NCBI GenBank assembly: GCA_947034885.2
Contig: OX344756.2
Coordinates: forward strand, 16,984,098-17,048,097
Direction: 5' to 3'
DNA: 64,000 nucleotides
DNA from: Thuidium tamariscinum
Lineage: Eukaryota > Streptophyta > Bryopsida > Hypnales > Thuidiaceae
Shown here piece by piece: positions 1 to 64,000 of the stretch. The notes under the pieces are model-generated. The model saw nothing but the letters and a program-made list of their open reading frames with translations. It did not search any database and had not been told where the DNA came from. The position numbers were made by a program, and so were the translations under genes. Position 1 is the first letter of the stretch. Every line of letters starts with the position of its first letter.

Positions 1-1167
1 AGAAACCATTGCATTTCAACTTTGAAAATTTGTTACTAATCTCGCTAAGGTTCAAAAAATATGAAACAACTTGGGTTGGATGCCAATTCTACTTTTCTTC
101 TTATGAAAATTTACCAAAAAATGTTCCATGGAGTTTAGCTTCCCCCAAATGCAACTTGCTCTTAAAAGGTTGCTTTAAGAGTACACTACCCTATTCCCAA
201 AGTGGCCAATAGTTTCAAAACTCTATGCGTAGGGTAGTGCTTGAGGAGGAGGGGATTGTGGGAAAAAATGCATCGATAAGGAAGGTGGAGCCACGACGAG
301 GAGGCTCAATTCTTCTTGCAATCCCCAATCATGTGGACATTGTCTGATGTAAACTACTACTAGAAAATCAACAAAACATAATGAACATTCAAGGAGAAAA
401 TTAAATGTTGAATGAAAAAGGCATAGTGACCAATTATATGGGGAAATTTATGTAATTGGTCATTACGACATGATTGCAAACCAAAATCCCCTTGTAATTT
501 GAATGGGCAATTTGCTAGTGGTGGTTTACACAACAATGTAATGACATCAAAGAGTCAAAAAAATTGCTAGAAAAACTCTAGTTCTCTAAACTCTTCAATG
601 TTGAGAAGAAAGCCAAAAAAAATGTAAAAAAAGTGAATAAAGGGTGGTTGAAATATTAAGTGCCTATACATTGTTCTTCCCTTCTTCAAATTATGTTGTC
701 TTTTTCCAACATTAGAAAATAATCACACTTTTTTAAAAACTTTCTTCTACACTACAATGTACATTGAAAACATTCCAATGTTTCTTTTAATACCTTAGTG
801 TCTAAAAAGGTGTCAAAATATTTTGTATCATCCCAAATTAGCAATTACTTTGCAAAGTTTGAATTAGATTTAAGTGACACTTATGGATAAAATGGTAGAA
901 TTCAAACAATATTTAGTTTTTTTGAAATAAAAGGGAAGTTAGATCTTACTATCTTAGTGATACACTTAATATTTAGAATGTTGATGCATAGAAAGATATA
1001 CCATAGGGTCATGTTTATTGAAATTGAGTTGAAATTGTAACATTCAATATGAACTATGATAGTACCATTTTTATTGCATATAAAACACATTTGAGGAAGG
1101 TAAAATTAAATAGTAAACACTTCCAAAATGGAATAGATACATGTCAATTATAATAGTGAGGTTGTAG
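1..1167. other. AT-rich spacer, no gene seen
   Basis: Open frames here are short and have no recognisable domain or splice structure. The sequence is AT-rich with many homopolymer runs. I see no RNA gene and no terminal repeats of my own finding in this stretch. Confidence 0.6.
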
Positions 1168-1504
1168 CATTAGAGGGAATTTGAGCTTTTAGAAGACTGT
1201 GAATTCTCCAATACTCATAATGTTGCCACATCAACAATTTGAGGTGGTTAGGTGGCTTCCACACTAGATAATATTAATTGATTAATTATTTTAATTAAAT
1301 TTAAATATTTTACAATGTTTTTTTGAAAAAATATTTTTTGAAATCATTTTTTTAATACATTCTGAAATCTTTGGAAAAAATTTTATTAATTTTTTTTTAA
1401 TTCAAAAATTCATACCAACAAAAGTTGGTCTACAACATTGGGAACATTTTCAAGGAATGGCCTTGAAATACTCTATCAAAGGCCAAAAACTCCTCAATCT
1501 AATG
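1168..1504. repeat. MITE, CATTAGA...TCTAATG family, copy 1
   Basis: The left end reads CATTAGAGGGAATTTGAG and continues to TTAGAAGACTG. The right end is the inverted TCTAATG preceded by a CTCCTCAA-like stretch. The interior has the family's subterminal block of the GTGGTTAGGTGGC type, then a very AT-rich core. Four more copies occur at about 20.06, 26.75, 40.33 and 51.21 kb. This is a diverged copy. No clean target-site duplication is visible. Confidence 0.55.
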
Positions 1505-1882
1505 CAAAAAATCTAAACTCCAATACATATGCTTGAATTTTTTCCTTAAAAAAACTTGTAAAAAATGAGTTTAGAAACAACAAGCATTCTCACCTTTACA
1601 TTACCATTACCATGGGAATAACAAGGACTTTGTTATTTTAGGGAATATTTGTGTTTTTTCATTAAAAAGGATTCTCACTTTTACATTACCAATACTATAA
1701 CAATGCATAAAATCTTCTATAAGAGTCTAAATGTATTCTATGAAGAAAAAATGACTCAAAATAAAATGATTTATTATATTTTTGCTTTCCTATCTATGTT
1801 CTTAATATCAAATTCTTTAATTTTTTTATTATATCTTATAATTAGGAGATTCCACATTTTCTCAAATACAATTTTGGGACAT
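1505..1882. other. AT-rich spacer, no gene seen
   Basis: No supported gene. The open frame in 1649-1897 has no recognisable domain and overlaps the end of a repeat. Confidence 0.5.
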
Positions 1883-2145
1883 TTGAGTTATTTGTAAAGT
1901 CCCCCCCACTTTGGGCATGACTTTTTTTGAAGTTGAGAAGGCAACTATAGTTGAAGCGTCAAACTTTTTTGCAAGATACTTATGTCATACAACTTCAAAA
2001 GTAGGGACCAAACTTTTTTAGGCACCATTTTGATGGAAAAATAAGTTTCATACCCACTTTTATTTTGACTTTTTTAACTCAACTGGCTTTTTCACAAAAC
2101 TCATGGGTTTAAACCCCGGTTTAGGGTACTTTACGAATAAGTCAA
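1883..2145. repeat. MITE with 18-20 bp inverted ends, copy 1
   Basis: The left end TTGAGTTATTTGTAAAGT and the right end ACTTTACGAATAAGTCAA are inverted repeats with few mismatches. The interior, including a run of C followed by ACTTTGGGC and the stretch TTTAAACCCCGG, matches 44025-44288 in reverse orientation over its whole length. This is one short non-autonomous element present twice. The superfamily is not assigned. Confidence 0.7.
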
Positions 2146-2820
2146 TTGTCCAAATAATTTAAGAATTTTTAAAGCATTTCATTATACAAGACAAGAGCAA
2201 TTATTTTACAATAACAAGGACTTCTATAATAAATATAGTTATTAGAAAGATACTCTATAGAAGAGATATTTCTTTTTAGAATTCATTTAATAGGTGGATC
2301 ATCAATAAATGATAGTAGGGTCATCCATAAATTTAACACATTACACATTGAAAAGAAATAGAATGAACACACAAAAAGATGGATTTAATAATGATACATA
2401 TTCAATGACTTCTTCCAATAGTATTTTTTACACGTGGTTTATCAATTTTGTTAACTTTGTAGTATTAATTGCATGTCCTATTTTGACAATTATATTAATT
2501 TGATGTGCTAATAGATGAGCAAATTACTATACAAACTGAATATTTTCACCTACTTTAGTGTGTATCACTAAGCTAAAATGTCTACCACCATTTGGTGCAA
2601 AATTCCTAAATCATTCCATTTCTTGAAGATTCTTAATTATCATTTTACTTGAATTGACGCTAATCTTGTAAAACTAGCACATATTTAATTCTAAGGCCAA
2701 AAATTATGTCATGAATGTACTTAATCTACAAATGGTATAAATTTATATTTCAAATTGCATGTTCTAATAGATGTCAAAGTAATGGAATAGTGCCAAGATG
2801 ATGGAATCAACATTAATTTT
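2146..2820. other. AT-rich spacer, no gene seen
   Basis: No supported gene or terminal repeat. The short open frame at 2309-2503 has no recognisable domain. Confidence 0.5.
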
Positions 2821-3222
2821 GCCAATTTCACTCATCTTCTTTTACCATTTAAAATCCATATTTGATAGAGTAGGGCTATAAGATAGTCAACAATACATGA
2901 CTCTACAATTTGAAGTAGTCTACCAACTACTTCTAAATTCTTGTGTACAATCTTTTTTTGGTAGTTTATGATTTTCAATTGAGAAATAGCTAGCATGGAG
3001 ATCATTTTTAATTTGAATCATATTCATGCCAATTTCACTCATCTTCTTTTACCATTTAAAATCCATATTTGATAGAGTAGGGCTATAAGATAGTCAACAA
3101 TACATGACTCTACAATTTGAAGTAGTCTACCAACTACTTCTAAATTCTTGTGTACAATCTTTTTTTGGTAGTTTATGATTTTCAATTGAGAAATAGCTAG
3201 CATGGAGATCATTTTTAATTTG
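2821..3222. repeat. Direct tandem duplication, unit about 207 bp
   Basis: The block 2821-3015 is repeated almost perfectly at 3028-3222, offset by 207 bases. The flank GAATCATATTCATGC follows the first copy directly, but follows the second only after about 50 extra bases. This suggests a duplication with a small internal deletion. The open frame on the minus strand across the junction is a by-product. Confidence 0.85.
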
Positions 3223-3489
3223 GTGAAGCACTGTCTTTCTATATTCATTTGTCTTTCAAACCAAAACACACTTTTGAATCATATTCATGCACTTCTCATT
3301 ACAATTTGGCACCTCAATCATCCACACCTAAGAGAAATAGAATTTTTTGACAAAAATAGATTATTTTTATTTGATTAAAAGTAGACAATTCTTTTGAAAT
3401 TGTGCAATCTAATCCTATGGAGCATAAAAAAGGAATTTCTTTTGTAGTGTACAGTGGGGTACAATTTGTTTACAAATTTTAGCATTCCT

Positions 3490-4020
3490 AGTGAAAGAAA
3501 TTTCATTGTTGCCAACTTTAACACCCTCCCGAGGGCTAAAAAATTGTTTTTTTACCATGAAAATTTATCTACAAGATCATCTATATGTTGTTAACATACT
3601 TGCCATATTTCAAGACCAAAAGATTTACAAAAAAAAAGATATTCAAAATCTACCAACATGTATAGTTGTGAGAAAAGTTTCACTATTAACTTACCAACTT
3701 TGCCACCCTCCCTTAGATTGAATTTCTTTTTTCAGGCCATGAAATTTTTTCATGAGAGAAATTCTATGTTAATGATATATTTACCAATTTCAAATCTAAA
3801 ATATTTACACAAGAGAAGATATTCAAAATCTACCAACATATGTAGTTGTAAGAGACAATTTCACTATTGTCAACTTTGCCACCCTCTTAAGGATTGAAAT
3901 TCTTTTGTTGCCATAAATTTTTTTGTCATGGAATCATCTCTATGTCAAATTTTTAATTCAAAAGACTCACACAAAGAAAGACTATTTAAAATATACCAAC
4001 ATGTATAGTTGTAAGAATGA
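3490..4020. repeat. Three diverged tandem units of about 180 bp
   Basis: Landmarks recur in order. CCAACTTTAACACCCTCCC (about 3513), CCAACTTTGCCACCCTCCC (about 3695) and TCAACTTTGCCACCCTC (about 3870) are each followed by a CATGAAA/TTTTTT stretch, a CATCTATATG-like stretch, and then a block containing AAAATCTACCAACATGTATA. The period is about 180 bp. Open frames here are repeat artefacts. Confidence 0.75.
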
Positions 4021-4701
4021 TTTCTTACATCGATGTCAAAATCGTGACATTCATGAGCACAAAGCTATAAAAGCTAAGGCTCATGTAAATTTACAGTTTA
4101 AGTTGCAAGCCTTATCAAAATACCAACCAAGAATTTAACAAAATTGATAATCATGGTGAAATTGCACTTTTTAGATACTTGTCACAACCTCTATTCTTTG
4201 ATTTATGACCTTGCTTGTTTGAATTGTGAGGTTGCTACTATGTGAGCCTAAGAGTGAGTCCATGAGCTTAATAGACTACATACCTATGATATAGGTGTCT
4301 ATACTATAGAAACTTTCTATAATTATAGTACAACTATACTACCAGAATAGAAGTTCAAGGCTCACATGCTTATATGTTCATGCTCACATGTTAGCATCAT
4401 TGAATTTGACAAAGCCAAAAAGTATTTCATTAACAATTCCAAATTTTAACAAAATACTTTACCTTCTTTTTTTAAATTGACCTTGTAAGAATGGGTTGGT
4501 CTTCTTGGAAATCATGCTTTTAGAAATTGTGGGAATCATCTACTTTTAAAAATTCAAAAATATTCATTGGAGACCAAACAATTGTTCATGACCTCACCTT
4601 TTTGTACAAAATTTCAAAGATGAACAATTGTAGTTGTATCTTACATACAATAATATTCTATCATCCATCAAATACATAATGTCTATAGTGGCGTTATAGG
4701 A
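4021..4701. other. AT-rich spacer, no gene seen
   Basis: No supported gene. I could not place element termini here. Confidence 0.5.
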
Positions 4702-4705
4702 TTAA

Positions 4706-4926
4706 CCCTTGAACGATAGATTGGTGGCCATGAAAATTGTGCATTTTGATACATGTGACATCACCTACTTTGAATAAGTCAAATATATTCATTGGAAGTC
4801 AAAATATTGTACAAGATCTCCCCTTTCCACCCTTAATATAGAGGATGAATAGTTACACTTTTGTCCTTCAAGGAAAGATTCTTTGTCATTCTTTAGCTAC
4901 AAAACTTCCTTGTTGATGTTTAAGGG
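4706..4926. mobile_element. TTAA-flanked MITE, short subfamily, copy 1
   Basis: The element is bounded by TTAA at 4702-4705 and 4927-4930. It starts CCCTTGAACGATAG and ends TTGATGTTTAAGGG. The interior matches 7743-7942 and, in reverse, 37679-37892 (blocks such as ATTGGAAGTCAAAATATT and GAGGATGAATAGTT). Ends in CCC with a TTAA target are known features of the piggyBac superfamily. Assignment to it is inference because no transposase is encoded. Confidence 0.6.
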
Positions 4927-5074
4927 TTAAATCAAAATCATAGTTCCTCTGAATTTGTACAAGTACTTCTCATCCCTGCTAGTAACAACATAAGTTAAGT
5001 TTTGAGTTAAGTATAGAAATACAACACATGACATTTATCTTGCACTGGATAACAAACAAAATTAATTGGCCAAA

Positions 5075-5370
5075 CATAACATTCAGTAGCAGCCTATCAC
5101 ACTCCCTCCCAGCAGATGAAATGGTGTGGAATATTCCACACCATTTAGTAACTAAAGTTGCAAACTTCAAGAAATGTTAGATGAAATTAGGTGATGGGGA
5201 CTTCACAAAGGGAAAGGTAGTCCTTCTATGGACTAAGGGCAAAACACCCATTCCCGTCCATATGTAGCAGGGGTGCACATTTTTCTTTGAAAAATGTGCA
5301 CCCCTGCTACATATGGACGGGAATGGATACATGGACGGGAATGGATGTTCCCACCTTACTGAATGTTATG
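5075..5370. mobile_element. MITE, CATAACATT family, copy 1, interrupted
   Basis: The left inverted repeat CATAACATTCAGTAGC lies at 5075-5090. The right end CTGAATGTTATG lies at 5359-5370. A second element (5236-5356) is inserted in the right terminal repeat. The interior holds a perfect palindrome around GTGGAATATTCCAC, and a block ending TCCTTCTATGG that matches 20778-20950 in reverse. Confidence 0.75.
5236..5356. mobile_element. TA-flanked palindromic foldback element, copy 1
   Basis: It lies between TA at 5234-5235 and TA at 5357-5358 and begins AGGGCAAAACACCC. The core is a near-perfect hairpin in which CATATGTAGCAGGGGTGCAC is mirrored after a 3-4 base loop. The same element lies at 19736-19874, also flanked by TA. 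A TA target duplication with a fully palindromic body is typical of Tc1/mariner-derived MITEs. That assignment is inference. Confidence 0.8.
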
Positions 5371-5560
5371 AACATTTTGCTGTAAACCTCATATTTATCA
5401 TTTCAGTGAAATTATTTCTGGCTACCACTTACCAGGTTGGAAATTGGAAATGTCAAAATTCAACCATGCCTTATAAGGTGGGTAGTGAGGCAGAAGTACC
5501 ATGAGGCTTCACTACCCCACCCCTCCTCAATTTAAAATTTAAAACTTTTCATTCCCCTCC

Positions 5561-5756
5561 CATAACATTTAGTAGCATGTTGTGGCACTACTTTCCTTCT
5601 ATGATGAAGGATGTGGCATATTCCACATCCCAACAGCCTCTCCATCTTCCACATGTTCACTTCCTTCAGTAGTTACTGATGAAACACTGTAAGTTGGGGT
5701 GTTGAATATTTCACACCCTCCAAAGACAGTGCCAACCAATGCTACTAAATGTTATG
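5561..5756. mobile_element. MITE, CATAACATT family, copy 2
   Basis: The terminal inverted repeats CATAACATTTAGTAGC (5561-5576) and GCTACTAAATGTTATG (5741-5756) match perfectly. CCCTCC immediately flanks both sides and may be a target duplication. The interior has a diverged form of the family's GTGGAATATTCCAC palindrome. Confidence 0.75.
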
Positions 5757-6389
5757 CCCTCCATTCTCATCACCCCCTCACCCCCTTCTTTTTCTTGTAA
5801 TTTACAGAAGCCAATGTAATTGACAATCAATATGGGATTTTCAATCCCATATTTAGTATTCATATCCTTATTCAATATCCGTATCCAGTATTATATTCAT
5901 ATCTAAACTCATATCCATATTCAATATTCTCTACATATTTATATAAAATATTATATTCATACTCAGTATTTTATATTTGTATCCAAAGTCATATTTGGAT
6001 AGCTCTAATTAAATCTCACAAGATCAATGGCTTACGATTTTTTGAGAAATTAACGGCAATTTTGAAGGCCAGTATTTTTTTTTGAAACAATCAATAGCCT
6101 CCAAATTTTTTGAGAGGGGGAGGGGAGGGGGAGGGGGAAGGGGGGAGACTAATGCAAACCAGGGTGGGTGCCATCTTCTGAGAGGATAGTAAGGTGGGTT
6201 TTTTGGTTACTAAACTGAAGGCATTTGCAGATCCCTGTTTGGTTATCCTGAAGGGAGATAGACACTGGCCAAGCAGGAGGTAATTTTTTCTACATGTGTA
6301 ATTTGTATGTGTGTCTAGGCTGTGACCATTGTGATTGATGCTTGGAAAGGGGGCCCAACTCAACCACAAAACGGGGGCAACTCTTAATC
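5757..6389. repeat. Degenerate ATATCC-rich repeat plus purine tract
   Basis: From about 5790 to 6000 there are irregular repeats of TATTCATATCC/ATCCATATTC. A GCCTCCAAATTTTTTGAG block and a G-rich tract (6114-6145) follow. The pattern recurs in reverse complement at 13300-13560 (ATACAAATACAAATATG, CAAGCCATTGAT). No gene is supported. Confidence 0.45.
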
Positions 6390-7000
6390 CTTAAGGGAGG
6401 AGGCTCAGAAACCGCTCATCTAAGGGCTGGTCTGCCTTTTTCATATATCTCCTGAGATGGAAATATTTTTAGTTTATTTTTCAGTCAAAGAGAAATAGAT
6501 GAGGAATCTAACACAAGTCGTTTCATATTTTTTGAAGCATTATTGAATTAGTTATGCATTTTTAAATACAATCCGGTATAGGTTCCTATTTGTGATCATA
6601 GGCCCTTGGAAACCCATCCATGCATAGTTTGAAAAAAAATCAGGGCTTGTTCAAAAACTAGCATTGCAACATGTGTAAAGTAATTGAAATGGTTTCTAAA
6701 AGTGTCCCTTTCTAAATGTGAAATGAATGCTTGATTTAATCATTATTTCAGATTTTGCAATACTTGTAAGAAGGTAGTTTGACAAGGAATTATAATTTTG
6801 AATTAAATTAGTAAACACCTAGCCACTTAGTTAGGAATGAACCAAGTGTGGTTCTTAAACCATCCATTGAAGAAGTATAAACAAATCTCATCAAGCTCCA
6901 TTGTAATCCAAAGTTCATTTTTCCAAAATTCACATGTTCATTTCAGAGCCCCTATTGGATGATTGAAAATGCCTGCTTGATTTTAGAGCCCTCTCCTATA
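6390..7000 (+). repeat. Dispersed repeat with AGGAGG(T/C)TCAGAAACC start, copy 1
   Basis: About 600 bp matching 10125-10745 in the same orientation and 14240-14820 in reverse. Shared landmarks are GAGGCTCAGAAACCGCTC, GAGAAATAGATGAGGAATCT, CATTGCAACATGTG and GAACCA.GT..G...T followed by CATTGAAGAAGTA. A fragment of the same end appears in reverse at about 22617-22645. It is non-coding and of unknown class. Confidence 0.65.
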
Positions 7001-7738
7001 CTCCTTAATGCCAGGGGAGCCATTTCGTAGCTTTCGACTCCCTTCGCCGGACCAGTAGAAGGCCTAGAAGGCCTCAAACAGTAGTTTTTCCACCCCTTTT
7101 TTTTCAATGATCTTTCATGTTGAGCTACGAAGAGTGTCCTATTGAATTCTTAGTGTAATTGATGTTTTTTTTCATGTAGTTGTGAAGTAATTAAGAAAAA
7201 CGGATGGCAATATTTGCCATTTTAGTGTATTTTGAGAAATTGAGTAAATTTGAAATTTCTCCTTGAAAATAACATTTTTTGAATTTGAGTGCAACTAATG
7301 AAATGGAGGTCCTCTACTCTAGTTTCTTCTCCAATTGCAATTTTGGAAAAATTTGGAAAATTGAAGATTTTATTGGAGCTTGAACTTTGGCTTTATTTTT
7401 AATGTCCACTGTATTCTAATTATAGATGTATATAGAAAATCAATTTACACCATGATGTTTTCCACTGTAATGTTCACACATGGTGAAATTTTCAGATTTT
7501 TTGAGATTATTTTCTAGTTGATATGATTTTTTCTTCAATTTTTCTTCAAAAAATTTCAGAAAATACAATTTTTGTCAAAAAAAATCTGAAATTTCTGTGA
7601 AGTATAGAGGACATGTAGTTTCATCTCTAAAAAATAAAAAATAAAAAATTCCATACACATCTCGTTACAAAATGGCAACAAACTAAGTGACGGATTGTGA
7701 GGTCTGAAACTAGTGGTTATCGGCTTGGCGTTTCAGGG
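7001..7738. other. AT-rich spacer, no gene seen
   Basis: No supported gene. There is a mildly GC-richer patch at 7010-7080 (GCTTTCGACTCCCTTCGCC) that I cannot assign. Confidence 0.5.
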
Positions 7739-7742
7739 TTAA

Positions 7743-7942
7743 AGGATGGACTAGTGACCTTAGATATTATGGGAATCACTAGTTTAAGGAAATTCAAAAG
7801 CACTCATTGGTAGTCAAAAATACTACAAAATATTTCCTCTCTCCACACAAAGTTTTGAGGATGCATAGTTGCACTTTAGTCCTACATAAAAAGATTTCAT
7901 GCCATCCATTGGACACAAAACGTCTCCCTTGATGTTTAAGGG
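7743..7942. mobile_element. TTAA-flanked MITE, short subfamily, copy 2
   Basis: TTAA lies at 7739-7742 and 7943-7946. The right end GATGTTTAAGGG is identical to copy 1 and the interior aligns throughout. The left end has lost the CCCTTGAAC stretch. Confidence 0.5.
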
Positions 7943-7946
7943 TTAA

Positions 7947-9069
7947 ACTATAAGGCCTAAAGACAAGTAGAATGGATTTTGTACTATAGCGTGCATGAGA
8001 AAAGAAAAGAAATTAATATCCTATTTTAAATGCCTAGTGCACATTAGACTTTTATAGAAAGCAAAAGGATACTAATGTGCAATTGCAAGCTAATTTTGAA
8101 ATATGATCTTAACAATAAATACACCACGTGATCTTCAATTCAACTCTAAATACAAGATTCTCAATGGCAACTACAATGATCCCTTTTCCCACATGTTGCA
8201 CACTTGACAATTCTCATTGATTTCGTGGAAGCAAAACTAAAGACTAAACAGTTCAAAAGAACTCTATTTTGAACCAAAAAGGAGCTTAACCATAGAAGGG
8301 CCCACAAGTCCTTTGTAGCCATATAGTGCATTATAAATATTGTGATATTTGATTAAAAAAAACATTGACTAAATACTTTTCAACACAGAATACATTATTG
8401 ATAATGATAGTATGTAAATAACATTGTCTCACAATTCATATATTAATCACAATTGAAAAATCTTGAAGCTAAATATAGGTTGGCTAAATATGGGCCATAT
8501 AGAAAAACTCCAAGGCCTCCTAGGATTAATCTTTTTAGCTTTGGTTTTTGTTGTTCTTAGGAAAAGAAACTCCACTTTCCTCGCATTTTATACTTAATTC
8601 AAGAATACCAAATGGCATTAGCAAAGTTTGTAGAGGTGATCACTAGTTGTGGTACCAAAGTTAAAATCAATGGGCCAAATTCATAGATTTTGAATCAATG
8701 GTGCTAGTATGTGAGTATGAAAATGTGAGCATGTGAGCATGTGAGCCTAGATTTTATGTATATATATATAACACCAACATTGAAGGTGTTTATAACATAA
8801 ACACCTATAATATAAATAGAATATAACCAAAGAATTTTTTTTTTAAAAGACACTTTTACCATAGATGTATAGTCTTTTAGGCTCATGGGCTTATACTTCT
8901 AGGCTCACACAATAGCACCCCTCGATTTTGAATTAGAGCACAGTCATTTGTTTTTTGGAGCTTTGAGAGCTCAATCATCACATTTCTAAATGATCTAATA
9001 ATTAATTGGAACTATTACAATGTGATGTATAGACAAGTACATTAACATGGTCATCTTGGTCAATTTTAC
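7947..9069. other. AT-rich spacer, no gene seen
   Basis: No supported gene. A TATATATATA run lies near 8759-8769. Short open frames have no domain or splice structure. Confidence 0.5.
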
Positions 9070-9073
9070 TTAA

Positions 9074-9643
9074 TCCCTAAAATCCCGAGGCACCAAGATC
9101 TAGTGTTTGCAAAACTTTGAAGTTAAATAAAACCTAGCCAAATTGCTATTTTTAGTAGTTTATATTTATGAAAAGTTCTTTTTGAAGTCTAATTTCAATG
9201 TCAAAAATCTGATTTGGAAAATTAATGATAGTAATTTTTCTATTCAAGATTTTGTGCAAGGGTATCCATTGCAATCTTGACTTTCCGTAGTGTTGGAAGT
9301 TCTTGAAAATGAGCCTCAAATACACTAGATCTTGAAGAAAAAATGACATTCAAAATTCATTTACAAAAATTGTAGAATAGATTTTGAGAAGCCATACATT
9401 GATTGGAGTTATGCATGTTAGGTTCTTTAACCTCATAATTTTTTTGTCACCAACTTTTCAGATTTGACTTGTGAAAAGAGGATAGAAAGACTTCACATCT
9501 TTTGTAGTTTTTACACCCTCATGGTCAAACATTATAATCTTTCTCTCCATAAATAAAATGATACAACTTATCAAAATGTTAGCATTTTGTTCAATTTAGA
9601 ACAAATTCCAAAAAACTCAAAACAGGCCTTGGATATTTAGGGG
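9074..9643. mobile_element. TTAA-flanked element, 570 bp
   Basis: TTAA lies at 9070-9073 and 9644-9647. The left end TCCCTAAAATCCCGAGGC mirrors the right end GCCTTGGATATTTAGGGG. No open frame of note. The size and ends fit the other TTAA-bounded elements of the window. Confidence 0.5.
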
Positions 9644-9647
9644 TTAA

Positions 9648-10124
9648 CTGGTGCCTATAATTATGGGTATCCATGTTGTGACATTCATCTGCCGCACTAC
9701 AAGAGAAGGGTATATATGTGCTTTAAGTGTGATTTTAAGTGAAAAAATGCATATTGAAAGGTCGTATATTTTTAGTAATATTTCCTTAAATTCATGTGTC
9801 TAGGAATTGCATTATTATACATGACTAAAAGGTTAGAACTTGTCTTTTTAGCACAAACGTGCATGACTTATAAGTCAAGAAGCATTGCCACATGAATTGT
9901 ACAGTTTTCATTGCATGTCAACACTTGTTGAATTTTCCTGTTTTGTGAACACCCACCTTGTAACCAATTGCTTTGAGTCAACTTCCAAAAGTCAAGCATT
10001 ATACATATCTTTCATATAAGCAATGCATGAAGCTAAAACATTTTGCATTCAAAACCCGCTTCATTTATTGTAATGTGTTTTTAATATCACAATTTTTTCT
10101 CTAAGAGGTGTTCACTGCACTTCT
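9648..10124. other. AT-rich spacer, no gene seen
   Basis: No supported gene or terminal repeat. Confidence 0.45.
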
Positions 10125-10745
10125 CATCAGTGTAACTAAGGGAGGAGGTTCAGAAACCACTCACTTTAGGTCTGCCTTTTTCATGTATTTTCTTAGATGG
10201 GAATATTTTTAGCTCATTTTTTAGTCAAAGAGAAATAGATGAAGAATCTTACACAAGTTGTTTCATAATTTTCAAGCATTTATGAATAATTTATGAATTT
10301 TCAAACACAATCTGGCATAGGACCCTATTTGTGATTAATAGGCCTTGAAAACCCACACATGCTTGGTTTAAAAAATAATCAATGGCTTTGTTTGAAAACT
10401 AACATTGCAACATGTGAAAAGTAATAGAGATGGTTTCTAAATGCGACCCTTTCTAAAACTAAAATGAATGCTACGAGTCAATCATTATTTCAACTTTTTT
10501 AACATTTGTAAGAAGATAGTTGGATGTCCAATTCTTATTTTGAAAAAAATTAGTAGACACCTATCCACTTAGTTAGAAATGAACCCATTTTGGATCTCAA
10601 GCTATCCATTGAAGAAGTAAAAAACAACTCTTACATACTTTGATGTAATAAGAGTCCATTTTTCCACAATTTCATATCCATTTCACAGCCTCCTATTGGA
10701 TAGTTTGAAAAGCCCACACTATTTTTGAGCCCTCTCCAATAGTTT
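10125..10745 (+). repeat. Dispersed repeat with AGGAGG(T/C)TCAGAAACC start, copy 2
   Basis: Same orientation and order of landmarks as 6390-7000: GAGGTTCAGAAACCACTC, GAGAAATAGATGAAGAATCT, CATTGCAACATGTG and TATCCATTGAAGAAGTA. Confidence 0.65.
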
Positions 10746-11121
10746 GCAAGCCAGAGCAAGGTGCAAGCTTGAAGCTTGTTGCTCTTTGAAGCAGGTCAGT
10801 CATATTGATGATAGACCTCAGTGGAGAGACTTGGGTCATAACATATACCTTCTCCTTTCTCCTTTGAATTTTATCTGCAAGTTATACATGAAAAATTACA
10901 AGTCTTTTACTATGATGAAGTTCTAAGAAAAACTTTGAGAGCATACAAGATTTCAAAAGGAAGAGTTGAACTGTAGTAAAATGAATATCCTTTAAATTTG
11001 GAGTTTGAAAGTTCTTGTTCAATAGTTTTAAGGCAATTGTCAAGAACATTATGGGCATCCATTGCTCCAAGTACATCCACTGTTTGGGAGACTAAATGCC
11101 TTGTTCAGTAGCGAAGTGAAA
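10746..11121. other. Spacer, no gene seen
   Basis: No supported gene. Open frames on both strands overlap and have no domain. Confidence 0.45.
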
Positions 11122-11125
11122 TTAA

Positions 11126-12008
11126 CCCCTAAAGGTTTTTGACTATGTTTTTACCAAAATTACTTCAAAACTGTCATTTCTAGGACAACTATCAAAAAAA
11201 TATTTTTGAAATAATATAACCATATGATCTTTTTGTGCACTTGTTTGAAAAGATGTAGAAATTTTTTTAGAGAGTTTTGCCATATTGATGGCAAGATATT
11301 AGTGTTTGAAAATCCAGGCAACTGCACTTCAAAAGGCCACATTTGTATGAAAAAATGTTTAAAATGGTTGTTACTCTTTGGATTCATTCTTCAATTCAAG
11401 TTGGCTACATGCTTGAAAATTTTCAAATCATTTGGAATTGTACATGTACAAAAAAAATAGTAAATAGAAAGAAGTAGAGAATGATTCAAAATACTAAATT
11501 GTTAACAATTTATTTATTGAATTGAAAAATGCCAATCCCAATGGTTCAAATGTTGTAATAAACAATCTATATCCAATGTTTTTGTTTTGTTTTCAAAAAT
11601 ATTGAAAAATGAGTAAAATAAAGGACTTCAAAGTTTATTTTAGAGTAGATAATCCATTACTACCCACAAACTAAAATTCTTCATAACTTTTGACTCATTA
11701 ATCCAAATGGAATGATTCAAAGCTTTCCAAGTATATATAAATCTATAAAACCAATTTCAAATTTCTATTTTTAAAGAAAGTAATTTTTTATGATTTGCCC
11801 GAATTGCATGAGTTGAGAAACAAACAACATATTATGCGATAACTTTTCCACCATATAGTCAAAAGTCACGAAAATTGTTGGGCTTTAAAGATACTCCTTG
11901 TCCACACCTTCTATTAAAGTTTGGTTTCAAAATATGGAAATCTCTAGTCACAAATACCTGCCCCAAATTGCTACATTGCCAAAAAGGGCACTTTGGTCCT
12001 TTACGGGT
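11126..12008 (+). mobile_element. TTAA-flanked element, long subfamily, copy 1
   Basis: TTAA lies at 11122-11125 and 12009-12012. The element starts CCCCTAAAGGTTTTTGACT and ends CTTTGGTCCTTTACGGG. The body shares the landmark CATTAATCCAAATGGAATG with 14825-15458, 38.4 kb and (in reverse) 23539-24479. Open frames are short and unrelated to a transposase, so it is non-autonomous. Confidence 0.6.
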
Positions 12009-12039
12009 TTAAAAACTTCATGAGTTCTAGAAAGGTAGA

Positions 12040-12240
12040 ATTAGCAACTACTTCACAAGTATATAGGAACTAGCACAAACCTATTGTAGTGTAATATTGA
12101 TTGAACTTAGGAGAAAAATGGATGAAAAACATTCTGGATGAAATATTTTGGATGAAAACGTGACCATTTTTGTGACATTGGATCATGACAGGGGGCGTGA
12201 CAGGGGGCATGCCCATCTGTATTTCATATAATAGATTTCA
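12040..12240 (+). repeat. Dispersed repeat, reverse partner at 37.04-37.20 kb
   Basis: The stretch from ACTAGCACAAACCT through GTGACCATTTTTGTGACATT to TCATATAATAGATT is found in reverse complement at 37035-37195. A 14-base direct repeat unit containing GACAGGGGGC occurs twice at 12187-12210. Confidence 0.6.
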
Positions 12241-13299
12241 GCAGAGGCAAAAAGTCTTTTAGACATGCTAAAAACATTGTACATCCTTGAAATCGTGAAG
12301 GTTCACCCGCACAACGGCGGAGCACAATCTTGACAGCTTTTGTGCTACTTCAGCCCAACTGCTCTCTGCCTCCTGGACCACACACCCATATGATTGGAAG
12401 GCTCTGAGCACAGATTCCTAAGAAGATATTTGGAAAGTGCAGGTGAAGCCCTCTTCAGCCAAAATCAAATCAATAATACAAATTGGAGTGGCTTGTATCT
12501 TCCCACTTCATCATGCATCCCCGCATGCTAGAGCTCAGTGCATTGCAGTTTGTTGTTCAATTCAGTTCCTCATTGGACAATTTCAGAGTTCAATTCAGTT
12601 CCTCATTGGACAATTTGAGAGCTTGGTTTTCTTCCTGAGAACATGAATGAAAATTTAAAAAAATAAGAATACAAAGAAATCAACACAGGCCTTAGACCTA
12701 GAGGATTATGAACAAGAGCATGTGTGACATACCAGTTGGACTTTTATCATTCTACGAGGTGAATAAAATTTGTTAATTGCAATTTCATGCACAATTACAA
12801 CAAACCTTTAAACTCGAGATCCTCAATACAGTAGTAATGTAGTATGTGAACATCTTTGTCTCTTGATGCAATCTCAAGAATCTCCAATTTTCTTCAGAAG
12901 TGAGATATTTCAGAATCTGAATCCTCCACTTTCACTTTCAGGCCTGAAGCTGAACAAAGAAATATGAAGTCAACTTCTTAGATCACATATGAAGTGCAGA
13001 GCTTAGGCAGGTCAATCAGCTACTGCAGGTTAAAGGGTGTGGAAATTCAGAGCACCTTTCAGTTTCCTGTAGTGCAAAAATTGCATGCTTTGAACAACTC
13101 CTCTGCATTGGTGCAAATTGGTTTTGTGAACCCAAGATACATCATCCGTGTGCATGATAGACATATTGAGGACTAAGCAATTAGAAATCCTCATTATGTC
13201 TTCATCATATCAAGTTGCCTGAAAATATCAGTATAAGACAATTGCACACACACAATGTGCAATGTGTGACGAAAAGTGGGGTATCACCTAGGTCAATTC
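12241..13299. other. Spacer with a 33-bp tandem duplication
   Basis: No supported gene. At 12555-12620 a 33-base unit starting GTTCAATTCAGTTCCTC occurs twice in tandem. GC content is a little higher than in neighbouring spacers (12300-12560). Open frames at 12437 and 12994 have no recognisable domain. Confidence 0.5.
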
Positions 13300-13690
13300 A
13301 TTAAGGGGCCCCCCTCCTCTCTCAAAAAATTTACAAGCCATTGATTAAAAAAAAAAAAAAAGAAGCTTATCTTTGTAATCACCATTGATTCCTCAAAAAT
13401 TCTCAAGCCATTGATCGGATACGGGTTAGATATGGTCCAAATACAAATACAAATATGAATATAGATTCGAATATAGATTCAAATACAAATATAGGATCAC
13501 TTATCCCACAATGTTTGTCAATCAGTTGGTTTCAAAAAATTACAAGAGAGGGTGGGGAGGGAAATGAAGATTTAAAAATTTAAAAATAAAATTTTTTTGG
13601 GTGCACAATGATCGTGCACCTAACAAAAATTTTAATTTTTAAATTTTAAATTCTTTGGCCTGTAAGAACATGCCAAGTGTACTAAATCCA
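13300..13690. repeat. Degenerate repeat, reverse partner of 5.8-6.1 kb
   Basis: It contains CAAGCCATTGAT twice and an irregular ATACAAATATGAATATAGATTC tract of repeating ATACAAAT-like units, in reverse complement to 5790-6120. It ends in a palindromic AATTTAAAATT-rich stretch. Confidence 0.4.
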
Positions 13691-14239
13691 AATTTAAATT
13701 TTTTTAGAATTGGTAGTTATTGCCACTTTTTGGAACATTGTTCATACAATGTACAATGTACAAAAATGTGGCAGTAATTGCCAATCCACTGTTGTGTCCA
13801 AAAAGATGGTTGCTTCAATTATAATCAAAACATCCAAAAATGTTCAAAGAAGGAATTCAGCATGGCTGGAGGCATCTTTTTCTAAAAATAATATTTTTAT
13901 AGTATTAGTAAGTGAAAATAATGAATATTGAAGGAAACAAAATAGATTTTTCGGATGTTGTATGTAATTTCTATGATTTTTCAAAGTGTTGGCTCCCTAG
14001 ACTACTGAAATTGTTCAATAGATGCCCCAAATCCGAATGCAGTTCAAATCAGCAGTGGGCCAATCAGATTCTAGTATGTGTCCTTCATATGCATCAACGA
14101 ATTAGAATCAAGCATTTGGCAAACACATTAATTACAGTCTAGGGATGGTTTTGGATGGGTCTAGAGTCCACTCTAAGATACAAGTATGGTATTGGATATT
14201 TCTCCCTAAGTTTTTGTCTTCCTCATAATGACAATGATT
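13691..14239. other. AT-rich spacer, no gene seen
   Basis: Two short open frames (13710-13931, 13912-14142) have no recognisable domain or homologue that I can name. Confidence 0.45.
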
Positions 14240-14820
14240 ATTTTAAGAGAGGACTTAAAAACAATGCAGGCATTTTCAATTGTTGAATAGGAAGCTATGA
14301 AATGGATATTTTATTGTGGAAAAATGACTTTTTGATTACATTAGAGAATGATAAGATTTGGTTTATACTTCTTCAATGGATGGTTTAAGAGCCACAATGG
14401 ATTCTTTCCTAACTAAGTGGATAGGTGTCTACTAAATTTATTCAAAATAAGAATTGGTGGTCCAACTACCTTCTTACAAATGTTAAAAGATCCAAAATAA
14501 TGATTGATTCAACTATTCATTTCAGTTTTAGAAAGGGTCACATTTAGAAACCATCTTTGTTACTTTTTACATGTTGCAATGCTAGTTTTTGAACAAAACT
14601 AGATTTTTTTTAAAACTAAGCATGTGTGGGTTTCCAAGGCCTAAAAATCACAAATAGGGACCTATGCCAGATTTACTTTGAAAATTCATAAATAATTCAT
14701 AAATGCTTTGAAAATTATGAAACGGCTTGAGCTATATTCCTCATTTATTTCTCTTGGATTGAAAAATGAGCAAAAAATATTACCATCTAGAAAAAAAACA
14801 TGATAAAGGTGAACCAACCC
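14240..14820 (-). repeat. Dispersed repeat, copy 3 (reverse)
   Basis: It is the reverse complement of the repeat at 6390-7000 and 10125-10745. Landmarks are TACTTCTTCAATGGATGG and CACATGTTGCAATG-like stretches. It abuts a TTAA-flanked element at 14821. Confidence 0.6.
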
Positions 14821-14824
14821 TTAA

Positions 14825-15458
14825 CCCCTAAGCATCTAGAATCATTTTCAAAATTGACAATTTGTGAAAAATCATTATAAAATATTATTTAGAAAAATAT
14901 TTTGGAATTGTGATAGAAACAAAAGTTGTAGATTTTGAATTTTAGATTACATCCATGGGATTAGATTCCCCAATGCATTCACCAATTTTTTTCTATAAAT
15001 TGTGAAAGGAAAATTTCAAAATTCCTTTGAAATTGAATTACAAGCAAAATATTGTTATTTTTTGAGTAAAATTTGTTGGAGACTCCATATTTACCTACAA
15101 ACAAAAACTCATCATAACTTTTGCTTCATTAATCCAAATGGAATGGTTCAAAGCTTCCCATGTACATATAATTCTAAAGAATCAATTTTAGGTTTTTATA
15201 TTTTCTAAAAAGTGATTTTTAAAGAAGTTTCTTGAACTGCCCAGGCTGCCTAGGCTATCCAAAGATCAAAGAAAATCACATATCATGCAATAACTTTTAA
15301 CCATGTAGTCAAATGTTCTGAAAATTGTTGAACCTTAAAGCTACTCCTTAGGTGCATGTTGTGTAAAAATTTCAAAGAAAATAAATAAAAACTCCATTTG
15401 TAGTGAGTTGCCCAAAATCACTATGTTGCGAAAGAACGCACCTTGGTTCTTTAGGAGG
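14825..15458 (+). mobile_element. TTAA-flanked element, long subfamily, copy 2
   Basis: TTAA lies at 14821-14824 and 15459-15462. It starts CCCCTAAGCATCTAGAATC and ends GGTTCTTTAGGAGG. The interior shares CATTAATCCAAATGGAATGG with the other long copies. Non-coding. Confidence 0.55.
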
Positions 15459-15462
15459 TTAA

Positions 15463-15844
15463 GGTCTCACATGATGTAAAAATAGCCCTTGAAGAAGTTG
15501 GAAATGTACATCCTCACAATTTGGATTCTAAAATTTAAGTGCAACACATTTTTCATCTAATTTTCCTTTCTTTTAATTTCAAATTTTGAATTCAATTATC
15601 CCCTCATTCTTGTGCTGAAATGGTTATAGCAATGGAACCGGGTATTGTGACCTAAAGATTGGAATGCAAGTCCTTCAAGACAACAACTATTTGCTTGAGA
15701 CCATTAAAAATTCTTACTAAAAATGGATCATCCAACAGTAACCATATGAACCTACCATGAAAAAGAAAGCAAAACATGTAAATGGACTAGGGTTTTTGAA
15801 CAACTTGCATAAATGAAGAAGAACTTTGTACAATTGGCAAACCA
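15463..15844. other. Spacer, no gene seen
   Basis: No supported gene. Composition changes from AT-rich to GC-richer at about 15,840. Confidence 0.4.
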
Positions 15845-17225
15845 CATTGTTACGTGTGAGTCCCCGATTTGTCACCGGGGACTCACGGATTCTTTTTTCA
15901 AAATTCCTACATAAACTAAGGCGTAATTGGGCCTATAAAACCCACAAAAGGGCATTAAACCGGTATTGGCATTACACATGCCAATGTGCCATTTGGTCAT
16001 TAGGTGGGATTTATGATAGTTTACATCCAAAACGGGCCTTGTCTTAGCTAAATAGACGCCCAACTGATAGAGATGTGCAGGATTAGGGTAAGAAGCCTAA
16101 AAAGGCCCTGTCTAGGCTAGGAAGTCCTCATAGGGGGATCTAGGAGGAATCCCCCACTCCCCATAGCATCGAAGAGAATACGGGCGGAATACTAACCTTG
16201 AAATGCAGGTACCGGGCAATTTCCTAATTCTAGGAGCACACAGTGGGGATGCAGATTTGCATCCAAGTGGGGGGATCCCATGGGTGGTCCCCTCTAAAGT
16301 TTGGGAATTTTCCGACATTGTTTGGATATTTTCCCAGACGGTCAACCGCGGTGGACTTTGGGTGGGAATTCGAAAGAATATCCCAAAGTGCGTTAAAATC
16401 CCACTAAAAATCCGGCGAGGCGGTCTCACACCAATGGAGCGCTTCCCCAAGTTTCAAGACAAATCGATAGTTGGAAGATCCCGAATCGGCGACATTCCTC
16501 CCCAACTGACAAATTAAATGACGGAAGCTGCAGTTGACCGGCATACCGGGGCCATACGACATAGGAACGAAGCCTATCTTGGGTCTATTCCTACCATCTT
16601 CCATCTACTTAGAAGATTGGTGAAGGTTTGGGGTCCAAAATTGCCAAACTCCAAAAGTTGGGAATTTATCCCAACTTTGATCCCAACTTACACTAAGATT
16701 CATTGAGAATTTGGACATAGTTTAAGGGGTAAGGGGTTCTTTTTAAGATAATTATGGCCTTTCGGACCCAATGGCGCAATCCGTTTGCCATTTGGAGTTA
16801 AACTCCAAAAGTTAGCCTTTTGGGGACAGCACATGGAGAAGAAATGGGGGTTTAAGGCCCCCCAATGCTTTTTTGGGGAGTTTGGGCCCCAATGGTCGTG
16901 GGGAACTCCGGGCACATGTGGGAGCAAGTACCACCTCAAAAAGTTAGTGGAGGTGGCTCCAAGTGCTTGGTGTAAGTAATTTCAAATTAAGTAGGTGGGA
17001 ACACATGGGAACTTCTCCCATGTGAGAACTTGTAGATTTTGGGGAAGGTAAATTAGGTGGTTTTGCAAGTTCTTGTAAGGTTAAGTAAGATTTGAATTTC
17101 TCAATTCAAATTGTGTAGATTTTAGGTGGATAATTAGATTTGGAATGGGTAAACATATACGGACCTCCTAAATTCCCTCATCTAGTTATTCTTAGTAGAT
17201 TAAGGGGGGGTGTTTCTCCCTTTTG

Positions 17226-17275
17226 AGTATAAAAAGGGCGGCATTCTCCTCTCATTCTCTCTCTCTCACTCCTAC
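17226..17275 (+). promoter_or_regulatory. TATA box with CT-rich initiator region
   Basis: GAGTATAAAAAGGGC lies at 17225-17239. About 25-45 bases downstream is a (CT)n stretch, CTCATTCTCTCTCTCTCAC. This spacing is that of a plant polymerase II core promoter. It would serve as the U3 promoter if the surrounding block is an LTR. Confidence 0.4.
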
Positions 17276-18039
17276 CCATTTAAGGGAGGAGCACTATTGG
17301 GCCCAGGTTATGCCGGATTTCCTTTGGTTTTTAATGCCAAAGGAACCTTTGATAGTTTTGGGGTTGTTGCACCCTTGGCTCTTGTAGTTTTTACTTGGGG
17401 ACTTGAGACCCCCCCAAGTTGTGTGGGAACTTTTGTTAATTGATGTTGGGCTACCTTTTGTATTGTAAGGCAAGTGAATGTTGTTGTGGAAGAGGCTTGT
17501 GAGGAACCGAGGGGTGAATTGGGAGGTGACTTAGAGAGTATGTTGTAAACTTGTACCCACCGTTTTTCCCTCCTCTCTTGTGCACAAGGTTAAGCTAGTC
17601 CCATAGGGGACGGCGAAGCTTTGACCATCATTCTTAAATAGGCAATTGTTACTTCTCACCTCCCTCTTCTATTGTACACAAGGGTAAGCTTGTCTCATAG
17701 GGGACGGCGAAGCTATGACTCCCCTCCACCTCTAGAGAAATAGGAAGTCTTAGTCACGTGTCAAACACCTCCCCTCACAACGAAGCTTTGGACCCCCTAA
17801 GTCTTAGCGGGGTGTCAAAGGAGGTCATCTTTGAACTAGTCTCAACGTTTAGTGTCCAACATGTTTGGCACTAATGCAACGTTTAGCATCCAACAATAGA
17901 GTAGTAACTTTCTTAGAGAAATAGGTAGGGACCCACCCTTTGGGTGAACCCTTTGTGTGGTCATTTAGTTTAGTCTAGGTTTGGTTAAATTAGTTTCTTC
18001 AAGAGTGTGGCTAGTTGTTAGGCAAAAATTGTGAAAAAT

Positions 18040-18258
18040 AAGAGCCCAACCAGCCCAGCCAGACTAGCCAAGCACTCAGCCAGACCAGCTGGGCTCCCCC
18101 CAACCGGCGCTGCAGCAGCCAGCTGGGCTGCAGCAGACCCGCCGGGCCTCCCCGGATATCGGGCAGGGTCAGGGGTTCGGGCGGGGTCAGGGGGTCGGGG
18201 CGGGGTCCAGGGGTTCGGGCTTGGGGCCAGGGATTCGGGCTTGGGGTCTTTCTTTAAT
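18040..18258. repeat. GC-rich imperfect repeats with G-runs
   Basis: A CAGCC/CCAGC-rich segment leads into several imperfect copies of GGTCAGGGGTTCGGGC-like units. Runs of three to five G on the plus strand recur about every 8-12 bases. This is the most GC-rich tract in the left half of the window. Confidence 0.7.
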
Positions 18259-18265
18259 AAAAACT

Positions 18266-18450
18266 AGTTGGGGTTAGGAAAAATACACTTAGGGGATAGT
18301 ATAGTTGGAGTTAGGAAAAATACACTTATGGGATAGTATAGTTGGGGTTAGGAAAAGGACACTTAGGAGATAGTATAGTTGGGGTTAGGAAAAATACACT
18401 TAAGGGATGGTATAGTTGGGGTTAGTAAAAATACACTTAGGGGATAGTGT
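18266..18450. repeat. Tandem array, 37-bp unit x5
   Basis: Five consecutive 37-base units begin AGTTGGGGTTAGGAAAAATA and end GGGATAGTAT, each with a few substitutions. 5 x 37 = 185 bases, matching the span exactly. Confidence 0.9.
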
Positions 18451-18851
18451 AGGTTGGAAAAGCAAAAGACCCAACCACAAGGGTGGCTTGGGAAGGTAGT
18501 TTAGGAAATAGTAGAAACATAAAACGGCCTAGGAAGGAGGCCTATTTGTAAACCCGCCCGGAAGGGGATAATTAAAAGGACGGAATTGAGGTCCAATCGG
18601 AGCCGGAGGATGGCTATGGTGGACATGGCGTGGGAAGCAGGGGAGCTAGGAGAGTCCGCCACGTACACAATAGAGGTGGGTTCCTAAACCTTAACCCAAT
18701 CCCTTCTTTCTTTAGTGCAATTGGTTAGAGTAAGCGAGCGGTTAGAATTAGAGGCCACGAATTAGTTGTAATAGGAACCCGTGATTAGCAAGTAGAGATT
18801 GAAATAAAGGAACAACCACGAGTTAAAAGGAACAAGCAAAAGGAGACAAAC

Positions 18852-19150
18852 ACGTAGAGTAGGGGTATTCAATAAAAATACGTAAAGTAGAAGTAGGGCA
18901 AGACAACTATGTAGAGTAGAGGTACTCAATTAAAATAAATAGAGTAGAAGTAGGGCAAGACAACTACGTAGAGTAGAGGTACTCAATTAAAATACGTAGA
19001 GTAGAAGTAGAACAAGACAACTATATAGAGTAGAGGTACTCAATTAAAATACGTAGAGTAGAAGTAGAATAAGACAATTACGTAGAGTAGAGGTATTCAA
19101 TTAAAATACGTAGAGTGGAAGTAGAACAAGACAACTACGTAGAGTAGGAT
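18852..19150. repeat. Tandem array, 57-bp unit x5 plus partial
   Basis: Units start at 18852, 18909, 18966, 19023, 19080 and 19137 with ACGTAGAGTAG or a close variant. Each unit contains two related half-units around GTAGAGTAGAGGTA and GTAGAGTAGAAGTA. The array degrades into GAACGAAACACATAG-type repeats up to about 19,340. Open frames on the minus strand here are repeat artefacts. Confidence 0.9.
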
Positions 19151-19425
19151 AAAAATACGAAGACGTAGAGATAAGGTAGGAAATACCATACGTAAGTAGG
19201 CTAAAACAAATCCAACCATGTAAAAGTAGGACAAGAGAACGAAACACATAGGGTAAGGAATATAGAAGTAGGACAAGAGAATGAAACACGTAGAGTAAGG
19301 AGCAATTAGAAGTAGGACAAGAGAACGAAACAAACCCTTGGTAGGATAGGTAGGCTAGTAAAGAAGATCCATTGCTTGGAAGGCACAATGGATTGACGCT
19401 TAGACACCCGTAGGTAATAGAATTG

Positions 19426-19735
19426 TTAGGACCAGAGCCTGGTTGTGATCGCTTAATTCCAAGGGTGGGAATGAAGTGCCCACATTATGATGCACAATAC
19501 GATGCTTATTGTTGGCAATCTAAGCTTCAAAAAGATTCCTATCAAGATCCTCTTCCCAATGCACTATCCATTTTGCCATTGCATTTCCAAACCCTGCTTC
19601 CAATCCGATTGCAAGCAAATGCTCCCACGGATCTATATAAGAAACGAAAATCAAATTCAAATAAACTAAAGTTTTTTTCTTCTACACAAGAAAACAGAAT
19701 CTGTCAAAAGGGAGGCTCAAGACTCACAATGCATA
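19426..19735. other. Spacer with PBS-like motif at its start
   Basis: GGACCAGAGCCTGG lies at 19429-19442. The open frame 19423-19785 runs into a palindromic MITE and is not supported as a gene. TCTATATAAG at 19633 could be a TATA box but no gene follows. Confidence 0.35.
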
Positions 19736-19874
19736 AGGGCAAAACACCCATTCCCATCCATGTATCCAAAATTGTCCATATGTAGCAGGGGTGCACATTT
19801 TTCTTTGAAAAATGTGCACCCCTGCTACATATGGATGGTTTTGGATACATGGACAGGAATGGGTGTTTCCACCT
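19736..19874. mobile_element. TA-flanked palindromic foldback element, copy 2 (longer)
   Basis: TA lies at 19734-19735 and 19875-19876. The arms are about 62 bp and pair with 57 matches around a 3-base TTT loop. Arm landmarks are AAACACCCATTCC and CATATGTAGCAGGGGTGCAC. It is the fuller version of 5236-5356. Confidence 0.85.
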
Positions 19875-20058
19875 TAAGTAGAAGCTTTTGCAGTCCGGTG
19901 AAGTAAACTGAAAACTCAAGGTGATGATGGCTCCCTGCCTAGTTGCAATGGCTACCATCATTGCTGAGGATGATTGTGCTACCAAAAGAAAGGGAAACAA
20001 AATGTATATGTCGAGCTTGGCCTACTAAAAATCTTACAACAAATCTCCATGACAAATT

Positions 20059-20341
20059 CATTAGAGGAAATTTGAGGGCATTGGAAGACTACGGGTTCTT
20101 GAACTATAGGAATGCAGTTTTGCCATCGGAACAGGAATCCTACGTGGTTGAGAGGTTGCCACATCATTACCAAAAAATATATAATTTTAATTTTTAAAGA
20201 TTTTTTTTTTCATATTTCAGGACCACAATTAAATTTTTTTTTTTTGGATTAATGTTGGCTGATAGTAGCGAGCGATATCGGGAACAGTTTAAGGAACAAA
20301 CCCGAATATAGCCCTCCATTGCCTTCAAATTTGTTCTAATG
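20059..20341. repeat. MITE, CATTAGA...TCTAATG family, copy 2
   Basis: The left end CATTAGAGGAAATTTGAGGG and right end CCTTCAAATTTGTTCTAATG are inverted. The subterminal block ACGTGGTTGAGAGGTTGCCAC is shared with copy 5, and an AT-rich core follows. Confidence 0.75.
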
Positions 20342-20619
20342 CTAGTGTCACCTTGGGGTGAAGAAAAAATGAACTTGAAAGTTAGTTAGTTTTTCTATGA
20401 CTAACCCTACAGTGTAACTCTTTCCAGGGTTTTCTACCCAGCAAATATCTCAACAGAACAACCAATAGCAATGACCAAAAATGTGATGATTTTCAGAGTT
20501 CCTATAACTAATAAGCAATCTCCACTTGACTTCACCGATTTCTTCTATTGAACGTGACCTTCCAGTTCAAAAAAATGATTTTCAGCAACTCCACACTAAT
20601 CTTCCCTCTTTAAAACACC

Positions 20620-21190
20620 CCCATCTCTTGTAGTGCATCATGGAGCTCCCAAAGTTAGGGCTGATCAATACTGAGTATAGGTTTATGATTCAAGCCAGTG
20701 CTTCCTAATATTGCCAAAGCCATGGAATTCTGCCAAATTAACAAAACTATCCTCCAAGTTAAACAAAGTATGTTAAGCATAACATTTAGTAGCCCATAGA
20801 AGGACTGCCTTTCCCTATGTGAAGTCCCCATCACCTAATTTCATCTGACATTTCATGAAGTTTGCAACTTTAGTTACTGAATGGTGTGGAATATTCCACA
20901 CCATTTCATCCGTTGAGACGTAGTGTGATAGGCTGCTACTGAATGTTATGAGTATGGCGTATTTATTATGATGGTAAACTTTCAAGGAAATTGACATATT
21001 GCAAGTTGCAAATTGCAATCTCTACTATCTGTTTTTATACAGTTACTTTAGTTTACCGAACTCTAAGCTCTTAAATGTCACATTATTGGGCAATTTGAAA
21101 AACAGTGACATATTAGTGAATAGGACCATATATTTGTGCATTCGACTAAGTCAGCACTTCACGTGCAATCACATGTTTTGACAAACAAAA
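20620..21190 (+). repeat. Block related to sequence downstream of the first UGT
   Basis: Two anchors align in order with 30825-31165. CATCATGGAGCTCCCAAAG with GG(G/A)CTGAT lies near 20640. GCATTCGACTAAGTCAGCAC lies near 21138 and corresponds to GCATTCGACTAAGCCGGCAC at about 31119. A MITE (20778-20950) splits the copy here. It may be a decayed duplicate of the UGT 3' flank or a dispersed repeat. Confidence 0.45.
20778..20950. mobile_element. MITE, CATAACATT family, copy 3 (intact, 173 bp)
   Basis: The inverted repeats CATAACATTTAGTAGC and GCTACTGAATGTTATG have one mismatch. It contains the perfect palindrome around GTGGAATATTCCAC. It is the reverse complement of the 5075-5370 copy without the inserted foldback, so it serves as the empty site for that insertion. 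Confidence 0.85.
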
Positions 21191-21196
21191 TACTTA

Positions 21197-21827
21197 GGGC
21201 CGCTTCACACTATGGCTGACCAAATCAAGAGGCCGTGGGAGTGAGTGACCCAAACTTTGGCAAGAGTCCAAAGAAATGGGCTATTAAAAGGCAATAAAAA
21301 TTTGGATTTAAAACCTTTGGCCCGTCATAGTGTGAAGCCTCCAAAGGCCAAGTCCAAAGTCCAAACCCTTGAAAATGAACTCCCATGGCCTCTCAACTTG
21401 GATGGCCATAGTATGAAGTCTCCAAAGGTCAAGTCTAAAAGGTCCAAACCCTTGAAAATGAACTCCCACGGCCTCTCAACTTGGACGGCCATAGTGTGAA
21501 GCGGCCCATGGCCAAGCCTAAAGTCCAAACCTATGTCAATCTAATGATTAAGATCTTATTAGATTCTGATTTTTAATGAAAAACTCCCACGGCCTCTCAA
21601 CTAGAGTTTGGGTCTTCATTTTTGCTCGACCCAAACTCTAGTCGAGAGTCTGTCGCCATGTAAGCATTTGGTTGCCATGTAGGCAGTTTTGAGGACATCA
21701 AATTTTGATGGGCTTTGGATTGTGCCGCATAGTGTGAAGGGTCGAGAGTCCAAACTCATGGTTTCTTGAAATTTGATTGGTGGAAAGCGACGGACTCTCA
21801 ACCTTCGGCCATAGTGTGAAATGGCCC
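21197..21827. mobile_element. Tourist/PIF-Harbinger-like MITE, 631 bp
   Basis: It is flanked by TTA at 21194-21196 and 21828-21830. The ends GGGCCGCTTCACACTATGGC and its inverse GCCATAGTGTGAAATGGCCC are those of PIF/Harbinger elements (GGG/CCC ends, TTA target). The interior carries four more copies of a CATAGTGTGAAG-like motif. It also carries two tandem blocks with AATGAACTCCCA and GGCCTCTCAACTTGGA. No transposase frame is present. Confidence 0.8.
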
Positions 21828-21830
21828 TTA

Positions 21831-22289
21831 ACCTGTCATTCTACAAATGAAGTCAAAGTCCTTGCTGCCCCTTTGATCCGTGCCTATAACCAAGGTAAGT
21901 CGTGCAACGTTAAATCCTGTAATCAAAAGTGGGCCTAGCCTAGTTGGCCATTGTCAAACCCATCCTGGATCATGGGACCTGGCTGATTGTGTAGCTGCAC
22001 AGGATAGCGACTCCGCAGAACATTATTTGCGTTGGGTCGTCCTGCTGTAGGACATCAAGTTTGGTTTTTTTTAAACTATGAACTAATTTACAAATCCCAC
22101 ATTGTTTGTCTTGCCTCCCACCACCCCGTGTGTATATATAGAGTTGTCTTTGCAATGTGAAATACAAATCACAAAACACAAAATACAAATTATAAATTAC
22201 AAATTGTAAAATTATAAATTATAAATTACAAAATAAAAAACACAAATCACAAAAAAATTGAAATATTTATTTTAAATTCTAATACAACA
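21831..22289. other. Spacer with AT-rich simple repeat
   Basis: No supported gene. From about 22155 to 22255 there are irregular repeats of ACAAATCAC/AAATTATAAATTAC. Confidence 0.5.
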
Positions 22290-22616
22290 ATGGCAAATTT
22301 CATTAAAATGACAACATTTCATTACTTTGACACTTTGTACACTTCAAAACATGCAATCAAAAATAAAAACTAACATCCAAGAAATGTATAGACTAATTTT
22401 CAAACATCTAGGATTCTTATAGATCTCAAATAATCTATGATAGGTATGCATTTCAAACTATGTTGTTTGAAACATCTTGACTAGGTATAGATTTCAAACA
22501 TCTAGAATATATAGATTTCAAAAATCTGTGACAAATTTAGATTTTAGATTGCGTATTTTGAAGTGTTTAATGTATTAAAGTAAAGGAATGTTGACATTTT
22601 AATGAAATTTGCAAAT
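22290..22616. repeat. MITE with ATGGCAAATTTCATTAAAAT ends, copy 1
   Basis: The left end TGGCAAATTTCATTAAAATG and right end CATTTTAATGAAATTTGCA are inverted, and the arms continue inward imperfectly (ACTTTGACACTTTG mirrored by AAGTAAAGGAATG). A related element lies at 32199-32485. Confidence 0.7.
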
Positions 22617-23534
22617 GAGCGGTTTCTGAGCCTCCTCCCTTATGGCATATGCTTTGCCACTCACTCACAGAACTTGCCACATGCTGAGTTGTGGATTTCA
22701 ACTTAATATATTCATCATTTTGGTGAAACGTTATTCAAGGCTGAATATTGGGAAATTCAAAACCAATGTCAGTTAGTGAGGCTTGTTTTATACTCTGTAG
22801 TTTATAGTTCTTATTTTTGGGACTAGTGTCCCCTTTTTTGGAGGGATGGAGCTACAATGGTTAGATTTTAACAAATTTGGCAAAATTTTGCCTCAAAAAA
22901 ACAAAACACTACTAGGTATTGAAGTGATTTAGGGTGTTGCATTGAAGGTGTTTGTGATGCTTTGGAGATTCATGTTTGCTTATTTGGAGGGAAATCATCA
23001 TTGACAACTCGTTGGGTTAGAAGGTGTAGTCGCAATGGCTACTTCCAGAGAAAAACTAGTATTTGCTCATACAAATGCTCCAACCTACCTATTCTGTAGG
23101 TAGGTGTTGGTTTCTATTTGTATGTAGACATTTTACACGCTTGGATACACTCTTGCACTCTACACAAACTGAAATGCTTAATCTACACTTGGCTTGCACC
23201 AAAACTACTATTTAGACATTAAAATCTACTCTAGAATTAATGTTCTCATTAGTGAAAATCTAAATCTTCTAAAAGGTTATTAAGTTGTGCCATAAGGGAC
23301 TCTAGAATTACATTTATATTGGCTATGTGCAAAAAAGATTTTCCCTATTGTTGCTCCTTGTTGGCATGCCTAGAAATGTAAGAGCATTGATTCTTCAGTA
23401 TTAGTATTCAAGTAGAGGAGGTATTGCAACTATCCTTTTCTAACAACTGCAAAATAAGAAATAGAATTAATATACTCCTTGTCAATCTCGATATTCACAG
23501 ATAGTAAATCTTTGTTTTATCAAAGAATCCATCT
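22617..23534. other. AT-rich spacer; short repeat fragment at its start
   Basis: GAGCGGTTTCTGAGCCTCC at 22618 is the reverse of the end of the 6390/10125 repeat. No gene is supported in the rest. Confidence 0.45.
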
Positions 23535-23538
23535 TTAA

Positions 23539-24479
23539 CCCCTAAAGCCCTGAACATCATTTTTTGAGATTATAAATTTTTTGGGTAGCTCACTACGGAT
23601 GGAGTTTTTATTTTTTCTTTGAAATTTTGATACAATGTGTGCCCGAGGAGTAGCTTTAAGGCCCGACAATTTTCATAACTTTTGACTTCATGGTTAAAAA
23701 GTTATGGCAGGATATGTTGTTTTCTTTACTCGGTGGGCATCCTGGGCAGCTGAAAAAACTTCTTGAAAAAAACTTATTTTTAAAAAGTAAAATTTTTAAT
23801 TGGTTCTTTAGATTTATACAAACATGAGAAGATTTGAATCAGTCCATTCCGATCAATGAGTCAAAAGTTATGAAGATTTTGAGTTTGGGGTAGTTTGTAG
23901 CCAATTAGAGAATCTCTACAGTACAAAAAAGTTTGAAATTCTTCATTTAATTCAATTTTTCATATTTTTTGAAAAAAATTAAAAATAGAAGGTGTAGATT
24001 GTTTATTACAACATTTTAACCATTGGGATTGAAAATTTTCAATTCCATGAATAAAATGTTCACAATTTAGTATTTTGGCTCATTTTTTACTTCTTTCTAC
24101 TTACTTATTTTTTCCTATATGTTGTACAATTTCAAATGGTTTGAATTTTTTTGAGAATGTAGCCAACTTGCATTGAAGTATGAATTCAAAGAGTAACCAC
24201 CATTTTGAATTTTTTTTCACACAAATGTGACCTTGTGAAGTAGAGTTGCCCAGATTTTCAGAGGGATAAAAAAACAATTTTTGTCAATTCAAATGCTTAT
24301 ATCTTGCAATCTACATAGTGGAAATTTCTGAAATTTTTTCCACATGTTTACAAACCACCTTACTACAAGATCCTACGGTTACATGATTCAAAAATGTGTT
24401 TTAAAAAAAATTGCACTTGTATAAGAAATGGCAGTTTTGGAGTATTATTGGTGAAAACATAGTCAAAAACCTTTAAGGG
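23539..24479 (-). mobile_element. TTAA-flanked element, long subfamily, copy 3
   Basis: TTAA lies at 23535-23538 and 24480-24483. It starts CCCCTAAAGCCCTGAACATC and ends AGTCAAAAACCTTTAAGGG. It is the reverse complement of the copy at 11126-12008 in its body. Non-coding. Confidence 0.65.
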
Positions 24480-24497
24480 TTAAGTAGCTCCAGAAAT

Positions 24498-26298
24498 GGG
24501 TGATTGCAAGAAACACTTGTCCCTTTTTTTGTCCCCTTGACTTCTCATAGGGAGTTTTTTGCTTATAACTTTTACATCTTTTGTCTTTTTGTCTTGAAAT
24601 TTGGAATGAAGGTATACACAAAAGTTTTAGATGTTAAGTAATTTTTTCAAATTTTTAAATTTAGTTTACTATTTTTAACTTGCCTCCAATTGGGTGTCTA
24701 CTTTGGGTCATTGTAAGAAACACCAACCACTTTTGTAGCACTTTGCAAAATTTGTTCTTATCTAATGTTATAACTTTTGATTGATGAATTCAATGCCCAA
24801 ACCAAATTTTTTTTTTCTAGAGTTTTTTATTGCAATCATATTCTATATTTTTTAGATTAAAAAAAAAATTATTTTTGTTAATTTGTCACACTTTCAAGAT
24901 TAGGGTTCTTTAATGCTATTGATTGGTTTAAATTAATGATTTTTGGTTGAAATTTCTATGGTATATTCTTATAGTAGGTAGACATGCCCCTACTAAAGGG
25001 CATCTAAAAAAACATTATTTTATGACCTCTATATTAGTGCAAACAGGCCTCCATTGCGTATACACTTCAAAATATTAGAAATGGTTTTGAACTCATTTTT
25101 TTAATCAAACCTCATTAACAAGACGTCTTCTCAAATGGCCAATTTTTAATTTTGTTCAAAATTGTTTTTCCTATTTTTTACAAATTAAAATATCGATGTA
25201 TGTATTTTCTAGGACATCATCTTGAACATTGAATTCTAATAAAGAAAATACATACATTGACATTTTTATTTGTAAAAAATAGAAATTTTTTTTTTGAACA
25301 AAACTAAAAATTGGCCATTTGGGAAGACTTCTTGGTGATGAGGTTTGACTAAAAAAATGAGTTCAAAACCATTTCTAATGTTTTGAAGTGTGTGCGCAAT
25401 GGAGACGTCATAAAATAATGTTTTTCTAAATGCCCTTTAGTAGGAGCATGTCTACCTACTATAAAAACATACTACAAAAATTTCAACCAAAAATCATTAA
25501 TTTACACCAATCAATAGTATTAAAAAACCCTAATCTTAAAAGTGTGACACATTAACAAAAATAACTTTTAAATATAAAATGATTTTTTTAAATTCTCAAA
25601 AATATAGAATATGATTGCAATCAAAAACTCTAGGAAGAGTTTTTTTGGTTTGGGCATTGGATTCATCAATCAAAAATTATAGCATTGGATAAAAACAAAT
25701 TTTACGAAGCACTACAAAAGTAGTCAATATTTCTTGCAAAGAGCCCTTTGGCCATATTGGAGGTTCTTAATCCTATTTTTGACCCAACAATCCAAATTTG
25801 AAGCCACAAATTGAACAAGTTGGAGGTCTTTTAACATTACAAGGATTGACAATGAGATTTTATGAAAATAGCAACATGCTTGTTGCACACGTGGAGGCAA
25901 AGTGACCTTCCTTTGCATAAAGGCTTCAAAGAGGAAAAAAAAAATTAGAAGAATTTTGTATAATTGCAATGTCAGTAAAATCTTGTTTAGAAAAATGAAA
26001 TTTTTTTAAATAATTTTTTGAATTTTTTTTTGAATTACTAAAAATGAAAAGGTCCATAGACCCATTTTCTGCTATTTTTTACTACGAGTGACTTCTATAG
26101 TACTTTGTAGCAGTCTATAGTTTTGAATAGTACTAAATCGACAATCCACATCTGTAGGCACCCTGAATCAATTGTTTAAATTTGCAAACACATTGTTGAC
26201 ATGTGATATTGGTAGAATTGTATAGTGTTGCCGATCTTGTGGCCTAAAAGTTAACTATGTTTTTGAACAAAAACGTGAAATGTTTCTTGCAATCATCC
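24498..26298 (+). mobile_element. Element with GGGTGATTGCAAGAAACA ends, copy 1, carrying a nested hairpin
   Basis: The left end GGGTGATTGCAAGAAACACT mirrors the right end GTTTCTTGCAATCATCC. AAAT flanks both sides (24494-24497 and 26299-26302), which is compatible with a 4-bp target duplication. The body is homologous to the element at 41731-42502. A 1-kb foldback (24712-25742) is inserted in it. No transposase frame is visible. Confidence 0.65.
24712..25742. mobile_element. Giant foldback: inverted arms of about 500 bp with a 32-base loop
   Basis: The left arm (about 24712-25215) and right arm (about 25248-25742) are reverse complements with scattered differences. Paired landmarks are GATGAATTCAATGCCCAAACC with GGTTTGGGCATTGGATTCATC, CATGCCCCTACTAAAGGGCA with its mirror, and AATGGCCAATTTTTA at the inner ends. 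The loop begins AGGACATCATCTTGAAC. The homologous repeat at 41.9 kb lacks this insertion. Confidence 0.85.
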
Positions 26299-26394
26299 AA
26301 ATAGACTAGCATGTCAAAAATCCATGCAACCCTCTAAAGAGTCCAAAATTTCTCTGATGCTTTGCTAGAACTAATTCATGATCTTCATCATTAA

Positions 26395-27646
26395 CCCTAA
26401 AGCGACATTCAATTTCTGGGGTTCAAAAACATCATTGCTTTTGAAGCTTTATGGATGTAAATGTCTTCAAGTTATACAAATCTCAACTGTACAATCTTGT
26501 AGTGTACATGTGGATGACATGTACAAAATTTAAAGTCATTTGGCCCCATAGATTGCAAGATCATAATGTTTTAGTGTTGAAAATGGATGCTGAAATTTTC
26601 CCAAAAACACATTTGGAGGTGAAATTTGATTTCTAAACCTACTCAAATGAAAAAACTTTACACTACAAAATGATTCAAAATTAGCATACAAACTCATTGG
26701 TGAAAAAACATTTCATTCAGTTCACTCATTGTGTCTATAAAACGCATTAGAAGAAATCTGAGGGCATTACAGGGCCGTTTCGGGTCTGTTCCTGAAACGG
26801 CTCCCGATGCCGTTGACTGTTGTCAGGTCGACTTTTATCAAAAATTTGAAAAAAAAAAATTGGGGTCTTGAAATATGAAAATAAGTTCAAAAAAAAAATT
26901 TGAAAAAAAAATTAATTTATTACGTGGCAGTGTCTCGACCGCGTAGGATTCAAGTTCACAGGGTAGAAACTGCGTTCCTGCAGTCCGGGAACCCGCAGTC
27001 TCCTAATGCCCTCAAATTTCATCTAATGGCTTTGAAATGTTAAAAATCAGCAAGAAAAATTGCAAGAAACACATGTAAAGTTGAACCTCCTTCTACTAGA
27101 ATGTTTCTTAGTCACTCATTAATTCTTGAGTTAACATTAAATTTTATCCACACAAACTAGATTAGTATGCACAACTTTTCCAAAAAGTTATTATTGAAAA
27201 TAGACTCTATATGAAGAAGAAACAAGCCACCAAAGCTCACAATACTCCAATAATGGTAGGATTTTGAACTTTGAATTGCTCTCAAACATTCAAAACAACT
27301 TGGATTGACATGAAAATTTTACCACAATAACTTTACTTCAAAGGGAACAAAACCCAACAAATTTTATTTAAAATGAGCTATGGATGAAGGAGATACAAGG
27401 CCCTGAAAATGCAGCCCTAAAATGAAGTTTGGTGAACTCAAACTGAAGTTGTGAACTTCAATTGGCTTTCAAAAAATCAATACATTTTGGATTTGTCTGA
27501 AAATTTTACCACACAAAAAAGAGGGGAGAACACAACTTTTCCAACAAGTTTTATTGAATTTGGACCTTGGATACAAAAATTAAAGCACTTTGAACTCGAC
27601 TTGAAACTATGAGAGGACACTTTCTGTCCTCTTTGTCACTTTGGGG
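26395..27646. mobile_element. TTAA-flanked element, 1.25 kb, with nested MITE
   Basis: TTAA lies at 26391-26394 and 27647-27650. The left end CCCTAAAGCGACATTC mirrors the right end TTTGTCACTTTGGGG. It contains a complete MITE (26745-27028), so its own length is about 970 bp. No coding region is recognised. Confidence 0.55.
26745..27028. repeat. MITE, CATTAGA...TCTAATG family, copy 3
   Basis: The left end CATTAGAAGAAATCTGAGGG and right end CCCTCAAATTTCATCTAATG are inverted. The subterminal GC-richer segments (GGCCGTTTCGGGTCTG, CGGGAACCCGCAGTC) and an AT-rich centre follow the family pattern. It is nested in a TTAA-flanked element. Confidence 0.75.
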
Positions 27647-27650
27647 TTAA

Positions 27651-28370
27651 AAAGAACCAGGTCTGAGCTACACTTACAATTTATACAAAATGCACATTGA
27701 AAATATACATATGATGCAAGAATAATTAGCATACATGACTTTCTAGAAGTGTTATTATCATAGGCTTCTAACATGCACACAATACCAGATGATATCATAA
27801 GTAATCCGTCCTACCCAGGCAGCTCCTGTGTGGGTTTCTGCAAAAAATGGTTTGCAAAGCAATTAGTTTTCAATTTATGTCTCAATCCAAGTGGTCCAGA
27901 AAGTGCCTAAGTGGAGGAATCCTCCAATTCCACGAGTTGACACTATTTGCAGACAACGAGGTCCTCAATAGTGCAGCACGAGTCTGGAATCAATCAACTT
28001 CTCATGTACAATTCAGTGCAGAAACTCTCCGTGACTCCGTGTAATCAATGTTCACCGTCCACCGGTTGAATGGTTGATTGATGCCATATCCGTGACACCT
28101 ATGTCGTCACTGAGGAAACTTAGATCATAAAAATTATACAAGACATATACCTGTCACTCGAGTAATCACCGGCATTCGACTATTTAACACCATCATTCTA
28201 AGAAACGAAAGACTTAACTAGTATCGTTTGCAATAACTGTCAGTTAGTCCAGTCCCTGCTTCGAGTTTACTGTTCTGTGAATTGAATTACAAGCTCAGGA
28301 GTACGAGAAGAAGCTTGCACATTTCCCGATTGATTTTCCTACAGAACTTCGAGCAGCTGTTGCAAAGACC
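27651..28370 (+). other. 5' flank of the first UGT gene
   Basis: No other gene is seen. GC content rises from about 27,800 towards the start codon, as expected of a promoter and 5' leader. GACTATTTAACACC at 28178 is a weak TATA candidate. I cannot place the transcription start. Confidence 0.3.
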
Positions 28371-30308
28371 ATGGAAAGTCTGAATGGGAATTGGCAGAAG
28401 TTGCACGCCGTGATGATTCCGTATCCGGCTCAAGGCCATGTCACTCCGTTCTTGCAACTGGCGAAGAAATTGGTTGCAGTTCATGGCTTCCGCATCACGT
28501 TTGTCAACACCAACCACATACATGAACGCTTCAAGAAATCTCACAGCACAGCAGTCACGCAGCCTCATCAGTAAGCAAGCTCCATCATGCGCTGCCTGGA
28601 TGATTAGCTCTGTCGACCAATGCATTCTTACCCATGATCAACAAACTAGTTTCGAGTGGGCTTTCGTAGTACCAGAATGTTGGGTTCCTACGTGTTCTGT
28701 ACATGTTGATATTCATCTGATCTGTCTGGTCAGTACGTCTGTTGTCAGAATCTAAACAAAACTTACAAGATTTCTTTAGAGTTTCGCAAGTGTATCAGAA
28801 CCTCAGATCTATACATACAGTCAGGCTGGTTTTTGACCTCTGAGTGTGCATTTGAATGCAAATTGACCTTTCTGAAACCTGCTGATATAGCTAAGAACTT
28901 CATAATTATGTGATTGCGCAGCGAAGGAATTGAGTTCGTCGAGGTTCCAGATGGTCTTCCGGAGGATCATCCCCGCCTTCGCGACTTAACAACCTTCTGC
29001 ACCGCCATATTAGAAATGGGTCCGACCTTCGAAAAGCTCTTCCACAACCTCCTCAAGAAATCGCCAGTCACTTGTGTCATACGCGACAAACTTTTTACCC
29101 CAGTCCATCCCGTGGCACAGAATTTGAACATCCCCGAAGTTGTATTCTCGACATCCTCCGCCATTTCCACGCACTGCTGCCTCAACATTAACACATTCAT
29201 TTCGACAGGGATTCTCCCGATCCCAGCTCCGCCACAGGCCTCCAACCCTTCCATGAATACGAAGACGCTCACGCTCGCACTGCCGCAGACTGACGCCGAA
29301 GCGGCCGTTCGCAACGCACCACTCACTTGTCTTCCTGGTGGCTCTCCCACCATGCGAGTGGAGGATATCCCCACTTCCATCTTTGCTCACGACCTTGAGA
29401 GTTTCTTCATTCGTTTGTCTCTGGAGCATGTAAATCCGCCGCTTCCTGAGTCCGCTTGCGTTCTCTACAACACAAGCTCGGACTTGGAGGGGGAGGTGCT
29501 GAACGCCATGAAGGGATCCATGAATGAGAATATATTCGCGGTTGGGCCGCTGGTGTTAAACTCCACAACTGTGAATGGCGTGGAAGAGGTTTCGTTGGCC
29601 GGAATTGGGAGTGGATTGTGGGAAGAAGATTCCGTTTCGCTCTCGTGGCTGGACGGACGAAAACCGAACTCCGTGGTATACGTTTCGTTCGGCAGCATCG
29701 CCACAGTCTCCATGGAGCAGATGCGAGAATTCGCGGCTGGTTTCGAGGCCAGTGACGCGGCGTTTCTGTGGGTCATACGGCCGGATCTCATTGACGACAC
29801 GTCCGGGAACGAAGAACATCAAACCATGTTCACGGAGTTTGTGAAACGGACAGAAAATAAAGGACTGTTAGTGCCGTGGGTGCCGCAGACTGCGGTGCTT
29901 TCGCATCCCGCCGTGGGAGCATTTCTGACGCACTGCGGGTGGAACTCGACCGTGGAGAGCATTTCCAGTGGCGTGCCGATGTTGGTGTGGCCTCGCTTCT
30001 CCGATCAGAACACGAACGCGCATTACGTGACGAGCGTTTGGAAAGTTGGTCTGGAGCTTCGGAAGGTCCGTGCGGAAGATGGAAGTGCAGTTGTTTTGAA
30101 GGAGGAAATTGCTCACAAGGTGAAGAAGATCATGGGCGATGTGTGTGAAACGGAGGATCTGGAGGTGTCGGAGATTCGGAGGAATGCTCAGAATTTGCAG
30201 GCGGCCGCCATGAAGACGGTTGCGAGTGGAGGATCATCGCACGTGGCGTTGGCGCAGTTCGTGGAACTAATCACCAGCTTGGGGACCAAAGATAATTCTA
30301 CTTCATAG
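28371..30308 (+). CDS. UDP-glycosyltransferase (family 1, plant UGT), gene A, two exons
   Basis: It transfers a sugar, probably glucose, from a UDP donor to a small acceptor in the cytosol; the acceptor is unknown. Exon 1 is 28371-28570 and exon 2 is 28922-30308. The donor is CA|GTAAGC and the acceptor GCAG|CGAAGG, a phase-2 intron of 351 bp. The product is about 528 residues, slightly longer than most plant UGTs. The likely catalytic His23 lies in [10 protein letters not shown]. Asp122 in CVIRD is the likely His-activating partner. The complete 44-residue PSPG box is residues 386-429 (29877-30008): it starts WVPQ, contains HCGWNS and ends in Gln, which favours UDP-glucose in this family. There is no signal peptide or membrane segment. 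The ATG at 28371 aligns with the paralogue's start. The frame is intact and GC content is higher than in the flanks. Subfamily not assigned. Confidence 0.93.
28571..28921 (+). other. Intron of UGT gene A (phase 2)
   Basis: It starts GTAAGCAAGC and ends GATTGCGCAG. The paralogous gene has the same position, phase and first ten bases. Reading through without splicing meets a stop at once, which supports removal. Confidence 0.85.
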
Positions 30309-32198
30309 ATTACTGAGTTACATATTTCCTGGACATGCATTTTCAATGTAATCAAATGCTTTTACGGTGGTCTAAAGTCGATCAAATGTTGCATTATTTT
30401 GTCAGTGTTACCTGGGTTTTCTGATGCTGAGGTATTGCTAAGTTATGTAGCTAAGTATTCTTCTGCTACGCTCGTGACGCTGAAACTCTGCTACTGATCA
30501 CGACAGTATTCGAGATTTCTGGCATAAGCAGCAGGTCCAATTTCACCTATTAGTGAAGGACCTCTCTTAAAATACCTAATATCATCTAAGGTACCAGCTG
30601 GTACTGGGGATCGACTTTTCGAACTCTACTTGTATATGCTCAGTCACAAGACTCACATGTATCCCTGCCGCCAGCACCAGACTCACCAGACCAAACGGTA
30701 AGATCGTCATATTTGTTCATTTGGAGAAATTTCTAGAATTCACTTGAATTTTCTGAAGGCCTGCCTGGAGTTTCGGATCGATACTACCCCAATTTCTAGA
30801 GATTCTGGGGGCCGAATTTGTGACATTCATCTGCATCAAGCTCTCAAAGCTAGGACTGATATACATTCTCATTTGAGGCCACGCTCCCTGACAAATCCCT
30901 AAGCTAAGGTATTCGCCAATTTAACAAAGGTGACGAGATCTCACGTTTGTTGGATTGACGGAATTTGAAGGAATTGGCACTTTTTCAGATGCCTGTCGCA
31001 TCTTCTACTCTCTGATCTGTACAGTGAGCTCTTGGTTTTCTTAACTCTGAGCACTGAGGTTACGATTTGGGGCGTTTTGAAGGATGGCTTTTTAGTCAAT
31101 ATGACCTGAAAATTAATGCATTCGACTAAGCCGGCACTTCAGCAGCAATCACACAAATTTTCACATAAGACTCGACTTGGCTTTTATAAATCAAACCAAA
31201 ATCAATGTGAGTCCTAAACTCGTTCTGAATCCATTGTTTATGTACCTCTATTCCCTGTTAGCAACAAACTCAAGTACATTCTAAAAAACCCAAAACTCTA
31301 TATCAAAGAATAGAGGTTGCGACAGGAATGTGAAAAAGTGGAACTTCCTTGATTTATCGCCATGAACATCAATTCTGTCAAATGGTAGCTAGGATCCATG
31401 GCTTTGGTATTTTCACAAAGTGCGCAATGTGAAACGTAAATCTGTATCAGCACTAGCTTAAACAGCTTTGTGCTCATGAATGTCAAGGCGATTTGGCACC
31501 CACTCAGAATCTTACCAGTTTACTAAAATTGACAGAGATGACAAAACTGATGTATCTTTCTCGACAGTCACCTTGTTAATGCCATTAATTAATAGATCAC
31601 TTAGAAATGTTAAGACGAACTTTCAGAGCCTTAAAACCAAAGGACTGTTAGAAAGCTAGCTCCCATTGTGGATTTGAAATGCTCATTTTTAAGGAATGAG
31701 GTTTACAAATTCTCTGTTGTAATAAGTAGCAAGATAACTTGCTCCTTGCTGGTGATGTCAAGACAGATATTTGAAGACTAATGTACAATAGACATTCATG
31801 TTGAATCGTTGATCAGTCCAATGGATACATTTGTTGTTGTGTAGAGTAAATGAACTTCTAATGACACGTTAATTAATGGTCATGTTTGTTAAAACTGCAT
31901 GTTTCAGAGCTCCAGAGTTTTAAGACGTTCAAGTGCACAAATCTATAACAATTGTGGCTCCAGGTGGGCATCTGTAATTTAAGTGTGAATTTCTAGAAAT
32001 TAGACATCTCAACAAAAATGAAGAACTTTCCATTTCATGGGTGTCAACTAGAAGGTCCTTACTTCTTAACTATTTAGGCACACCAACCTATCTCTACCAT
32101 CTACCTATTTCCACCATCTTACTTTTGGCCCCACCTCCACCATAGAACTCATCCAAATCAATATATTTTTCTGACAATTTCAATGCAATAATCCCAAC
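30309..32198. other. 3' flank of UGT gene A; no further gene
   Basis: The first 200 bases form the 3' UTR region. A stretch around 30403-30450 (CTGATGCTGAGGTATTGCTA) resembles the reverse complement of 33420-33490 beside the paralogue, so the duplication extends past the stop codons. 30825-31165 is related to 20620-21190. No coding region is recognised. Confidence 0.5.
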
Positions 32199-32485
32199 AT
32201 GGCGAATTTCGTTAAAATGGCGGTATTCCAATAGTTTGACACTTTTGATAGTTCACATTGGGCAGTCTGAAATCTACGTTAGTCATAGATTTTTGAAATC
32301 TATACATGTTTGTAGATGTTTTAGACTGTGTGGTCAAAAATCTAAATCTATCATGGATTTTGGAAATCTATAAAAGTCCTAGATGTCTAAAATCCTATAC
32401 CTGTCCTAGATACTAGTTTTTGATTTAGACCATGTGGTCTGAAAAATGGCATTTGAAATACCACTATTTTAACAAAATTTGCCAT
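32199..32485. repeat. MITE with ATGGCAAATTTCATTAAAAT-type ends, copy 2
   Basis: The left end ATGGCGAATTTCGTTAAAAT and right end ATTTTAACAAAATTTGCCAT are inverted. The interior repeats a TCTAAAATCTA/TAGATTTTGGAAATC theme. It is related to 22290-22616. Confidence 0.65.
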
Positions 32486-33497
32486 CAACTTGGGTAATTT
32501 GTCAGTTTTTAATTGGTGGATAGTCAATAAGTGCTAATAGATACATGAAATTGTGGTTATAGGTTGTTTATTGGATGTTTATGACTCCAATTATGAATGG
32601 ATGTGTAATTTAAGGGCAGACTACTTTGAAAATTCATAGAAATTAGAATTGTAATTGGAAAATTGTAATTTCAATTTGATTTGATTCATGAAACAAGAGC
32701 ACACCTCCAAAAAATATGTTTCCTTCCTACTTTCAATCCAAAAATAGTGACATTGCAAATTAGTGTGGTAACAAGTTGGTTGTCCTTAGGTGAGTTAGAC
32801 ATATGAATATTGTCTTAGAGCCAATCATAGCTTCAATCAATGTCATGATTATAGCAATAGAATGAATACTTAAAGTTGCTTTACACTTAAAAGTTGGATC
32901 AATTTCTTGTCTCAAAGGTCCAAAACACTCATTCACTTGTGATTGAAAAAAGGTTAAAATCAGCCCCAACTCTTTTACATCTAAAGGCTTAGCTAATTAG
33001 ATAGAATTAATTTTTAATTTTAAAAAGACACAATTTGGCATGGCCCAAGCTTGCTAAAAGACCAATTTTTAGCCTAGGGGCTAATGTGGAATTTCAATTA
33101 AAAAAATTGATTTCATAAAAAATTTCCCAACCAATCACATGAGTTGAATTTTGTACAATTGGTCTTGAAAGGAATAGTCCCAATCTTTAGGTGTGAAGTA
33201 ACTCTGAAAAATTCAGCCCCCACTCTCTCTTTTCCTTGATTTTAATTGAAATGGAGTGGCTTCTTTGCCTCAAGACCTTTACATATGAGAAAAAGGGCTT
33301 TACATATACAAAAATTGGCCCTTATTATAATCTTACTCTAATGAGTAGTTGAGACAGCCTTTACCCCAGTTGGAAGGGAAATTGGCCCGGCCACTAGGTG
33401 TAATGCAGCCGTTAGCTGGGTACCTTTTCTCAGAACCCCTAACCTTGGCAATACCTCGGAATCAGGAATTCTAAGTAACACTGGTAACATCCAAAAT
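32486..33497. other. Spacer between the convergent UGT genes
   Basis: No gene is supported; the open frame 32760-32969 has no domain. 33420-33490 is the 3' flank of gene B and resembles that of gene A. Confidence 0.45.
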
Positions 33498-35593
33498 CTA
33501 TGATTTAGAGCGATCTGAGGTCCTCGAGCTGGTGATCAGTTCCACGAACTGTGACAACGCTGTTTGCGAAGAGCCTCCATTCGAGACGGCCTCCCTTGCA
33601 GACATCTGCAAATTCCGAGCATTCCTCCGAAGCTCCACCAGCTCCAGGTCCTCTGTCCCACTGCCGCCCATGATCTTCTTCACCTTCTCAGCGATTTCCT
33701 CCCTCAAAACATCTGGACTTCCATGTTCCGCAACGCTCTGTCGAAGCTCCAGACCCGCTTTCCAAACACTCGTCACGTAGTGCGAGTTCGTGTTCTGTTC
33801 GGCGAAGCGAGGCCACCCCAGCATCGGCACGCCACTGGAGATGCTCTCGATGGTGGAGTTCCACCCGCAGTGCGACAGAAAGGCTCCGACGGCGGGATGC
33901 GACAGCACGGCAGTTTGAGGCACCCACGGCACCAGAAGCGCTCGATTCTGTGTCCGTTTCACGAGCTCTGTGAATATGGTTTGACATTCTTGGCTCTGGG
34001 ACGTGTCGTCAATGACATCCGGCCGAATGACCCACAGAAACGCGACGTTGCTGGACTCTAAACCAGCCGCGAACTCTCGCATCTGTTCCGTGGAGACTGT
34101 GGCAATGCTCCCAAACGAAACGAACAACACCGATTTCGGTTTCTGTCTGTCAAGCCACGAAAGCGACACGGGATCCTCTTCCCACAACCCGCTCCCAACT
34201 CCAGCCAAGGAAACCTCTTCCACGCCATTGACAGCTGCGGCGTCCAACACCAGCGGCCCAACAGCGAAAATATGCTCATTCATGGACCCACTCATGGCGT
34301 TCAGGACGTCGCCCTCCAAAGCAGAGAATGTGTTGAAGAGAATGCAATCGCAGTCCGGAAACAGAGGATTCTGATGCTCCAGACAGAGGTGAATGAAGAA
34401 ATTGTCAAGGTCGTGAGTGAGTATGGAAGATGGGATATCCTCCACTCGCATGGTGGGAGAGCCACCAGGAAGACAAGTGAGCGGTGCGTTGCGAGCGGCC
34501 GCTTCGGCGTCACTCTGTGGCAGTGCGCGCGTGAGCGTCTTAGGGCTCATGGAAGGGTTGGAGACCTTTGGAGGAGCTGGGATCGGGAGAATCCCTGCTG
34601 CAATGAATGCGTTCAAGTTGCTGTAACATTGTGCGGCTATGCCGGAGAAGGTCACGAATGCCACCACGGGAATGTCCAAGCTTCTGGCGATGCGGTGCAC
34701 TGAAACATATATTCTGTCCCGGATGACGCAGGTGATGGAGGTTTTCTTGAGCAGATTGGTGAAGAGCTCTTCAAAGACGGAACTCATTTCCAGAGTGGCT
34801 TTCATGGAGGCCGCGATGTCACGTAGGCGGGGATGATCTTCTGGAAGCCCATCTGACACCGTGACGAACTCAATTCCTTCGCTGCACAGCAAGTTTACTC
34901 TTCAATTTCAGCATGCAAGATTGATAACCCTAAACTCAGGATCTGATCAATGAACAACGCTTTGAATATCAATTCAAATGGGCGAAGTACGTGATTGATC
35001 CCGGTTTAAGAGGAACTGTCATTCAATGACGTGGGACGTGCATGATTTCGATTTGAGTCTGGTTGTGTACAAAATCCTGGAACATGCACAACAAGAACTA
35101 GTATAGGGGACACTTGTAGCAGCGACAATCTCACGTCGCCATAGCTGAAAGGAAGAGCATGGGAGCGCTTCTCGCACCACCTCTCTGTCGAAAAAACGAC
35201 TGAGCAAGCCCATGAGCAAACCCTATGAAGAACATCCGGCATGACAACGACAGGCTGTGAGTAGGTGATGGACAGTCTCATCACAAGGTCACCCGACCAT
35301 TCTCTGGGCAATGGCCTCGATCTAAGTTCCTGCTACTACAGTCTACCCCTGAAAGACATTGCTTAAGGTATTCATCGAGGATGTGAGCTTGCTTACTGAT
35401 CTGGGTGCGTGGCTGCGGAGCCTCTAGATTTCATGAAGCGGTCATGGATGTGGGTAGTGTTGACGAAGGTGACGCGGAAGCCGTGGACTGCGACCAACTT
35501 CTTTGCCAGCTGCAAGAACGGAGTGACATGGCCTTGCGCAGGATACGGAATAAGCACAGCGTGCAACTTTCTGCTCGCATTCTCGGACTTCAT
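33498..35593 (-). CDS. UDP-glycosyltransferase (family 1, plant UGT), gene B, two exons
   Basis: Paralogue of gene A, in convergent orientation. Exon 1 is 35397-35593 and exon 2 is 33498-34881. The phase-2 intron has the donor CA|GTAAGCAAGC and acceptor TGCAG|CGAAGG, at the same place as in gene A. The product is about 526 residues. The start is the ATG at 35593; the open frame extends upstream without another ATG, and this start matches gene A. The likely catalytic His22 lies in [10 protein letters not shown], with Asp121 in CVIRD. The PSPG box is residues 385-428 (33795-33926), starting WVPQ, containing HCGWNS and ending in Gln. In the 57 aligned exon-1 residues, 46 match gene A. The frame is intact. 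Acceptor unknown; there is no targeting signal, so it is probably cytosolic. Confidence 0.93.
34882..35396 (-). other. Intron of UGT gene B (phase 2)
   Basis: 515 bp, against 351 bp in gene A. Only the splice-site neighbourhoods look clearly alike. Open frames inside it (35006-35311) have no domain. Confidence 0.85.
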
Positions 35594-36779
35594 CTTGAGC
35601 CTCTCTGGAATCAACCAAAACAAGTCTAAGTACCAACCGATGTATCCTCAATTAGTTCCCAGGAGAGTGTGATTGAAACATACCCCAAAGAAACCTGAAA
35701 ACTAAACACCTTCATAGAAATATGCTGCCGAACATGGATAGTAGTACGCGAAACTACAGAACCGGTCGAGCCGGTTCTGTACGTGATTCTCCTGTGCATA
35801 TCCAATGCGCCACATCAGGGTCGAGAACTTCAGCAGGGAAATACCTCTGCAACGGTCATTTCTGGGCATCTACTGTCTCTCTTGGGAACAATAATAATGT
35901 TTCTTTTCAATCTGGAGTAAGCTCATCTGGACGTTTCCGTGTTCTGCTCAGAGTTTCCATGTTCCATCCGCACATTTTCAGTCCAGTTTTTTCTGATACG
36001 ATGTGACAATCTTAAGTGTTCAACTGAGAATTTCTTCTGTATTGGGACCATTCAGTGCACCAAGGTTGCGACATTCAACTGCACAAAGTTGTACAGACTT
36101 CAGACTGTTGCAGAGGTATTTATGTTCCAGGCTGAAAAAAAAAGGTGCCGTGACTGTCGTGAATTAATATCCGACATTATGATGAAATTGACGTTTCAAC
36201 CTCACATTTAGACTTGGAGTGCAATCGATGGACCACTTATTGATTAGTTTTTGTTCCAATTTAACTACGGAGTGCGACCATTCAAGGATTCACAAACCAG
36301 GCTCAGTGGCACAGCTCGTTGCGAGCTTCCTTCCAAACCACATATTGTCTGTGCACAGCAAAATTGAATTGGTTTTGATGTCAAAGTTGAGAAGCCAAGT
36401 AGACGCACCCTCAGATTCGCCCCCAGAAATTGGATCTCGATACCATTTTGAGGACATTTTCAAGATGCATCAAAAGTAGGTCGAGCTTTCGGCAAAAATC
36501 TGTAAGACGAAAGGAAATGGGTGACAATCAGGGTCGAATTAGGGCTTCGGGAAGAAAAGCTGGGTATGCTGCCGAGGTTCTCTTCTTTAGAAGAATGTTG
36601 GACTGGTTGTCTCCTACTCTGTCACCGGGGGCATGATGTATGGAACTTAGTTGCATTCAAAGGGCCATTCTTTCAGAAATCACATCATTTCACATCATCT
36701 GTAACGCAAAGAGATGCTGACCCAAAACCACCATGATCATCACTCTGTAAACATCTCCAAAATCAATATGTACCCGTGT
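35594..36779. other. 5' flank of UGT gene B and GC-moderate spacer
   Basis: It should hold the gene B promoter (minus strand), but no clear TATA box was found. A short palindrome, AGAACCGG-TCGAG-CCGGTTCT, lies at 35758-35778. Several overlapping open frames (35722-36736) have no recognisable domain or consistent splicing. Confidence 0.35.
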
Positions 36780-36975
36780 GGCAAAAACAGTTACAGAACC
36801 TTGTCCCCAAAAAATTTTGACTTCTTTGTAACTTTTGCATACAACATCTAAATGTGGCTGCATTCTAAAGAGGATTGAAACCTCCTTTCATTTGTCAACA
36901 AGAAAATATGAAGATTTGAATTGTCTTGCAAGCAACTAGGCACATGGTAGGAAGAAGTGGCATTCTTTAGTTCGA
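36780..36975 (+). repeat. Older relative of the 37229-37499 element
   Basis: AACTTTTGCATACAACATC, CATTTGTCAACAAGAAAAT and GAAGAAGTGGCATTC correspond in order to segments of 37340-37490. Terminal repeats are not preserved. Confidence 0.45.
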
Positions 36976-37034
36976 GAGTAGCCGCCTAAATTTGAACATG
37001 ATTTTGTATGTAATGCATATGTAATATAATCTAT

Positions 37035-37195
37035 TATATTAAGTACAGATGGTCACAACCCCTATCACAACCCAATGTCACAAAAATGGTCACGTTTCAC
37101 CCAAAACATATTTCATCCAATCCATTTTCTCATAAGTTCAATCAATGTTACACTGCAACAGGTCTGTGCTAGTGTGGAGTAAAAAAACTTCCCCA
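37035..37195 (-). repeat. Dispersed repeat, reverse partner of 12040-12240
   Basis: AATCTATTATAT, AATGTCACAAAAATGGTCAC and AGGTCTGTGCTAGT are the reverse complement of the 12.0-12.2 kb block. Confidence 0.6.
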
Positions 37196-37228
37196 CGAGG
37201 TTCCTTACAAAAGTGGATTATGGAGTAA

Positions 37229-37499
37229 GGTAGGTACACCCAAAAGCGCCCTGTTCCTAAAAGTGCCATCTACAATGCACATACATTTTCAAAATTAATC
37301 ATGTTCAGAGGTTGTAGATGGCGCTTTCAGAAACAGACTTTGACCGTTAATAACTTGTGCATACGGTATCCAAATCCTGTGTTCTTTGGTGCGTTGGAAC
37401 ATACTTTCACTTGCCAACAAGACTGCATAAAAATTTGAACTAGCTAATAACAGGTTCTAGGCATAGTATGAATAAGTGGCGCTTTTGGGTGTACCTACC
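37229..37499. mobile_element. MITE with perfect 22-bp inverted ends
   Basis: The left end GGTAGGTACACCCAAAAG(CGCC) is perfectly mirrored at the right end, 37478-37499. The element is 271 bp and non-coding. A GTAGATGGCGCTTTC segment echoes the terminal motif internally. The target duplication is unclear. Confidence 0.8.
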
Positions 37500-37678
37500 G
37501 TAGTTCGACCTGGGCTTGATGGAGCTTTCAAAATGACCTCAGCCTGAGCATTCCATCACTGCCCCTTTTGAGACATTCCTGACCTCAGCGTTATCTCAGC
37601 ATGTTGACGCCAGCAGGCAGCGTCAGGCAACATTCCTTACCTTACCTCAACTTGGTCAGCAGTAATTTAATCTCTTAA

Positions 37679-37892
37679 CCCTTACATGCCAAGGCAGACA
37701 TTTTGTGTCCAATGAATGACAAAGAATTTTCTCTTGTAGGACAGAAGTCAGGAGTGCAACTATTCATCGTCAGTGTTAAAGGTGGAAAGGGGAGATCTTT
37801 TATAGTACTAAGACTTCCAATGAGAATATTTGGCTTATTCAAAGTAGACGATGTTACACGGTATCAAAATGTATGATTTTGTTGTTCAAGGG
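37679..37892. mobile_element. TTAA-flanked MITE, short subfamily, copy 3 (reverse)
   Basis: TTAA lies at 37675-37678 and 37893-37896. It starts CCCTTACATGCC and ends TTGTTCAAGGG. The body is the reverse complement of 4706-4926 (AACTATTCATC, CCAATGAGAATATTTGGC). Its right TTAA is also the left boundary of the next element. Confidence 0.6.
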
Positions 37893-37896
37893 TTAA

Positions 37897-38774
37897 AGTC
37901 CCTTGACTATGCGTTCACCAAGTACACTTCGAGAGTGCCATTCCTAGCACAATTACCAAATTTTGGGGAAAAAAATACATTTTTGGATACATGTAACCAT
38001 AGCGGATCTTGATGTATGTTGACTTTGAAACATGAGGAAACATTTTGAAAATTTTTCATTGTGTGGATTGCAAGATATGAACTTTTGAATTCATTGAATT
38101 TCTTTTTTTGCCCTAGTGAAAAGCCTTATAGCCACACTTTACTAGCTGACATGTGTATGAAAAAATGTCCAAAATGGTGGTGCTTCTTTGGATTCATTTT
38201 TCAAGGCAAGTTGGAGAGATAATTAAAAAGTCGAGATCATTTGGAATTGTACAACATAAAGGAAAAATTAGTAAGTAGAAAGAAATAGAGAATGATCCAA
38301 AATACTAAATTTTCAAGAATATAGTTGTAGAATTGAAAAATGCCAATCTTAATGGTTGTAATGTTGTACTAAACAATCTCCATCCTATAATTTTTTTCAA
38401 AAATATTGAAAATTGACTAAAAAAAGACCTCAAAGTTTATTTTAGAATAGAGAATCCAAAACCACCCACAAACTAAAACTCTTCATAAGCTTTCCACATA
38501 CATGGAAATCAAGAAAATCAATTTCAAATTTTTGTTTTTGAAAAAAATGATTTTTTTCAATCTATCCGAATTGCCCATTTACTAAAAAAATATATATATT
38601 AGACCATACCTTTTTAATTGTATTTTCAAATGTCTTGAATTTTAATGCACATGAAAGATATTTTTTGTCCACACCTTCTATTAAAGCTTGACCTCAAAAC
38701 ATCAAAATCTCCAAGTACACATACCTATCTAAAATGTCCATATTGCCAAATTTAGCAAGTTTTTCCTTTAAGGG
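37897..38774 (+). mobile_element. TTAA-flanked element, long subfamily, copy 4 (eroded)
   Basis: It starts right after the TTAA at 37893-37896. The first bases are eroded, but CTTGACTATGCGTTCACCAA aligns with 11126 onward. It ends TTTTTCCTTTAAGGG followed by TTTA rather than TTAA. It shares AAACTAAAACTCTTCATAA and other body landmarks with the other long copies. Confidence 0.5.
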
Positions 38775-38778
38775 TTTA

Positions 38779-40331
38779 GGTTCTCTAAAAAGGGCACATA
38801 TTTTTCAAAGTTGTGTACTTGTTTTACAAATCAAGTTTGAGTTGAAATTATAACTTTCCAATTAATATTTTAATTTCGATAATTTTTACGAATTTCTACT
38901 ATGGTCTATTTCAAAACCACATAACTACCTATAGAGTAGAGTCATAAATGTCTTGTAAATAGTCCATAAGTGCTTTTCTATGCATCTAATGGAACTTAAT
39001 TACTCACTAATAAAAAAATTTGGTACATTATTCTATTTTGGCAATAATGTAGTGATTTTGTTAAAGAATGAAAAAATTTGAATGTTTTTTGAATGGAATT
39101 GAAGCCAAAAGTAGGATGGAAAAATTAGGCAATGAACAAAAGTAGTTTGGTTTACCTCATTCCACTATCCCAAAAGAATGTCGTCTTTGAAATTCTTTGC
39201 AACAATACTTTCACATTGAATTGTCGAAAACTTGTTGGAAAACCCTTCAATTTTTTTACTCTTCAATGTTGAAAAGAATGTAAAACTTATTGTGTTTGAA
39301 AGAATGACAAAAAATTATAACAAAAGTGAAAAACGATGGTTTAGAAAAGAAGGGTTGGAATATTTAAAGTCAAAGAATTGTTCTTCAACTATCTTTCTTT
39401 CTAACATTAGAAATATTTTATCATTATTTGAAATTTCTTCAACATTAAAATGTACATAGAAAACATTTAAATATTATTTTAAAAAATTTAGTGCCAAAAA
39501 TGTATCAATATGTTGTGAATTTCATGACATTTCATTTAAAACAATTTTAGCATTAAAAATACTAATGACAAATAAATATATATATATATATATATAAATA
39601 ATATCATTTTTGGATAGTGTACACTTACTACATATGTATATTAGCATTTTGAGTCTATTTTATCATCGTATTGTTGCTAGAGCACAATGTCTCTAGAGGT
39701 CACAAGAAGAGTCTTTGTTTGTATTGATGTAACTAAATTCCATTTTGATTTCATTTTGTTCATTTACTAGTAAGGATCTTCATTTTGTGAAAGTACAAAA
39801 CAAATATTATATCCTCATTACACAAGAAATTTGGGTTGAGTATATCTTGTTGAAATCTTCACAAGAGATTGTTTTCAAGCTAAGGTGTGGTCATTCTATT
39901 GTTACAAAGTGATATTTTTGCCATGTTTTCAACTTCTAGAATTGTTGTACTTTTGTATAAATGTTTTCTTCTAGGTTTTGATAAAAACATATTTTAGAGA
40001 TAGACATACTAACTAGTATCCCTTGTTGCAAAATTTGCAACATCAAACTTTGTTGCAATGAGTTATTGTTTTTTTAATTTAGACTCTATAATTTGAATGA
40101 AAAGGAGATCATCTATGTGATAGTATGACAAATGAAATTGCAACAAATTTTTGTAACACTATGCATATATAATGGATTGGATCATTTTAATCATTTAAAC
40201 ATCATCTAAAAGATCTAACCAATTATTATCTTTCTAGTCACTATGTGTTTGTATATTCAATCTAAATTTCTATCACAATGCACAAATATATTAAAAGGGG
40301 TTTGAGGCAAGGAGGGCCATTGGAGGCCTTT
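38779..40331. other. Very AT-rich spacer with a (TA)n run
   Basis: No supported gene. A (TA)n run lies at about 39574-39595. The open frame 39232-39459 has no recognisable domain. Confidence 0.5.
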
Positions 40332-40686
40332 CGTTAGATGTTTTTCAACCTTGCAAGAGATTGTTTCAGGGTTGTTCCCTTAAACTATTCCCTACGTAGT
40401 GAACCAATGACTATTGATCTAAATTTTTGAAGAAAAAAAAATTAAAATTTCAAAAATTTCAGAAAGTACAGTATATCAAAATTGAAAAATGATTAAAATC
40501 TTTTTTTTCAAAAAATATTTTTAAAATTTTTAATAATTATTTTTAAAATTTTATTAGTTGGTATCATATGAGCCTATGAGGTAGCACTCTCTCAACCACG
40601 CCAAACTACTTATATGGTAGCATTCCTAGAGTTCCTACAACTTAGGAACTTACAGTCTTCTAAATCAACCTAGAAAACATTTAATG
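40332..40686. repeat. MITE, CATTAGA...TCTAATG family, copy 4 (diverged)
   Basis: The left end GTTAGATGTTTTTCAACC is mirrored by the right end GAAAACATTTAATG. ACAGTCTTCTAAATCAACC matches the inner part of copies 1 and 5. TTTC stands immediately on both sides. Confidence 0.5.
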
Positions 40687-41726
40687 TTTCCTTTTTGTTT
40701 GCAATGTAATAAAAAAGTGATTGGTCCTTGTCAAAATAATAAATACTAAAATACTAAAATATATAAAATAAAAATTCATAATTCAAAAGATTAAAAAAAA
40801 AATTAATAAACTAATATTTGACATAGCCATCTCTCAACCATGTCAAATGTTGATGACTCATAGTCCCCAAAGTTCTCCACTATCTGGAAACTCATAGTCT
40901 TGTTGGATAGATGAATCTTATTTTAATATCTTCCAAAATTTTGATTTGAATTTGGAATTTCAAAACTAGTTTATCCAAAACTTCCATAATACACATCATT
41001 TAACCTTAGCTCTCTATGTGTTTCAAGTAGCAAATGTATACAAATATATTTTAAATAATAGGATGAATATAAGTGAAAAAATTATAAGAATGACACCTAC
41101 ACCAACGAAAGTGGAAGTAATTACAATTGTGTTAATAACATGCATAGACATATACTAACTCACTTTAGGTTGATTAAGAAGCCATTTAAGTCAATGAGAA
41201 ATAATATACATGCCAATTTGTAGATATGGTAGTAATGATGTCAATATAAGTAGTAAGGAATGTCAATCATATTAAGTTGCATTGTTTGTTATACAAATTG
41301 ATTTTTAAAGCCATATAATTTTGTTCTTTAAAAATTATATTTAAAAAATTATTAGAGATCACTACATCTTCATTTTTTGCAAACTAATTTCAACCATAAT
41401 CTTATTGCAATGGATTCTCTTTTATAACTCTTTTTTAAATATCAAACATACACCAAAACAATCACATAAATTTTTGTAGGAAAATAGTGCATCTATATCA
41501 AGAGTCATATTTAAAGTGTCAGCTTGATGAGTGTATTCATTGTCAAACTTGATTTCAATCATTTATGAGAATTTTCTGTAAAACCTATTATTCACTCATT
41601 GAGAGAATTTCTTAATGATGTTGTTACCTAATTTATATAGTTATTCTTTTTATAAGTCTATGATCTTCAAGAGATACTATTTAATGATCTTAATTTTAGT
41701 AGAAGATGTTTCTCTAAGGTATGTGC
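40687..41726. other. AT-rich spacer, no gene seen
   Basis: A second CTCTCAACCATG(T/C)CAAA block at about 40832 echoes the interior of the preceding MITE. No gene is supported. Confidence 0.45.
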
Positions 41727-41730
41727 AATT

Positions 41731-42502
41731 GGTTGGTTGTTCCAAGGAAGGTCACTTTGGCCCCATGTGTGCAACATACATGTTTCCATTTTAATAAAAA
41801 CTCATTGTTGATCCTTATAATGTTAGTAAATCTCCAACTTGTCCAATTTGTGGCTTCCAATGTAGATTTTTGGGTCAAAAATAGGACTAGAACCCCCCAA
41901 AATGGCTAAAGTAGACCCCCAAATGGGCGCAGGTTAAAAATAGTAAACTAAATTTTGAAAATTTCAAAAAATTACTCAAATTCTAAAACTCTTGAGTGTA
42001 CCTTCATTCCAAATTTCAAGCCAAGAAGACAAAAGATGAGAAACTTACAAGCAAAAAACTACTGCTTAGAGGCCAAGCGGACATAGAAAAAGGCACATGA
42101 TTCTTGCACAAATGCTATGAAGAAGAAAAAAAATTCTAGACGAAAACTTTATTTTAATGTAAGCATAAACTTGTCTAGAAAAATAGAATTTTTAAAAATA
42201 ATTTTTTGAATTTTTTTTGAATCACTAAAAATGAAAAGGTCTATGGACCCCTATTTATGCTATTTTCTACTACTAGTGGCCTTTGTAGTATTTTGTAGCA
42301 ATCTACAGCACTATATAGTACTGTATAGTACTGTATAGTACTGAATTGATGGTTGAGATTCGTAGGCGCCCAAAATCAATGATTTAGATTTGTAGGCGCA
42401 TTATTGACATGTGGTATTGGTAATATCGGGTAGTAGTGCAAGTCTTGTGGCCAAGAGCTGTGTTTTTGAGACAAAAACATGAAGTCATTCTTGCAATCAC
42501 CC
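41731..42502. mobile_element. Relative of the 24498-26298 element, rearranged, without the hairpin
   Basis: AATT flanks both sides (41727-41730, 42503-42506). The right end CATTCTTGCAATCACCC is the family end. 42115-42502 aligns directly with 25915-26298. 41731-42110 aligns in reverse with the other half and reads straight through the point where the 1-kb foldback sits in the first copy. A TAGTACTGTA unit is repeated at 42317-42340. Confidence 0.55.
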
Positions 42503-42506
42503 AATT

Positions 42507-44024
42507 GTAATTGATTACATGATAAATATATTTTACATAAAAATAAGAATATCTAAAATACAAACAATCATCTAAACTAATGCTTCTTTCAACTCTACAC
42601 AACATGCATAATATAAAGGATTAAATTCTATATATTGTAGAAAGGGGTACCGTCAACCATCTATACATCATCAAATAGGAGAATCATGTGGACAATTGCA
42701 AAAACTTTTGTACAATTTGTTTTGTTTTTCTATAATTAGACTTTAATAGTAGTTTTGATAAGTCCTATTGAGATTGCATGCACATAATTACATATTACTA
42801 GCTTGATTACTCGGTGAATCTCTACAATTGATTTTTTCAAAGATATTTTGCTCTATTGACAAGTGTATGTCTTAAATGAAAGGCTATACTATTGGATGAA
42901 GATGGATTTTCATCATACTAATGTAGTTGTAGATGTCATCCATCTTAACTCTACCATTAGAGATGTTTGACTCTCCAAAAGGCTATTAAGAAGTGTCCAA
43001 AGGGACCTCCAGATTACATATATTTTGGTAGTATACTAACTTTTTATTATTATTGCGCACTCATCTTTGGTACATCCAACTGTTAGAGCATTTATTTAAA
43101 CTATCAATGGTTAAATGTAGGAGGCATGCAACAAGTGGTGGAGGAATATGGCAAGTATCCTCCTTTGACAACTATAAAATAGTAAATGTAGATATAGCAT
43201 TTGTTACTCTTAATATTCACCTAAGCTGAATCTTTTTTTATATTAGACATTCTATTTTGCTAGGGCTCTGCAAATAGACTAGCTTCTTAAATCCTAATAA
43301 CCTTGTTGAGAGTCCAAAATTTCTCTTATGGTTTGGGTACAAAAACATAATAGAGAAAGAAATAGTATCATTTGCTACCTTATTCATTTTAATAAATTGA
43401 AAAGAAAAATTGAAAAAAATGAAGTAAAATGAAGCTTATGGACATCATTTATAAATTTTTAAAGAGGGATTAGGCACTGTAAAAAGATAGATTATTATTT
43501 TTCAATTCTTCAAAAACTTGTGTCAAACAAAGTTTGTTTCATGCATATATCTACCTAACGGGGGGCACTAATAATATTTCACATAGTATGTGAAATATAT
43601 GAGGGGATAGGTCTGTACAACGAGTATTTTTTAGGGGGTTATTATATTTTTTTTAAATGTAGGCATGCTACAATCATCTAATTTTCTACTTTAGGGCATT
43701 AAATAGGTGGCTTGTGTTACTTATAATTTTCAAATGCCATGAATAAATCATATGCTATAGTAGTACATATATATTTTTCCAATACATTCCTTGCTACATT
43801 ATTTTCTTATATTGAATTTTTTTGAAGTACCTTCTATTTTCATTTCACATTTTTTTTTCAAAATATTGCTTCCTATATTCTTTTCCATACACTAAATTTT
43901 TTTGAACTACCTTCCTCTTTTACTTCATAAATTTTTATTCAATACTTTCATTGCTACATTCTTTATATTGTGCTTTGTTATTTTGAACTACCTTTTATTT
44001 TTAGTTCACATTTTTTCAATACAT
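42507..44024. other. AT-rich spacer, no gene seen
   Basis: No supported gene. A CCTTC/TTTTTGAACTACCTT-like phrase recurs three times at 43800-44000. Confidence 0.45.
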
Positions 44025-44288
44025 TTGAATTATTCATAAAGTACACTAAACCGAGGTTTAAACCCATGAGTTTTGTGAAAAAGCTGATTGAGTTAAAAAA
44101 ATTCAAAATAAAAGTGGGTATGAAACTTATTTTTCCATCAAAATGGTGCCTAAAAAAGTTTGGTCTCCACTTTTGAAGTCATGTGACATAAGTATCTTGC
44201 AAAAAATTTTGACGCTTTAACTATAGTTGCCTTCTCAACTCCAAAAAAAGTCAAGCCCAAAGTGGGGGGGACTTTACAAATAACTCAA
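44025..44288. repeat. MITE with 18-20 bp inverted ends, copy 2
   Basis: It is the reverse complement of 1883-2145 with few differences over about 260 bp, ends included. The open frame 43970-44176 runs across it and is not supported. Confidence 0.7.
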
Positions 44289-45823
44289 TTGTTTGTCAGA
44301 TTCTTCTCCTTTGACTACATTATTTGTAAATTACTTTCTTCCTTGGCACTAGGGATAACTTTGAACCAATCAAGGTGAAACCAAAAAGATAAAAGCAAAA
44401 TACGTATACAATTACACCTAGAACAACAATGTATACATGTGAGTGTACATGTCTTGTATTTCTTCAAGTTCTATACTTGTAATGTTTATAGAGAGGGTGA
44501 AGACATTGTCATGTCCAATACACTTGTCAAAATTAATTGAATTCACAAAATGCACAATATGTCAAAATTATTTTTACACAATCATGTTCATATGAAATGG
44601 TAGTATGAAATATCATAGAAGAATGTAACAATAGTACAAAATATTAAAGTTCTCAGGCCATTGATCCGAAGTTGAGTCAGTGTTGTAATTGGGATATTGA
44701 AACATCTGTAGGGTGCAATACCACACTAATATTGAAACATTACAAAACTTATCGGCATTACATGATAATTGCTATTCAAATGTTAGGTTGGTGTTGTATC
44801 AATTTTGAATGTTTCAACATTGTCAATTAGATACTGGACAATGTTGTTCTATTTTTGCTTACTTCATTGTTGAAACAATGCCCCATTCAATGCTATCCAA
44901 TACTTTCCTATTCATTCATTCAAACAATACCAAATCAATAGTAGTGATACAATCTTATATAGGCTACATATCAATGTAACATCATCCACTAATTGGATAT
45001 TACAATTTTAGTTATTAAACTTCTAGGACAATGCTACATTCAATTTTTAAACAAGCTTTGAAATGGTCTTGACAGGCAAGCTTTCAACACTTTCACACTC
45101 CTTCAAAAGTTGGTATCTACTACTATTAGTAATCTCTTTGAATTTTAGTAAGATTTAAAAAGTCGCCTTACTTAAATCCATAAGTATCAAGGCACAAAAG
45201 GTTCACTTGTAATTGGTAAATTTCAAAATTGTAGAAGAATTCACATTGATTAAAGAAAATGATTGCAATAATCCTAATAGTTTTTCAGAAAAATAATTCT
45301 TCTTCCAACTCCTAGAATAGATTGTACAAGTGCAATGTGCATCATACAATCAATGAATCTTATCTACAATGCCAAGAGAACATCTAATTTTTCTTGGCAC
45401 TTCTAATCTTTTGCAAGTTCCTAGTCTCAAGCAAACTAAATGAAAAGGTTCATATACACTGAAATAGACTGTGAATTGAGGAATTTCAAAGGTCAAATTG
45501 AAGGTCATCAACTGCAATCTTATCAACTAAGCAAATTCTCCTCATGCATGATGATTCTTCAACCAATTTCGCTTCAACTATCTTCATTTGCGATCTTGCA
45601 GTTCCAGGGGATTAAATGTCTTCCCCAACAATCCAACATTGCTACTTCCAACTAAAACAAATACAAAACTAGATTTTGTTAGTAGTGACCAAAAGAATTT
45701 GACATATAAGCATAAATTTCACTTGCAAAACCAAAAATTAAAGTAGAAAATTTAATAAACTAAAAAATTCAATAAAAAATGTGCCATGCAAATACTTACC
45801 GCACATAAGAAGAATCCCCCTTA
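44289..45823. other. Spacer, no gene seen; may hold the distal end of the Plavaka-like element
   Basis: No open frame with a recognisable domain. I looked for an inverted end matching the region after 54,490 and could not define one. Confidence 0.3.
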
Positions 45824-47899
45824 CTCTTTTGTGATTTCAACAACACCATGCAAACCATAGCACTCCCCAATCATAGTACGTGCAATTGCACCATACAGTG
45901 CATCACTCCCAAAAGGATCTCTGAAGCCAAATTCATTTGTTTGAATCCTCCATTTGTTACCTTCAAACAAAATACAAATTAAATAACAAAAAATTAGTAT
46001 AAGTTGAAAATTTAGATCTTCACAAACCTCCAACTGATACATGAAAAATTATATATTTTATGAATTGTCACAAAGTAGAGCATATAACAAATGATTATTA
46101 CTAATTTGAATAAGTTATGAATACACTAATTTGAGTAAGTTATAATTACATTGATTTGAGTATGTTATGAATACTTTCCAAAGGAAATCTAGGTTAAGTC
46201 TTAGGAACTAGTGGCTACAAACTCCAAATTCAAACTGACCTTCCTGATGGTTTTCAAGCTTATCAAACCACTGTTGGAATTCTTGATGGGAAGAATTCCG
46301 CTTTGGCTTGGGACAACCTAACTTCCTGTGAGCTCTAATTTGGCATCTCGGATCAAGCTGCTTCGACGATCCCTCACATTCTTATTGACCATTTTTGATA
46401 GGCCACCATTTGGTCCTAGAGGTCCCTAAGCTTTCAAGAACTCAAGGGTGATTGCAAGAAACACTTGTTCTATTTGTTGAGTTTTACTACAATACTCGTG
46501 ACTTTTTCTAGAGTACTTTAAAATTAGAAAATTAATTTGGAAAAAATTTGAAAAATATGAATAATGTATACACCTCTAAGATGAAGGTTTTTGCTGAAGG
46601 AAATTGATAGAAAAATTCTCTAAGTAGGAGAACTTAAAAAGCGCCAAACCTCAAGAAAATACATACTTTCATGTTTTAATTTGGGAAAATTAATAAAAAT
46701 AAGTAAATAAAAAAAATAAAAAGTGGCCATTTGCAACAACTCTATGGAGATGGTCATTCATCAAAAAAATCACTAAAATAATACTTTATATGTTTCAAAA
46801 TACAACCAGAAGGAAGCTTACTTTGTGGACTTCCACACAACATAAAAATAACTTTTTTCAAAATCCCTCACATGGAGAGCTGTGAGTCTACTAGAAGACC
46901 ATCTCATCCAAATTTCATCTCAAAATCATTAAAAAAAGGTACTCTTTAGTGACTGAAAACCCCTAAACTGCTAAGTGTGACTGTGACATTCATTCACTAG
47001 TACTATTTTGAAATCAAACTATTTTTGAAAATTATGAAAAAATTATAGAATGTGTATGGTACCTATGAGTATCTTCCCTATAAATCTTGAGTAATTTCGA
47101 GCCAAAACATAGAAGTTATGGCCAAAAAACAAATCAGCACACTAGGTGTGACAGAAAATAGGACAAGTGTTTCTTGCAATTGCCCTCAACCTTTGCCAAA
47201 TCATTCTCCTTGATGTCAAAAGAAATCATCATGGCCTCAAAGAGAATCTCATTAGTGGGATACATTATTGAATTTGAGAATCTCCTGAGAAGGAGTTTGC
47301 TCACAACCTCAGTTTGCTTGATCTGAAAAGACAATGCAAACAATGCAAAGTAACTGTTCAACATGGCTATTCAATGTAATTGCATAGTAAAGGCACAAAC
47401 AATTAGGTAACTTAGCATTTGGAAAGAAGCCAAAACAACATTTTACAACAAAAAATCAAAAGTAAAACATAGAAAAGGATTATACCTTCACTTGTGTAGG
47501 GTTGCAACATGGCATAATGTCTTTACATTTCTCCATGGCAATTTCCAATGCCCTTGTGGTAGAGAGTAGTTGCTGTCGAAGCAACTCATTGTCCTTTATG
47601 AGTTTTGCATAGTGCCTTTTCTGGACCGCATCCATAGGAACACTAAAGTATTCCTTACCTTGTTGATGGTTGGGAGGAATAGTAGATGTCCTTTTTTGTC
47701 TTTCAATCTGTCCAACGAGGGTACTACTAATTCTGGTGACATGAGCTTCTACTCCTCTATTCAAGCTTTGCATAGCAAATCCCCTACTGGACTGGCTCCC
47801 ATGAGATGGAGTGATGTTCAAATGACGTCCTCTATGCACTAGAGTTTTAAACTGTGCCTTTAAGGCAGCCAGTCGTTTAACCTCTTGTTGGCTAGGCAT
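45824..47899 (-). CDS. Unidentified multi-exon gene, probably transposon-borne
   Basis: I do not recognise the protein. Four exon-like blocks follow one another on the minus strand. 47899-47483 starts MPSQQEVKRL, has a leucine- and glutamine-rich likely coiled coil (LIKDNELLRQQLL) and ends at a GTATAA donor. About 47334-47190 follows a TTTTCAG acceptor and contains MYPTNEILFEAMM. About 46397-46210 is rich in charged residues (LGCPKPKRNSSHQEFQQWF). 45968-45824 holds FGFRDPFGSDALYGAI and ends ITKE-stop. The third block has its own stop, so it may not join the fourth. The intron between blocks 2 and 3 holds a 740-bp mobile element. The gene diverges from the Plavaka-like transposase, so it may be that element's second gene. 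Exon order and the true start are uncertain. Confidence 0.4.
46446..47185. mobile_element. Element with GGGTGATTGCAAGAAACA ends, copy 3, inside an intron
   Basis: The left end GGGTGATTGCAAGAAACACT is mirrored by the right end AGTGTTTCTTGCAATTGCCC; the matching ends extend about 27 bp. TCAA flanks both sides (46442-46445 and 47186-47189), in line with the 4-bp duplications of its relatives at 24.5 and 41.7 kb. Confidence 0.65.
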
Positions 47900-48312
47900 T
47901 GAAATTTTCAGAGTCACTAGTATTCAGGTCCTCCGTATACTCCAGGTCCTACACAAACATAGTTTTATGAGCTTGCTCAGAATTAGAGTTATGGACTTCA
48001 TTCTTAAAATCTTCACGCATGAATGCTTAACATTGCTTAATATTGAGATATCATAAACACTACAAAAATAATTTTTAGGTGTTGCAAATCAATTAAACAC
48101 AAAACTGAAGCCATGTGCAACTCTCTCTCATTCAAGAAAAAAGGTTTGCAAATTGCAACAAAAATGAAGATTACTGCAGCGCATGTCTCATGGAGAATGC
48201 AACTTGAACAGAACAGAATTGTCACGCAATTTGAACACAAGCCATCACACAATAAAACTGTTATTCAACTTGAACACAATTTTAATGCATCTTGAATGCA
48301 ACTTGAATGACT

Positions 48313-48503
48313 TAAGCTTCCTGAAATAAGTTATCATGCGAATCAAAGTTTCCCGCTCCCGCTGAATCGGCCGAACCTCTAGACCAAACCTGGAGGAGAG
48401 GTTTGGAACGAGGTTTGAAGGCACAAGAACCTTCGTCATCTTTGATCTTGCAAGCCAGCGTTGTATGTGCATTGCGCAAGTCAGGAATCTTCCACTCTCG
48501 TCC
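48313..48503 (-). CDS. Exon-like open segment, unknown product
   Basis: After a GCTAG acceptor-like site at about 48502, a frame without ATG reads GREWKIPDLRNAHTTL, goes on through VWSRGSADSAGAGNF, and ends in a stop at about 48311. Its amino-acid composition and GC content are more coding-like than the spacer. A second frame is open over the same bases, so the call is weak. It could be a terminal exon of an older gene, or part of the unidentified minus-strand gene. Confidence 0.2.
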
Positions 48504-48509
48504 CTAGCA

Positions 48510-50328
48510 AATACCAAAAAAATTCAGTGTGTTTTATTGTCGTAATTGCATTCCTCAAACATCTTGATATTGCCCCGACACCCGTCATTCTCGCAATCAA
48601 TCGCCTTAGTCAACTAAGCTCTCAATCTCAAGAATGTTGCGCCTCTCGCAAACACACCGCACCTCTCGCCTTGTCCTAACCATAGCTCTCACGGACGCCT
48701 TCGACATTCCCTGGTGTCATGCCACCGCTCAAAACTTTGTCACGAAAGCATGTTGGAATTTCTAATGGAAGAGGCTAATGAGATCTTGAAAACTGTGAAA
48801 TGGCTGTGATGAACACACCTGCTAAAAGAGAGAGAAAGCACCGTCCCACTTTCCATAAGCGAAACAAGTGAAGAAAGGTAAGTTTCCATCCATCTTACAA
48901 ATAAAGTTTTCATTCATTTTGATTGATGTAATAGGTACGGGCAACAATTTAACAAGTTAGTGGTGTAACATGATGACTCTGAATTTCCAAAATCAATCTC
49001 AGATTAGAAAGTTGGACGGAAACAACAGCCTCGCCTTCGACATTTGAGCTTCAATGTTGTAGCGATTGTAGGTGCGTAAGGGGCCAAGATATGGCGTGAG
49101 GGGCCGGGATCCAAGTGCGTGCAGTGCTTGCTGCTCACTTTCTGGACGGAGGCTTGACTCAATTAGTTTCGAGGTGCAGGGGCTTGGTCCGTGAGCTCTA
49201 CAAACACCGCCGTGTTCTGTCCAAGTGTTTGAGTTCTCTTAGTAATCGAGTTAGTGGTACTGGAGGTTTGCTACCGACTGGCTAGATCTTGAAAGTCTTA
49301 TGCTTCTTCTGACTTGCGATGCACAAACTTGATCGTACTATGTTTCAATGTTTCTTGATCGTCTTAAGATTGTCTTAGGAGGTGTCTGCATTGTTGCCCA
49401 ATGGCTCGTTATCTTAGAGCCAAGAAATGTTGATTTGAATTCCAATGGAATTCTGTTATGGACGACTCTTAAGCCTTAAGGACATGGACACACACAACGG
49501 AGTTTTCAGAGTTTACTCGCAGTTTGTTTGAGACAAATTACTTAGGTGGGAGCCATTGATGCTCATTGCAGATTGTAAGTACATGGGACAATCACAATTA
49601 TGGACTGAACGATGCAGGCAAAGAGTATGATGGGGAAGATGCCAATCAGCAGGTGATGCTCGACTTTCTAAACGAAGCTCCTGATAGCTCGATGTAAGGC
49701 GCAAGTCCCCTGTTTGCTTGCATCGAGGTATTCAGGTTTGAGGGCCCATTGAATCCGTCTGAGAAAGTGGGTGGGCAAGGGTTATGTATTGAGTCAGATT
49801 TTCTGGTTAGGATTTTGTGTTGGGATTGTCGTATTTTGTTCATTTGCAAATTAGATCATGCTATGAGACTTTCTCTAGTTGGCATTGGCGGAGTCCATCT
49901 GGTATATGATTCTTCACTCTCCTAGGAGACTTATTCTATGCTTGCAAGAGTATATTCTAGTGATTGGTTTTTTTACCAGTATTAGTTTGATCCTAATTTC
50001 CTTACCTTACTATGTTGAGATAAGGCATACTTTGATTATGATCTCCTTACCTTATTATTTTCAGATTGTTTTATTCCAATGTTTTTTCTCAATGTGTAGC
50101 TTTTGGTCTATGCAGATATTACCTAGACTATTGCTCGATAACTTGGAGCCACTGGTGAACCTTGGTAAATACTACTAATTTTAATTGATTTGGGAGCATA
50201 TGATTCTTGAATATATCAGATAAGATTTGATGTTGATTCACGTATTTCTTTCTACAAGTGGTGGACACGGAGAAGCATTGTAATTATAAGATCCTTTTTT
50301 CTTTTCTTGAAAGAGAGCAGTTGGTGTT
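48510..50328. other. Divergent intergenic region between two transposon-like genes
   Basis: GC content rises at 49,050-49,300 (GGCGTGAGGGGCCGGGATCC). Short open frames have no domain. It could hold divergent promoters and first exons for the minus-strand gene and the plus-strand transposase, but none could be defined. Confidence 0.3.
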
Positions 50329-53300
50329 GTGATAAGATTGCTAGGGTTTGGACTAAAGACGAATCTGGATTGTCCTTATTGTGGGACTAAAAGATTTTCA
50401 AGCTCTGCAGGACTATCCATCCATGTAAAAAGATGCCGTAGTTTGTCTAGAACTACAAATCGACCTAAATTTGGTGAAACTCACAATGTCCCACCAAGTA
50501 CTAGTAGTGCACCTCCACTACCAATGGCAATCCAAATTGAAGCTGATGAGCCTTGCAGTTCTAGACAACCATTTCCAGATTCTCGAATATTATTCCCAAC
50601 TCATAAGGAGACTCAAGAAGAGCTTTTTTAAGTAGCCAATTTGTTGAAGACTATATTCACATGGAGATGGGTGACTTAACAACAACAATGGCTAGCTCTT
50701 TTGATTCGACATTTCACCTTATTGACTTCATGCGGAGTTGCAAAACCAAACAAGGATTGTCAACCATTAACATGAATGCACTATTAAACTTTCTCTTTGA
50801 TTCACGGTTTAATATCAATGAAGTCATTGTGAGAAGTGCTCACGATGTTGATAAATGGGAACAAAACCTGTACAATTCAAAAGATGTAAGTTTTTTACTC
50901 TTAAATTTGGTTTGATTTTTTATTGTTTCAAGTGTTTGAACATATAATTTCAATTCATATTTATATTTTTTCTTTCACAAAATCATTTTAAAGATCTCAC
51001 AAAGATGGTTGTTGAAATTGGCTAGGGTTGGCAACAACAGATTCTCTCAGAATTTGGTGAACTAGAGGTTGTGCTACATCACAGGGACTCTATCCAAGCT
51101 CTTGCATCTCTATTTGGTGCACCTAATAATGCTGAAGGTTTTAAGCTAGCTCCTACTACCGTACTAAACAATGATGGAGAGCAGATATTTTCAACACCAC
51201 ACACATGTGAATGCATTAGATGTTTTTTCAGCAGTTTAGAAGACTGCGAGTTCCCAACTGTGGGAACGCTGTCGGGAACTGCCACATCTGCGATCTGACG
51301 TGGTTGAGAGACTTCCACGTCAGATAATAATATTAAAAAAATTTAAAAAATAATTTTTTAAGAAAAAAATTATTTTTTAATTTTTTAATTATATTTTATT
51401 CTGACTGTTCACAGCCTTGGGAACAGGCCTGAAACAGTCTTCTAATCTCCCAAAAAACATCTAATGGTGGGAAGCTATGCAGGTAGTGTATTTAACCTTC
51501 AAATATAAGTGGTTCCCATAGCTTGTTGTAGGTTACTCTCTCTTGTGTGCATGCTACAAGAGATGCAAGTATTGGAGTAAATGGCAGCTTTAATTACTTG
51601 TCAATCATGAAGTTATGCCATTTAAGTAGAGAATGTCAGGGTTGGCTTTTTTCACTATATTTTCACAAATTGTAATGTTTAAGGACTAATTACTTGTTAA
51701 ATATATACATACTTGAATTGTAATTTATAAGTCAAAAATAATCTCAACAATTTTAGAATCATGCGGTTGATGGATTTGCAGAAGCATGTGGGGTGTGAAG
51801 GAAGTGTGGTGGCTCCTCTCATGTTTTACAGTGACCAGACAAGCCTTTCCAATAATATGAGAGTGACTGGGTATCCATTAGTGATGTCCATAGCAAACAT
51901 CTTGTGCGAAAAACGACAAATAGAGGATGGACATGTTCTACTAGCAACATTGCCAATAGTTGCTTCTAATGCAAGTTCGTTTATTCACTGAAATATCCCC
52001 ATAGCATGGAATCCTAAAATTGAAGTTAGTTGATACAACAATTTTAGATATTGACCTAATTTTATCTCATAACATGTAGGCAATCGAGAGTTATTACATG
52101 TTAGAAGATTGAAGCTTTTGCACAAATGCTTGAAGATTGTACCAGCACCACTTAAAGCTACAAGTTATAGGTAACTTCTTTCAGGGATGGGACCTTGCGA
52201 ACAATCCCAAAACTAGCTAAATTTTGCTTTGTTTCTACTTGATTTTTTCATGTCCGTGTAAATTCAAAAAAATCTTCCAAATATGAACATTTGGCTAATT
52301 GTTGTGAACATGTTTTGGGATTGTTGACCTTGCACGAAAGTTCAATCAATGTAGCAAGAAAGTAGTATTGGGCATGTTTCTAGTTTGGACTCTAATAGTT
52401 TTGTGGTAATTTGGATATGTTCTAGGGGGCTTACATTGATTGATCCATTGGGCATACCACAATTTGTTTATCCATTATTGTATGCATATATTTGCGACCA
52501 TCCTGAAGGTTGCAAGGTGAGCTTTCATTTTATTCACAATGTGCATTTCTATTTGCAATTTCAAAAATTACAATAGTTTATAAATAGACATGGACATGTA
52601 TTTTAAATTTAAATTTAGATTTATTTTCTTACTATGTATCTTGTATGCTGGTTACGTCAACATATGATACAAATGTTTGCAAACTTCCATGCAGCTTATG
52701 CCTCTACCCTAAAGAAAACCTCAACAATGTGAACAAAACATTTGAAGCTTGAACTGAGCTAAACATGAAGGAGATTTATAGGAATATGCAGGGTTTATCA
52801 AAACATGAATCAGATCCCATTTCAAAGAGGTGGTCCTTGCATGCTGTAGAGGTAAGAATATCCCTTAAATTATTGAAACATAAGTTGGATGCTTTCAAAT
52901 TGACATTATTAAGAGCTCTAGCTTATAAATCCTTGAGTAGTTTGGAATATTAGATAGTATAGAATAAAATATAAAATCACACATAGACAACCATTTATGC
53001 AGTATTGTTATCTGTATATACTAGTGCTCTTTATGGGGCTTCAACAGTGGAGAAACAGCTATGGGAAATCCCTATAAAGCATTACATGTGGACATTTTAC
53101 ACCAAAGTGATTTGGGGATCTTTAAGTTGTTGTTTGGCATCATTAGAGATATTGCAGCTGAAAGCCCTCGTGCACACATTCTACATGAGCTTGACAATCG
53201 ACTTATGCGACTTAAAGCAAGAGCCCGCTTTGCACATTTTTGCATTGATTTCCAGGCAATGAGAAGGGGGGTTATTTCTATTCACAAGCAAACTTTGTTG

Positions 53301-54486
53301 CCTTTGAACATATATCCATGATGCAGGTAATTTGTTTACATGATGTATTTGCTTACATAGCTACTTTATTTGAATCTGGCATTTATCGTGAGCTTGTAAT
53401 AATGTATCCCTAATTTGAATGTGTATAGGTCATTATTTTTTGCATGGTTGGCTTATACAAGGATCATATCATCCAAGCCATGGTATACTTTTTAGAATGG
53501 TATGTATGTGCTTGCAGAAGCCCTTCCCATACTATAAAAAGCTTGCAGACCATGCAGGATTTGATGACAAGGTAATTTATAAACCTGGTCGTTACTTAGA
53601 TCTTGTTCAAATTTACAATGACTTGAGATTTATTTCCATGCTTATATTGTTCATAAGTTATGCTATTTGACAACAAAATCAATGACTTGGTTTATATTTT
53701 TACTTTAGAAATTTATACATAAGATCTCATGCAACTTTTTGTTGGTGTGTTTGTTCATAGTAGTATTGGCCTTCAAGAGGGCTTTGTCAGAATGGCAAAA
53801 ATCAAGTTTTAATACTGTCAAGATTCATGCCATTTTGCTTCATCAATCCAAAGGTGAGGATTGCCTTGGGAATATTCTACTAACATGTTTGAGCAAATGC
53901 ACATTGCACTTATGAAGAGAGCATACAGGGCAAGTAATAGAAGAGAGGCAAATGCACAGATTGTCAAACACAACCGTAGACTTGAAGCTCTAAGGATTGC
54001 CAAGCAAGAAATTGATTGTGTAGAGAATGCAAAAACAAAGAAGAAAACAACTCTTCATAAGGTAATTTCTATAGAGTTTAATGCTTCTTAGTTCATTTAT
54101 ATCATTTTTGCTTCTTTGCAAAGTTTTTGTGTTTAAAGATATGCAATGCTTTTTCCTTGTGTGGTGCACATATGATTTTATATTGGGAATTGATCTATTG
54201 TCATTTTTTTGCAATGTAACTCATGTCATTCTAGGCAATAGAAATGGGCATGAATGTTATTGGTGGAGTAGCCTTTAACATCCACAAATCATGGTTAAGA
54301 AGAGATATTATTTCCTTATGCTGCACTCCGGCTTCAAGCATTGATGATACACGCAAGAGAAGATATTCAATGGTGGTTGTACCTATAGTTGTACGAAATT
54401 TGGTGAAAGAACAACTAGAAGTCTGCAAGCATTTATATGAGGCTTTGCATGCATATGAAGTGGCACATGATGTTTGCATTGGAGAG
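50329..54486 (+). pseudogene. Plavaka/KDZ-type transposase, intron-rich and broken
   Basis: DNA transposase related to the Plavaka branch of the CACTA-like (CMC) group. Features in family order: an N-terminal C2H2 finger (CPYCGTKRFSSSAGLSIHVK, about 50,370); a YRDP-like block LHHRDSIQALASLFGAP; CEWWEAMQ; the catalytic-region signature APLMFYSDQTSLSNN (about 51,806); PEGCK; LHVDILHQSDLGIFK (about 53,090); AFEHISMMQ; and STNMFEQMHIALMKRAYRAS before 54,060. Supported exons include 50631-50885, 51026-51482 (MITE inside), 51782-about 51990, about 52082-52170, 52426-52516 and 54235-54486, with GT-AG borders. Damage: frame changes near 50,630, 53,070, 53,268 and 53,860, a TGA at 52750-52752, and the MITE. 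The first residue is not defined. No complete protein can be read. Confidence 0.8.
51214..51466. repeat. MITE, CATTAGA...TCTAATG family, copy 5, inside a transposase exon
   Basis: The left end CATTAGATGTTTTTT, leading to AGAAGACTG at 51245, is mirrored by 51435-51466 (CAGTCTTCTAATCTCCC, then AAAAAACATCTAATG). Interior landmarks are ACGTGGTTGAGAGACTTCCA and an AT-rich core. Removing exactly 51214-51466 joins TGTGAATG to GTGGGAAGC and restores the reading CEWWEAMQ. Confidence 0.85.
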
Positions 54487-54623
54487 GTAATTACAATGTT
54501 ACTAAAGTACACTATATTGTGAGTTTTGTATATGTAAACAAGTGCTTGGAGTTACTATTTACTATAACACAATACTTTAATATACCAATTGAGTTTTGTT
54601 TTTTGTTTTTTTGTTTTTACTTA

Positions 54624-54735
54624 GGGTATGTTCTCACTTGATGTTAGAGGTGTTGTTTGGAAGGTGAATTTGTTCCTGAATTCATTCTTAAGACCCTCTA
54701 TAACAACACTTTTAACACCAAGTGGAAACAAACCC
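54624..54735. mobile_element. Small Tourist-like MITE, 112 bp
   Basis: TTA flanks both sides (54621-54623, 54736-54738). The ends GGGTATGTTCTCACTTGATG and CACCAAGTGGAAACAAACCC pair with few mismatches, and the arms continue (AGAGGTGTTG with CAACACTTTTA). GGG ends and a TTA target fit PIF/Harbinger. Confidence 0.7.
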
Positions 54736-54967
54736 TTAGGCTTTTATCAAAGTGAATTAAGAAATTTATTAAGTAGCTTCAATTAATAAAGTAATTCTTT
54801 TGAACCAATTCAAAATCAAATTAATAGATCTTCATTATTTTTGGAATGAATTGAACCAATTGAAGTAAGTAAATTTGATACCTAAAGCTACTTTAATAAG
54901 TTGCATTGTTACTTAACTTAATCAACATATCTACAGGTGTTTAGCGTGGTTAAGACAGTGGCAATTA

Positions 54968-55000
54968 CACTATAAGAAATAGGTGTTTTTGGGAACGTTA
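54968..55000 (+). repeat. CACTA terminal repeat (left)
   Basis: It begins CACTATAAGAAATAGGTG and then TTTTTGGGAACG. The matching inverted end is not in the window. Confidence 0.75.
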
Positions 55001-55129
55001 TAAAAACCAAGGAAATACGTCACTGTTGACAAGATTTCGATCAACGTTGATGTCCCCTAAAATCCATTATAAAAAAAAAGCAAAAAACGTGCCAAAATTT
55101 TTTTGGACGCGTGAAAATGTGGCTTGTTT

Positions 55130-55560
55130 TTTTTTGACGTCACAGTGAGCATGGTCTTCAGAACTTTGTAGAAGGCTCCATGTGGAGGGGTTCAGCCGTC
55201 CACATAAGCTCTTTTTGTGGCGGGCAGTGCCACATTGTAACTTTTTTCATCCAAGCCCTTGCAGACCGGGGCAATGACGTGGACTTCTTGAAAATCTGAG
55301 GTGGAATCTTAAAAAAGCTGATGTGGACTTCTTGTAAAATCTGAGATGGATTCTTAAAAATGATGACGTGGACTTCTTGAAATTTCTGACATGGACTTCT
55401 TGAAAATCTGACGTGGACGAGCCACGTCAGCTTTTCCTTCAGTGTTGTATGCCTGTTGGTATAGCTATGTCTTGTTTTTCTTGACATTTTTAATGACGCG
55501 TTTGTGTTTTACTTGATGTCATTTGTGACAGATGCTTGTTCACAAGAACGACAACCGAAA
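55130..55560. repeat. CACTA subterminal repeats
   Basis: Units of about 40-55 bp recur: ATGACGTGGACTTCTTGAAA, then TGATGTGGACTTCTTG, GATGACGTGGACTTCTTG, GACATGGACTTCTTGAAAAT and TGACGTGG/CCACGTCA. Such arrays bind the element's own DNA-binding protein in En/Spm; that role here is inference. The minus-strand open frame 55158-55487 reads through these repeats and is not a gene. Confidence 0.65.
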
Positions 55561-56433
55561 CTCAGAATGACGTACAAGTGATTTTGCTGTGCACTATAAT
55601 GCGTCGACGAGAATGTCACAATTGACATCCAATAGAGCAATGTCAATTATCTGAAGCCATAGAGCGTGTTCCTGTGAACGTTCTAGAAAACATGCAGTAC
55701 AAGCATTTGTCCTCAGCGACGTCTTCACAATGGTGTACAGTAGAGAAGCTTTGTTTGTGAAGACGTCTTAAAGCGTTACCACCAATGTTTCAAGTTAACA
55801 AGGTATGTCAACACTTTCCTTCCTCTCTCATGTGCCTACTCATCATTTGAGAAATCATACAACATTGATGAATCTAAAGAAATTAGTCCAAGTATAGCTC
55901 CTGCACATGAAGGGATAAAGCTCTGCAATTGCTCATGCACACAATAGAAGACCCTCACAATGCAATTTTGACCATGGCGTTTTGCAAGAGAAATGGAAAG
56001 CAAAGGATATGTAATTGCCAAGTACAAGGTCTTCTCCTATACAATATGTTCCAATGGAAGTACTAAGTTTTTTGGTAGACCTGCTCTCCCTTTAGGTAGG
56101 CCACTTGCTGCATGAACAGTAGCATGCAGAACTTCCTCATATTTGACTACTGAGAAAGAGTTCCACTTGTGTTTCGTGTGAATGAAGCCCATACAGTACT
56201 CGTCTCAGTAAACATCAAACAAAACTCATATGCCTGACTCCCTTGACATCCAAGTGGACATGGTGGACACCGTATTACTTCTTCCGACTAGCGTCGTTTT
56301 TCTTTGAGCTTCTGCCCTGTAGATTCCGTAGACAAGCATTGAACATTAGCCTTTGAATAAGGTAAACCATTCGAACTCTCTTTGCATGCATAAGAGTGAA
56401 ATGAGACTTTTAAGCTACAATGACGTTGAAATT

Positions 56434-59400
56434 TCATGGCAATGACAGTAAAATGAACATTAGGAAGAAGGAAGTCACCTTTGATGCAGCTCCTGCTGGT
56501 TTTGGGAGACCAACTGGCCTTGCCTTCGATGCAGACTTTGCTACCTTCACCGCCTGTGGTGCCTTGCCGGCACGTCGAGGCCTTCCGGAGGACTCACTGG
56601 GTGCGTCTACCTCTTCCTGTACAAAATGAGAAAAACAAAGGAACACAATTCATTGTCACATATACTAGCATGAACAATACGGAATTGGACTTCAATTCTA
56701 TAGTAGAAAAAGGATAGCATGCATTTATAGAGAAAGAAGGGTTCAAATCCCTTCGACACTAAAGACATTATTAGAAGAAATTAGTTATATGACAAACACC
56801 GAACTCAGAGCATGTCTTCTCTGATGCATCCACCTGTCCCTGAAGACGTCCATGAGGACGTTCTTCTTGACAGGGTACAACGTCCTCTACAACGAGTTCC
56901 ATTGACATTGTACACCTTCCTTGCTCTTTTAGGTAGACTCAGAGCGTTCGCGCAATGTGAGGTCAAGAAATCTTGGACATACCTCGGCTTCTTGTACCTG
57001 CACTGCTATAGGCAAGCTGCCCTGTTCTTCGTCAACATTACCTTCACGCACAGCTACGACGCCCTCGCTGCTTTGTTTTCCTCCGTCATTTGCTCCAATG
57101 GAGTTAGCATCCCCGCCTTCGTCATCTCCCTCATTCCCTGCAGCATTGGCTGACGCCTCTCCTGATTTTGTGACTCCCGCTTCAGTATCGGTTGTCTTGT
57201 CCTCCGTGACATCACCATGCACGTGTTGTGCGTCCTCTTCGACATCAAGATGAACAGGTTCCACGTTCATAGGAGCAGCATTAATGGGAGGCTGAACCGG
57301 AGTTGGCTCTGGCACCACTTCCTGGACTGCCGCTGCCGCTGTGGTGTCTTTCTTGGAGTTTCCGTGCTTCCCACCTCGACTCTCAAGAATTTGGTGCATC
57401 ATCTCTTCCAACCGCTTCTGGGACGACGTGACATTCTCCCCCAGAATTGTGACGCTCTTCTCCAACTCCGACACACGTGCCCGCACTTCGTCCATGTCTT
57501 TCTTGTGATCACGTCGGGACTTCTTCTTCTCTTCCTGCCTCCGCTTGAACTCCTTCTGGACTTCATCATCCACCTCAGCATCAAAGGGTGCACGGCCCTT
57601 CAACATAGTCTACATCACCCACCATGCATTGCAAAGAAAGAATGAAGTGAGTATCATCTTCTCGACTGCATGAAGAGGAATCGAGCGACTTCCTATCCTT
57701 CGCCGCATGAGGAAGTACAAGTCTTACACGTTCATTTTGACGTCATAGAAGATGAAGACTGTCTTATTTGATGTCAGAGAAGACACATGACGTCCTCTTT
57801 GACGTCACTGGAAACACAACGAGTCCTCTTAGACGTGCTGTATAACAAGAAAGGTGACACGTTCAAAGCCTATGCACACTTTACATTCCAAAAGAGATTT
57901 AGGGCGCTTACCAAGCGTGACACAACCTCCCTCTCAATGGCCTTCATTTGTGCTGTTGTTGACCCCTTACCCTTTGAAATTGAACGCATTTGTGCCGATT
58001 TCTCTTGAGCTGCTTCAGTGGCCCGTATGGCTTGAAGTTCCTTCCAATGTGTAGGGCTCACATCTTCCGGTCTAGGTGAGTTCGAGTCTATTAGACTATT
58101 GATTTTGTAACGCAGCACAATCAGTGACTTTGTTATAATTGGCCCCAGGTAACTTTGACTCACTCGGTTGGAAGCCCCGCACATCTGCCAATCTGGAAGC
58201 CATGACACTACATTCAGTACGAAACACAACTGAGAAGCAGCCTTGCTTCTCCGTAACAAGGTTATATTTTCGAGAGACTGAATGATGGAAGTGACAATAC
58301 ATCACAGATTGATGGAAGGGGCAAGATGTAATGAAAGCAGCTACAGTACCGTTTCCCAACAGTCCTCTAGTGTCACCTGTATTGAATGTAGACTGCCTAA
58401 GAGGACATCACACTAAACATGGCCTCGTCAATAGTGTTGTTTTCAACGACGTCAAAGATGACAGGAGGAGTGGTAAGGAAGTGTGAAGACCGACAACACA
58501 AATGCTCTGGAAACCAGACAGCACGAATTCAGCATAGACCTGTGTAAATTCTCTTGAATAGACGCCGTCTTTCAGAGCGTGGCTGTCCTTCCCAACCCAC
58601 AGTGGGATCAAGATCTTTGGCATATTTCTTGACATCGCTCCTGAAGGCATCCTTCATGGATCCAAACGGCCACCCGTGGATGTCCAATTCGATGGGTTTC
58701 CTCATGAAACAGCTCGACGATGGTTTGTCATCTTTTTGCACCTGCAAGGCTTCGATAGCGTCATCAGTATCGCAATCAGACTCTTGATTCTCGTCATTGT
58801 TGTCTCTAGAGTGTGTGTCGTATCCCCGGCTGCAGAACAGCATTCACATTTCACGTGTTAGTACAGTCAATGCAATGTGGCATGTCCCCACCAACATTGA
58901 CACACAAGAACTCCCACCCCGACCACGGCCCTTCTCTTTGCGGTGTTTCAGAAGCTGATTCCTAAATAATGGAACCCTATGCCGCATTCCGCCAAAGACT
59001 GCGTCTTCTGGGACATCAGCTTTGACGCGTCCCATGTTTTTCTGTACATCTGTATAGACCACCATGAGCCCTGAAGGGAATCAAATCGCCTAGAACGCAC
59101 GGTACAAGCTCGGATGTACGTGCACATGGCACATGGAACTCATGAGATACCGCCAATGACGGAGAAAGATGTTTCGAGCTTCCATACAATCCCCCACCTC
59201 ATGTCAACGTAGACGTCAACATTGACGCATACTAATTACAGGTGACATCAACCAAGACGTGAGATTCTAGCCTAAGTCAATTTTGACGTCAAACCAGACG
59301 GAACACTGTTTACCCAGACATCAACGCTAACAACCTGTCTTCGCCAATGAAACACGTAGCACTCATTGAGAGAAGAGTGGACCACTATTCACCTCCAAGA

Positions 59401-60786
59401 CTGCTCCTTCAATCCACCGCTCTCCTTGCCTTCCTCCATTGCTGTGTCTTCGTCTTCAACGTCATCTGAAACGTCCACCACTGCATTCTTCTTCCTGGGG
59501 GGGGCGACCTCATGCGCAGGGGACTTCCGCTTCGGTTGTTTGGAGAAGTTTGGGTCCTCTCTGGCTTTAGACCTCTACTCTCCAGCTGCACGCATGTGCC
59601 TTCCTGGGGGGATGGCTTGTTTTTCCGCCGGGACATTGTCGCGACTCGGCAACTGCTTCCGCTTTGTCGGCTTTTCACGTGGAACCTTGCCGCGGGCCAT
59701 GCCTGCCTCTCCGCCTCTCCAGTGCACAAAGAACTCTCCCTGTTGCTGCATCACAAGGCACACGGACGTTACAGAAATTTGGATGGTCCCAAGTTTAGGC
59801 CTTCAACACCAGTTAAGAGGTGCACAACAATGTTCACGCTGGCAACGACGGAGACAAGCGTGGCATGCAATGGATGTTAAGCCTGCGCCGCTGTCCCCAT
59901 GAGAACTACCAATTCTCGAACAACCCAGCATGCATCCCTAAACGCATGCCAATTCTGATGTCCTTGACGTCCTCTCGAAACCCTGGAGAGCTCCCTATCC
60001 TTGACGTCCTCCCGAAACCCTCGAGAGCTCCCCGTCCTCCACTGTCCTCGGGATATGCTTTGGAATGCCCAATTGACCACAACGCGGAGGTCCCCAAATT
60101 GGAAAAGCAGATTACAGGAGAGGAACTTACGGGATGACGGCGAATTCCTCAAGCAATTCCGCCCCGACGTTGCGCATCGAATTCAAAATAGTCGGTGCTG
60201 CAATGCCTGGTGAGGGAGACAAAATGGGAACACCCACAACACGTCCACCGTGACACAGAATGGGAGAAGAGGCCCCTTCATTGAAGACGGCCGGAGTGGC
60301 CAATACCCGGCTGCCCCTTTACAGATTTATACTCGTGCATGACCCTAATACCGCGGTGTGCAGCGAGGGACACGTAGGGCTTTTCGGCGGCGGCATTTCA
60401 AAATGCGAATACCATGCTCTTGCAATGGCATTAACCACCTCGATTACAAGTGCAATTAATAAAAATACCAACCACAACAAGAAATTAAATTCCAATTTCA
60501 CCTGCTGGGGAGGTGGGTTCGGACCAGCTCCGTCAAATTCAGTAGCCGTGGACGCACTGGGCACAGCTGCTTGGTCCACCAATCTTGAAGTCCTCGGAGC
60601 ATTTCCCTCACGCATTGTGTTAGACGAAGGCTTCATCGCGCTCTTCATCGGGGAACGTTGCGAGACAAGATCCGTGAGAGCCAACGCTGCCTCCGAGTCC
60701 TCCACGTTCGTCACAGGTGCCTCTTCTAAGTTCTCTGCAAAACGGACAATCCGCCAACGCTTCGGGACACCAGAGAGGATTGCCAT
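56434..60786 (-). CDS. TNP1/Transposase_24-like accessory gene of the CACTA element
   Basis: Second gene of En/Spm-type elements, expected to bind element DNA in the nucleus. Coding blocks in minus-strand order: 60786-60502 (starts MAILSGVPKRWRIVRF, donor CAG|GTGAAA); about 59750-59415 (MARGKVPREKPTKRK, then the basic KQPKRKSPAH and acidic DDVEDEDTAMEE); about 58790-58555 (IHGWPFGSMKDAFRSDVKKY); about 58070-57915 (SPTHWKELQAIR, QEKSAQMRSISKGKGSTTAQ); 57606-56929 (charged coiled coil FKRRQEEKKKSRRDHKKDMD, then an acidic tail); and 56620-56480 (basic, with GRPRR). The HWKEL...S.Q.R...G order is that of Pfam Transposase_24. An in-frame TAG lies at 59575-59577 within the second block. Exon joins are not resolved and there may be further short exons, for example 60206-60131. 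Confidence 0.55.
59955..60035. repeat. Two tandem GACGTCCTC units
   Basis: TTGACGTCCTCTCGAAACCC and TTGACGTCCTCCCGAAACCC start two direct copies of a unit of about 37 bp, inside the span of the minus-strand gene. Confidence 0.75.
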
Positions 60787-61773
60787 ATCGGTAAGATCTC
60801 GGCCGCAAATGAGTACTATGCTTCTGCCTCACAAAGAATGATTACCCTAAACCCTAATCTGCTATAGAAGTCTTCTTAAAAAATGATGTGACTTCCTGTA
60901 TAAGCGTGCGACACGTCGGATTTCTTTTTCAGGAGCATGTCTCAAAACAGAGCTGTGTTCTTCTTGACGTCAAACATGACGTCTAGAAAAACATGAGGTC
61001 GTCTTCATTCCTATGTACAAGCCACATGCCCTGCCTATGTCAGCGTCAATTACACAGATCCGTAGTGATTGTCGGAAAATAAGTGGTGAAAAGGACAACA
61101 TGGGTGGCCATTTTTCAAAGGCTAACGGCATTGTATCCCCTTCTCAACTTAGTCATAGACATTGTTCAGGCCATTAATTACAATACTATATTGGTCATAG
61201 GAAATCTTTTCGTCCACTTCAGAGAAGACACTTCAGTGTACAAAGAAATTTAACAAGGATTTGCTGTGAGTCTATGACTTGCCCAGTCCTTCTCTTCTTT
61301 GTGATGCTCATCTTGACATCTTACTGGACGTCATGCGTTGACAACAACATTTTTGTGTACGTCAATTTGGATGTCACATGTGATAAGACCATGTTCCTCT
61401 GCACATCTGTGGCAAGGTGCACAGTAGAACTGAATGGCACTTTTGGCATCTTCAAGAATTGCTATGATATGATTTTTCTCATGATCTTCTTAGTCCGACA
61501 CCCCAATCATATCATTCTCTTCTAGGCATTAATTTTTTTTTAAAACCTCTTCATGTAGGGAAGTGATGGTACGACACTAAAGTGTTCTCTGCTTCGGCTA
61601 GTGCTTCTTTGCCACATGCTCTGTCACCAATGTCCACCTTCTAAATTATGAAATCTCTCTTCAGATTTATCATGAACATGATGGGCTTCTTCTTCAGTCA
61701 TCATACAGTACTTTTCTCCAGTTAATGAAGACCTTTTAGCGGATGGCATGCTACTTGCACATGCAAGAGAAGG

Positions 61774-63573
61774 ATGGCAACGCAATCGAATCCAAACTTA
61801 CAGCGACGTCGCAATACAATCCGCATTACTGAAGATGGTCGTACGCTTCGCCACATTCCTGTAGGGGACTTGATATTGCATACAGAGCTACGAGTGGCAA
61901 CCGAAAAGAATGTTCAGTCTTTCCGATGTCCATGCCGAGATTGCAAAGGTGGACGTCGGAAATCCATCCAAGTCATACGGCAACACCATGCGGCAGTGGG
62001 TAGGGACCCATTTCTCAAAAAATCGCTCATTGGCGGGGACCCCATTGAGGGGTACCCTGCAGGTGGAATTTGGGTTGAAGATGTCACATTTGACGACGAC
62101 AACGTTGTCATAGACGTCCACGAAGACATCAGATCCAACAACGCAGACAATGCTGCAGCAGAGGATTTCGACATGGAAGACCCTCAATACAACAGCCTTG
62201 TACTAGATGAGTTCCATGAAGTTCAACGTCAAGTTATGGAGGCTCTAGATCGAGGGGACGCTTTGCATGAAGAAGCAGAGGCTGCAAGGGAGGCAGTTGA
62301 CCAAGATGATGGGGCCACTGATACCTTAGAGGATCTGGATGATTTATACACCCAAGCAACCACCCCCGTATATGCAGGATCATCTACAAGCATTGTATCA
62401 GCAACAATCATAATCATGAATATGTGCACAGTGTTCCATGTGAACAACAAATTCAGCAATGAATTATTCCGATTCTTATCCACCGATTTACTACCGCAAG
62501 GCAATAAATTGCCACATACCCATTACGAGGCACGGAAGAGCATAAGACGATTGGGCTTGCATTATAACAATGTGCATGCATACCCAAATGGTTGTGTTCT
62601 TTTTGAAGATGATTATGGAGGGTGTGATACTTGCCCTAAGTGTAACACCTCTCGATGGTTGGACGGGAGCAACCGTATTCCTTCGAAGGTCATTCGTCAC
62701 TTTCCCCTCATTCCCAGGTTGAAACGAATGTGGAGGTCGACGGAGATCGCACGCATGCTCACAGGGTACACTAAGCACGTCAGCTCAGACGGCGTGATGC
62801 GCTCAGTGGTGGACAGCCTAGCATGGAAGCACATTGACACTGATGTCGCGTTTGACAACTTCGGAGCTGAACCTCGTAACATGCGGCTTGCATTAGCTTT
62901 AGATGGTGTCAACCCATTCAAGCTGAACAATACGAACTGGTCAACTTGGCCCGTGCTGATCTTAATATACAATTTGGAGCCATGGTTTGTGACGAAGAAA
63001 TTTTTCATTTCATTGTGCATCTTGATTTCCGGGAAGCACTCCCCTACCTCTAGTGGTCTTAATGTCTTCATTCGCCTTCTTTTGAAGGAGTTGCAGGAAC
63101 TATGGCATGGAGTTCCGGCACTTGATTTTTCACGACTAGAAGGGAGTCGTACATTCACATTACATGCCATTCTCATGTGGACCATCTCAGATTTTCCAGC
63201 TTATGGACTCATCTCCGGACTTTGCACCAAGGGCTATAAAGGCTGCCTTCCCTGTGGACCTGACACTGATGCAAGAATGGCAAAGACAGGTGACGTTCTT
63301 CCGAATAGAAGAACAAAGGGATCCAAGATTGTATATGGTGGCATTCGTCGGTACTTGCCTAGGCACCACCCGTACCGTAGGAACTTGAGATTCAACGGTA
63401 AAGTGGAGCACCGTTCCAAGCCCAGAATAATGACAGGTCAAGATGTTATCCGCTACGCAGCTTGGCGGCAATCATACTTGGATCTAGGAGGGAGGGAGAA
63501 TGGACCAGATGACCCTGTGCACATCACGGGAGTGAAAAGACGATGTGCTTTGTATGATCTGTCGTACTGGGAG
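61774..63573 (+). CDS. TNP2 transposase of the CACTA element, first exon(s), 3' end outside
   Basis: DDE-type transposase (Pfam Transposase_21). The ATG at 61774 begins MATQSNPN. A cysteine motif, RCPCRDC at residues 51-57, resembles the transposase-associated N-terminal domain. An acidic linker follows (residues about 105-200), then CDTCPKCNTSRW (Cys284, 287, 290), LALALDGVNPF (Asp377, the probable first catalytic Asp), STWPVLILIYNLEPW, WTISDFPAYG and the Cys491/Cys494 pair in GCLPCGPD. The frame stays open to a stop at 63631, but family similarity ends at LYDLSYWE, exactly at a GAG|GTGAGG donor (63573/63574), so an intron probably begins there and the rest lies beyond 64,000. The second and third acidic residues are not in view. 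No lesion is seen in this part. Confidence 0.88.
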
Positions 63574-64000
63574 GTGAGGACTCTACAATACTACACTAGA
63601 AAGATTGCTGTCTCGTTCTTCTGTTCTTATTGACATGCTGTGGGACAAGTGGAGAAACTGTCAATGTTCAAGGCGTCAAGTCAGATGTCCTCTTCAACGT
63701 CATAGTGAACGTCATTGAAAACAATGTGTGTCATTTTTGACATACGTAGGTACAGTACAGAACATGGTACTGTAATGTCGGTGTAGTCAGACTTGGTCCT
63801 ATATGTCACAAACGGCCTTTTTAGGCAAGTCTACAGACGTGCACAGTAGGCGTATATTGGGAGCCTGAAGAAATACACACTCAAACTATAAAACAAGTAC
63901 AGTCCATCATTGAAGTTCAATCTCCAGAAGTCTTGCTAGTACAAGTCATACCTTGCATGTAGGAATAAGTGCCATGACAAGAAGTGCATTTTTTCATTTG
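63574..64000 (+). other. Probable intron start and GACGTC-rich CACTA interior
   Basis: It begins GTGAGGACTC. It contains CAACGTCATAGTGAACGTCA and further GACGT motifs. No coding similarity is seen up to the window edge. Confidence 0.5.

Follow-up and report, generated by a model that had tools for sequence, protein, structure and literature searches.

The window, i.e. the whole stretch of 64,000 nt of Thuidium tamariscinum DNA that was analyzed (C8:16984098-17048097, from a searched genome of 363 Mb and 19 contigs, named C1, C2 and so on), harbors the remains of a Plavaka element between positions 45404 and 54967. These limits give the extent of homology to a sister copy at C2:3106408-3115313, which aligned to the window in five collinear pieces with 79-97% identity (BLASTN). 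Inverted CA or CATC ends belonging to the window family itself were sought in the window, the C2 copy and the loci L040, L041 and L042, where nothing convincing was found; the right end of the window element lies beyond a CACTA insertion. That an intron-split Plavaka transposase (PF18759) is encoded in the region 50329..54486, as proposed in a sequence-only reading of this DNA, was confirmed. The peptides quoted there were all recovered in the given order, on the plus strand and in separate frames. The interval itself was too narrow, as the last exon begins only at 54937, and homology to C2 extends to 45404, some 5 kb beyond the left side of the transposase.

Nine exon pieces of the window were subjected to a Pfam scan. 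One piece (51731-51985) scored above the Plavaka cut-off (30.7 versus 26.3 bits, E 2.4e-7), a second (51026-51217) stayed below it (17.0 bits, E 0.0036) and the remaining seven gave no Plavaka match; for the finger piece, only sub-threshold C2H2 matches were obtained. When a moss Plavaka probe was aligned with splicing to positions 50000-55100 of the window, the score was 1320, compared to 58-103 for eight shuffled-protein controls. In tblastn searches against the window, a hypothetical protein of the moss Ceratodon purpureus (M758_UG213700, P0003) aligned in eight collinear pieces between 50685 and 54082 (best E 1.5e-39) and a protein of the charophyte Klebsormidium nitens (KFL_005040060, P0005) in six pieces (best E 2.5e-27); both proteins carry PF18759. 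A protein of the fungus Lactarius (P0004) gave two weak pieces (E 9.2e-5 and 3.8e-4). The PDB search with the transposase profile returned a single match (E 0.068), which was disregarded. The attribute KDZ-like, also part of the sequence-only reading, has to be dropped: Pfam scans of the window exon pieces, the TNP2 ORF region and the proteins of the relatives gave no KDZ (Kyakuja/Dileera/Zisupton) match, and the accessible part of Kojima (2025, PMC12730594) corrects the placement of Plavaka near KDZ.

Spliced alignment resolved the transposase gene into about eleven exons on the plus strand, close to the 'ten or so' counted before. The first (50353..50885) encodes the C2H2 finger and has a broken frame near 50630. 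The second, which leads to WWEAMQ (51026..51482), contains a MITE at 51214..51462 with the inverted ends CATTAGATGTTTTTT / AAAAAACATCTAATG that is missing in C2. The first catalytic Asp (YSDQTSL) is located in the exon 51782..51974, supported by Pfam and spliced alignment, and is followed by a small exon at 52089..52170 (spliced alignment) and an exon at 52426..52516, in which CDHPEG contains the likely second Asp according to spliced and protein alignments. The exon with the CxxC motif (52651..52851) has lost its acceptor (TG, AG in C2) and harbors an in-frame TGA at 52750-52752. In the exon HVDILHQ...EHISMMQ (53025..53326) a 5-bp difference to C2 shifts the frame, and in the exon with HxxxH and the catalytic Glu (NMFEQMHI, 53761..54061) a 7-bp difference breaks the HxxxH motif, which is intact in C2. 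The exons 53429..53572 and 54235..54486 were defined by comparison with C2 and by spliced alignment. Only the start of the last exon is preserved (54937..54967), where it is cut off at a CACTA-like end; the end at 54968 thereby removes most of this exon. The C2 copy has kept it, ending in RYFVNKWKF, much like the Ceratodon protein, which ends in RFFVNKWKF.

With its frameshifts, the stop codon, the lost acceptor, the truncated last exon and the insertions, including one of about 740 bp in the left half, all defined against C2, the window copy is dead, and in this respect the term 'fossil' was appropriate. The alignment of the C2 copy showed one frame break and no stop. Substitutions between the two copies amounted to 76 of 2295 positions in exons (3.3%), 76 of 2124 in introns (3.6%) and 182 of 3484 in the left half (5.2%), with transitions predominating. 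As exons and introns diverged alike, there is no sign of selection on the protein since the copies parted. This bears on the possibility that a host gene was domesticated from a transposase, to which we assign only a marginal chance. The window family does consist of two close copies in the genome search and has many introns, as a host gene might, but the window copy carries numerous disabling changes and its exons diverge as fast as its introns; for this copy, domestication was ruled out on these grounds. The two copies go back to one origin, after which the window copy decayed and was struck by the MITE, the 740-bp insertion and a CACTA element.

A probable CACTA element with the end CACTATAAGAAA occupies positions 54968..64000 and sits in the last Plavaka exon. 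This end and the TNP2 ORF at 61729-63624 (Transposase_21, PF02992, E 1.3e-59) would belong to one CACTA element. With a TNP2 ORF 7 kb to the right and CACTA elements being common in the genome (627 first-look candidates, 150 of them scored), the transposase exons might be taken for an ordinary plant CACTA (TNP2) or hAT remnant. None of the nine exon pieces matched Transposase_21 or hAT models in Pfam, though, and the matches obtained were to Plavaka, in the Pfam scan as well as in tblastn with Plavaka proteins, which rules out such a remnant and leaves this reading a practically negligible chance. Neither a lack of Plavaka profile matches nor best matches to hAT or CACTA TNP2 proteins was observed.

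Contamination of the assembly by fungal DNA would also account for a transposase that is mostly reported from fungi. However, the window lies within a 25.7-Mb contig, and the MITE in its second exon has at least 40 matches elsewhere in the genome with 81-95% identity on nine contigs (best 40 of 2903 candidates). In addition, the genome contains a moss LEAFY gene, of which one exon is identical in 100 of 106 residues to PDB entry 4bhk_A ('FLORICAULA/LEAFY HOMOLOG 1', E 6.6e-71), presumably from Physcomitrium, and more distant from 2vy1_A ('PROTEIN LEAFY', E 2.3e-50), which we take to be from Arabidopsis. At the variable position of the motif KPKMR[D/H]YVHCY the exon encodes Asp, in contrast to His in 2vy1; Asp is reportedly the moss type. 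Contig C19, in which the rbcL frame is intact, resembles a plastid genome. The location in plant DNA was therefore borne out and fungal contamination is barely conceivable. The LEAFY gene is located on C4, and its SAM domain has five further matches, at C9:9824638, C1:35710485, C8:9874880, C1:42521344 and C2:21540582, with E values of 6e-9 to 1.5e-4. Terpene synthase exon matches numbered 11 and were all on C2.

In an alignment of the family C (see below), L041, Ceratodon and Lactarius proteins, the invariant columns comprised D214 (SDQT), C331/C334, H553/H557 and E577, giving the order D...C2C...H3H...E. The second Asp (CDHPEG) is a likely assignment, being Asn in Lactarius and located in a stretch that is absent from P0003. 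As far as the source is accessible, Kojima (2025, PMC12730594) describes C2C and H3-4H motifs preceding the final Glu in the group that includes Plavaka. With core motifs as in this group, cut-and-paste transposition by a DDE transposase is to be expected, with a catalytic chemistry that is putative for the moss protein.

A genome-wide profile search with PF18759 gave 28 matches, all 28 above the cut-off, which merged to 22 loci and included family C. The family was first seen as four copies (L003-L006) with 99.7-99.97% identity over 3279 bp and a fifth (L002) with 98%. A search with its last 300 bp detected 20 matches, five at 98-100% and fifteen at 71-86% identity. A comparison of three copies that covered most of the element gave 99.1-99.7% identity in the aligned pieces, and two copies cut out whole measured 9040 and 8967 bp. 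The element ends are CATCTGGATT...AATCCAGATG. Perfect 2-bp target duplications flank all four copies for which both flanks were read, namely AT on C2, TT at C1:5.69 Mb, GG at C1:15.13 Mb and TG on C9; the left end of the fifth copy, on C8, fell outside the stretch fetched. CATC..GATG ends together with a 2-bp duplication, the combination known from PlavakaB, were found in family C only. At C1:15125616-15142000 (L041, L050, L065) a family C element has inserted into the last exon of a different Plavaka, L041. When the L041 flanks were joined with GG present once, an open exon ending in YFFVNKWKF was restored, and the aligned exons of L041 contain no stop. Therefore, this family has moved recently, and the close copies with their perfect duplications show that 'fossil' does not apply to the lineage. 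The duplications and the clean insertion into L041 support a cut-and-paste mechanism, in which the transposase would bind the CATC...GATG ends. The exon after the catalytic Glu had no clean reading in the three full-length family C copies aligned, which may reflect either a splice that went unnoticed or a genuine defect.

Remnants of a second gene, divergently oriented to the transposase, were detected on the minus strand of the window at 45489..47923 by spliced alignment and tblastn (E 3.9e-10). The pieces lie at about 47923-47483, 47370-47165, 46425-46219, 45920-45833 and 45611-45489, the outermost two being placed by eye, and the insertion of about 740 bp (46446..47184, ends GGGTGATTGCAAGAA / TTCTTGCAATTGCCC), which is missing in C2, splits the gene. 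Spliced alignment to the corresponding family C gene scored 142 for the window and 184 for C2, compared to 34-58 for controls that used six shuffled proteins or, in two runs, the wrong strand. In family C the gene lies on the minus strand in the left half of the element, between both ends with their duplications. When one exon of this gene (117 aa) was searched against the genome at E<=0.01, 32 matches were obtained, corresponding to 28 places. At 12 of the 22 Plavaka loci such a place was found within 15 kb, where about 0.05 are expected by chance, and at each of these 12 loci, five family C copies and seven divergent ones, the partner lies upstream on the opposite strand at a distance of 3.6-7.6 kb. 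Three of the matches at the seven divergent loci are weak (E 5e-4 to 0.003). The nesting of two elements near C1:15.13 Mb additionally produces two cross-pairings. The ten loci with no second-gene match include the window, where the 740-bp insertion interrupts the exon used as query. No Pfam family scored above the cut-off in eight scanned pieces of the second protein, and no PDB match was obtained at E<=1.

The second gene might instead be an independent mobile gene that frequently lands close to Plavaka and forms no part of the transposon. This would fit the 16 of 28 second-gene places with no Plavaka match within 15 kb and the ten Plavaka loci lacking a partner. It is at odds with the constant order and orientation in all 12 pairs, 3.6-7.6 kb apart, and with the location between the ends and duplications of family C, and for four of the 16 unpaired places a diverged family C end is no more than 10 kb away; we regard a separate gene as quite improbable. 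The complete unit most likely consists of two genes, an intron-rich transposase with a zinc finger on one strand and an upstream, divergently transcribed protein of no recognised family. In CACTA elements, TnpA serves as a helper protein. By analogy, and given the linkage of the two genes, the second protein may assist the transposase.

Nine introns recur in the moss families, at probe residues (and phases) 133/0, 196/0, 286/2, 317/0, 384/0, 482/0, 529/2, 633/0 and 718/0. Each is present in at least three families, some shifted by a few nt near frame breaks, and no examined family holds all nine exactly: L040 lacks those at 196, 286, 317 and 718, L041 those at 286 and 482, and family C the one at 133. 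On the probe, seven of the eight family C introns are no more than 3 nt away from a C2 intron, and with random placement four or more coincidences did not occur in any of 20,000 draws. These shared positions imply that many of the introns were already in place before the moss families diverged. At the protein level the window and C2 copies are 91% identical, the Ceratodon protein is 39-57% and the Klebsormidium protein 33-41% identical to the moss families, and two metagenome proteins are 59% identical to an L041 exon. In a protein search, the Ceratodon relative matched family C with 38% identity over 97% (E 3.4e-147). A tree with Lactarius as the one fungal sequence, from which P0006 (E 2.4e-5, no Plavaka domain) was left out, supported the branches joining the window with C2 (100/100) and L040 with Ceratodon (95/100). 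Five of its eight inner branches lack firm support and the bootstrap had not converged; Klebsormidium forms a long branch that is not firmly placed.

The sequence-only reading had offered an old horizontal transfer or an undersampled plant clade as explanations. The latter gained support from the relatives with PF18759 in Ceratodon and Klebsormidium, whereas positive evidence for transfer was not obtained, with one fungal sequence compared. An ancient transfer to plants, from fungi or another group, with introns gained afterwards, would agree with the mainly fungal reports of Plavaka, with the ability of such transposons to cross lineages and with the loose placement of Klebsormidium. It would need to predate the split of the moss families, which are 34-53% identical among themselves (the window/C2 pair apart) and 20-25% identical to the Lactarius protein, and which have introns in common; moreover, a charophyte relative exists. 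We consider it unlikely. Two protein database searches scored only the 7996 candidates sharing most words, so that missing fungal matches mean little. Taken together, the shared introns and the Klebsormidium relative are best fitted by an old streptophyte clade, which most likely was inherited mainly by descent.

Overall, it appears highly probable that the window contains a decayed moss copy of a two-gene Plavaka DNA transposon from an old streptophyte clade passed on mainly by descent. For a wider version, there is about an even chance: streptophyte Plavaka would be older than land plants, combine an intron-rich transposase with a required divergent second protein, be still mobile in mosses and be expected across bryophytes and charophytes. 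A recently mobile two-gene moss branch with a charophyte relative would push the likely age of Plavaka in plants to early streptophytes. The second protein would bring in a new family of accessory proteins for testing, and moss genetics gains an endogenous transposon candidate whose ends and target duplications are defined.

Among known systems, CACTA/EnSpm elements belong to the same broad transposase clade and likewise have a two-gene layout. Their CACTA ends, 3-bp duplications and transposase family, PF02992, set them apart; PF02992 is absent from the nine exon pieces of the window element. The nearest named relatives are the moss and charophyte proteins P0003 and P0005, known here as database proteins alone; PF18759 is thus already recorded for Ceratodon and Klebsormidium. 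Plavaka is reported mainly from fungi, and a Plavaka of a land plant was not named in the accessible literature searched. Beyond fungi, EnSpm-Plavaka of the green alga Auxenochlorella, called potentially active (PMC12636532), and Plavaka repeats of the animal relative Amoebidium (PMC11244446) were compared by description only, from the accessible parts of these papers. In its accessible part, Kojima (2025, PMC12730594) groups Plavaka with CACTA/Mirage/Chapaev/Transib, correcting the author's own earlier view, and gives CATCA..TGATG ends and duplications of 2 or 3 bp for fungal PlavakaB. Judged by that description, family C resembles PlavakaB in its transposase family, in the C2C and H3-4H motifs preceding the final Glu, in CATC..GATG ends and in 2-bp duplications, but has T instead of A as the fifth terminal base. 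The moss proteins are only 20-25% identical to the one fungal protein compared, and no TET/JBP gene was seen in the moss element pieces scanned with Pfam, which differs from fungal PlavakaB. Unlike PlavakaB, the moss elements carry about nine introns that recur between families, and a second gene in divergent orientation. What seems to be new lies in the structure, comprising these introns and the second gene as well as the ends, the target duplications and the recent movement.
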